From positions 1 to 34,922 of the forward strand of contig JAFQZN010000006.1 in NCBI GenBank assembly GCA_017405865.1: a stretch of 34,922 nucleotides of DNA. The letters run 5' to 3'. Shown here piece after piece: positions 1 to 34,922 of the stretch. Under the pieces are notes generated by a model. That model worked only from the letters and a program-made list of their open reading frames with translations, made no database searches and was not told where the DNA came from. This stretch comes from Oscillospiraceae bacterium. GTDB taxonomy: Bacteria > Bacillota > Clostridia > Oscillospirales > Oscillospiraceae. Positions within the stretch are counted from its first letter, which is position 1. Each line of letters starts with the position of its first letter. Position numbers and translations under genes: made by a program.

Positions 1-2406
1 CGAGGCAATTGCCTTCAGACGTTCCGCAAAGCCTGCGCCGTCTACTGTGACGAGCTGGGACAGCTTCTGAATACCGTCCGCATTGAACTGCTCCATACCG
101 GTACGAAGCGCGTCGGAACCGTCCCGCAGCTGCGCAATGCCATCGATCAGAGCGGGAAGGCTGTCCTTCATCGTATGTGCGCCGGCGGCCAACTGGTTGG
201 TTCCGCCAGAGAGCGTCGCCGCGCCGCTTGACAGGGCGTCGGCTCCTTCGGAAAGGGTCTCGGTTCCGGACGCAAGCGTCGCGCTGCCGCCAGCCAGGCT
301 TGCCGCACCGGTCTTCAGCTGAGCTGCGCCGGAGCTGAGATCCTTTGCTCCTTTGGCCGCGGCGTCCACGCCGGCAGTATAGCTTAGGATTCCGAGATAG
401 AATGCGTTGTACTGATCCAGAGAGGTCTTCAGCGCGATGACGGATTTTGCGCCTTCCGCAGCTGCGGCCAGCTTGCCCTGGACCTCGGGCCCCGCCATGG
501 TGTCGGCGATGGCCTTCTGAACCTGGGCCTCGGTGTTGTCGGCAATGACCTTCTGAATCTCCTCCGAGGCCATCTGCGCTTCAATGTTCTGCGCAATCAG
601 CGCCTGAACTTCATCAGAGGCCATTTGTTCCTCGATTGCTGCATCAATCTGTGCCTGGATCTCAGAGGAGGCCAGCTTTGCCTGAACGGCTTCCTCGATC
701 TTCTGCTCTGTGGTGGATGAGATCAGAGCTTTGACCTCTTCCGAATTCATCTTTGCGGTGATTTGCCCGTCAATGGCGGCGGCCACCTCATCGGATGCCA
801 TCTGTGCCTCAATGGTCGCCGTAATCTTGGCCTGGATTTCTTTGCTGACCTCGCCTGCGGAGACAGCCTGCTCGTAGTCATCCACGCTCATTCCGGTAAC
901 GGTCTGAATGACCTCAGCACGGACCCGGGCGACCACCGCAGCGGTGACCTGTTCCCCGACCTGCGCTTCCACAGCGGCCCTCACCCCGGCTTCGATCATC
1001 GGGCGGTTCTCTTCCACCGCAGCCTGGATCTGAGCCGTTACAGCTGCATGCACCTGTTCGGAAACAGTTTGCCGAGCCGAGGCCGTAACGGCTGCCGTGA
1101 CCTGCTCTCGTACCGAAGCAGTGACAAGGGCCTCAATTTCCGGACGCTTTGCTTCAACACCTGCCGTGACCTGTGCCAGGGCCTGGGCGTATACCGCGTC
1201 AGGATCCAGGGATGCAATCACCTGATTGAGCTGGGTCTGGTAGTTGGAGATGGTCAGCGTGGAAACGCTCAGCCCGTTGGCCTTGAGCTGGGCTTCCGCA
1301 GCCGACAGCAGAGAGGCGAATACGTTTTCCGCGCCGTTGTTGATTGCGGCAGAGTTGGCGCTGAGCTGATCCAGCCCTGCGCTCAGCTGGGCCGCGCCGC
1401 CTGCCAGCTGATCCGCGCCGGAGAGCAGACTGCCCGCACCGGCTGCCAACTGGTCCGCTCCGTTTTTGACGTCTCTCGTGCCGGAGGCAAGCTTTTCCGC
1501 GCCGGTTTTCAGCGTGCCTGCGCCGCTTGCCACCTGATCCGCACCGTCGCACAGCGCACTGACGCCGTTTGTAAGATCCTCGGATTTTGCCAGAAGCGTA
1601 TCAAGGCCGTCATTCAGCGCCTGGGCTCCGTCCAGAAGCAGGTCCATCGCATCGGTCAGCTCGTTCATGGAGGAGATGAGCTTCTGCAGGGCGTCGGGGT
1701 CCTTCTCGTCATAGTCCTTGAACAGGTTGTTTGCAACAAGGGTATATACGGAGCCAAGGGCAAAGTCCTTTGCATCCGCAGTGACTGTCACGTGATCGGG
1801 GATCGTCAGATCCAGCTCCTCCGGGAGCGCCAGGCTTTCGCCCATGCCAGGGAGGGCATAGCCCACGACCACGGTGCGGGTCCCGTCATTCACCAGCTTG
1901 CCGTTCTCTACGGTCACGTTGGAGAAATGCTCGTTGTCCAGCAGAAGGGCGGACAGGGTCAGGAAGGGAACGCAGAGCTTTTCCTCCTTGCCGCTGATTT
2001 CCTTTACGGCCCAGGCGTTATTTGTATAGTCGATCCGGATCTCGACTCTGCCGCTTTTCCCGGCAAGCTCCTCCGGAGCGGTCTCCCGTCCGTCCAGCCG
2101 ATAGGTGAAGCGCACATCCACAGGCAGGTCCTTCTGTTCCTGCGTCTTTGTTACGCTCTCTTCCCCGTTCGCTTCCCGGATGCGGTCGCTGACGATAATG
2201 TTTTCCACGGTACCGGCGGCATCTGTCAGCACATACACAGCTTCGTCATCGGAGATTGTATCCGGCGGCAATTCCGTCTCTGCGGGAGCTTCCGCTGCTT
2301 CCGTGGTCTGTTTCACGCTGTTGTCGGCATAGGCGATGCCGACACAGCCCAATACCAGCGTCAGGCACAAAACAAGGGCCAGAACGCGATTTCTCTTGGT
2401 TTTCAT
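1..2406 (-). CDS. Secreted YhgE/Pip-like repeat protein, partial (3' end outside window)
   Basis: 802 codons are open from the ATG at 2406 to the left edge, so the C-terminus is missing. Residues 1-27 form a signal peptide ending near AYA|D. About residues 70-220 look like a globular extracellular domain. About residues 250-350 and 680-745 carry repeats of the form xxGAxxLxxG (ASGAGTLKTGAEKL, AAGAGSLLSGADQL), as in the extracellular part of YhgE/Pip proteins. Between them is a helical block with 17-residue repeats. The ATG overlaps the TGA of the MMPL gene (ATGA) and has AAGGAGGG just upstream, so the two genes are translationally coupled. By family analogy the missing end should carry membrane segments. 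A role as periplasm-like or extracellular partner of the MMPL exporter is inference from context. Confidence 0.75.
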   Translation of the reverse strand, partial: MKTKRNRVLALVLCLTLVLGCVGIAYADNSVKQTTEAAEAPAETELPPDTISDDEAVYVLTDAAGTVENIIVSDRIREANGEESVTKTQEQKDLPVDVRFTYRLDGRETAPEELAGKSGRVEIRIDYTNNAWAVKEISGKEEKLCVPFLTLSALLLDNEHFSNVTVENGKLVNDGTRTVVVGYALPGMGESLALPEELDLTIPDHVTVTADAKDFALGSVYTLVANNLFKDYDEKDPDALQKLISSMNELTDAMDLLLDGAQALNDGLDTLLAKSEDLTNGVSALCDGADQVASGAGTLKTGAEKLASGTRDVKNGADQLAAGAGSLLSGADQLAGGAAQLSAGLDQLSANSAAINNGAENVFASLLSAAEAQLKANGLSVSTLTISNYQTQLNQVIASLDPDAVYAQALAQVTAGVEAKRPEIEALVTASVREQVTAAVTASARQTVSEQVHAAVTAQIQAAVEENRPMIEAGVRAAVEAQVGEQVTAAVVARVRAEVIQTVTGMSVDDYEQAVSAGEVSKEIQAKITATIEAQMASDEVAAAIDGQITAKMNSEEVKALISSTTEQKIEEAVQAKLASSEIQAQIDAAIEEQMASDEVQALIAQNIEAQMASEEIQKVIADNTEAQVQKAIADTMAGPEVQGKLAAAAEGAKSVIALKTSLDQYNAFYLGILSYTAGVDAAAKGAKDLSSGAAQLKTGAASLAGGSATLASGTETLSEGADALSSGAATLSGGTNQLAAGAHTMKDSLPALIDGIAQLRDGSDALRTGMEQFNADGIQKLSQLVTVDGAGFAERLKAIAS
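520..830 (-). repeat. Tandem 17-residue (51-bp) coding repeats
   Basis: Inside the YhgE-like gene, successive units such as MASEEIQKVIADNTEAQ, MASDEVQALIAQNIEAQ, LASSEIQAQIDAAIEEQ and MASDEVAAAIDGQITAK follow each other at 51-bp steps, with one 25-residue variant between. The pattern x-A-S-(D/E)-E-(V/I) followed by alternating hydrophobics predicts a long helical rod. Confidence 0.75.
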
Positions 2407-4538
2407 ACCAAAACACCCTCCTTGAGATCTTTACTATCATTATCGTTACGGTTGGAATGATTTTTATGATTCAGATGCCGCATGCCGATTGTCGTTGCGC
2501 AGATGAGCCGGTCGAAAACCAGCAGCAGCGCGGGCAGGACGAGGATGACGCAGATCATGCTGATCAGCGCGCCTCGGGCCATAAGCATGCACATGGAGCT
2601 GACGATGTCGATGTCGGAGTAGACCGCCACGCCGAAGGTCGCCGCGAACAGGCCCATGCCGGAGACGAGGATCGACGGAATGGAGGTGGACAGAGCAGTC
2701 AAAACCGCGGCCTTCCGATCAGCTCCGGCAATCCGCTCATTCTTATAGCGCGTCGTCATCAGGATCGCGTAGTCGACGGTGGCGCCGAGCTGGATTGTGG
2801 AGATGGCGATTGGCGCAATAAAGGGCAGAGTGCTTCCCAGATAATGCGGCAGGCCCAGGTTGATGAAGATGGCGACCTCGATCACCGAGATCAGCAGGAT
2901 GGGAAGGGTGACGCTCTTCGCCACGAAGAAGATGATCAGAAAGACCAGCGCGATGGAAATGGCGTTCACTACGGTGAAATCGTGGCCGGTGGTTTCAATC
3001 AGGTCCTTCATGCAGGGGGCCTCGCCGATCAGCATGCCGCCCTTGTCATATTTTTTCAGAATGCCGTTCAGTGCTGTGATCTGTTCGTTCACCTCATCAC
3101 TGGCCGCTCTGTATTCAGAGACAACCAGCATGAGCTTCCAGCGGTCGCTCTCCAGGATCTGCCGCAGGTGGTCCGGAAGGATTTCCAGCGGCACGTCTTC
3201 GCCCACCAGTGTCTCCAGACCGAGAACGGTTTTTACACCCTCGACGGACTCCATCTCGCGGCACATGGCGCGGACGTCTTTCTCTGGCGTGGAGGCGTCC
3301 GCCAGGATCATATGGGTGGAGGCGATGTCGAACTGATCCTGAAGCTTGGAATTGGCGATCACATACTCCATATCCTCCGGCAGACACTCGCCCATATCGT
3401 AATAGACCTCGTCATTGGTCTTCTGATATCCGTACCAGGCCGGAAACGCAATCAGCACGAACACAGCCAGCAGAACCGGCGCAATTTTCAAAAGGCTCTT
3501 GGAGGCCTTCGTCATATCCGGGATCAGGCAGCGATGTTTTGTCTTCTGCAAAGGCTTATCCAGAAGCAGAATCATGGCCGGCAGAACGGTCACGCAGCCG
3601 ATGACGCCCAGGACGACGCCCTTGGCCATCACGATGCCGAGATCTCTGCCCATGGTGAAGGACATGAAGCACAGCGCGATGAAGCCGGCCACCGTGGTGA
3701 TGGAGCTGCCCAGCACACTGGTAAAGGTCTGATGAATCGCGCAGGCCATCGCCTCCTTGTGATCCTCCGGATGGGATCTCAGCTGTTCGTTGTAGCTGTG
3801 CCACAGGAAGATGGAATAATCCATCGTGACCGCCAGCTGCAGGACTGCGGCCAGGGCCTTGGTGATGTAGGAGATCTCACCGAAGAAGACGTTGGTGCCT
3901 AAGTTCAGCAGTACCATCATGCCGATGCAGACAAGGAAGACCAGAGGCGCCAGCCAGCTGTCGAGCAGCAGCATCATGGCTGCTGCAGCCAATACCACAG
4001 CCAGCGCCACGTAAACGGGCTCCTCCTTCTCGCAGAGGTTTTTCAGATCCAGCACCAGGGCAGACATTCCCGCGACAAAGCACTGCCTGCCGCAGATATC
4101 CCGGATCTCCGCTACGGCGTTCATGGTGACGTCGGCGGAGGTGGAGCTGTCGAAGAAGACGGCCATCAAGGTGGCGTTTCCGGCATTGAAGGCCTTGTAG
4201 ACCTTCTCCGGCAGCAGCTCCATTGGGATTGATACGTCCATCAAGCTGTCGTACCAAATCACAGAATCCACGTGATCGACGCTCTCGATGGACTTGCGGA
4301 GTCTGGAGACCTCCTCCGGCTGCATATCTTCTATTACAATGAGGGAAAAGGCGCCTTTGCCAAAATCCTTCATCAGCGCATCCTGCCCGACCACGGTCTC
4401 CATATCCTCGGGCAGGTAGGTCAGCATGTCATAATTGATTCTGGTCTTCGCCATTCCGAAGACGGACGGAATGAGCAGCAGCACCGCGAGTACCAGGATC
4501 GGCACTCGAAGCTGTACGATCTTTTTTGCGATACGCAT
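2403..4538 (-). CDS. MMPL/RND-family membrane transporter
   Basis: 711 residues with the duplicated architecture of MMPL/HpnN-type RND transporters. A TM helix (about 13-30) is followed by an external loop (30-170) and a bundle of about five TM helices (175-330). A second TM (350-370), a second loop (370-530) and a second bundle (530-680) follow. Each bundle has the family's acidic TM motif: AVTMDYSIF in the first and GATVDYAILM in the second, each with an Asp expected to take part in proton coupling. An unusual hydrophilic tail near the end is rich in His and Asn. The start ATG has AAAGGAG about 12 nt upstream. It lies downstream of a TetR gene and is coupled to the YhgE-like gene. Export of a lipid, peptide or drug is plausible; the substrate is unknown. 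Confidence 0.9.
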   Translation of the reverse strand: MRIAKKIVQLRVPILVLAVLLLIPSVFGMAKTRINYDMLTYLPEDMETVVGQDALMKDFGKGAFSLIVIEDMQPEEVSRLRKSIESVDHVDSVIWYDSLMDVSIPMELLPEKVYKAFNAGNATLMAVFFDSSTSADVTMNAVAEIRDICGRQCFVAGMSALVLDLKNLCEKEEPVYVALAVVLAAAAMMLLLDSWLAPLVFLVCIGMMVLLNLGTNVFFGEISYITKALAAVLQLAVTMDYSIFLWHSYNEQLRSHPEDHKEAMACAIHQTFTSVLGSSITTVAGFIALCFMSFTMGRDLGIVMAKGVVLGVIGCVTVLPAMILLLDKPLQKTKHRCLIPDMTKASKSLLKIAPVLLAVFVLIAFPAWYGYQKTNDEVYYDMGECLPEDMEYVIANSKLQDQFDIASTHMILADASTPEKDVRAMCREMESVEGVKTVLGLETLVGEDVPLEILPDHLRQILESDRWKLMLVVSEYRAASDEVNEQITALNGILKKYDKGGMLIGEAPCMKDLIETTGHDFTVVNAISIALVFLIIFFVAKSVTLPILLISVIEVAIFINLGLPHYLGSTLPFIAPIAISTIQLGATVDYAILMTTRYKNERIAGADRKAAVLTALSTSIPSILVSGMGLFAATFGVAVYSDIDIVSSMCMLMARGALISMICVILVLPALLLVFDRLICATTIGMRHLNHKNHSNRNDNDSKDLKEGVLV

Positions 4539-4618
4539 GGATGATCCGCGCTCCTTTTCAAAGAGAATCTTTCTTATTTGCGGCCATACCTTACATCCTT
4601 TCCGGGAAAATGAAAACA

Positions 4619-4667
4619 GTCAAAAACAGTCTCTCGTCTGAAATTCAGACACGAGACTGTTTTTGAC
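4619..4667 (-). terminator. Hairpin between tetR-type gene and MMPL operon
   Basis: A perfect 15-bp inverted repeat (gtcaaaaacagtctc at 4619-4633, its complement at 4653-4667) extends inward with a further imperfect stem around an aat loop. The U-rich stretch is inside the stem. It lies directly after the TetR stop, so it probably ends that transcript; an operator function is also possible. Confidence 0.7.
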
Positions 4668-4681
4668 CATCAGAAAAAACG

Positions 4682-5245
4682 TTATTTCAGAGGCTCCACC
4701 GTCATGCCCTGCTGCTTCATCGCCGGCTCGATCATCAGCTGAAACATGCGGCGAAAATCCTCGTGGAGGTCATAGGTCATGCCGCTTTCCAGCCATCGGG
4801 TTACGGCGCCATAGCACACATAGGCGTTAAAATGGATGATTGCCTGGCGGTCCTCCGCCGAGAGCGGCGCATTTGCCAGGATCGAATTGACGTAGCCGAT
4901 GCTGACGGATTCGCAGTTTTTCATCAGATAGCGGTCGAAGATATCCCGATTGACCGAGTTGTAAACGTGATAGGCAGCGCGTTTGTGCTCACGAAAAAAG
5001 GAAAGCGCATCTGTTAAGCTTTCCTCCATGGAAGAGAAAGAGTTCTGTTCCCGCACAAAGCGGCCGATCTCCTCATCAATCACCTCTTCCACCAGAGCAG
5101 GGAGATCAGCGTAATGATAGTAAAAGGAATTCCGATTGATGCCGCATTCCTTCACGATTTCTTTCACTGTGATCTGATGATACGGCCGCTCTTCCAGCAG
5201 CCGCAGAAACGTCGTTTTGATTTCCTTCTTCATGAGATTTGCCAT
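4682..5245 (-). CDS. TetR/AcrR-family transcriptional regulator
   Basis: 187 residues from the ATG at 5245, chosen because GGAGG lies 7 nt upstream. The N-terminal HTH reads ITVKEIVKECGINRNSFYYH, with the typical TetR recognition-helix ending FYYHYADLPALVEEV. The rest is an all-helical ligand/dimer domain (about 60-180) with no recognised signature. It is on the same strand as, and immediately upstream of, the MMPL/YhgE-like pair. The usual role would be repression of that exporter, relieved by a ligand (inference). The frame stays open well upstream of this start; see the separate entry. Confidence 0.88.
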   Translation of the reverse strand: MANLMKKEIKTTFLRLLEERPYHQITVKEIVKECGINRNSFYYHYADLPALVEEVIDEEIGRFVREQNSFSSMEESLTDALSFFREHKRAAYHVYNSVNRDIFDRYLMKNCESVSIGYVNSILANAPLSAEDRQAIIHFNAYVCYGAVTRWLESGMTYDLHEDFRRMFQLMIEPAMKQQGMTVEPLK

Positions 5246-5422
5246 GGGAACGCCTCCGAACGGATGGAATAACTGAATCATACCACATTCTTTGCGGGAA
5301 ATCCAGCAAAACATCAGTCGTTTTACCGCCTCAACGGAAAGGCCCGTTTTTTTGCTGATGTCAAGCACTTCAACATTCGGACACTTTTCTTCTATCCGTC
5401 CAAATAGATAATCAACCCGCAT
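5246..5422 (-). other. Open, protein-like extension upstream of the TetR start
   Basis: In frame with the TetR gene, an ATG at 5422 opens 59 further residues containing the HTH-like segment VLDISKKTGLSVEAVKRL. No good ribosome site precedes this ATG, while a good one precedes 5245. It may be an alternative N-terminus, a remnant of another small DNA-binding gene, or chance. Confidence 0.3.
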
Positions 5423-5480
5423 ACCTTTCGGCGTCGGTTTTTGAAACCGACTCGTATACCCGTTCCGGCACCTGCGCATA

Positions 5481-5567
5481 TGGTACACGGCGGGAGACTC
5501 GAACTCCCATGCCCTTGCGGGCACCAGTTCCTGAGACTGGCATGTCTACCGATTCCACCAGCCGTGT
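5481..5567 (-). tRNA. tRNA-Leu (anticodon CAG)
   Basis: On the minus strand the acceptor stem ACACGGC pairs with GCCGTGT, followed by discriminator A and an encoded CCA. The anticodon stem CCAGT/ACTGG encloses loop CTCAGGA, giving CAG. A long variable arm (type II) and GGTTCGA-like T arm (GAGTTCGAGTC) fit leucine tRNA. Confidence 0.95.
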
Positions 5568-5578
5568 GTTTTGTGGGT

Positions 5579-5604
5579 CCCCATCGAAGCGTGGTTCGAT
5601 GGGG
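5579..5604. other. Perfect hairpin between two tRNA-Leu genes
   Basis: ccccatcgaa and ttcgatgggg form a perfect 10-bp stem around gcgtgg. It lies in the 123-bp spacer between the two leucine tRNAs and has no U-run on the minus strand, so it may be a processing or spacer structure rather than a terminator. Confidence 0.5.
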
Positions 5605-5690
5605 AAAAGGAGGAGGGAGCCTGCGGATATGCAGTTTTCGCGGCTCTTACGCAAACCGCGGAAACGGAATGCAGCAGGCTTCTTCCGACG

Positions 5691-5777
5691 TGGTACGCAG
5701 AGCGAGAGTCGAACTCGCAAGCCCGTTATGGGCGTCGGCCCCTCAGACCGATGTGTCTACCATTTCACCATCTGCGC
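5691..5777 (-). tRNA. tRNA-Leu (anticodon GAG)
   Basis: Minus strand: acceptor GCGCAGA pairs with TCTGCGT (one G-U), followed by A and encoded CCA. The anticodon stem TCGGT/GCCGA encloses CTGAGGG, giving GAG. A type II variable arm is present. It lies 123 bp upstream of tRNA-Leu(CAG) on the same strand, so the two are probably co-transcribed. Confidence 0.95.
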
Positions 5778-5857
5778 ATATTGGCGGAGTGAGAGCGGCT
5801 CGCGACGCGAAGCTAGTCCCTGCGGGAAACGCTCAAGGGCATTGCTGCCCCGCCTCC

Positions 5858-6130
5858 TTAGCGGGAAGGTCTCTTATCTGTTAGAGTATCTGCCTGGTGG
5901 TATTCTCTTTTGTAGCGCAAGGGAGAGAGACTGTCGTTGTACGCCTGCGCCGCCTCCTTCAGCGCATCAAGCTCGGAAGCATTCATTTTCTCAACTTCCG
6001 TGACATAGTTCGTATGCACTTTACTCTGGTATTTGTCATTAACGTAATTGGAAATCAGCGGATAGACCGTGACGCCTGCCGCTGCAAGGAACAGCAGGAC
6101 GGAAAGCGCGATGATAATAATTCTTTTCAA
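5858..6130 (-). pseudogene. Truncated class C sortase (N-terminal fragment)
   Basis: From a TTG at 6130, with GGAGA upstream, about 75 residues match the N-terminus of pilin-polymerising class C sortases. These are a membrane anchor (KRIIIIALSVLLFLAAAGV) and then YPLISNYVNDKYQSKV, a helix, and AQAYNDSLSP. The frame then diverges and stops at 5858, just before tRNA-Leu(GAG). The whole catalytic beta-barrel, including the TLxTC cysteine and the His and Arg residues, is absent. An LPxTG pilin tail lies on the same strand 1.9 kb upstream, as expected for one former pilus operon. An alternative start is an ATG further upstream in frame (MLLRGFGD). Confidence 0.75.
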
Positions 6131-6280
6131 GGAAACATCTCCAAAACCGCGCAGTAACATCGGCGGCGAGATAAACTTATGGTCTGAAAAAAGCCGGCAA
6201 GCCCTGCGCAAAATACCCATGTGCTTTTCACATCAAGTCTGTCCTTCGTTTCTAAACGTCTCTGCGGAAGCAATTTCTAC

Positions 6281-6309
6281 TTGACATACGTCAAGCAATA
6301 TCGTACAAT
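6281..6309 (+). promoter_or_regulatory. Promoter with operator-like palindrome for the HipA-type module
   Basis: TTGACA (6281-6286), a 17-nt spacer and TACAAT (6304-6309). The -35 is embedded in the inverted repeat ttgac-atac-gtcaa (6281-6294), well placed for autorepression by the HTH partner protein. Confidence 0.8.
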
Positions 6310-6327
6310 CGTTTTGAGGTGATTTTC

Positions 6328-7149
6328 ATGGAAACAAAGGTGATTCGTGAAAAGCAGGATCTGACGTATCTCTCCTGGAGCAGGATGCGGCATTCTTCCG
6401 GAACCGCGGGCAGTTTTTTGAAAGCGGAGTCCGAAGTCTCCGGTCGAAAGGTCTACTACAAGCTCTCCAAGTACGATAATGTCCACGGGGTGGTCGGGCA
6501 CGAGTGCGTCAACGAGCTGATCGTCGACCGTCTTCTGACAATCCTCGGTGTGGAGCATCTGCATTACCGGCTGATCCATGCGGATATCGTTGTTCGGGAA
6601 ACTCCGCAGGAAGTCTGGCTTTGCGCCTCGGAGGACTTCAAGGAGCGCGGCGAGGACAAGGTCGCTCTGGATATGTATTACGAAGCGGAGCATCTGCCCG
6701 GCGAGACGGCGATGGATTTTTGCCTGCGTATGGGATGGAGAGATTATATTTGGCAGATGTTTGTCGTGGATTATTTGATCCTGAATCGAGACCGGCACGG
6801 AGCAAACATCGAGGTGCTCCGGAACAAGCGAAAGCGCACGGTCCGGCTGGCGCCCCTGTTCGATCACGGCGTGTCGCTTCTGTTCAGCTGCCATAGCGAT
6901 GAGAGCGTCGGGCAATTTGGTGTCATGAAGGATCTTCCGGTCCAGTCCTATCTCGGCAGCCGCTCTGCATGGGAGAATCTGTCGCTGATCCCGAAGGCGG
7001 AGCTGCCGAAGCTGCATCCGCTTCAGGAGGAAGATAGGGCAGTCCTGTTTGCTGATCTGGACGGCGTCATTTCCGACAGGCTTCAGAACGCAATCTGGGA
7101 TATGCTATGGAAAAGGTGGAGTGCGTATGAAGATTTTTGCAATTCGTGA
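6328..7149 (+). CDS. HipA-like (HipT-type) serine/threonine kinase, short form
   Basis: 273 residues from the ATG at 6328, with GAGGTG 6 nt upstream; a GTG at 6319 is less likely. The kinase loop NRDRHGAN (about 153-160, predicted catalytic Asp155) and the metal-binding FDHG (about 178-181) are those of HipA/HipT kinases. The N-terminus has SSGTAGSFLKA, a plausible nucleotide-binding loop, and YYKLSKYD. The usual HipA N-terminal subdomain 1 is missing; a matching segment is found instead in the next gene, which overlaps by 23 nt. HipA kinases phosphorylate targets such as aminoacyl-tRNA synthetases and stop growth. The target here is unknown. Toxin role is inferred from family and pairing. 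Confidence 0.85.
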   Translation: METKVIREKQDLTYLSWSRMRHSSGTAGSFLKAESEVSGRKVYYKLSKYDNVHGVVGHECVNELIVDRLLTILGVEHLHYRLIHADIVVRETPQEVWLCASEDFKERGEDKVALDMYYEAEHLPGETAMDFCLRMGWRDYIWQMFVVDYLILNRDRHGANIEVLRNKRKRTVRLAPLFDHGVSLLFSCHSDESVGQFGVMKDLPVQSYLGSRSAWENLSLIPKAELPKLHPLQEEDRAVLFADLDGVISDRLQNAIWDMLWKRWSAYEDFCNS

Positions 7150-7945
7150 CGGCGCGGATCCTGCCGCTCGGGATCTTGCGTATCTGCTCTATTACGAAGG
7201 AGCAAAGAAGTTCTATATAGAGCTTCCCGATGATGCCGACCCGTGGGAGACGCCTCTGCTTCTGTCTTCGTTCGCAAAACAGGGCGTGCATTCCGTCAAT
7301 TCCTATTGGAGCGAGCTTTGGGTACGGCAGCGGATCGTTCCGCCCGACCGTCAGAACATTCAGCAGATCCTGAAGGAGCTTCACTTGAAGGAATATGACG
7401 AATTCCCGCTTCTGTTGAATGCGATGGGTCGCTGCGCGCAGGACGATTACTATCTCGCCCCTCTTTCCGAAGGGCAGCTCCCGCAGGAGATTGAAAAGCG
7501 TTTCGAGCTGCGCGTCGAGGACGTTGTCCCCCTGCAGGACGGTCAGCTTTTGGTCTTTTTCCGAAACGGGAAGGTCAAGAAGTGCGACCTCTATGCATAT
7601 TTTCGAAAGCATCCGGAATTCGGCGTTCTGCAGAAGAATCCGGCGTATTTCCGGAATGTGCAGATGCAGACCGGAGGGTACGGCGTTGCGTGGGGCGAAA
7701 GGCTTATGATTGCGGATCACGAACTGTATTCCATTGGCAAGGCAATCCCTCTGGCCGCAGAGGATTTCAGGCTCTTTGTGACGGAGCGGATCGTAAACGC
7801 GCAGGAAGCCGCGGAGCTGCTTGGCTGTTCCCGTCAATATATCAACGAACTGGTCAAGACAGGAAAACTGACTCCGATCAAGGCAAGCGAGAAGAATACG
7901 ATGTTTCTCAAAAGTGATCTGCTCCGACGTCTGTGGATGTCGTAG
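7127..7945 (+). CDS. Antitoxin-like partner: HipA-N1-like domain + DUF2442 + HTH
   Basis: 272 residues from the ATG at 7127, with AGGTGGAG upstream. Residues 1-115 resemble the HipA N-terminal subdomain: LWVRQRIVPPDRQNIQQIL, then DEFPLLLNAMGRCAQD, like the 'LPEG..R..L...LL...G.DCAGA' pattern of HipA/HipS. Residues about 126-205 look like a DUF2442 domain (VEDVVPLQDGQLLVFFRNG and FGVAWGERLMIADHELY-like elements). Residues about 222-270 are an excisionase/MerR-type HTH (NAQEAAELLGCSRQYINELV). By analogy with HipBST, where HipS neutralises HipT and HipB binds DNA, this one protein may do both jobs. It lies downstream of the kinase, the reverse of classical hipBA order. Domain calls are by eye. 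Confidence 0.7.
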   Translation: MKIFAIRDGADPAARDLAYLLYYEGAKKFYIELPDDADPWETPLLLSSFAKQGVHSVNSYWSELWVRQRIVPPDRQNIQQILKELHLKEYDEFPLLLNAMGRCAQDDYYLAPLSEGQLPQEIEKRFELRVEDVVPLQDGQLLVFFRNGKVKKCDLYAYFRKHPEFGVLQKNPAYFRNVQMQTGGYGVAWGERLMIADHELYSIGKAIPLAAEDFRLFVTERIVNAQEAAELLGCSRQYINELVKTGKLTPIKASEKNTMFLKSDLLRRLWMS

Positions 7946-7963
7946 CAGCCGCAAGTCATCATC

Positions 7964-7995
7964 ATGCGGGAGCTGCCCGAAAGCAGCTCCCGCAT
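7964..7995. terminator. Hairpin terminator between convergent genes
   Basis: A perfect 13-bp stem (atgcgggagctgc / gcagctcccgcat) with loop ccgaaa, 19 nt after the antitoxin stop and 20 nt after the pilin-tail stop on the other strand. The U-run is weak in both directions. Confidence 0.7.
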
Positions 7996-8014
7996 TTGAA
8001 ATTTGGCTTACCGC

Positions 8015-8194
8015 TTACTTGCTCTGCGCGGACTTCTTTCTGCGAGTGACCAGTACGATCACAACGGCGGCCGAGGCAGCCATCAAAAGAATCCCGTAGA
8101 CGCTGTAGCGCCAAACGCCGTTGTCACCGGTCTGTGGCAGGTCGAAGCCCTTGGTGTTCACGACCGTCATCGGGATCATCGCGTTGACTGATCC
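8015..8194 (-). pseudogene. C-terminal fragment of an LPxTG-anchored pilin/surface protein
   Basis: The frame reads MTVVNTKGFDLPQTGDNG, followed by a hydrophobic helix (YSVYGILLMAASAAVVIVLV) and a basic tail TRRKKSAQSK before TAA. This is the classic cell-wall sorting signal of class C sortase pilins, where the tail is usually preceded by 'V.NTKGF'. Upstream of about 8190 the frame is no longer pilin-like; the DNA there belongs to the ArdA-like gene in another frame. It therefore lacks start, signal peptide and pilin domains and is a relic of the locus that also left the sortase fragment. Confidence 0.75.
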
Positions 8195-9011
8195 ATTCCT
8201 GAGCAACGTCTTCGCAGTCGTTGCAGCCCGGATAGAATTCAAACTCGTCAATATGGTCTGCCAGACAAATGAGGGACTTGCTGTCGGTAACTCCGGCGTA
8301 CTCGATAACAGCTTCGTAGGTTTGCAGGTCTTCCATATAGGGAAATGCTGCAGCAAAGGCATTCAGGGCGTGAAGTCCTTCTTTCTGAAGCACGGTATCG
8401 AAGATCTCATCCCACGGTCGCCCGTAGCGGCAGGCTTCGATCTTGAATACGGCGTCAGCGCCGCGCTCATCCAACTGCACACAGGCAGAGGAGCAGTCCC
8501 GCTCGCTCAGCGGAAACGTGAATACTTCGGTTTCACCGTCATATGCGGCAGAGACAACAAGACGAATATTGGGATTGTGCTCATACAGTCGAAGCGCATC
8601 TGCGAGCTTTGGGTTCTCCTTCGTTTCCTCATTTTTAGCTGGTTCCCGCTTGTTTTGGAGCAGTTGCTTTGCTTCATCCAGATAGCCATCCAGCGAAGAG
8701 TACCGGTCGGCGATTAAACCGTACCGCAGGTGAGATTGAATCTCCGGTGCGGAATGGTTCAGCACGATCATGCTGCCGTTTGCGTCCGCAAGAGATCGTT
8801 CCGGTGTGAGAAGCGTGAGGAGGTGCGCCTCCTCAGGGCTGCCGGCGTACAACTTCACGCGAATGGGATTGCTGTCTTCGTCCGCCAGCAGGATGTCCTC
8901 CGGAATGATCTGAATACCGATGGAGCTGAGTTTGCTTTGCAGATCCATCGTGCCGGTCGGAAGCTCGACAACCAGCGTATTATTGCCGTATCGGATCACG
9001 GCGCCTAACAT
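8124..9011 (-). CDS. ArdA-like antirestriction protein, 3' end replaced
   Basis: 295 codons from the ATG at 9011 (GGAGG 8 nt upstream). The segment near residue 255, LICLADHIDEFEFYPGCNDCEDVAQEWIS, resembles ArdA-type proteins of Firmicutes conjugative elements, where a run of the form 'Y..IPG..D.EDLGRY' follows a short helix. The N-terminal 150 residues (AVIRYGNNTLVVELPTG, IRVKLYAGSPEEAHLL) match nothing I can name with certainty. After QEWIS the reading frame runs out of frame through the pilin tail and gains the unrelated end RDDPDDGREHQGLRPATDR, so the last ~20 residues are an artefact of a DNA junction near 8190. ArdA proteins mimic DNA and block type I restriction. Function of this truncated form is doubtful. 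Confidence 0.6.
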   Translation of the reverse strand: MLGAVIRYGNNTLVVELPTGTMDLQSKLSSIGIQIIPEDILLADEDSNPIRVKLYAGSPEEAHLLTLLTPERSLADANGSMIVLNHSAPEIQSHLRYGLIADRYSSLDGYLDEAKQLLQNKREPAKNEETKENPKLADALRLYEHNPNIRLVVSAAYDGETEVFTFPLSERDCSSACVQLDERGADAVFKIEACRYGRPWDEIFDTVLQKEGLHALNAFAAAFPYMEDLQTYEAVIEYAGVTDSKSLICLADHIDEFEFYPGCNDCEDVAQEWISQRDDPDDGREHQGLRPATDR

Positions 9012-9059
9012 AGTTTTTTCCTCCGTTTCTTTTGAAAGTGATTCTGCATAGGAATAGAA

Positions 9060-9105
9060 AAAGCCCCGGCCGTTTTGTGAAATCAATCCAAAACGACCGG
9101 GGCTT
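9060..9105 (-). terminator. Strong intrinsic terminator upstream of the ArdA-like gene
   Basis: A 17-bp stem (9061-9077 with 9089-9105, one G-T) is followed on the minus strand by a T-run. No gene precedes it on that strand for 400 bp, so it probably ended the transcript of a gene now lost, or acts as an attenuator for the ArdA-like gene. Confidence 0.75.
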
Positions 9106-9266
9106 GATATATAAAAGCATACAGGATTTCAGAATAATACTTCTGTCTCCGTCATCTTTTTTGTGGGCAATCGGGAAAACGTAGAGGTTCAAGTCCTGTC
9201 AGAAGGTGAAAAACAGGGTTTGGTATCTATAGTTAAACATTGTAGTTTTTCATCGCTTGAGATGTG

Positions 9267-9293
9267 AAAACCCCTGATAAAATCAGGGTTTTT
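9267..9293. terminator. Terminator-like hairpin in scar DNA
   Basis: aaaacccctga and tcagggttttt form an 11-bp stem (one mismatch) around taaaa, with A-run and T-run on either side, so it can act in both directions. Confidence 0.6.
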
Positions 9294-9323
9294 CGGGGCA
9301 GTATCTTTTTTGTACGCCTCACC

Positions 9324-9344
9324 TGGTGCGGGCATGGGGACTTG
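9324..9344. repeat. att-like direct repeat of the tRNA-Leu(TAG) 3' end
   Basis: 21 bp beginning tggtgcgggcatggggact are identical to 9502-9522, the encoded CCA, acceptor 3' strand and part of the T arm of the tRNA. Site-specific integration into tRNA 3' ends produces exactly this kind of duplication. Confidence 0.7.
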
Positions 9345-9464
9345 GCGTAAGGTATGGGCGTACCCCTCCAAAACAGTCCACCGGACTGTTTTGTTTGCGC
9401 CGCATAAATGCACTTGCCTCCCCGCCCGTGGTGCTTTTAACTCTTCAAGTCCCGGCGCTTACGT

Positions 9465-9501
9465 AAAAATCCGCCGCGCCCGATAGGGCGCGACGGATTT
9501 T
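9465..9501 (-). terminator. Terminator of tRNA-Leu(TAG)
   Basis: Immediately after the CCA end on the minus strand, aaaaatccgccgcgccc pairs imperfectly with gcgcgacggattttt; on the minus strand it ends in TTTTT. Confidence 0.8.
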
Positions 9502-9586
9502 TGGTGCGGGCATGGGGACTTGAACCCCAACGGATCGCTCCATAGGAACCTAAATCCTACATGTCTGCCAATTCCATCATGCCCGC
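9502..9586 (-). tRNA. tRNA-Leu (anticodon TAG)
   Basis: Minus strand: acceptor GCGGGCA pairs with TGCCCGC, then A and encoded CCA. The anticodon stem TAGGA/TCCTA encloses TTTAGGT, giving TAG. The T arm is GGGGTTCAAGTCCCC. Its 3' end is duplicated at 9324-9344. Confidence 0.95.
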
Positions 9587-9598
9587 AGATTCAGAAGT

Positions 9599-9627
9599 AT
9601 TTTACCATTCCCCCACCCGCCTGTCAA
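9599..9627 (-). promoter_or_regulatory. Promoter of tRNA-Leu(TAG)
   Basis: On the minus strand TTGACA (9622-9627), a 17-nt spacer and TAAAAT (9599-9604), about 13 nt before the tRNA 5' end. Confidence 0.8.
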
Positions 9628-9670
9628 GCAAGGTTCTATACAAGATTTACATAATCTTTGCAAAAATGCC

Positions 9671-9699
9671 TTGACAAGTGCCAAAATGGACATTAAAAT
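9671..9699 (+). promoter_or_regulatory. Promoter of rny
   Basis: TTGACA (9671-9676), a 17-nt spacer and TAAAAT (9694-9699). It is divergent from the tRNA promoter and leaves a 5' leader of about 110 nt. Confidence 0.8.
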
Positions 9700-9817
9700 A
9701 TTTCTGGATTAGTATGGTCTTTCCGGGCTTGGGGTAGTCCGGACGGGCGTTGCTTTTTCTCCGGCGCATTGCGCCGATACCCGAATTTTAATGAACAAGG
9801 AGGTGTATTCACGGAAT

Positions 9818-11359
9818 ATGGAATGGTATATCTGGGCTATCATCGTAGCCGCAGCCGCAGTGCTGTTCTTCTTCATCGGCTTTACCTACCGCAAGAAGGT
9901 CGCCGAGCGCGAGATCAAGAGCGCAGAAGCCGAAGCCACGCGCATTATCAACGAAGCCATCAAGGGCGGCGAAAATAAGAAGCGCGAAATGCTGGTGGAA
10001 GCCAAAGAAGAAATCCATAAAAACCGTACCGAATACGAAAAGGAAGTCAAGGAACGCCGCTCCGACCTGCAGAAGCAGGAGCGCCGTTTGCAGCAGAAGG
10101 AAGAGTCTCTGGACAAGAAGCTCGACGCCTTCGAGCGCAAGGAGGATGATCTCCACCGTCGGCAGGCCGCCGTTGCCGCCACGCAGGAGGAGGTCAATCT
10201 GATCAAAAAGAGCCAGCTGGAAATGCTGGAAAAAATCTCCGGACTGACACAGGAGGACGCAAAAAATCAACTTCTGAAATCGCTGGAAAACGAATGCCGT
10301 CACGAGGCCGCGCTGAAGATCAAGGAGATCGAGGCGGAGACCAAGGACAACGCCGATCAGCTCGCCCGGGAGATCATCTCAATCGCGATTCAGCGCTGCG
10401 CCGCCGATCACGCCGCAGAGGCGACGGTTTCCGTCGTTGCCCTGCCGAACGACGAGATGAAGGGCCGCATCATCGGCCGCGAGGGCCGCAACATCCGCAC
10501 CCTCGAATCCATCACCGGCGTCGACCTGATCATCGACGATACGCCGGAGGCGATCACCGTCTCCTCGTTTGATCCCATCCGCCGCGAGGTCGCCCGTCTG
10601 GCGCTGGAGAAGCTCATTGCCGACGGACGCATCCACCCGACCCGCATCGAGGATCTGGTCGAAAAGTCCCGCAAGGAGGTCGACCGTGTGATCAAGCAGG
10701 AGGGCGAGCGCGCCGTCTTCGAGACCGGCGTCAACGGTCTGCACCCGGAGCTGGTCAAGTATCTCGGTCGTCAGAAGTACCGCACCTCTTACGGCCAGAA
10801 TGTGCTCAACCACTCCATCGAGGTGGCGCACATCGCCGGTCTGCTCGCAAGCGAGCTGGGCGTCGACGTTCCCCTTGCCAAGCGCGCGGGTCTGCTGCAT
10901 GATCTCGGCAAATCCGTCGACCATGAGCAGGAGGGCAGCCACGTCCAGCTGGGCGTTGAGCTTGCCAGAAAGTATAACGAGTCTCCCGACGTCATCCACG
11001 CCATCGAGGCGCATCATAACGACGTCGAGCCACGCACCGTCATTGCCTGCCTCGTGCAGGCCGCCGACGCCATCTCCGCCGCCCGCCCCGGCGCGCGCCG
11101 TGAGAACGTGGAGAATTATATCCGCCGTCTGGAAAAGCTCGAGGAAATCACCGGCTCTTACCCCGGAGTCGAGAAGTCCTTCGCCATCCAGGCCGGCCGC
11201 GAGGTCCGTATCATGGTCAAGCCCGAGGAGGTCTCCGAGGATAACATGGTGCTCCTTGCCCGCGAGCTGGCGCGCAAGATCGAGGCCGAGCTGGAATATC
11301 CCGGCCAGATCAAGGTCAACGTCATCCGCGAGACCAAGGCGACCGAAATCGCGAAGTAA
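9818..11359 (+). CDS. rny: Ribonuclease Y
   Basis: 513 residues, the usual length. Order: N-terminal TM anchor ([19 protein letters not shown]), a long charged coiled coil (about 25-180), a KH domain with [12 protein letters not shown] (about 215-227), an HD domain with HSIEVA and HDLGK (about 332-365), and the conserved C-terminal domain. RNase Y is the membrane-bound endonuclease that starts mRNA decay in Firmicutes. An ATG at 9791 also opens the frame but has no ribosome site; AAGGAGG at 9797-9803 lies inside that version, so the ATG at 9818 is preferred, although the spacing (14 nt) is long. Its terminator follows directly, so it is monocistronic. Confidence 0.97.
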
Positions 11360-11371
11360 CGAGAAAAGCTT

Positions 11372-11407
11372 CCGCGCTGTGGGAAACCACAGCGCGGTCG
11401 TTTTTTT
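11372..11407 (+). terminator. rny terminator
   Basis: Perfect 11-bp stem ccgcgctgtgg/ccacagcgcgg with GAAA loop followed by tcgttttttt. Confidence 0.95.
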
Positions 11408-11495
11408 GAGGGATCTGCGGATCCATAAAACGGTACGGGAACGTGACGATCCGGCTGCGCGGCAGGCTCAAACGGCGTGAAACGCGCCGTTCCTT

Positions 11496-11648
11496 TCATT
11501 CCCCTGCGGCAAGGTACGTCTCCTCCGCCGCCTGCTGCGCGCGGATCAGCAGGCTTTTCGCGCACAATATGCTCCCCGCTTCGATGGCGTCCAGCGCGTC
11601 CGTGATCGCGTTGAACAGATCGTGATAGAGCTTCTCATAGTCCGGCAC
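11496..11648 (-). CDS. Small acidic helical protein, 50 residues, function unknown
   Basis: It starts at a GTG (11648) with AAGGAGG 7 nt upstream and reads VPDYEKLYHDLFNAITDALD and so on to LAAGE. The protein is fully helical and amphipathic, with a C-terminal LLIRAQQAAEETY stretch. It is divergent from the XRE regulator at 11744, with palindromes between them. Similar ~50-residue proteins beginning 'DYEKLY..LFNA.TDA' occur next to XRE genes in clostridial genomes as I recall them, but no function is established. Confidence 0.7.
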   Translation of the reverse strand: MPDYEKLYHDLFNAITDALDAIEAGSILCAKSLLIRAQQAAEETYLAAGE

Positions 11649-11669
11649 GGTATCGCCTCCTTCTCATGG

Positions 11670-11723
11670 ATAGTATATCTTAAAATCAGATATAATGCAA
11701 TATCTGATTATCGGATATACTAT
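11670..11723. promoter_or_regulatory. Nested palindromic operators in a divergent promoter region
   Basis: Outer arms atagtatatc (11670-11679) and gatatactat (11714-11723) enclose inner arms atcagata (11685-11692) and tatctgat (11701-11708). A minus-strand promoter TTGCAT-17-TATACT overlaps the left half, and a plus-strand TATACT (11716-11721) the right half. The XRE protein is the likely ligand. Confidence 0.7.
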
Positions 11724-11743
11724 GCTCTAAGCGGGTGATGATC

Positions 11744-11980
11744 ATGCGCTATGAGGTATTGAAATTTGAAACGATCCGCAATCTCCGCATTGATGGCGGG
11801 TACACGCAGCAGCAGATCGCAGAATATCTGCACATCAAGCAAAACACATATTCCCAGTATGAAATCGGCGTACTGAATTATCCGATCGAAGCATTGCTGA
11901 AGCTTGCAGATTTTTACGGCGTCAGCGTCGACTATTTGCTCGGCAGAACCGACGTCAAAACGCCGTACCCGCCGAAATGA
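11744..11980 (+). CDS. XRE-family (Cro/CI-type) regulator
   Basis: 78 residues, essentially a single HTH domain. IRNLRIDGGYTQQQIAEYLHIKQNTYSQYEIG gives helices 2-3, and YPIEALLKLADFYGVSVDYLLGRTD closes the fold. Start taken at the ATG at 11744; GTG and ATG codons just upstream are alternatives, and the ribosome site (GGGTGATG) is weak. It is divergent from the 50-residue gene, and palindromes between them suggest autoregulation. Confidence 0.88.
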   Translation: MRYEVLKFETIRNLRIDGGYTQQQIAEYLHIKQNTYSQYEIGVLNYPIEALLKLADFYGVSVDYLLGRTDVKTPYPPK

Positions 11981-12068
11981 AGCTTCTATCTCGAAGGTAT
12001 GGAATTTTGTCAGAATTTGCGGGCGGCCGATGACCGCCCCTGCGATGTTATCCCGCCCGTTTTTACTC

Positions 12069-12092
12069 CGTAGGGGCGCGCATTGCGCCCGC
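12069..12092. repeat. Partial copy of an intergenic repeat
   Basis: cgtaggggcgcgcattgcgc matches the core of the 154-bp duplicated unit at 14449/14729. It lies in the gene-free stretch between the XRE gene and the NTPase. Confidence 0.65.
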
Positions 12093-12104
12093 AGCAGAAT
12101 ATGC

Positions 12105-12138
12105 AAACGGCGGCTGCCGATCAAGGCAGCCGCCGTTT
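12105..12138. terminator. Bidirectional terminator between convergent genes
   Basis: Perfect 14-bp stem aaacggcggctgcc/ggcagccgccgttt, loop gatcaa, ending in T-rich DNA on the plus strand. It abuts the stop of the minus-strand NTPase. Confidence 0.8.
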
Positions 12139-12139
12139 A

Positions 12140-12574
12140 TTATTTCATTTTCATTATTATATCGAAGACTTCCCTGGCAGTCGGTTTCCCCGCATGGACG
12201 CGCAGATCGCACGGTTCTGCGTCAAAGCAGCCGTGCTTCCGCTCCAGCATCATCGACACCGGCGGAGGCAGCACGCCGCGCATCCGCGCGGCAAAGCGCT
12301 CCTTGATCACGTCCAGCTCCTCCGTGACCAGAATGCGGTACGCGCCGGAAGGGACCATCTGCAAAAGCTCCGGCTCCGTGAGGACGAAGATGATGTTCTC
12401 ACCGTTGACCGCTTCGGTCAGTTTTTTCGAAAACAGCCGCTGCGCCATCGCCTCATTGCCGTGCAGGCGGAGATAGTCTTTGCCGGTATAGACCTCCGCG
12501 CTCAGCTTCTCCTTCAGTGCGTCTACAAGGGTGCTTTTCCCCGTGCAGCTTTCGCCGAAAACCGCAATCACCAT
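12140..12574 (-). CDS. Small P-loop NTPase / kinase-like protein
   Basis: 144 residues from the ATG at 12574 (GAGGG 6 nt upstream). It opens directly with VIAVFGESCTGKST, a Walker A loop at residues 7-15, in the style of shikimate/adenylate-type kinases. FVLTEPELLQMVP and YRILVTEELDVIKERFAARM may be the Walker B-like strand and lid. It lies 11 nt after the ABC permease gene, as last gene of that operon. The substrate is unknown. A nucleotide, small-molecule or protein kinase is possible. Confidence 0.72.
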   Translation of the reverse strand: MVIAVFGESCTGKSTLVDALKEKLSAEVYTGKDYLRLHGNEAMAQRLFSKKLTEAVNGENIIFVLTEPELLQMVPSGAYRILVTEELDVIKERFAARMRGVLPPPVSMMLERKHGCFDAEPCDLRVHAGKPTAREVFDIIMKMK

Positions 12575-12585
12575 GTCATTCCCTC

Positions 12586-13332
12586 TTATTTCAGTTTCTT
12601 CTTGTGCGTAAAAAGCACGACGGCGAGCGCCATCAGGCCGACCGCCCACACGCAGACGACCCAGAGCTTCCCGGGGATGTCGGCATAGCTTCCGTCGACC
12701 GCCGCGTGGGCAGCGTCCACCGCGTTGGCAAAGGGCAGCATGTAGGCAAACTTACGAAATCCGTCGCCGAGCAGGTCGAGCGAGAACCAGCAGCCGGAGA
12801 GCCAGGCGGTCACATTCGTCAGAAGCGCGCCGCACAATCCGCCGACCGCCTTTTCATTGAGGCAGGTGCCGCAGATCAGGCCGATCGCGATATCGACCAC
12901 CATGATCGGCAGGCAGACCAAAATGCAAACGAGAAGATTGGCGCTGAACGGCAGCCCGAGCGCGATCGCCGCCGCAAAGCAGAAGACGAGCTGAACGACG
13001 CCCATCGGCAGGAGCGGCAGCGTATAGCCGAGGATGAAATTGCCGCCCGTCATGGGCGAGGTGTAGAGCCGCAGCATGAAGGAGCTGCCGCGATCCTTGG
13101 CGAGCAGCAGGGCGGCAAACAGCGCGATAAAGCTCAAGCCGAACACGCCGATGCCCGGCGCAAGCAGACGAATCGCAAACATGTTTTCCTGCGCTTCCTT
13201 TGGGATATTGCTGTTGATGATCGTCAGAAGCACCAGCAGCGTGATCGGCAGCACAATGCCGAAGCCGACGCTGATCGGGTCGCGCACCATTTCCTTGAGA
13301 TTGCGCTTCGCAAAGCAGAACGTCCGTTTCAT
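12586..13332 (-). CDS. ABC-2 type transporter permease
   Basis: 248 residues with about six TM helices, starting KRTFCFAKRNLKEMVRDPIS, the cytosolic entry helix typical of ABC-2 (DrrB-like) permeases. A helix pair follows (GFGIVLPITLLVLLTI, LLAPGIGVFGLSFIAL), then RGSSFMLRLYTSPM. The ATG overlaps the TGA of the ATPase gene (ATGA). It is likely an exporter pair for a drug or peptide; the substrate cannot be read from sequence. Confidence 0.88.
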   Translation of the reverse strand: MKRTFCFAKRNLKEMVRDPISVGFGIVLPITLLVLLTIINSNIPKEAQENMFAIRLLAPGIGVFGLSFIALFAALLLAKDRGSSFMLRLYTSPMTGGNFILGYTLPLLPMGVVQLVFCFAAAIALGLPFSANLLVCILVCLPIMVVDIAIGLICGTCLNEKAVGGLCGALLTNVTAWLSGCWFSLDLLGDGFRKFAYMLPFANAVDAAHAAVDGSYADIPGKLWVVCVWAVGLMALAVVLFTHKKKLK

Positions 13333-14045
13333 GCCGTTTCACCTCCTGCCAGCCGTACGAAGGCCTCTTCAAAGCTCTCCGTTCCCGCCGTCTCCATGAG
13401 CTCTTTCGGTGTGCCGGTGAGCTTCAGGCTGCCGCCGTTCATCACGCCGACGCGGTCGGAAAGCTGTTCCGCTTCCTCCATATAATGGGTCGTCAGAATG
13501 ACCGTGACCTTGCCCTTGAGTCCCTCGATGACCTTCCAAAGCTCCCGCCGCGCCAGCACGTCCAGCCCGAGCGTCGGCTCGTCGAGGAAGAGGAGCTTCG
13601 GATCGGAGACGAGCGCCATGGCGATAGACAGCCTGCGCTGCCAGCCGCCTGACAGGCGCTTTGCCTTGATTTTTTCCGCTTTTTGCAGCCCCAGCTCGTC
13701 AAGCATGCGCTGCACTCTGCTCCGGTCGCTGCCGTAGATCCCCGCGATCAGCTCCAGATTCTCCCGCACGGTCAGATTCGGCGCGACCGCCGTCTCCTGC
13801 GGCGAGACGCCGACGTACGGCTTGATTGCGTTCAGCTCGGTGAGCAGGTCGTGACCCAGTACAAGCGCCGTACCCTCCGTCGGCTTCAGGAGGCCCGAGA
13901 GCATTTTGATCGTCGTGGTCTTGCCCGCGCCGTTCACGCCCAAAAGCGAGAACAGCTCGCCCTCCCTTACGGTCAGGTCGAGCGCATCGACCGCCGTCAG
14001 CGCGCCGAAGCATTTCGTCAGTTGTTTCGTTTCAATCGCGTTCAT
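13329..14045 (-). CDS. ABC transporter ATP-binding protein (exporter)
   Basis: 238 residues from the ATG at 14045, with GGGAGG upstream. Walker A GVNGAGKTTT (about 38-47), Q-loop VSPQE, signature LSGGWQRR, Walker B LLFLDEPTLGLD and H-switch TTHY are all intact. It has the drug/antibiotic-export (DrrA-like) style. It is coupled by ATGA overlaps to AbrB upstream and to the permease downstream. Confidence 0.95.
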   Translation of the reverse strand: MNAIETKQLTKCFGALTAVDALDLTVREGELFSLLGVNGAGKTTTIKMLSGLLKPTEGTALVLGHDLLTELNAIKPYVGVSPQETAVAPNLTVRENLELIAGIYGSDRSRVQRMLDELGLQKAEKIKAKRLSGGWQRRLSIAMALVSDPKLLFLDEPTLGLDVLARRELWKVIEGLKGKVTVILTTHYMEEAEQLSDRVGVMNGGSLKLTGTPKELMETAGTESFEEAFVRLAGGETA

Positions 14046-14272
14046 GGATTGCCTCCCGTCGTAAAGTTTGCCGCAAATCGGGTGAAGAACTCCCTTGCCT
14101 TGGTCTGCTCGGGGATGGCGATGCCCTCGACCCTGTCCGCCAGCAAAAGCAGCGTGTCGCCGGGACGGATGCCGAACATTTCGCGCACCTCCGCCGGAAT
14201 GACGATCTGCCCCTTCGGTCCGACCTTGACCGGCGACATGAATTTCCCCTCCGGGAATACGTGATTGCCCAT
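14042..14272 (-). CDS. AbrB/SpoVT-type DNA-binding protein
   Basis: 76 residues with the swapped-hairpin motif VKVGPKGQIVIPAEVREMFGIRPGDTLLLL in two parts (VKVGPKGQIVIP, then REMFGIRPGDTLLLL). The start ATG follows AAGGAGGGG. It is first gene of the ABC operon and probably its autoregulator; its TGA overlaps the ATPase ATG. Confidence 0.93.
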   Translation of the reverse strand: MGNHVFPEGKFMSPVKVGPKGQIVIPAEVREMFGIRPGDTLLLLADRVEGIAIPEQTKAREFFTRFAANFTTGGNP

Positions 14273-14305
14273 CTCGCCCCTCCTTGTGTATTACTTGTAT
14301 AACAA

Positions 14306-14334
14306 ATAATACCATAAGAGAAAAGAAAAGTCAA
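14306..14334 (-). promoter_or_regulatory. Promoter of the AbrB-ABC operon
   Basis: Minus strand TTGACT (14329-14334), 17-nt spacer, TATTAT (14306-14311). A dyad ttgtataacaa lies just downstream and may be an operator. Confidence 0.75.
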
Positions 14335-14448
14335 GTCACATTTCGCGCAGCCCCCCGGCACTGCCTCTTGCAATGACAGCTACGTGAGATTCTCCGTGAA
14401 TACTGATGTCGGTTACACAAATAATGCCCCGTTTTGTCATTGCGGGGG

Positions 14449-14602
14449 TGCAGGTATGGCACGTGTGCCGTTGAAGCGGGCGAGCGATGGTCGCCCCAAC
14501 GCCGAGGTATGACAGACACCGTAGTGGCGCACCTTGCGCGCCCGCCGTTGTCGAAGGCGTTTCATTCTTCGCGGCGGCATGTGGGCATGCCGCCCTACGC
14601 GG
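14449..14602. repeat. 154-bp direct repeat, copy A
   Basis: Begins tgcaggtatggcacgtg and ends catgccgccctacgcgg. It aligns without gaps to copy B at an offset of exactly 280 bp, with roughly a dozen substitutions. Confidence 0.85.
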
Positions 14603-14728
14603 GTTCGTTCATTGGTAAAGTGTCCCGCATCGACAGGCACAGATTGCCCGAGCAAGTCGGGCAATGACAGAGACGAAGGCACTTCCCCATCCTTGTCATT
14701 GCCCGCTTTACGCGGGCAATCTATCCGT

Positions 14729-14882
14729 TGCAGGTATGGCACGTGTACCGTTGAAGCGGGCGAGCGATGGTCGCCCCTGCGCCGAGGAACGATGAGCACC
14801 GTAGGGGCGCGCATTGCGCGCCCGCCGTTGTCGAACGCGTTTCATTCTTCGCGGCGGCATGTGGGCATGCCGCCCTACGCGG
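14729..14882. repeat. 154-bp direct repeat, copy B
   Basis: Gap-free counterpart of copy A. It includes the core cgtaggggcgcgcattgcgc also seen at 12069-12092. Confidence 0.85.
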
Positions 14883-15024
14883 CTACTGTGTATTACGGTC
14901 GAGCCAAAGCCTCCCTCGCCATAGGAAACCACAACCCCTCAGTCACGGCCGCGCCGTGCCAGCTCCCCTTGCACAGGGGAGCCTTCGCGCAGATCATTCG
15001 ATAAAGTGTCCCACGGCGAGCGAC

Positions 15025-15059
15025 AAAAATTGCGAGGCTCCGGCGGAGCCTTGCAATTT
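15025..15059 (-). terminator. Terminator of the alpha-galactoside operon
   Basis: A 15-bp stem (15027-15041 with 15045-15059, one G-T pair), loop ggc. On the minus strand it ends in ATTTTTG. It lies 41 nt after the galT stop. Confidence 0.85.
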
Positions 15060-15100
15060 CAGCAGGATTGATTGTAGCGTATTGGGTGCAGGCTGTGCCG

Positions 15101-16585
15101 TCAAAGCGCGGCGATAAACCGCAGGAAAGCGGCCTTGCCCGCTTCATCGCGCTTGAAGACGCCCGCGTCCTCCAGCACGGCAAGAAAGACCTTGCCGACC
15201 TCGTTTTCCAACGCGGCGCGGATGACCTCGCGCGGCTGCGACCGCAAGGCAGGCGCAAAGCGGCTTGCCCACGCGGCGTGCTTGGCGATCGCCTCGTCGG
15301 AGGCGATGTCCTTGCCCTCGGCGATGAACTGCTCCAAAAGCTCCAGCTCCTTTTGCAGTCTGGCGGGCAGGACGGCAAGTCCCATGACCTCGATCAGGCC
15401 GATATTTTCCTTCTTGATGTGGTGGCGCTCCGCGTGGGGATGATACACGCCCAAGGGGTGCTCCGGCGTGGTCAGATTGTTGCGCAGGCACAGGTCGATC
15501 TCGTAGTCCTCTCCCCTTCTGCGCGCGATCGGCGTGATCGTGTTATGCGGTACGCCGTCTGTTTCGGCGAAGATCGTCGCGCTCTCGTCGGTATAGCCGC
15601 GCCATTTGCCGAGGATATGGGCGGCAAGGTCTGCCAGCCGCGCGCTGTCCTTTCCGCGCAGGCGGATAACGGACAGCGGCCACTTGACGGTGCCGCACTG
15701 TACGTCTTCATAGCCCGGAACGGTGAAGCCGTGCTCCACGCCCGCCTTTGCCATGGCGAACTCGTATCTGCCGCCCTGGAAATGGTCGTGGCTCAAAATC
15801 GAGCCGCCGACGATGGGCAGGTCGGCGTTCGAGCCGATGAAATAGTGCGGGAAGAGCCGCACGAAGTCGAACAGCCGCGCAAACGCCCTGCGGTCGATCT
15901 TCATCGGCACGTGGCGGCTGTTGAGCGCGATGCAATGCTCGTTGTAGTAGACGTAGGGAGAATACTGCAAAAACCAGCTCTCGCCGTTCAGCGTCAGGGG
16001 GATCGTGCGGTGATTCGCTCTGGCGGGATGCCCGATTCTGCCCGCGTAGCCGACGTTCTCGACGCAGAGCTGGCAGGCGGGATAGGCGACCGAAACCGTC
16101 TTCCCCGCGGCGGCGATGTCGCGCGGGTCCTTTTCGGGCTTGGAGAGGTTGATCGTGATGTCGATCTGCCCGTAGTCGCTGTCCACCTTCCAGCGGCGGT
16201 CGCGGGCGATCCGGTCGCGGCGGATATAGTTGACGTCCCCGCTGAAGCGGTAGAACCAGTCCGTCGCCGCCTCGGGTGAGACGGCATAGCGCTCCGCAAA
16301 ACGGCGGTTGACCTCGGCGGGCCGCGGGGTGAGGCAGTTCATCAGCCGCGTGTCAAAAATGTCTCTGCTTTCCGTCGTGTCGGCGCAGAGCCCCTTCTGC
16401 ACAGCGTGATCCGTCAGGATTTTTAACAGCTCGGAAAGCGCGCCGTCCATCGGCTGCGCCGCTGCAAAGCCGTCCTCCCGCAGAACGTCCAGCAGGCGGT
16501 TGCGGGAATAGACGATCTCGCTTTCGTCGATCAGTCCTCTGTCAAAAGCATACTGTACCAATGCTTCAATGGCGTTGTAAATCAT
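15101..16585 (-). CDS. galT: UDP-glucose--hexose-1-phosphate uridylyltransferase (Firmicutes class)
   Basis: 494 residues, the length of class II GalT. Recognisable features are DWFYRFSGDVNYIRRDRI, the cysteine pair region PACQLCVENVGYAGRIGHP, FLQYSPYVYYNEHCI, and GGSILSHDHFQGG, the histidine-rich active-site motif. The enzyme converts galactose-1-phosphate and UDP-glucose to glucose-1-phosphate and UDP-galactose in the cytosol. It is the last gene of the operon; its ATG overlaps the galK stop (ATGA). No galE is present in the window. Confidence 0.96.
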   Translation of the reverse strand: MIYNAIEALVQYAFDRGLIDESEIVYSRNRLLDVLREDGFAAAQPMDGALSELLKILTDHAVQKGLCADTTESRDIFDTRLMNCLTPRPAEVNRRFAERYAVSPEAATDWFYRFSGDVNYIRRDRIARDRRWKVDSDYGQIDITINLSKPEKDPRDIAAAGKTVSVAYPACQLCVENVGYAGRIGHPARANHRTIPLTLNGESWFLQYSPYVYYNEHCIALNSRHVPMKIDRRAFARLFDFVRLFPHYFIGSNADLPIVGGSILSHDHFQGGRYEFAMAKAGVEHGFTVPGYEDVQCGTVKWPLSVIRLRGKDSARLADLAAHILGKWRGYTDESATIFAETDGVPHNTITPIARRRGEDYEIDLCLRNNLTTPEHPLGVYHPHAERHHIKKENIGLIEVMGLAVLPARLQKELELLEQFIAEGKDIASDEAIAKHAAWASRFAPALRSQPREVIRAALENEVGKVFLAVLEDAGVFKRDEAGKAAFLRFIAAL

Positions 16586-17724
16586 AATACCCTCTCACCT
16601 TTCGCGCCGTCTGCGGCGGTAATCGGATAGACCTCCGGGGTGACGCCGAAGCGTTCGCAGTAGGCGGTCTGTATCGCAGAAACAAAGCCTTCGACCGCCG
16701 CCCGCTCCATAAGGCTCACGGTGCAGCCGCCGAAGCCGCCGCCCGTCATGCGCGAGCCGTAGACGCCCTCGATCCGCTGCGCGGTTTCGGCTAAAAAATC
16801 CAGCTCCGCGCAGGAGACCTCATAATCGTCCCGCAGGGAGGCGTGCGAGGCGTTCATCAGCGCGCCGAAGGCGGTAAGATCGCCGCGTTGGAGCGCGGCA
16901 GCGCCGTCCAGCGTGCGCTGATTTTCATAAACCGCATGCTTCGCTCTCTTCCGGCAGACCGGGTCGGAAATCAAGTGCTTCCTGCGCTCGAATTCATCGA
17001 CCGTCAGCGCGCACAGCGCGGAAACGCCCAAATTGCTGCACGCCGCCTCACACTCGCGGCGGCGGTCGTTGTACGCCGACGCTGCAAGCGAATGCTTGAC
17101 CATGCTGTTGACGATCACGAGCGCGCTGTCACCGAGCGGCGCGTAAGCATATGCGAGCGTTCCCGCATTCAGCAAAATCGCGCTTCCCTGCTTGCCCATC
17201 GCGCTGGCAAACTGATCCATGATCCCGCAATTCACGCCGATGAAGCGGTTTTCCGCAAGCTGCCCGATCATGGCGATCTCCTGCTTCATCACGGGGATGG
17301 AGAACAGTTCCTTAAGCACCGTACCCGTGACGACCTCCAGCGCGGCGGAGGAGGAAAGCCCCGCCCCGTCGGGCAGGTCGCCGGAGAAATAAAAGTCTGC
17401 GCCGCATTCGAGCGGATGCCCGCAGGCGGCAAAGGCGCGGATCACACTCGCCGGATAGTCCGCCCAGACGTCCTGCAGAGATAAGTCCGCGAGCGAATAC
17501 TCGACGACGCCGGTACTGCAAAAATTCTCCGAGACGAAGCGGAGCTTCCCGTCAGCGCGGCGCGCGGCGGCGCAGGCGATCCCCATCTGGATCGCGCAGG
17601 GAAAGACATGCCCGCCGTTATAGTCGGTATGCTCGCCGATCAGATTCACTCTGCCCGGCGCGAAGCCGACGACGGAAGGCTGCTTTTCAAATACGTTTTC
17701 AAAGGACACGGCGATCGCGTTCAC
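16582..17724 (-). CDS. galK: Galactokinase
   Basis: 380 residues. Contains the galactokinase signature GRVNLIGEHTDYNGGHVFP (about 24-42), the GHMP ATP-binding motif LPDGAGLSSSAALEV (about 115-129) and the C-terminal motif RMTGGGFGGC. It phosphorylates galactose at O1 with ATP. The start is a GTG overlapping the alpha-galactosidase stop (GTGA), so the gene is translationally coupled, and it feeds GalT directly. Confidence 0.97.
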   Translation of the reverse strand: MNAIAVSFENVFEKQPSVVGFAPGRVNLIGEHTDYNGGHVFPCAIQMGIACAAARRADGKLRFVSENFCSTGVVEYSLADLSLQDVWADYPASVIRAFAACGHPLECGADFYFSGDLPDGAGLSSSAALEVVTGTVLKELFSIPVMKQEIAMIGQLAENRFIGVNCGIMDQFASAMGKQGSAILLNAGTLAYAYAPLGDSALVIVNSMVKHSLAASAYNDRRRECEAACSNLGVSALCALTVDEFERRKHLISDPVCRKRAKHAVYENQRTLDGAAALQRGDLTAFGALMNASHASLRDDYEVSCAELDFLAETAQRIEGVYGSRMTGGGFGGCTVSLMERAAVEGFVSAIQTAYCERFGVTPEVYPITAADGAKGERVL

Positions 17725-20069
17725 TCGGCTGCCTCCATATAGTAGAGCCTCGACGCAAAGTCGGGGAAGACGCGGGTGTTCTCGTTGAAGCCCGTGCCGG
17801 CGTAGGCGGGGCGCAGGGCAACGCCCGTCCGCATCAGAACGTCGCCCGTCGCGGTGACGTCCTCGGATTCCTCGCCCATCTTGACCACCTTCGCGATGAC
17901 GTTATGCACAAAGGAATCCTGCTTGACGTGGATCGGCGCGACCGTGTTGATCAGGCTGCCGAACTGCAGAATGTCCACGCGGTCGGAGATGTTGTAAAGC
18001 CGGTAGGTCCGCTCCGGGTCAAGCCCCGCTGCGAAGAACCGCATCGCCTGCATGTTCGGCGTGGTCAGCTCCTGCAGCAGCAGACCGACGGCACGCTTCC
18101 CGTCCTCGGAAACGCAGACCCACTCGTGGACGCCGCCCGTAAGGACGCGGTAGAACTGCCCGAACTGGAAGACCTCGCGCCACTGCTTGTAAATCTCAAT
18201 TTCCTTCGTGACGCGCTCTTTCAGCGCGGCGTTGAAGTCGCGCACGTCCCACTCGTAGCCGAGGGCGCCGAAGGCCGCCACGCCGAAGCGCGTATTGATC
18301 GGCGACTTGCGCAGGGTCTGGTGATTTGGGCAGGAGCTGACGTGCGCGCCGATGCAGGACTGCGGATAGCCGTAGCTGTAGCCCTCCTGGATCGTGGCGC
18401 GGCAGATCGCGTCGGTGTTGTCGCTCGCCCAGATCTGCGGGAAATAGGACAGAATGCCCAGATCGAAGCGGTTGCCGCCCGAGGCGCAGCCCTCGAAGAG
18501 GGTCGCCGGGAAGCGCTCGGTCAGCTCACGCATCACGCGGTACAGGCCGCAGATGTAGCGGTGCGCCGTTTCGCCCTGCCGCTCGGCGGGCAGGTAGGGG
18601 GAATACACGTCCGAGAAGACGCGGTTCATGTCCCATTTGACGTAGCTGATGTTGGCAGACGAGAAGACCTCGCTCATTTTTTCGATCAGGTGCTCCTGCA
18701 CGGCGGGATTGGCAAGGTCGAGAATGCGCTGATTTCTGCCCTCGGAATGGAGCTTGCCGGGGATCTCCATTGCCCAGTCGGGATGCTGACGGTACAGCTC
18801 GCTGTCGACGTTCACCATCTCCGGCTCGACCCAGATGCCGAAGCCCATATCCAGAGCGTTGATCTTGTCGGCAAGCCCCTTCAGCCCGTCGGGGAGCTTT
18901 TTCTTATTCGGCTCCCAGTCGCCGAGCGACTTGGTATCGCTGTCGCGCTCGCCGAACCAGCCGTCGTCGAGGACGAACAGCTCGATGCCGAGCTTCTTGC
19001 CCGCCTTGGCGAGCGAGACGAGCGAGCTCTCGCTCACCTTGAAATAGAACGCCTCCCAGCTGTTGAGCAGGACGGGACGCGCCTTGTGCTTCCACTGCCC
19101 GCGCACGACGTGCTCGCGGACGAAGCGGTGCATATTGACGCTCTGCCCCGTAAAGCCCTGCGCCGAGAAGGTCATGACCGCCTCGGGCGATTCAAAGCAC
19201 TCGCCCTCCTTGAGGATAAAGCGGAAGCCGTCCGGCTGAATGCCGCTGACGATGCGGGTCTTGCCGTAGGCGTTGACCTCTGCGGCGGAATAGTGGTTGC
19301 CGCTGTAGATCAGATTGAAGCCGTAGACGCTGCCCGCGTTTTCGGTCGCGGACGGCGCATGGACCATAAAGAAGGGGTTGGCGCGGTTGGAGGAGCAGCC
19401 CGTGCGGCTTTCGATCACGAACTTGCCGGCGGTGATCGAAGCGGTATTCTTGTTCATCTCCCGCGCCCACGCGCCGTGGAAGGAGGTGACGCAGGCGCCG
19501 CTGAAGGGAATATCCACCTGTGTGCTCAGCATGCGCTCGAGCGCGATGGGCTCTTTCCCCTCGTTGCGCAGCCGCGCGCAGCGCGTGATCACGTCACAGT
19601 CGGGATAGACGCGGTAGTGCAACTCCAGAACGAGATCGCCGTCGCGCGCCGTGAGACAAAGATGCTCCGCCTTGCCGTCCTCTGCATAGGAGGACGGCAG
19701 GGTGGTGAAGTCCGAGGGCTCGCTGTCGATCCGGTCGCTCTCATAGAGGAAATCCGCGCTGCGGCTGCCGTCCGGATGGATCAGCGTAAGGAACGGCTCG
19801 CGCACGTCGCCGTGACCGGGCGTTGAGAATTCCAGACACATATCCTCCAGCAGCACCGTCGGATGCTCTTTGGAATAGGCGATGCTGTTGCCCAGCTCAA
19901 ACTCGCGCTTTTCGCGGAACACCTCGCAGTCCTCCGCCGTGTGCAGCGCGATCCTCGCGCCGTAGTACAGGTGCTCCAGATGCCCCGAGGGGGCAAGGGA
20001 GAACACGTAGGTCGTGCGTTCGGTATCCAGCACGAACGCGGGGCGCTCGCCGTTTAGCTTTCTAATCAC
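17721..20069 (-). CDS. GH36 alpha-galactosidase
   Basis: 782 residues, slightly longer than the ~730-750 typical for the family. Order: N-terminal beta-supersandwich (1-320), TIM barrel (about 330-640) with LFVLDDGWFG, GIWVEPEMVN, VKWDMNR (nucleophile Asp near 480), CASGGNRFD and WASDNTDA (acid/base Asp near 550), then a C-terminal beta domain. It hydrolyses terminal alpha-1,6-galactosyl residues of melibiose, raffinose and related oligosaccharides. There is no signal peptide, so it acts inside the cell after uptake by the adjacent symporter. The start is a GTG with a weak GGTGAT site, which may lower its expression relative to the transporter. Confidence 0.96.
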   Translation of the reverse strand: MIRKLNGERPAFVLDTERTTYVFSLAPSGHLEHLYYGARIALHTAEDCEVFREKREFELGNSIAYSKEHPTVLLEDMCLEFSTPGHGDVREPFLTLIHPDGSRSADFLYESDRIDSEPSDFTTLPSSYAEDGKAEHLCLTARDGDLVLELHYRVYPDCDVITRCARLRNEGKEPIALERMLSTQVDIPFSGACVTSFHGAWAREMNKNTASITAGKFVIESRTGCSSNRANPFFMVHAPSATENAGSVYGFNLIYSGNHYSAAEVNAYGKTRIVSGIQPDGFRFILKEGECFESPEAVMTFSAQGFTGQSVNMHRFVREHVVRGQWKHKARPVLLNSWEAFYFKVSESSLVSLAKAGKKLGIELFVLDDGWFGERDSDTKSLGDWEPNKKKLPDGLKGLADKINALDMGFGIWVEPEMVNVDSELYRQHPDWAMEIPGKLHSEGRNQRILDLANPAVQEHLIEKMSEVFSSANISYVKWDMNRVFSDVYSPYLPAERQGETAHRYICGLYRVMRELTERFPATLFEGCASGGNRFDLGILSYFPQIWASDNTDAICRATIQEGYSYGYPQSCIGAHVSSCPNHQTLRKSPINTRFGVAAFGALGYEWDVRDFNAALKERVTKEIEIYKQWREVFQFGQFYRVLTGGVHEWVCVSEDGKRAVGLLLQELTTPNMQAMRFFAAGLDPERTYRLYNISDRVDILQFGSLINTVAPIHVKQDSFVHNVIAKVVKMGEESEDVTATGDVLMRTGVALRPAYAGTGFNENTRVFPDFASRLYYMEAAE

Positions 20070-20083
20070 TTATATCACCAAGC

Positions 20084-21484
20084 TTATTTGTCGTTTTTCT
20101 TCTCGATCGTGTCCATGATCTTCTTCTCATTATAGAAGCCGAGCAGGACCGCGCCGAGAACGCAGAATGCGACGGCGACGAAACCGACGATCGTCATGCC
20201 GAGGACGGAGGCGGTGATGTCGTTGCTGTTCGTGTTCTGGCTCGTGCCGATGATGGCAAGGGAGGTGAAGACCAGCATCGCAAGGGACTGGCCGAACTTC
20301 ATGGCGAAGGTACGCGCCGCGAAGAACATGCCCTCGCGGTTTTCGCCCGTCTCGATGCCGTCAGCCTCCGCGACGTCAGCGACGATGGACTGCGGGATGA
20401 TGCCCAGAAGCGCCATCGGGAAGGCGGCGATCACGCAGATCAGACCGCCGAAGACGACGCCGGGGATGACCGTGGTGCCGAGGATGCCGATCAGCGCCGC
20501 GATCACATAAGCGACCGCCAGACCGAGGAAGCCGAAGATGACGAGCTTCTTCTTGCCGTGCTTCTTGACGAGCTTCGGAACGAACGGATAGAACACGGCG
20601 GACAGGACGGTCATGCCGCCGAGGAAGACCATGGTATAGAATTCATCCAGCCCCATGGAGACCTTGACGAAGAACGGAAGACCCGTCTGGAAGAGCGTCA
20701 GGCCGACCCAGTACATGATGTCGGAGGAGACGAAGGTACGGAAGCTGCCGTTCTTGAAGGTCGCCTTCAGCGACTTGAACATATTGGAGTTGGAGGGCTT
20801 CGTTTCGACGAAGTCCTTTTCCTTGAGGAAGAAGGTGGGGATCAGCATGCAGATGCAGGAGATGACCGCCAGCACGATGAAGCAGATGCGGTAGCTCCAG
20901 GCAAAGCCGACGCTCTCGCGCAGCATGCCCGCAAAGACGAACGGCGTATAGGCAAGCAGCGTGCCTGCGAAGAAGGTCAGGGAGATCGCGGTGGAGATGT
21001 ACATTCTGTCGTCCTGCGTCTTGCCGAATTCGGAGATCAGGGCGTTATAGGGCGTGCAGTACATCGTCATGAACAGGTAGAACAGGACGATGATGACGGA
21101 GATCCACGCCACGTTAATGCCGCTGATGGTGTCGACCGGCGCGCAGAAGAGCAGGACCGTGACGACGGAGAGCGGGATCGCAGCGTACTGCATGAAGGGG
21201 ATGCGTCTGCCGCGCTTGTTCTTGCTGCGGTCGGACAGAGAGGCGATCCACGGGTCGGTGACCGCGTCGAACACACGCGACAGCGCCGTGATCAGACCGA
21301 GAATGGTCAGGAAGCCGCCGATGATCAGACCCGGCATGATGTACTGCTTCGCGCCGCTTGCAATGTCGGTCTGCGTGGGCAGATAGAACGTAACCAGCCA
21401 CGCGCTGATGATGCCGCTGAGGGTCGACCAGCCGAGCTGACCGACGGCGAAGATGCGCATCTGTTTTTTGGTTAATCTTTTCAT
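20084..21484 (-). CDS. GPH-family sugar:cation symporter
   Basis: 466 residues, about 12 TM helices. The family hallmark after helix 2 is ALSRVFDAVTDPWIASLSD followed by RSKNKRGRRIPFM, as in MelB and other glycoside-pentoside-hexuronide carriers. AGGAGG lies before the ATG. It is placed between the GT-B-like gene and the alpha-galactosidase with gaps of 9 and 14 nt, so it most likely imports an alpha-galactoside together with Na+ or H+. Confidence 0.93.
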   Translation of the reverse strand: MKRLTKKQMRIFAVGQLGWSTLSGIISAWLVTFYLPTQTDIASGAKQYIMPGLIIGGFLTILGLITALSRVFDAVTDPWIASLSDRSKNKRGRRIPFMQYAAIPLSVVTVLLFCAPVDTISGINVAWISVIIVLFYLFMTMYCTPYNALISEFGKTQDDRMYISTAISLTFFAGTLLAYTPFVFAGMLRESVGFAWSYRICFIVLAVISCICMLIPTFFLKEKDFVETKPSNSNMFKSLKATFKNGSFRTFVSSDIMYWVGLTLFQTGLPFFVKVSMGLDEFYTMVFLGGMTVLSAVFYPFVPKLVKKHGKKKLVIFGFLGLAVAYVIAALIGILGTTVIPGVVFGGLICVIAAFPMALLGIIPQSIVADVAEADGIETGENREGMFFAARTFAMKFGQSLAMLVFTSLAIIGTSQNTNSNDITASVLGMTIVGFVAVAFCVLGAVLLGFYNEKKIMDTIEKKNDK

Positions 21485-21493
21485 GTTATCCTC

Positions 21494-22960
21494 CTATTTG
21501 TTCTTTAATCCCATCGCGATCTGAACGGCCTTGTACGCGCCGTCGTAGAGCCCGATGGTTTGATTGACTTTGATTTGCTCGCACATCTGCTCGAACAGCT
21601 CCCTCTCGTTCAGGAACAGGTCGACCATCTGCAGCGTGTGCGGGACGTCCTCGCACTCCAAGGTGCCGTCGCCCACTTCGGCTGAATGGATCGCGCCCCA
21701 CTTCTCGTGGCCGCCGATCCGCTTGAGGAAGAGCTTCGGGATCGGGTAGAAAGCAAGCTCGCTCGGCTTTGTCAGCAGCACGTCGCTCGAGCGCATCAGA
21801 AGGTTCGTGCAGTAGACCGCCTCGAAGATGTTCTCGTGCCAGAAGGCGTGTACGCCGCTGACCTCGCCCTCGATCGCCTGTTCTGCAAACGAAGCGGTGT
21901 CGCTCCAGTCGTTAAAGTGAGCCGTGCTGATGTCCGCCAGCTCCGGAATGCCGGCGCAAAGCTCCTCCCAGACGGTCTTATAGTCGCCGACGTTGACGTA
22001 CAGCGCCGCCTTTCCCGCCTTGATCTGCGGGATGAGGTGGGAGATCACCGCCGCGAACAGCTCGCGCTGCGCGCCTGCGCCGCCGATGGTCATTAAGAAG
22101 CGCATCGGTTTGCCGTCCTTTTTGCGGGCGATCCTGCGGTCGCAGTCCGCCGCGAGGTCCTTGACCAGCTCATGGTCGATATAATGCCCCGTATAGACGA
22201 GGCTCTCCGGCGGCATCGGCTTCAGAACGTCCTTTTTCTGCATGCCGTTGAGGATGCGGTAGCCGATGTAGGACTGGTGCGTCTGGATCGTGTGGACGCT
22301 GCCCTCGGCAAGATGCAGCGCCATCGGCCAGTTGTCCGGGATCGCGTTGACGACGTACTGCATGCCCGCATGCAGCGCCGCCTGCGCCGGCCAGACGTGT
22401 GTGCCGATGATGGGAATATCCTTCGGCACGTTCTCAAAGACCGCCGCCATCAGCTCCGCGTTCTTCTGGTCGGACGAATTGTAGGTCAGCTGGCGGAAAC
22501 CCTCGTAGTTGAGCGGCTCCCAGTAGAGCTTGTTGAAGAGTCTGCTCTTCTGCGAAAGGCGCGAGCCCATCGAATAAAGATCGTTCTGCGCCCCGATGAC
22601 CTTCGTGCAGGTGGTGGTCTTGAACGAGTTCAGATCCATCCAGTAGGGCGTATAGCCCAGCGCGTGTGCTGCGGACGCCATCGCAATGGAGATGCGGTAG
22701 TGTCCGAAGCCCATGCGGATGTTGCCGACGATCAGGCCCTTTTCGCGGTCGAACGCCGTTTCTCCCGCGCCTTCGTCCACGCGAATGTCATACACGCCCA
22801 GAGGCTTGTGCAGGCAGGCGTTTTCAACGATCTTCACGCTGTAGTTCGCCTTGCTGTCGTCACCGTACTTCTTTTGGTACTTTCGCTTGGATTTTACCGC
22901 CTTTTTCTGCGCCTTGCCGCTGATCGGATTGCCGAAGATCACTTTTGATTTGTCCGACAT
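21494..22960 (-). CDS. GT-B-like (MurG/MGDG-synthase-type) protein of unknown substrate
   Basis: 488 residues from the ATG at 22960 (GAGGAGG upstream). A basic N-terminal tail (about 1-40) precedes the first Rossmann-like motif LIVGNIRMGFGHYRISIA (about 76-93), comparable to the GHxxxA loop of GT28/MGDG synthases. The second domain begins FLMTIGGAGAQRELF. A C-terminal segment SSDVLLTKPSELAFYPIPKL followed by RIGGHEKWGA resembles the donor-binding 'D..LTKPG..T..E' region. There are no TM helices. It is first gene of the galactoside operon. It could be a glycosyltransferase, a phosphorylase-like enzyme or a nonenzymatic relative. I do not recognise a named family with certainty. Confidence 0.65.
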   Translation of the reverse strand: MSDKSKVIFGNPISGKAQKKAVKSKRKYQKKYGDDSKANYSVKIVENACLHKPLGVYDIRVDEGAGETAFDREKGLIVGNIRMGFGHYRISIAMASAAHALGYTPYWMDLNSFKTTTCTKVIGAQNDLYSMGSRLSQKSRLFNKLYWEPLNYEGFRQLTYNSSDQKNAELMAAVFENVPKDIPIIGTHVWPAQAALHAGMQYVVNAIPDNWPMALHLAEGSVHTIQTHQSYIGYRILNGMQKKDVLKPMPPESLVYTGHYIDHELVKDLAADCDRRIARKKDGKPMRFLMTIGGAGAQRELFAAVISHLIPQIKAGKAALYVNVGDYKTVWEELCAGIPELADISTAHFNDWSDTASFAEQAIEGEVSGVHAFWHENIFEAVYCTNLLMRSSDVLLTKPSELAFYPIPKLFLKRIGGHEKWGAIHSAEVGDGTLECEDVPHTLQMVDLFLNERELFEQMCEQIKVNQTIGLYDGAYKAVQIAMGLKNK

Positions 22961-23055
22961 AACGTCCCTCCTCTTTTTCATTCTCGCGCGCAAGGAGCAC
23001 ATCGGGCCCTGTTTCTCCGTCCATCGCGCGGGAATTCTGCATTTTACATGGTATT

Positions 23056-23094
23056 ATATTAACATTTAATTGACATTTTGGCAATGCCAAAATG
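23056..23094 (-). promoter_or_regulatory. Promoter and palindromic operator of the alpha-galactoside operon
   Basis: Minus strand TTGCCA (23079-23084), 17-nt spacer, TAATAT (23056-23061). The -35 sits in a perfect palindrome (arms cattttggca 23074-23083 and tgccaaaatg 23085-23094), the form expected for a dimeric repressor or activator. No regulator gene of this type lies in the window. Confidence 0.8.
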
Positions 23095-23181
23095 TATCTG
23101 TTTCCAAAAAAATGGCGTGTGCATCCGCCGCAGTCCATGCAGCGCGAACTGCCTGCGGCTAAAAAAGCTCTGCTTACGGGC

Positions 23182-23232
23182 TTGACAAGTTTACTTGGCA
23201 GTGCTATACTGTTGGTATGACAAGTAAACTTG
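23182..23232 (+). promoter_or_regulatory. Promoter with two operators for the membrane protein/XRE pair
   Basis: TTGACA (23182-23187), 17-nt spacer, TATACT (23205-23210). Two near-identical palindromes, caagtttacttg (23186-23197) and caagtaaacttg (23221-23232), lie over the spacer and downstream of the start, 35 bp apart. Confidence 0.85.
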
Positions 23233-23254
23233 GCAACCAGAAAGGAGTATCGCA

Positions 23255-23581
23255 ATGACGAGAGAAGAAATACTGGAAAAAGCGCAGGAGGAGGGCGGGC
23301 AGATCGACCTGCCGGATCGGGAGGCGCAGCGAGACGGCGCATGGAGGGCGTATCTGCTGGGCGTTGCCCTGCTCGCCGTTGTCGATCTGGTGAACCACCT
23401 TGTGCTCCGGCGCGTCGATTTCGGCGCAAACTTCGTGCTGAACGCCATGATGGCGACGCTGTTTGTGACGAAATACCGGCAGCTTCGGAAGAAGCACGAG
23501 CTGATCGTGGCGATCCTCTGGGGCTTCGCAGCAGCGCTGATGCTCGTGGCGTGGATTTTGCAGCTGGTCGAGGTGTTCTGA
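23255..23581 (+). CDS. Small membrane protein paired with XRE regulator (DUF6442-like)
   Basis: 108 residues. A charged N-terminus (TREEILEKAQEEGGQ) is followed by about three TM helices: AYLLGVALLAVVDLVNHLVL, an FVLNAMMATLFV segment, and LIVAILWGFAAALMLVAWIL. The start has AAAGGAG 7 nt upstream. It stands directly before an XRE gene with 1 nt between them; this gene pair is common in Clostridia. The function is not established. The family name is from memory and uncertain. Confidence 0.7.
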   Translation: MTREEILEKAQEEGGQIDLPDREAQRDGAWRAYLLGVALLAVVDLVNHLVLRRVDFGANFVLNAMMATLFVTKYRQLRKKHELIVAILWGFAAALMLVAWILQLVEVF

Positions 23582-23582
23582 C

Positions 23583-23789
23583 GTGGACGACAGACTGGTA
23601 CTGCAAAACAGGCTCGCGCAGATTCGGAAGGAAAAGGGTCTGTCGCAGGCGGAGCTTGCCAAGCTGGTCGGCGTCTCGCGCAACACGATCAGCTCGATCG
23701 AAACGGGTCAGTTCAGCCCCACGGCAAAGCTCGCGCTCATCCTCTGCGTCGCGCTGGACAAGCGCTTTGAGGAAATCTTCTATTTTTGA
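23583..23789 (+). CDS. XRE-family regulator, single-domain
   Basis: 68 residues from a GTG with GAGGTG 8 nt upstream. LAQIRKEKGLSQAELAKLVG and VSRNTISSIETGQFSP form the HTH, and the short end KRFEEIFYF is typical of the YozG/Cro-like subgroup. It probably represses its own promoter through the two caagt-n-acttg sites. Confidence 0.93.
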   Translation: MDDRLVLQNRLAQIRKEKGLSQAELAKLVGVSRNTISSIETGQFSPTAKLALILCVALDKRFEEIFYF

Positions 23790-23832
23790 CAGACGAAAAG
23801 AGCGTCCGCCGTTTAGCCAATGTCAATTTAAG

Positions 23833-23871
23833 AAGTGCTCGTCACAGAAATGTGGCGGGCATTTCTTTTTT
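23833..23871 (+). terminator. Terminator after the XRE gene
   Basis: 14-bp stem with several G-U pairs (23833-23846 with 23851-23864), GAAA loop, then cttttttt. Confidence 0.85.
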
Positions 23872-24235
23872 TACAGAAAACTCGAAAAAAAGCGAAAAAA
23901 GGATGACAATTGAGGAAAAATGTGCGGCTGCTTTTGAATTATTAAAAGCAGCCCCTTGTTGTAGGTAGACCTGCGAGTCACAACACTACAAGGAGGCTGC
24001 TGCAATGTCAAGTATCAGGCAGCCTTAACAATGAGCTTATGGTTTTTTCACTGCTCGCCAGAAATGGCAGCCTCTTCTGCGTTCATTCAGCAAAGAGCCA
24101 ACATCATACCGGAGGTGTTTGCATATCTCTTTCGTCGGTTTACAGACCGTATTGCTGCAAACAGGGACAGCGACAGAGAAGGACTGCTATCTGCACGAAC
24201 TGATACAGAAACGCATAAAATAACGAGGGGAAGAA
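23872..24235. other. Remnant DNA before the holin; includes a seven-codon ORF
   Basis: It holds a hairpin (ggctgctttt 23926-23935 with aaaagcagcc 23944-23953) and an outer inverted repeat ttgtag...ctacaa. A seven-codon ORF, MSSIRQP, follows at 24005-24028, preceded by AAGGAGG. From about 24115 to 24224 one frame reads LQTVLLQTGTATEKDCYLHE, which looks protein-like but has no start. It is probably the decayed end of a prophage tail or adjacent gene. Confidence 0.45.
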
Positions 24236-24427
24236 ATGAAACGGTTTATGATCAACCTCGCAAACCTTATCAAGGTGAAGACCGTCGTGACATTTACGGT
24301 GATTGCCGTGTTCGCAGTGCTTGCCCTGCGCGGGGATATTGCTTCGGACAACGTGATGATCATCGTGACGTCAGTCGTGAGTTTTTACTTTGGGACGCAA
24401 TTTGAAAAGCAAGGAGGAAAGAGCTAA
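24236..24427 (+). CDS. Holin-like small membrane protein
   Basis: 63 residues: short charged N-terminus (KRFMINLANLIKVKT), TM VVTFTVIAVFAVLAL, a GDIASD turn, and a second hydrophobic stretch VMIIVTSVVSFYFGTQFEK, as in phage phiLC3/BhlA-like holins of Firmicutes. GAGGGGAAGAA precedes the ATG. Its TAA overlaps the amidase ATG by one base, giving a lysis cassette. It would form pores releasing or activating the amidase. Confidence 0.75.
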   Translation: MKRFMINLANLIKVKTVVTFTVIAVFAVLALRGDIASDNVMIIVTSVVSFYFGTQFEKQGGKS

Positions 24428-25152
24428 TGGCGCAGAAAGTCTATATTTCGCCGTCGGATCAAGAGCGCAACTTTTACGCAGCAGGCAACACGACTGAAGC
24501 GATCCAGTGCCGTGCGATTGCCCAGCTTCTTGTCGCCGCATTAAACCGTTGCGGGTTTGATGCGATCACGAACGTGACCGATGGCATGTATGATCGCGTG
24601 GCAGAAAGCAACGCATGGGGCGCAGATTTGCATATCTGCATCCATACGAACGCATATAACGGCAATGTATCCGGGACGCGAATCTTCTGTTATAAGTTGG
24701 ATACGCCGGGGTACGAGGTCTGCAAATCAGTTATGGCGACGCTTGCTCCGATCACACCGGGAGGCAGCGACGGGGTTTCCGCATATCCGCAACTTTACGA
24801 AGAGCGTGAGACTTACGCTCCGTGCTGCTATATCGAAGTGGAGTTCCACGACGTTCCGGCGGTTGCGGAGTGGATCATTGTGCACAAGCCGGAGATTGCG
24901 GAGGCGATCGCACGAGGCGTCTGCAATTACTACGGCGTTAAGTATATGGAAGGCAGCCCGGTATCGGAAGAAAAGCGATACTACTATCTTGGCGATATCA
25001 CGGAAGAAGTATATCGAAAGACTGTGGATAAGTTGATTAAAATGGGAATCCTGCGCGGGAAGGGCGGAGAAGGCGAACGGATGATCATCGACCTCGGCGA
25101 GGACGTGATCCGTATGCTGGTCGTGCTGGACCGCGCCGGCATTTTCGACTGA
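24427..25152 (+). CDS. N-acetylmuramoyl-L-alanine amidase (Amidase_3), phage endolysin type
   Basis: 241 residues. The Amidase_3 catalytic domain spans about 1-175: KVYISPSDQERN, the zinc-ligand region ADLHICIHTNA, and CCYIEVEFHD with the catalytic Glu. The first zinc-binding His/Glu positions are less clear by eye. About 185-241 (YYYLGDITEEVYRKTVDKLI and so on) is a separate small helical domain, perhaps for wall binding. It has no signal peptide, as expected for a holin-dependent endolysin. GGAGG precedes the ATG. Confidence 0.9.
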   Translation: MAQKVYISPSDQERNFYAAGNTTEAIQCRAIAQLLVAALNRCGFDAITNVTDGMYDRVAESNAWGADLHICIHTNAYNGNVSGTRIFCYKLDTPGYEVCKSVMATLAPITPGGSDGVSAYPQLYEERETYAPCCYIEVEFHDVPAVAEWIIVHKPEIAEAIARGVCNYYGVKYMEGSPVSEEKRYYYLGDITEEVYRKTVDKLIKMGILRGKGGEGERMIIDLGEDVIRMLVVLDRAGIFD

Positions 25153-25209
25153 TAAGGTCGTAGGCGGGGCGATCGCCGAGAAGTTCGGATTTGTCAAAGA
25201 ATAAGAAAC

Positions 25210-25247
25210 GCCCTGCTGGGCTTCACTTCCCCGGCAGGGCTGATTTT
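25210..25247 (+). terminator. Terminator of the lysis cassette
   Basis: gccctgctggg and cccggcagggc form an 11-bp stem (one mismatch), followed by tgattttt. Confidence 0.85.
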
Positions 25248-25266
25248 TGTATGCGCTCAAATTTCA

Positions 25267-25293
25267 TGACACTTTTGTGACACTTTTTGTGTC
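25267..25293. repeat. Short tgacactttt repeats near the recombinase 3' end
   Basis: tgacactttt occurs at 25267-25276 and 25278-25287. The second is followed by gtgtc to make a gacac-ttttt-gtgtc dyad. A recombinase attachment or binding site is possible. Confidence 0.4.
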
Positions 25294-25314
25294 GCATATA
25301 GTGTAAAAATCGTA

Positions 25315-26889
25315 TCAAATATAAATTGCAAAATCGCAAAAACGAGAATGGTAAAACGGCGGAAACCATTGCAAATACAAGAAAAACGCCGCAATCGTTG
25401 CGATTGCAGCGTTTCTTGCTTTTGGTGACCCGGTTGCCGTGAAATCCGAACCGTTTTCCTTTTCAGTTATCTCCGACAGCGGAATTGTCTCGCTGCTGCG
25501 GCTGTAATTGTAGGTGATGACCAGTTTGTCGTCGTACAGGTAGATCGCGTTGACGAAGCAATCTACCAGCTTTCTCCGGTGGGCAGACTTGTTTAGATCC
25601 AGTTCCCGAAGTTGGAGGATGAAGTATAGAATATGCTCCTTGCTGACGCTCGGCTGCGCAATTTCCTGCTTCGTGATCTGTATGCTGATTTCTTCCTTCT
25701 CTGCTTCCAGCTTCTGCAGACGTTCCTTCGTTGACGGGGTGATGATCCCTTGCTGCATCGCGTTCAGGATGTTGTCGATCGCTTTCTCTGCCTCGGCATA
25801 CTGCCTGCGGAGGGCTGCAAGCGTCGCGTCTTCTTCTCCCAATAAGGCAACGATGCGCTCTGCGATTCGCTCAAGGAGGGCGTCATCCCAGATGATCTTT
25901 TTGGTTTTCTCAATGACGAGGTTTTCGATCCATTCCTTCTTGACCGGCTTCTTGCTGCAGGTATGGTCTTTCTTTGCTTTTGCGCATTTGTAATAGCGGT
26001 GCGTCACGCCCGTTTTGCTTGTGCCGGATTCGCCGACCATAAAACTGCCGCATTTGCCACAATAGAGTTTCGTAGTCAGAATAAAGTCCTCTTTGGCTTT
26101 GTTTCTCGCAGGAGCTGCCTTGTTTGTTTTCATACGGTCCTGGACGCGGTCGAACAGCTCCTCCGGTACGATCTGCGGGATACCGCCCGGGACGACCACG
26201 TCATTGAAACGGTATTCGCCTAAATAGCGGCGGTTGCGAAGCATCCTTGCCACGGATTCGTAGTTGTAGGGATTGCCCTTTGCGGTTCGCACGCCTTTGC
26301 TTTCGAGTTCAACGACGATATCTTTGATCGTACAGCCGTCTGCATACTTCCGGAACATCTCCAGGACGATCGGGGCGACCACCGGGTCGATCTGAAAGTG
26401 CTGCTCCGCATCGATCGTATATCCGACGAGGACGCCGCCGCCGTTGTATTTGCATTTCAGAGCGTTGTCTGTCATACCACGCAGGACCTTTTCGCCAAGA
26501 TCTGCGGAATAGTATTCCGCCATTCCTTCCAGCACTGCTTCCAGAATGATGCCTTCGGCGCCATCCGAGATCGCCTCCGTTGCGGAGACGACGCGCACAC
26601 CGTTTTTCTTTAGCGCCGCTTTGTATCTTGCGCTGTCATAGCGGTTGCGGGAAAAGCGGTCGAGTTTCCAGACAACGACCAGTTCAAACTTCTTCTGTGC
26701 GCTGTCGCGGATCATTTTCTGAAACTCCGGTCTGTTGTCGGTCTTTGCAGAGAGCGCACGGTCGATATATGTCCCGACAATTTGAAGGCCTTTCTTATTT
26801 GCGAATGCTTTACATTCACGGAGCTGACCTTCGATGCTTTCCTCTCGCTGATTGTCGGAAGAATAGCGAGCGTAGATGACGGCGTTCAT
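25315..26889 (-). CDS. Large serine recombinase (integrase)
   Basis: 524 residues. The resolvase domain starts VIYARYSSDNQREESIEGQ (catalytic Ser10), with VVWKLDRFSRNRYD and an EAVLEGMAEYYS helix. Then come a recombinase domain (about 150-260), a zinc ribbon with Cys pairs CGKC and a later KCAKAKKDHTC, and a coiled coil (about 345-400). Residues past about 490 (NAAIATIAAFFLYLQW and on) are hydrophobic and encoded by the terminator hairpin, so the native stop may have been lost. It catalyses integration and excision of a phage or transposon at att sites. The ATG overlaps the TGA of the XRE gene upstream (ATGA). Confidence 0.95.
   Translation of the reverse strand: MNAVIYARYSSDNQREESIEGQLRECKAFANKKGLQIVGTYIDRALSAKTDNRPEFQKMIRDSAQKKFELVVVWKLDRFSRNRYDSARYKAALKKNGVRVVSATEAISDGAEGIILEAVLEGMAEYYSADLGEKVLRGMTDNALKCKYNGGGVLVGYTIDAEQHFQIDPVVAPIVLEMFRKYADGCTIKDIVVELESKGVRTAKGNPYNYESVARMLRNRRYLGEYRFNDVVVPGGIPQIVPEELFDRVQDRMKTNKAAPARNKAKEDFILTTKLYCGKCGSFMVGESGTSKTGVTHRYYKCAKAKKDHTCSKKPVKKEWIENLVIEKTKKIIWDDALLERIAERIVALLGEEDATLAALRRQYAEAEKAIDNILNAMQQGIITPSTKERLQKLEAEKEEISIQITKQEIAQPSVSKEHILYFILQLRELDLNKSAHRRKLVDCFVNAIYLYDDKLVITYNYSRSSETIPLSEITEKENGSDFTATGSPKARNAAIATIAAFFLYLQWFPPFYHSRFCDFAIYI
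25382..25414 (-). terminator. Terminator hairpin inside the recombinase 3' end
   Basis: aaacgccgcaatcg and cgattgcagcgttt form a 14-bp stem (one mismatch) with loop ttg; the minus strand ends in TTTTTC. It is translated in the present frame, 70 nt before the stop. Confidence 0.75.
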
Positions 26890-27248
26890 TTGCCGCCCCT
26901 GCTTTCTTTCAGCATCTGCCGCAGGGTTTCCTTCAATCGGGCGTTCATTTCCGAATTCGGATCAAAGCACATTTCGATAAACTTATCCATTTCAGGATAT
27001 GCCTTTTCGAGCTTGATCTTCTCCTCATAGCTGCCGCCTCTGGGGTTGTCCGACCTGCCGCAGAGATAGTCGAGCGATACATCAAAGAAATCCGCGTACT
27101 TGATCGCGACGCTGACCGGAATCTCCGTCTGACCGGCCTCATAACGGTAGATGCACGACTGCCCGATGCCGATCGTTTTAGCAAGACGGTTTTGTGAGAG
27201 TCCTGCCTTTTCCCGGACGCTCCGCATTCGTTGATAGACTGTACTCAA
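26886..27248 (-). CDS. XRE-family regulator coupled to the recombinase
   Basis: 120 residues from a TTG at 27248 with GGAGG 8 nt upstream. HTH: MRSVREKAGLSQNRLAKTIG, IGQSCIYRYEAGQTEIP, then ADFFDVSLDYLCGRSDNP. The C-terminal helices (EKIKLEKAYPEMDKFIEMC) probably mediate dimerisation. It is likely the repressor of the element and controls integrase expression through the shared transcript. Confidence 0.92.
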   Translation of the reverse strand: MSTVYQRMRSVREKAGLSQNRLAKTIGIGQSCIYRYEAGQTEIPVSVAIKYADFFDVSLDYLCGRSDNPRGGSYEEKIKLEKAYPEMDKFIEMCFDPNSEMNARLKETLRQMLKESRGGK

Positions 27249-27278
27249 TAGGCCCACCTCCAATTCCTATCTGCTTTT

Positions 27279-27307
27279 AGTATATATCACCCCCGTTAAA
27301 ATGCCAA
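27279..27307 (-). promoter_or_regulatory. Promoter of the XRE-recombinase operon
   Basis: Minus strand TTGGCA (27302-27307), 17-nt spacer, TATACT (27279-27284). Confidence 0.75.
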
Positions 27308-27409
27308 CCCCAATTTACATAACATAGTATGTTTTAATTCGGATAGCACGTTTCTTTGGGACGCGGGACCTTGGAGAAGCACTTTTACGAAAGTGTATTA
27401 ACCCACTAT

Positions 27410-27628
27410 GGTACTTTCATCCGTTGGCTGTAAAGTACCGTGGGCTCTTCGAGGCGGATGCGGTCGTTGCGACGACCTCCACCGGGATTCGCTGTGCTTT
27501 GCCACAGCAAATCCCCGGTGCGGGCAGAGAGAATCCCCGAAAAATCTCTCTGCCCTCTGCGTCAAAACTGCACTGCAGTCTTTCCGCAGCCTCCCTCGGA
27601 AGCACAGCTTCCAGCGTCCGGGCGAGGG
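27410..27628. other. Hairpin-dense region, candidate structured RNA (strand unknown)
   Basis: Successive stems read ggtacttt/aaagtacc (27410-27439), ggtcgt-tgcg-acgacc (27462-27477), and a long hairpin 27480-27520 (caccggggatt..., loop ctttgc). Then follow gggcagagaga/tctctctgccc (27522-27555), and ccctcg/cgaggg (27593-27628) enclosing ggaag-cacag-cttcc. Long open frames exist on both strands, but none has a ribosome site and the proteins look unnatural. A conserved RNA or a DNA site such as an origin of transfer are the main alternatives. Confidence 0.5.
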
Positions 27629-27893
27629 TGAAAAAGACACGTTTGTTTTTCTCACGCTGCCGATTCTGATTCCGTTCACTTCCAATGTCGTTCCTGCCCG
27701 GCTCTGCCCCGACGTTTTGCCCTTCTTGGCACGCTCGCATTGACGGTTGCCGCGCACTTCTCCGGAGGGCATATTCCATTGGACGGTAATGTAGTTTTGG
27801 TAAAATGATTCAATACCATTATTATATTAAACATATATGTTAAAGTCAATGGTGTTTACAAAAAATTAAACAAAAATATTTAGCCGCGTGTGC

Positions 27894-27922
27894 TTGACAC
27901 GGCTAGATGCTTTTGTTACCAT
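27894..27922 (+). promoter_or_regulatory. Promoter of XRE gene at 27954, with AT-rich upstream palindrome
   Basis: TTGACA (27894-27899), 17-nt spacer, TACCAT (27917-27922). tagccgcgtg and cacggcta form an inverted repeat over the -35, and a perfect aacatatatgtt palindrome lies at 27830-27841. Confidence 0.65.
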
Positions 27923-27953
27923 GGTTGTACAGTATGAAAATGGGGGAAGTACT

Positions 27954-28457
27954 ATGGCAATCGGGGAAAGAATTCATTATTTTCGTATGCAGCGCGGATT
28001 GACGCAAAAGCAGCTTGGCAATGCCATCGGATTCAAGGAGAGCACCGCTGACGTGCGGATCGCGCAGTACGAAACCGGCGTTAGATCGCCAAAGGCCGAG
28101 ATCGTCAATGCCCTAGCCAGGGTTTTGGACGTCTCGACCTCCGCGCTCACCGTGCCGGATATTGACACCAACATCGGCTTGATGCACACGTTATTTACTT
28201 TGGAGGACATTTCTGCCCTCAAGATCGGCGAGATCGACGGCGAGCTCTGCATCCGCCTGGATAAATCCTCTCCGCGCTATCACGCCATGTATGAAATGTT
28301 CTCCGCCTGGCAGCAGAAGGCCGCCAAGCTCGAATCCGGTGAAATCACCCAAGCCGATTACGATCGCTGGCGCAGATACTACCCGGAATACGATACCACT
28401 GGCACTTGGGCGAAGGTCCCCTCCCAAAACCTCGTTGATACCAAAACAGCAGAATGA
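27954..28457 (+). CDS. XRE-family regulator with C-terminal extension
   Basis: 167 residues from the ATG at 27954 (GGGGGAAG upstream). HTH at about 5-65: IHYFRMQRGLTQKQLGNAIG, RIAQYETGVRSPKAEIVNAL. The C-terminal part (about 75-160) has MHTLFTLEDISALKIGEIDG and WQQKAAKLESGEITQADYDR, a pattern I associate with XRE proteins of clostridial mobile elements. Upstream in-frame starts lack ribosome sites. It probably belongs to the same mobile remnant as the recombinase. Confidence 0.9.
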   Translation: MAIGERIHYFRMQRGLTQKQLGNAIGFKESTADVRIAQYETGVRSPKAEIVNALARVLDVSTSALTVPDIDTNIGLMHTLFTLEDISALKIGEIDGELCIRLDKSSPRYHAMYEMFSAWQQKAAKLESGEITQADYDRWRRYYPEYDTTGTWAKVPSQNLVDTKTAE

Positions 28458-28504
28458 ATCGAAAAACGCAGGCTCAAGCAAAAGAAAAGACGCCTTCCGT
28501 GGCC

Positions 28505-29347
28505 TTATGGCGGCGGGAGGCGGAATTCATAGATTTGGGTAGCGACGGGGATTCCGAGCGTGTAGCGGCGGAGCGTGACAAGCGAGACGGCGCAAGCACC
28601 GTCCGGGAAGAATTCAGCCTGTTCACAGCTCCACGCGTCATCTATGACAGTGACACATCCGGCGGCGCTTTCGCAAAGGTCGCCGGAAAAGCTGCCGGTC
28701 AGTTCAACCTGCCACAGCAGGCGGTCGTCGCTGCTGCAGTAGGTCCAGCAGCGCGTCACATCGATAGATTCCGTAACGTCACCGCTTTGCACGGGATCAT
28801 CGTCAGATGGAGCCGATTCCTCCGACCGGATAGGTTCCAGAGGAAAGGATTCAAAGCGCATCCAGAACGACTGCTGGTCGGCTGAAATTTCACGCAAATG
28901 GACGCCGCGATGCATTGTGGTACCGGTCTTCGTTGTGATCTCAAAGCATTGACACACAAGCAGTTTGCCGTCTTCCTCGATGAGAAAGCACCGGGCGTGC
29001 AATACTGCGTCGTCCCCAAAGGGATCAAAGCCGTAGGTCGTGCCGCCGTTTTCCCCTTCCTCGTCATACCAGACGGAAAAGTGCGACCAATCCGTATGCG
29101 CAAACCGATAACTGACCTCCAGCGCGCCGCGCTCCGGCTGAAAGGCGACCGTCTCTCCACAGTTGTTCAGCGAGAACGCAAATCTGACAGAATCATCCTC
29201 GATGCGTGCTTCCCAGGCTTGCTCGCATGGATCGGGTTCCAGTGCAAGCGCTGGCTCCAGACTTTCCTGTGCGTCCTCAGCATGGACAGCGAGCGATAGA
29301 ACAAACAGCGCACAGATCGTCAGTACAATCCGGATGATCTGTCTCAC
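28505..29347 (-). CDS. Secreted protein of unknown function in a PadR-HAAS operon
   Basis: 280 residues from a GTG at 29347 (GGAGG 8 nt upstream). It has a signal peptide (IIRIVLTICALFVLSLAVHA) and a mature acidic protein rich in beta-type segments, with six or so cysteines (for example CFLIEEDGKLLVCQC and ESAAGCVTVIDDAWSC) that could form disulfides. I recognise no domain. The start overlaps the stop of the HAAS-domain gene (GTGA). It may be an extracellular sensor or effector of that module (inference). Confidence 0.75.
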   Translation of the reverse strand: MRQIIRIVLTICALFVLSLAVHAEDAQESLEPALALEPDPCEQAWEARIEDDSVRFAFSLNNCGETVAFQPERGALEVSYRFAHTDWSHFSVWYDEEGENGGTTYGFDPFGDDAVLHARCFLIEEDGKLLVCQCFEITTKTGTTMHRGVHLREISADQQSFWMRFESFPLEPIRSEESAPSDDDPVQSGDVTESIDVTRCWTYCSSDDRLLWQVELTGSFSGDLCESAAGCVTVIDDAWSCEQAEFFPDGACAVSLVTLRRYTLGIPVATQIYEFRLPPP

Positions 29348-29745
29348 AGAAACCACCTCCCGGCGGCATGCTTCGCAGCCGTAACAATGAAATGTCCGTC
29401 CATGTCCTGCTGATTGCGGATGATCAGATAGATGATCATCCCGACTAAGGCAAGCAGCGAGAACCCCAGTGCGAGCAGCACCAGGTGCACGACCCGATTT
29501 CTCGCCCGGAAGCGTTCGTTGATTTCCGCATAGGACATCTCTGAGACAAAGGCCACCGCAATGGCCTCCGGCGTACCGAACTGCTCTGCAAGCTCGTCCG
29601 CATTTGCCCAGGGATGAGAGGACAGATAGCCCAGCACGTCATTTCGCAGATTCTCGAGATACGCCCGCTTTCGCTCCCCGGAAAAGGGGAGCTTTTTTGC
29701 GACCTTGCGGCAGTAGGCAGCAGCCCGCTGCTCAAGCTGTTTCAT
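29344..29745 (-). CDS. HAAS (DUF1700-like) domain membrane protein
   Basis: 133 residues. The N-terminal 70 residues are helical and match the HAAS pattern that partners PadR regulators: AAAYCRKVAKKLPFSGERKR, LENLRNDVLGYL, ELAEQFGTPEAIAVAFVSEM. One TM (about 85-108, VLLALGFSLLALVGMIIYLI) follows. It overlaps the padR gene by 14 nt, with GAGGTG before its ATG. It probably relays a membrane or secretion signal to PadR (known association for HAAS proteins; mechanism not established). Confidence 0.85.
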   Translation of the reverse strand: MKQLEQRAAAYCRKVAKKLPFSGERKRAYLENLRNDVLGYLSSHPWANADELAEQFGTPEAIAVAFVSEMSYAEINERFRARNRVVHLVLLALGFSLLALVGMIIYLIIRNQQDMDGHFIVTAAKHAAGRWFL

Positions 29746-30091
29746 GGTGCACCTCGCCGAACTGCAAAATCCGTCTGGCTCCTTCGCTGACCTGCTCGTA
29801 CTCCCTCCGGATCAGCGCGAGATAATCCGCGCCCTCGTCGGTAAGCCGGTAGTAGACCCGGGTCATCCGCTTGCCCACCAGTTCCTTGCGGTCGGCGATA
29901 TAGCCCTGCTCCAGCAGCCGATAGAGCACCGGGTAGAGCGTTCCGTCCTGGAACGTCAAAAGACCTCCGCTGATGCGCTCGGTCTCCTGTACCAGCTCGT
30001 AGCCGTACATCTCCCGCCGCTGCAGGAGCGACAGGATGCAAAGTGTTGTCACGCCCTTCTTAAAATGCGTTTGCATACCTTCTTGTTTCAT
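29732..30091 (-). CDS. PadR-family transcriptional regulator
   Basis: 119 residues from the ATG at 30091. Winged helix: FKKGVTTLCILSLLQRREMYGYELVQ, then TFQDGTLYPVLYRLLEQGYI (the wing-helix hallmark GTLYP.L.RLE) and RVYYRLTDEGADYL. The short form lacks the C-terminal dimer coil of long PadRs. It heads the operon and divides two divergent promoters carrying palindromes, so it probably controls both directions. Confidence 0.95.
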   Translation of the reverse strand: MKQEGMQTHFKKGVTTLCILSLLQRREMYGYELVQETERISGGLLTFQDGTLYPVLYRLLEQGYIADRKELVGKRMTRVYYRLTDEGADYLALIRREYEQVSEGARRILQFGEVHHETA

Positions 30092-30121
30092 CGTTCCCGT
30101 TCCTTTTCTTTGGATATTTTT

Positions 30122-30164
30122 ATTATACGGCAAAAATATCTTTGTGTAAATACTATTCTTTACA
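30122..30164 (-). promoter_or_regulatory. PadR-operon promoter with operator
   Basis: Minus strand TTTACA (30145-30150), 17-nt spacer, TATAAT (30122-30127). The -35 is one arm of tgtaaa-8-tttaca (30145-30164). Confidence 0.8.
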
Positions 30165-30166
30165 AG

Positions 30167-30202
30167 TTATTTGTTGACAAATAAACACCGGTATGGTATC
30201 GT
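30167..30202 (+). promoter_or_regulatory. Lipoprotein-ABC operon promoter with operator
   Basis: TTGACA (30174-30179), 17-nt spacer, TATCGT (30197-30202). A perfect palindrome, ttatttgt-tg-acaaataa (30167-30184), covers the -35. Confidence 0.8.
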
Positions 30203-30223
30203 TGGGAAAAAGGAGGGATTCCA

Positions 30224-31438
30224 ATGAAACGATGGTTCGGAATACTTATTATGATCGCCTTGCTGCTTACAAGCTGCGCAGTTTCGCCGGAAGAGAGTCA
30301 AAACGCGGCAGCTGCCCCGGAAGGTACGCATGAACACACGCAGTCACAGCAGACGCAGGGTGAATGGCTGCCAATTTCGCAGGCAAGTCTGCGGCAGGAC
30401 TATCTGGAAACCACACAGGGGATCTATTATACCGTACCGAAAGCCACAGGGAACAGCATCGGCGGACAGCTTTACTTTTTGCCTAAGGACGGCATGCAGG
30501 CATTTCTTCTGTGCAGCAAACCCAACTGCGCGCATTTGGGGGATTACTGTAACGCCTGGGGCGGCTATACGCTCGCGGAATGCGGTGAAAAGATCTATAC
30601 GGAGCGCTACGACTGGAAAAGCGAGATCATTCGGATGAATCCGGACGGAACCGATCACGAAACCGTCTGTGACTATCCCACGGTGCGGTATCCGGACGGC
30701 AGCGCGGATGGGAGTGGGACCTGCTTTGCCGCCGGAGATCAGCTGCTTGTCTTTGTCGAGCCGAATCTGTCCAGACCGTTCGAAGAACAGCGCTGCACGA
30801 TTTTTCAAATCGACCTGCAAACAGGCGAGACGATGGAGGTTTTCACTTCCCTGAACGAGCAATACCATCTGCAGCCGGGAGAAATGCGATATGCCGAGGG
30901 AAGGCTATACTGCCATTTTGACGTGCTGCAGGCAGACGGCGCGCGGGAACTCTGGATGGCAGAGCTGGACCCGGAAACGGATCAATGGCGGATGCTGTTT
31001 CCGATCGAGGACTACTTCGCCGTTTGGGCGGTGTACGACAATACACTGTACTATCTTGTCGAAGACACGGGCTTCCGGGAATATGATCTGTCCACCGGCG
31101 AGACAGTGGACCGTGGCTTGCCTGTCGCAGATGCGAAATGGGCAAGCTATGACGAGGACTACATTTATTTGATGGGCCACGATCCTGCCATGGACGCATG
31201 GGCAGAAGCGGCAAAGACCCAGACGCCCTACAGCGGTCCGGATAAAAGTGATCATACGCTGTACATCCTCACCAGGGACTATGAGCTGATCGATCAGATC
31301 TTTTTGCCGGACGGAGAAAACCTGTTCTATGTGACGGACGACTACCTGTACTTCTGCGCCGGGTACTACGGTGCAGACTGCCGGCTGGAAAAGTCGCAGT
31401 TCGGCAGCGGGAATCTGACGCTGGAACCGCTGAAATAG
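30224..31438 (+). CDS. Lipoprotein of the ABC export operon
   Basis: 404 residues with a lipobox LLTSC (lipidated Cys18) and AAAGGAGGG before the ATG. After a flexible Ala/Gln/Thr-rich linker, the fold looks like a beta-propeller, with repeats of the type YxDxxYxYxxxxxxxxxIxRxxxDGT (GEKIYTERYDWKSEIIRMNP, DYIYLM, DDYLYFCAGY). It contains the CSKPNCAH cysteine motif seen in clostridial lipoproteins next to ABC-2 exporters. It is probably an extracellular accessory or sensor of the ABC pair. Ten nt separate it from the ATPase gene. Confidence 0.82.
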   Translation: MKRWFGILIMIALLLTSCAVSPEESQNAAAAPEGTHEHTQSQQTQGEWLPISQASLRQDYLETTQGIYYTVPKATGNSIGGQLYFLPKDGMQAFLLCSKPNCAHLGDYCNAWGGYTLAECGEKIYTERYDWKSEIIRMNPDGTDHETVCDYPTVRYPDGSADGSGTCFAAGDQLLVFVEPNLSRPFEEQRCTIFQIDLQTGETMEVFTSLNEQYHLQPGEMRYAEGRLYCHFDVLQADGARELWMAELDPETDQWRMLFPIEDYFAVWAVYDNTLYYLVEDTGFREYDLSTGETVDRGLPVADAKWASYDEDYIYLMGHDPAMDAWAEAAKTQTPYSGPDKSDHTLYILTRDYELIDQIFLPDGENLFYVTDDYLYFCAGYYGADCRLEKSQFGSGNLTLEPLK

Positions 31439-31448
31439 GGATCATACG

Positions 31449-32165
31449 ATGGAACTGACGATCAGAGAACTGACCAAATCCTACGGTGAGAAGCTGGCGC
31501 TGGATGGATTTACTTACACGTTTCATCCCGGCGTGACGGCAATTCTGGGACCGAATGGCGCAGGAAAAACCACGCTGATGAATCTGATCACCGACTGCGT
31601 GAAGCGGCAGACAGGCGAGATCCTCTATGACAGCACTGACATTTTGAAACTTGGCAAGACATTCCGGCAGAAGCTCGGCTTTATGCCGCAAAGTCAGGGC
31701 ATGTATGAGCAGATGACCGCCTTTGACTTCCTCTGCTACGTGGCAGAGCTGAAGGGAATGAAAAAGCGAGCTGCGCTATCGCAGATTCAGGAGCTGCTGA
31801 TGCTAGTCAATCTCGAAGACGCTGCGCATCGCAAAGTCGGCGGGTTTTCCGGCGGCATGCGGCAGCGGGTGATGCTGGCGCAGGCGATGCTGGGGAGTCC
31901 GGAGGTGTTGCTGCTGGACGAGCCTACAGCAGGGCTTGACCCTGAGGAGCGGATCCGCCTGCGCGGGTACATCGGGCAGCTGGCACAAAAACGGATCGTG
32001 CTGATTACGACCCATATTACCGGCGACGTGGAAACGATTGCGGATGAGATCCTGCTGATGAACAACGGACGGCTTCTTTTTGCGTCCGGCTGCGAAGCGT
32101 TTGTTCATGGCTGCGGGGCGAAGGATCTGGAGGACGCTTACATCAAGCGGCTGCACGCGTCATGA
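31449..32165 (+). CDS. ABC transporter ATP-binding protein
   Basis: 238 residues. Walker A GPNGAGKTT (34-42), Q-loop FMPQSQGMYEQMT, signature FSGGMRQR, Walker B VLLLDEPTAGLD and H-switch TTH are present. The signature starts FSGG instead of LSGG, a tolerated variant. It is coupled to the permease by an ATGA overlap. Confidence 0.95.
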   Translation: MELTIRELTKSYGEKLALDGFTYTFHPGVTAILGPNGAGKTTLMNLITDCVKRQTGEILYDSTDILKLGKTFRQKLGFMPQSQGMYEQMTAFDFLCYVAELKGMKKRAALSQIQELLMLVNLEDAAHRKVGGFSGGMRQRVMLAQAMLGSPEVLLLDEPTAGLDPEERIRLRGYIGQLAQKRIVLITTHITGDVETIADEILLMNNGRLLFASGCEAFVHGCGAKDLEDAYIKRLHAS

Positions 32166-34369
32166 GAGAGGCAAAACGAGTGCTCCTTGCCCCGAAGCTT
32201 TGGGGATTGCTTGCCATGCTGTTGGCGTTAAACTGTATGCTTCTGGCGTCGCAGGATACGCACATGGAAGGCTTCTATACAGCCTATCAGGTTGCGCTGC
32301 CGGAATTCTCGGCGTTGCCCCCGGAGGAGGCAGAGATACAAGCCGAGCAGGAGCTGGTACAGCTGCAGGAGCTTGGTCTGCTCCACATGTTTCGTGATGA
32401 AGAAAACCCCGAAATCAAGGCATTGATCCGCGAGGACTGCGCCGATGCCTTCGGCGCAGACTTTGAAGCACGGCTGGAAGCAGGCGAGTTCGACCTGAGC
32501 GATGCCGCAATACAGGAGAATTATAAACGGCGAGAGGTTTTGCAGACGCTGTTAGAACAGCTTGCGCACCTGCGGGAATACCCGGCCTATCTGGAACAAG
32601 TGCAGGCAAATGTCCGGCAGATGTCTGCTTTGTCGCTTTTCAACCAGGAGGGCAGCTTTTCCTCCCGCAACATCGAGAAAACCGGACGGGACTTTCCTGC
32701 TTCCGTCGAGCTGCAGCTGGGCAATGATTTCGCGGTCACGATGCTTGTGACGGACGAGCTCGGTGGCTACAGCCTGCTGATCTTTACACTCTTTCTGGCA
32801 CTGCAATTCCTGGAAGAACGGAAGCGCGGCCTGTGGAGCCTCGTTCACGGCGCGCCGGAGGGCAGAGCCCGTCTTGCGGGAAAACGGTCCTTGCTCCTGC
32901 TTGCCGGCGTCGCGCTTGGCACGCTCGTGCTGCTGGGCTGCAAGCTGGCATTTGGCGCAGTGATTTACGGCGGCCTCGGCGACCTGACGCGCAACGTCCA
33001 GTCTCTTTCTGCCTTTGCGGATTTCCCTTGGGTGCTTCCGGTCTGGGAGGCGCTTTTTGGCTATTTCTTGTTGAAGATTCTCGGCATGTGGCTTGTCGGG
33101 CTTGCGATTTGGGCGATCCTGCAAGCGGTCAACCATCTGCCGCTGGCAATCGGCGCAGCGGGTGCGGTACTGGTGGCGGAATATACACTGTTTCGGGCGA
33201 TTCCTGACAGTTACGGCATTGTTGTTCTACGGTATGTCAATTTGTTTGCGCTGGTAGACGTACCGAAGATCGCGCTGCACTATCTGAATCTCAACTTCTT
33301 TGGCTGGCCGGTGCAGGGCTTTTTACTCTCGCTGGGATTGATCCCTCCGCTGTTGGGGCTGCTGCTTGCGGCGAATCTCTTTCTTACGGTACGAAAAAAG
33401 CCGGTCTCCCGGCAAAATTCGCTGCTTGTATTGTTTGATCGCCTGCGGATTCCGTTCTCCAAAGCGGTCGGGCGGCTGCGGCTGCTTGGTTATGAGCTGT
33501 ATAAGCTTCTGTGGCTGCAAAAGGGCATCCTGGTGCTGCTGGCAGTCGCATGGTTTTCCTTTTTTGCCTTGGAAGCGCCGTACCCGGATACACAGCTTTA
33601 CGACACAGAGTTGGCAGGGCTCTCCGCTTCGATGGAGGGGCCGATCACGGAGGACACGCTCGCAGGGATTGACGAAAGGAACGCCGAGTACTCCGCATGG
33701 GAGCCCTCCGAGGCGGTTTTGCGGCAACTGGAGATTCTGGATCGGCTGCGGGAAAAGGCTTCTGCGAGCTTAGCGGCAAACGACGGCCTGTGGCTGATCA
33801 ACCAAGCACCCTTTGCCGCGCTCATGGGGAAAAACGTCGGAAACTACCAGAGACAAAACGCGGTCGTCCTGTTGCTAAGCCTATCCCTGCTGCTCTCCGG
33901 CATATTTGCACAAGAAAAGCAAAACCGGATGACTCAGCTTCTGCACGGCACACCCCGGGGACGTCGCAACCTGCTTCGGAAAAAGCTCCTTGCGGCGCTT
34001 GGGCTGACCGTTCTTGTCTGGCTGCTTTTTGAAGCAGGGGAGCTGCATCAGCTGATCGAAAGCTACGGCAGCCCCGCCCTTGCTGCCCCCCTGCAGAGCT
34101 TTGACGCCTTTGCTTCGCTGCCGTATTCCGCCAGCCTTGGCACCGGCGTCCTGCTCTACCTGCTCCTTCGGCTGCTTGGTATGCTCGCCGCAGCAGGTGT
34201 TGTTCTAATCTGCTCCAGGCTTTGCAAAAACACAAATACGGCTATTCTTCTCAGCTGCGCCGTGCTCGTTCTCCCCGCCTGCCTCAGTTACATGGGAATC
34301 GAACTGTTTTCTTCCCTGTCTCCTGTGAGGCTGTTTTCGCCGTTGGAGCTGCTCGCTGTGACGTCGTAG
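32162..34369 (+). CDS. Large ABC-2 permease, internally duplicated
   Basis: 735 residues built as two similar halves. Each has a TM near its start (WGLLAMLLALNCMLLA; about 450-472 GILVLLAVAWFSFFAL), then an external acidic helical loop, then a TM bundle (about 200-420 and 560-730). Each loop is followed by a parallel segment, FLEERKRGLWSLVHGAPEGR in half one and EKQNRMTQLLHGTPRGRR in half two, supporting an ancient duplication. One gene thus supplies the two membrane halves normally given by a dimer. The substrate is unknown; the PadR neighbour suggests an antimicrobial peptide or stress role (inference). Confidence 0.88.
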   Translation: MREAKRVLLAPKLWGLLAMLLALNCMLLASQDTHMEGFYTAYQVALPEFSALPPEEAEIQAEQELVQLQELGLLHMFRDEENPEIKALIREDCADAFGADFEARLEAGEFDLSDAAIQENYKRREVLQTLLEQLAHLREYPAYLEQVQANVRQMSALSLFNQEGSFSSRNIEKTGRDFPASVELQLGNDFAVTMLVTDELGGYSLLIFTLFLALQFLEERKRGLWSLVHGAPEGRARLAGKRSLLLLAGVALGTLVLLGCKLAFGAVIYGGLGDLTRNVQSLSAFADFPWVLPVWEALFGYFLLKILGMWLVGLAIWAILQAVNHLPLAIGAAGAVLVAEYTLFRAIPDSYGIVVLRYVNLFALVDVPKIALHYLNLNFFGWPVQGFLLSLGLIPPLLGLLLAANLFLTVRKKPVSRQNSLLVLFDRLRIPFSKAVGRLRLLGYELYKLLWLQKGILVLLAVAWFSFFALEAPYPDTQLYDTELAGLSASMEGPITEDTLAGIDERNAEYSAWEPSEAVLRQLEILDRLREKASASLAANDGLWLINQAPFAALMGKNVGNYQRQNAVVLLLSLSLLLSGIFAQEKQNRMTQLLHGTPRGRRNLLRKKLLAALGLTVLVWLLFEAGELHQLIESYGSPALAAPLQSFDAFASLPYSASLGTGVLLYLLLRLLGMLAAAGVVLICSRLCKNTNTAILLSCAVLVLPACLSYMGIELFSSLSPVRLFSPLELLAVTS

Positions 34370-34412
34370 CCCCATCTTCAAATAATTGTTTCAATTGTTT
34401 CTGCAAAACCAC

Positions 34413-34441
34413 TTGATTTTATAAACAAATTCGCATATAAT
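34413..34441 (+). promoter_or_regulatory. Promoter before the DUF3800 remnant
   Basis: TTGATT (34413-34418), 17-nt spacer, TATAAT (34436-34441). Confidence 0.8.
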
Positions 34442-34482
34442 TTGCATAGGTAAACGGGCTGGTCGTAAGACCCGGGTCCACC

Positions 34483-34508
34483 AAAGGCGGGGAAGTTCCC
34501 CGCCTTTT
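34483..34508 (+). terminator. Leader terminator/attenuator
   Basis: Perfect 11-bp stem aaaggcgggga/tccccgccttt with loop agt, ending tttt, between promoter and start codon. A ggtc-gtaa-gacc hairpin precedes it. The promoter could thus give a ~60-nt RNA. Confidence 0.75.
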
Positions 34509-34527
34509 CCTTTAAGGAGCAAAAGAT

Positions 34528-34593
34528 ATGAAAGAGCTCAGTATTTTTGTAGACGAATGGGCGATAATAACCGTCTCAAGCTGTATATATTAA
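34528..34593 (+). pseudogene. DUF3800 gene remnant (first ten codons)
   Basis: AAGGAG precedes ATG, and the frame begins MKELSIFVDE, the characteristic start of DUF3800 proteins (normally continuing SGDFG). It then turns into WAIITVSSCIY and stops. DUF3800 proteins are several hundred residues long, so nearly the whole gene is deleted while its promoter, leader and ribosome site remain. Confidence 0.65.
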
Positions 34594-34678
34594 ATAAACG
34601 TAATGCGGAGAACCACTAGCGAATACAAAGTATTTTCAAAACATTCCATTGTTTTCTATCTTGCTATATAGTGAATAA

Positions 34679-34719
34679 TAATTAGCGCCTCGCAAGCATT
34701 TCTTGTGAGGCGCTAATTA
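34679..34719. terminator. Bidirectional terminator
   Basis: 18-bp stem (taattagcgcctcgcaag, 34679-34696, with 34702-34719, one mismatch), loop cattt, A/T-rich on both sides. Possibly the original terminator of the deleted DUF3800 gene. Confidence 0.8.
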
Positions 34720-34745
34720 TATCAAAAAGAAAAGTATCGTATTAC

Positions 34746-34775
34746 ATAAGAAACATCAAGATAAGAAACATCAAG
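34746..34775. repeat. Tandem 15-bp repeat
   Basis: Two exact copies of ataagaaacatcaag in direct succession. Confidence 0.9.
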
Positions 34776-34922
34776 ATTGCTGGTAGTGTCAAGTATTATG
34801 CGCAAATTAGTTTGCAGAAACTGATAGCAACGAAGCAATCCTGATATAATCGGGAGGGCGGTAGCCCTCTTGTCATCCACACAGTGGGCCGGGAGATCGG
34901 GGTCAAGGACGGCGAAGCCGCA
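34776..34922. other. Unassigned right-edge DNA
   Basis: No gene is visible. It contains a small hairpin (gggagggc-ggta-gccctc near 34851-34869). The final GC-rich segment differs in composition from the AT-rich DNA before it and may begin another mobile element continuing outside the window. Confidence 0.35.

What the first reader, a model, noticed from the sequence alone, without database searches (positions are those of the whole stretch)
6281..7995. Split HipA module: kinase plus a partner fusing N1-like, DUF2442 and HTH parts
The 273-residue kinase keeps NRDRHGAN and FDHG but lacks the HipA N-terminal subdomain. That subdomain seems to reappear in the overlapping downstream gene, joined to DUF2442 and an excisionase-like HTH. 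In HipBST the N1 unit (HipS) is a separate antitoxin and HipB binds DNA. Here one protein could do both, and the gene order is reversed. DUF2442 as the middle piece has no role I know of.
Basis: partly seen in the sequence, partly recalled or inferred. Interest (0 to 1): 0.72.

Follow-up and report, generated by a model that had tools for sequence, protein, structure and literature searches.

The report
Kinase operon with a chimeric antitoxin
A bacterium of the Clostridia carries a two-gene module in which a HipA-type kinase, probably a growth-stopping toxin, is followed by a partner that joins parts of two known kinds of antitoxin and a DNA-binding end, with a matching site at the module's own promoter, so that one protein could both restrain the kinase and control the operon.

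Summary
A 273-aa HipA-type kinase without N-terminal subdomain (6328-7149) overlaps by 23 nt a 272-aa partner (7127-7945). The pair recurs in other Clostridia, kinase first in every intact pair seen. Partner residues 1-122 belong to the HipS/HipA-N1 family by intermediates (94.8% to HipN over 42 residues; 99.5% to stand-alone N1 proteins); the direct match to HipA N1 is insignificant. DUF2442 (131-202) is the antitoxin domain of published DUF4160/DUF2442 toxin-antitoxin pairs such as dhiTA, so it has a known role; its relatives here also end in an HTH, of another Pfam family. A palindrome, CTTGACATACGTCAAG, covers the -35 box and is single in the 2.08 Mb genome. Its family form is at the promoter of 18/18 fused loci (most used to define it) and 12/12 hold-out fused loci, but 0/16 and 0/20 non-fused loci. 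Kinase-first order with an N1-bearing partner is known (hipIN, hipJS); the N1-DUF2442-HTH fusion was not found in the papers searched. Verdict: new variant of a known kind.

The parts
6280..6295 (.). palindromic operator-like site CTTGACATACGTCAAG over the -35 box
   Evidence: only match of CTTGWCRTAYGWCAAG in the 2.08 Mb genome; family form TTGwC-N4-GwCAA
6281..6309 (+). sigma-70-type promoter TTGACA-N17-TACAAT
   Evidence: read; -10-like sequence after the site in relatives
6316..6322 (+). Shine-Dalgarno-like GAGGTGA of the kinase gene
   Evidence: read
6328..7149 (+). HipA-type kinase without N-subdomain 1, 273 aa (Gly-rich loop 6394-6411, NRDRHGAN 6784-6807, FDHG 6859-6870)
7127..7945 (+). 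chimeric partner, presumed antitoxin and autorepressor, 272 aa
7127..7492 (+). HipS/HipA-N1-like domain (residues 1-122)
   Evidence: homology by intermediates; Couple_hipA in relatives
7517..7732 (+). DUF2442 domain (residues 131-202), DhiA-type
7799..7933 (+). HTH_17 / excisionase-like DNA-binding domain (residues 225-269)
7966..7993 (+). hairpin with 11-bp stem after the partner, terminator-like (no long T run)
   Evidence: read, not scored

Best explanation
A two-gene type II toxin-antitoxin module of the HipA kinase superfamily. Promoter TTGACA-N17-TACAAT drives the kinase (presumed toxin, a core-only Ser/Thr kinase) and, through an overlapping gene, a chimeric antitoxin. The N-terminal HipS/N1-like domain is expected to dock on the kinase lobe from which N1 is missing and hold it inactive. 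The C-terminal half, a DUF2442 domain of the same descent as the antitoxins of DUF4160 toxins followed by an HTH, is expected to dimerise and bind the palindrome over the -35 box, shutting off the operon while antitoxin is in excess. Shown by computation: gene layout, domain relationships, conservation, and the link between the palindrome and the fusion. Inferred: kinase activity, toxicity, neutralisation, dimerisation, DNA binding, and the trigger that frees the kinase.
For: NRDRH-x-AN and FDHG are invariant in 5 aligned kinases, one from the N1-only locus L007; the Gly-rich loop SSGTAG is invariant in the 5 kinases of fused pairs but not in L007. Partner N1 domain (14 rows): 94.8% to HipN N1 (3 rows; 42 residues), 99.5% to stand-alone N1 proteins (12 rows); 20 shuffles per target stayed at or under 3.7%; stand-alone to HipN 99.5%, 25 shuffles at most 0.7%. 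HipN-type L046, L049 and L102 match Couple_hipA over cut-off, L045 below it; 4 of 20 members of alignment A6 match it at E <= 1. DUF2442 domain: 99.4% to stand-alone DUF2442. In 21 of 28 stand-alone DUF2442 loci an upstream gene was picked out, and all 21 are DUF4160. DUF4160/DUF2442 = dhiTA: toxin gene first, antitoxin lowers promoter activity (PMC8198452, passages); the second ORF neutralises the first in Thermus (PMC12724237, passages). Palindrome: 18/18 fused loci against 0/16 others, hold-out 12/12 against 0/20; single in own genome. Where doubled (15 loci) the spacing is 32-33, 41-43 or 52 bp, about 3, 4 and 5 helical turns. Purifying selection on both genes.
Against: The fused N1 domain alone gives no significant match to HipA/HipS N1 (0.8%, where one of 25 shuffles reached 12.1%; 0.7% to E. 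coli HipA) and no PDB hit to HipS or HipA; Pfam does not call it Couple_hipA. N1 regions of the single-chain kinases and of the partners encoded before their kinases do not match that HipA/HipS profile either (0.1% and 0.3%). The stand-alone N1 set holds near relatives of both ends of the chain, so 94.8% over 42 residues is the safer figure. The HTH here (HTH_17) and that of stand-alone DUF2442 proteins (HTH_59) are different Pfam families; HTH against HTH gives 3.5%. The inhibitory Trp65 of E. coli HipS (PMC10627512, passages) seems to have no Trp in its place here (Q76 in the alignment, weak there). A kinase inside the fused clade (L035/L090) lives with an N1-only partner, so DUF2442-HTH is dispensable there. 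No structure model, no toxicity data.
Confidence: 0.72

Rival explanations
1. Anti-phage abortive-infection module: same parts, but the purpose is defence. A phage product displaces or destroys the partner, or competes for DUF2442, freeing the kinase.
For: Kinase matches PADLOC phage-defence-candidate PDC-M03A (E 9.8e-11, residues 127-192) and the partner N1 region PDC-M03B (E 5.7e-5, residues 69-126). PDC-M03 looks like hipIN, since the L046 kinase and partner match it at 2.8e-129 and 3.3e-100. Relatives lie on 3 IMG/VR contigs: one intact pair (L091/L093), one partner at a contig end (L092), one deleted form (L094); the last two are beside terminase genes. The window copy sits between tRNA-Leu genes in a stretch with no match in G662 of the same genus. 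PMC8262856 proposes such a role for hipIN.
Against: PADLOC matches are partial and to a candidate, not a proven system; being on mobile DNA fits plain addiction as well.
Confidence: 0.35
2. Dual antitoxin: the DUF2442 part still neutralises DUF4160 toxins in trans, so one protein guards against two toxin families.
For: DUF2442 domain recognisable and under selection; DUF2442 alone neutralises DUF4160 in Thermus.
Against: 16 of 26 genomes with the fusion, own genome included, have no DUF4160 match at E <= 0.001; some of these assemblies are incomplete.
Confidence: 0.1
3. Not a toxin module: a signalling kinase with a fused regulator that controls its own operon.
For: No toxicity data; CtkA, the only PDB sequence hit, is recalled as a secreted kinase rather than a bacterial toxin-antitoxin toxin.
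Against: Patchy spread in changing neighbourhoods including a plasmid and phage-like contigs, decayed copies, and two antitoxin-type domains in the partner.
Confidence: 0.15

Closest known systems
hipIN (HipI kinase + HipN; apparently PADLOC PDC-M03)
   Same: core-only kinase first, downstream partner starting with a HipS/N1-like domain and ending in a putative nucleic-acid-binding domain
   Different: HipN ends in HIRAN; here DUF2442 + HTH_17 and a palindromic site at the promoter
hipJS (HipJ + HipS)
   Same: core-only kinase followed by an N1-like partner
   Different: HipS alone, no DNA-binding part; the N1-only loci L007 and L035/L090 have this layout and lack the palindrome
hipBST
   Same: core-only kinase, separate N1 unit as antitoxin, an HTH unit as regulator
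   Different: three genes with the kinase last; here two genes, kinase first, N1 and HTH in one chain, and no Trp in the place of Trp65 in a weak alignment
dhiTA (DUF4160/DUF2442)
   Same: DUF2442 domain of the same family; toxin gene first; antitoxin represses its promoter; Clostridia relatives also carry an HTH after DUF2442
   Different: the DUF4160 toxin is replaced by a HipA-type kinase, an N1-like domain is added in front, and the HTH is HTH_17 rather than HTH_59

Membership tests
HipA-type kinase superfamily (Pfam HipA_C) | Gly-rich loop, catalytic and Mg-binding motifs in order | tested here: met
   HipA_C E 3.6e-4 but below cut-off; CtkA E 5.6e-8 by profile
HipA-type kinase superfamily (Pfam HipA_C) | kinase activity | not testable with these tools
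   -
hipIN / hipJS type module | kinase without N1, partner gene downstream | tested here: met
hipIN / hipJS type module | HipS/N1-like domain in the partner | tested here: met
   through intermediates only; direct match to HipA/HipS N1 insignificant
hipIN | C-terminal HIRAN domain | tested here: not met
   DUF2442 and HTH_17 instead
hipBST | three genes in order B-S-T | tested here: not met
hipBST | HipS Trp65 wedge in the kinase active site | tested here: inconclusive
   the PEGW loop of HipS-type proteins aligns with Q76, low alignment confidence; E. coli HipS itself was not fetched
dhiTA | DUF2442 antitoxin domain | tested here: met
dhiTA | DUF4160 toxin next to it | tested here: not met
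   no DUF4160 match in own genome
type II toxin-antitoxin | autoregulation by the antitoxin at the promoter | tested here: inconclusive
   candidate site found, binding not testable here
type II toxin-antitoxin | toxicity and its neutralisation | not testable with these tools
   -

The most novel reading that the evidence does not exclude
Two unrelated antitoxin families were spliced into one protein: a HipS-type kinase inhibitor and a DhiA-type DUF2442 domain with a DNA-binding end. The DUF2442 part is not a passive linker but keeps its protein-binding face, so that a DUF4160-like or phage-borne ligand can pull the antitoxin off both the kinase and the operator. That would make DUF2442 the sensor that arms a HipA-type kinase.
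Probability: 0.15. Interest if true: 0.8.

Novelty: new variant of a known kind. Interest (0 to 1): 0.52.

Why it matters
It suggests that the HipS/N1 inhibitor domain is traded between DNA-binding units (HIRAN, XRE-type HTH, resolvase-type HTH, and now DUF2442-HTH), and that two toxin-antitoxin families of different descent can merge at the antitoxin. The palindrome that goes with the fusion gives a cheap test of autoregulation, and a plasmid copy in Pseudobutyrivibrio xylanivorans MA3014 (pNP95, bovine rumen), where the genes carry only the name hypothetical protein, points to a source for experiments.

Tried and rejected
Structure prediction of partner and kinase: tool switched off, so no fold search. 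PDB sequence searches with the N1 profiles and the whole partner gave no HipS, HipA or DUF2442 entry. A first HipA-N1 profile was built with wrong pieces in it (at least one row was not HipA N1) and is discarded; one search replaces it, with 13 of the 21 Couple_hipA loci plus E. coli HipA. The viral scan with the single partner sequence found nothing; the alignments found 2 loci each. That the site was taken over from DUF4160 operons is not supported: with up to 2 mismatches, no locus other than the fused ones had it at a promoter; L008 has a 2-mismatch match inside another reading frame. That the partner's W65 is the equivalent of HipS Trp65 was dropped: the HipS-type loop aligns 11 residues further on. 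That the whole DUF2442-HTH unit was inherited in one piece is open: the alignment ends inside the HTH, and the two HTHs belong to different Pfam families. The comparison with G662 showed only that the fetched stretch left of about 9640 does not match.

Rows dropped before counts: L092 (contig ends before the kinase), L077, L117/L036/L089 and L120 (decayed, no kinase found) were not counted as intact fused loci; L098, L060, L080, L006, L099 and the like repeat loci already counted. L094 (kinase core deleted) was counted among the 18. The pattern TTGwC-N4-GwCAA was written after 15 of those 18 had been looked at; L093, L094 and L095 were new to it. Of the 35 loci, 1 is a repeat, 12 are intact fused pairs, 2 decayed fused ones and 20 others. 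In one search, L075 has one match of the pattern elsewhere in its locus. Of the 45 genomes with a match, loci were given for the 30 best places outside those already held; weaker matches were not inspected. The L118 site is a looser palindrome that still fits the pattern.

Full report
What is there. The window is contig C81 of a 2.08 Mb genome. Its closest named relatives are metagenome-assembled Clostridia, two of them labelled Oscillospiraceae from goat reticulum and buffalo rumen. At 6328-7149 lies a 273-aa kinase and at 7127-7945, overlapping by 23 nt, a 272-aa partner. [quoted passage not shown] Pfam gives HipA_C at E 3.6e-4, under its cut-off, and DUF2442 and HTH_17 in the partner, both over cut-off. 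CtkA is the only PDB sequence match of the kinase. Own genome has no other match to HipA_C or DUF2442 at E <= 0.001.

Is it a unit. Complete pairs were found in L001 (98%), L002 (78%), L003 (64%) and G229 (62%). Full-length fused partners: 2 of 245 genomes of the order, 7 of 200 of the family, 7 of 391 of the class and at least 14 of 200 of family f52. In 398 genomes across the phylum, 9 had a match to the N1 profile and the fusion was in two, own included, both of the same class. A plasmid copy (32% identity, residues 20-265, no clear start codon seen) is in Pseudobutyrivibrio xylanivorans pNP95, the genes named hypothetical protein. Three IMG/VR contigs hold relatives: an intact pair, a partner at a contig end, and a deleted form; the last two are next to terminase genes. 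In every intact pair seen the kinase gene comes first. Both genes are under purifying selection (rough because dS is near saturation).

What the N-terminal domain is. Profiles were compared with hhalign. Fused N1 to HipN N1: 94.8%, over 42 residues. Fused N1 to stand-alone N1 proteins, most of them found beside HipA-type kinases: 99.5%. Stand-alone N1 to HipN N1: 99.5%. Fused N1 to the N1 region of single-chain kinases: 95.3%, over 50 residues. Shuffled columns stayed at or under 3.7% for the fused profile and 0.7% for stand-alone against HipN. The stand-alone set of 12 includes near relatives of both ends of this chain, so the direct 94.8% is the safer figure. L046, L049 and L102 (HipN-type, with HIRAN) match Couple_hipA over cut-off in a region that overlaps the N1 hit; L045 is below cut-off; 4 of 20 proteins in alignment A6 match it, best E 2.1e-7. 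Against 14 HipA/HipS N1 rows (13 of the 21 loci and E. coli HipA) the fused domain alone gives 0.8%, stand-alone 70%, fused plus stand-alone 59%, with HipN added 84%, HipN alone 88%; shuffles of the combined sets reached at most 1.7%, of the fused set 12.1%. N1 of single-chain kinases and of partners encoded before the kinase gave 0.1% and 0.3%. So membership in the HipS/N1 family is by intermediates, not by a direct match.

What the C-terminal half is. DUF2442 against stand-alone DUF2442 (14 against 16 rows): 99.4%. With the HTH included the match is 99.3%, 30 shuffles at most 1.4%, and runs from DUF2442 into the first part of the HTH; 32% identity over 118 residues to one of them. HTH against HTH gives only 3.5%, and Pfam puts them in different families, HTH_17 here and HTH_59 in the three stand-alone proteins scanned. 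So the architecture DUF2442 + HTH is shared, and the descent of the DUF2442 part is clear; the HTH may have been exchanged. In 21 of 28 stand-alone loci an upstream gene was picked out, and all 21 are DUF4160. DUF4160/DUF2442 pairs are published toxin-antitoxin systems: dhiTA of Dickeya dadantii, toxin gene first, the antitoxin lowering promoter activity (PMC8198452, passages), and a Thermus plasmid pair whose second ORF neutralises the first (PMC12724237, passages). The remark that DUF2442 has no known role is therefore out of date. In 16 of 26 genomes with the fusion no DUF4160 was found, so the DUF2442 part does not seem to need one.

The operator. CTTGACATACGTCAAG at 6280-6295 covers the -35 box of TTGACA-N17-TACAAT. 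It is the only match of CTTGWCRTAYGWCAAG in the genome. The family form TTGwC-N4-GwCAA was upstream of the kinase in 18 of 18 fused loci, 15 of which had been seen before the pattern was written, and in 0 of 16 non-fused Hip-type loci. As a hold-out, all 12 new intact fused pairs had it (L105-L115, L118); the 20 other new loci and 2 decayed ones did not have it on the strand scanned. Close relatives are among these loci, so independent lineages are fewer. Fifteen loci have two copies, spaced 32-33, 41-43 or 52 bp, close to 3, 4 and 5 turns of DNA. The kinase of L035/L090 falls inside the fused clade (long branch) but has an N1-only partner and no palindrome. L116 and L119, whose N1 partner frames are cut by a stop and show no DUF2442, have none either. 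HTH and site are lost together in these cases.

How it most likely works. The kinase is the toxin; the N1-like domain holds it inactive; the DUF2442-HTH half dimerises and represses. HipS in E. coli inhibits by pushing Trp65 into the HipT active site (PMC10627512, passages). HipS-type proteins of the class have a PEGW loop that aligns with residues 73-76 of the partner, where R75, Q76 and N77 are invariant and there is no Trp; that the PEGW Trp is Trp65 is my inference, and the alignment is weak. Inhibition here may use other residues. Target, trigger and toxicity are unknown.

What is known. Gerdes et al. 2021 (PMC8262856; abstract and the whole results section read) list ten gene organisations. 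Kinase-first modules with HipS-like partners are hipIN (HipS-like + HIRAN) and hipJS. None has DUF2442. Full-text searches for HipA with DUF2442, DUF2442 with antitoxin, DUF4160 with DUF2442 and HipS-like/HipN/hipJS/hipIN terms showed no paper with this fusion; the listings were scanned and five papers opened; most subscription papers are not in that library. PADLOC's candidate PDC-M03 looks like hipIN, and the present kinase and partner match its models in part. A search for papers on PDC-M03 found none that names it.

Wider picture. In the same survey the N1-like domain stood alone after the kinase, before HIRAN, after XRE-type or resolvase-type HTH domains with the kinase gene following, after an AbrB/MazE-like stretch (L074, below Pfam's cut-off; L026 and L044 by eye only), and inside single chains XRE-HTH + N1 + kinase. 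The window's partner adds DUF2442-HTH to this list.

Noticed in passing
L094 4001-4513: In-frame open frame joining the kinase's first 85 residues to the DUF2442-HTH end of the partner; kinase core and N1 are missing, two promoter palindromes kept; lies before terminase genes on an IMG/VR contig, while L092 from the same metagenome has an intact partner before like terminase genes. Could be a natural deletion or a misassembly.
   Followed up: partly
L048 649-2022, L051 1117-2511, L053 1117-2511, L128 1093-2526: Single chains of about 460-477 aa with an XRE-type HTH, an N1-like domain and a HipA-type kinase: HipB, HipS and HipT parts in one protein.
   Followed up: partly
L075 1081-1683: Resolvase-type HTH_7 fused to an N1-like domain before a HipA-type kinase; may bear on the gamma-delta-resolvase-like HipP of hipMP.
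   Followed up: no
L071, L072: DUF2442 followed by what reads like an XRE-type HTH (by eye), after DUF4160, so DUF2442 may be paired with more than one HTH type.
   Followed up: no
L077 3510-4010: Decayed DUF2442-HTH remnant of the same family near what reads like a large serine recombinase gene, in a genome that also has an intact pair.
   Followed up: partly
window 5481-5777 and 9502-9586: Three tRNA-Leu genes flank the stretch that holds the module (two left, one right); G662 of the same genus has no match left of about 9640.
   Followed up: partly
window 8015-9086 (-): Two overlapping frames, one with an LPXTG-type anchor motif and one without Pfam match: perhaps a decayed surface-protein gene.
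   Followed up: no
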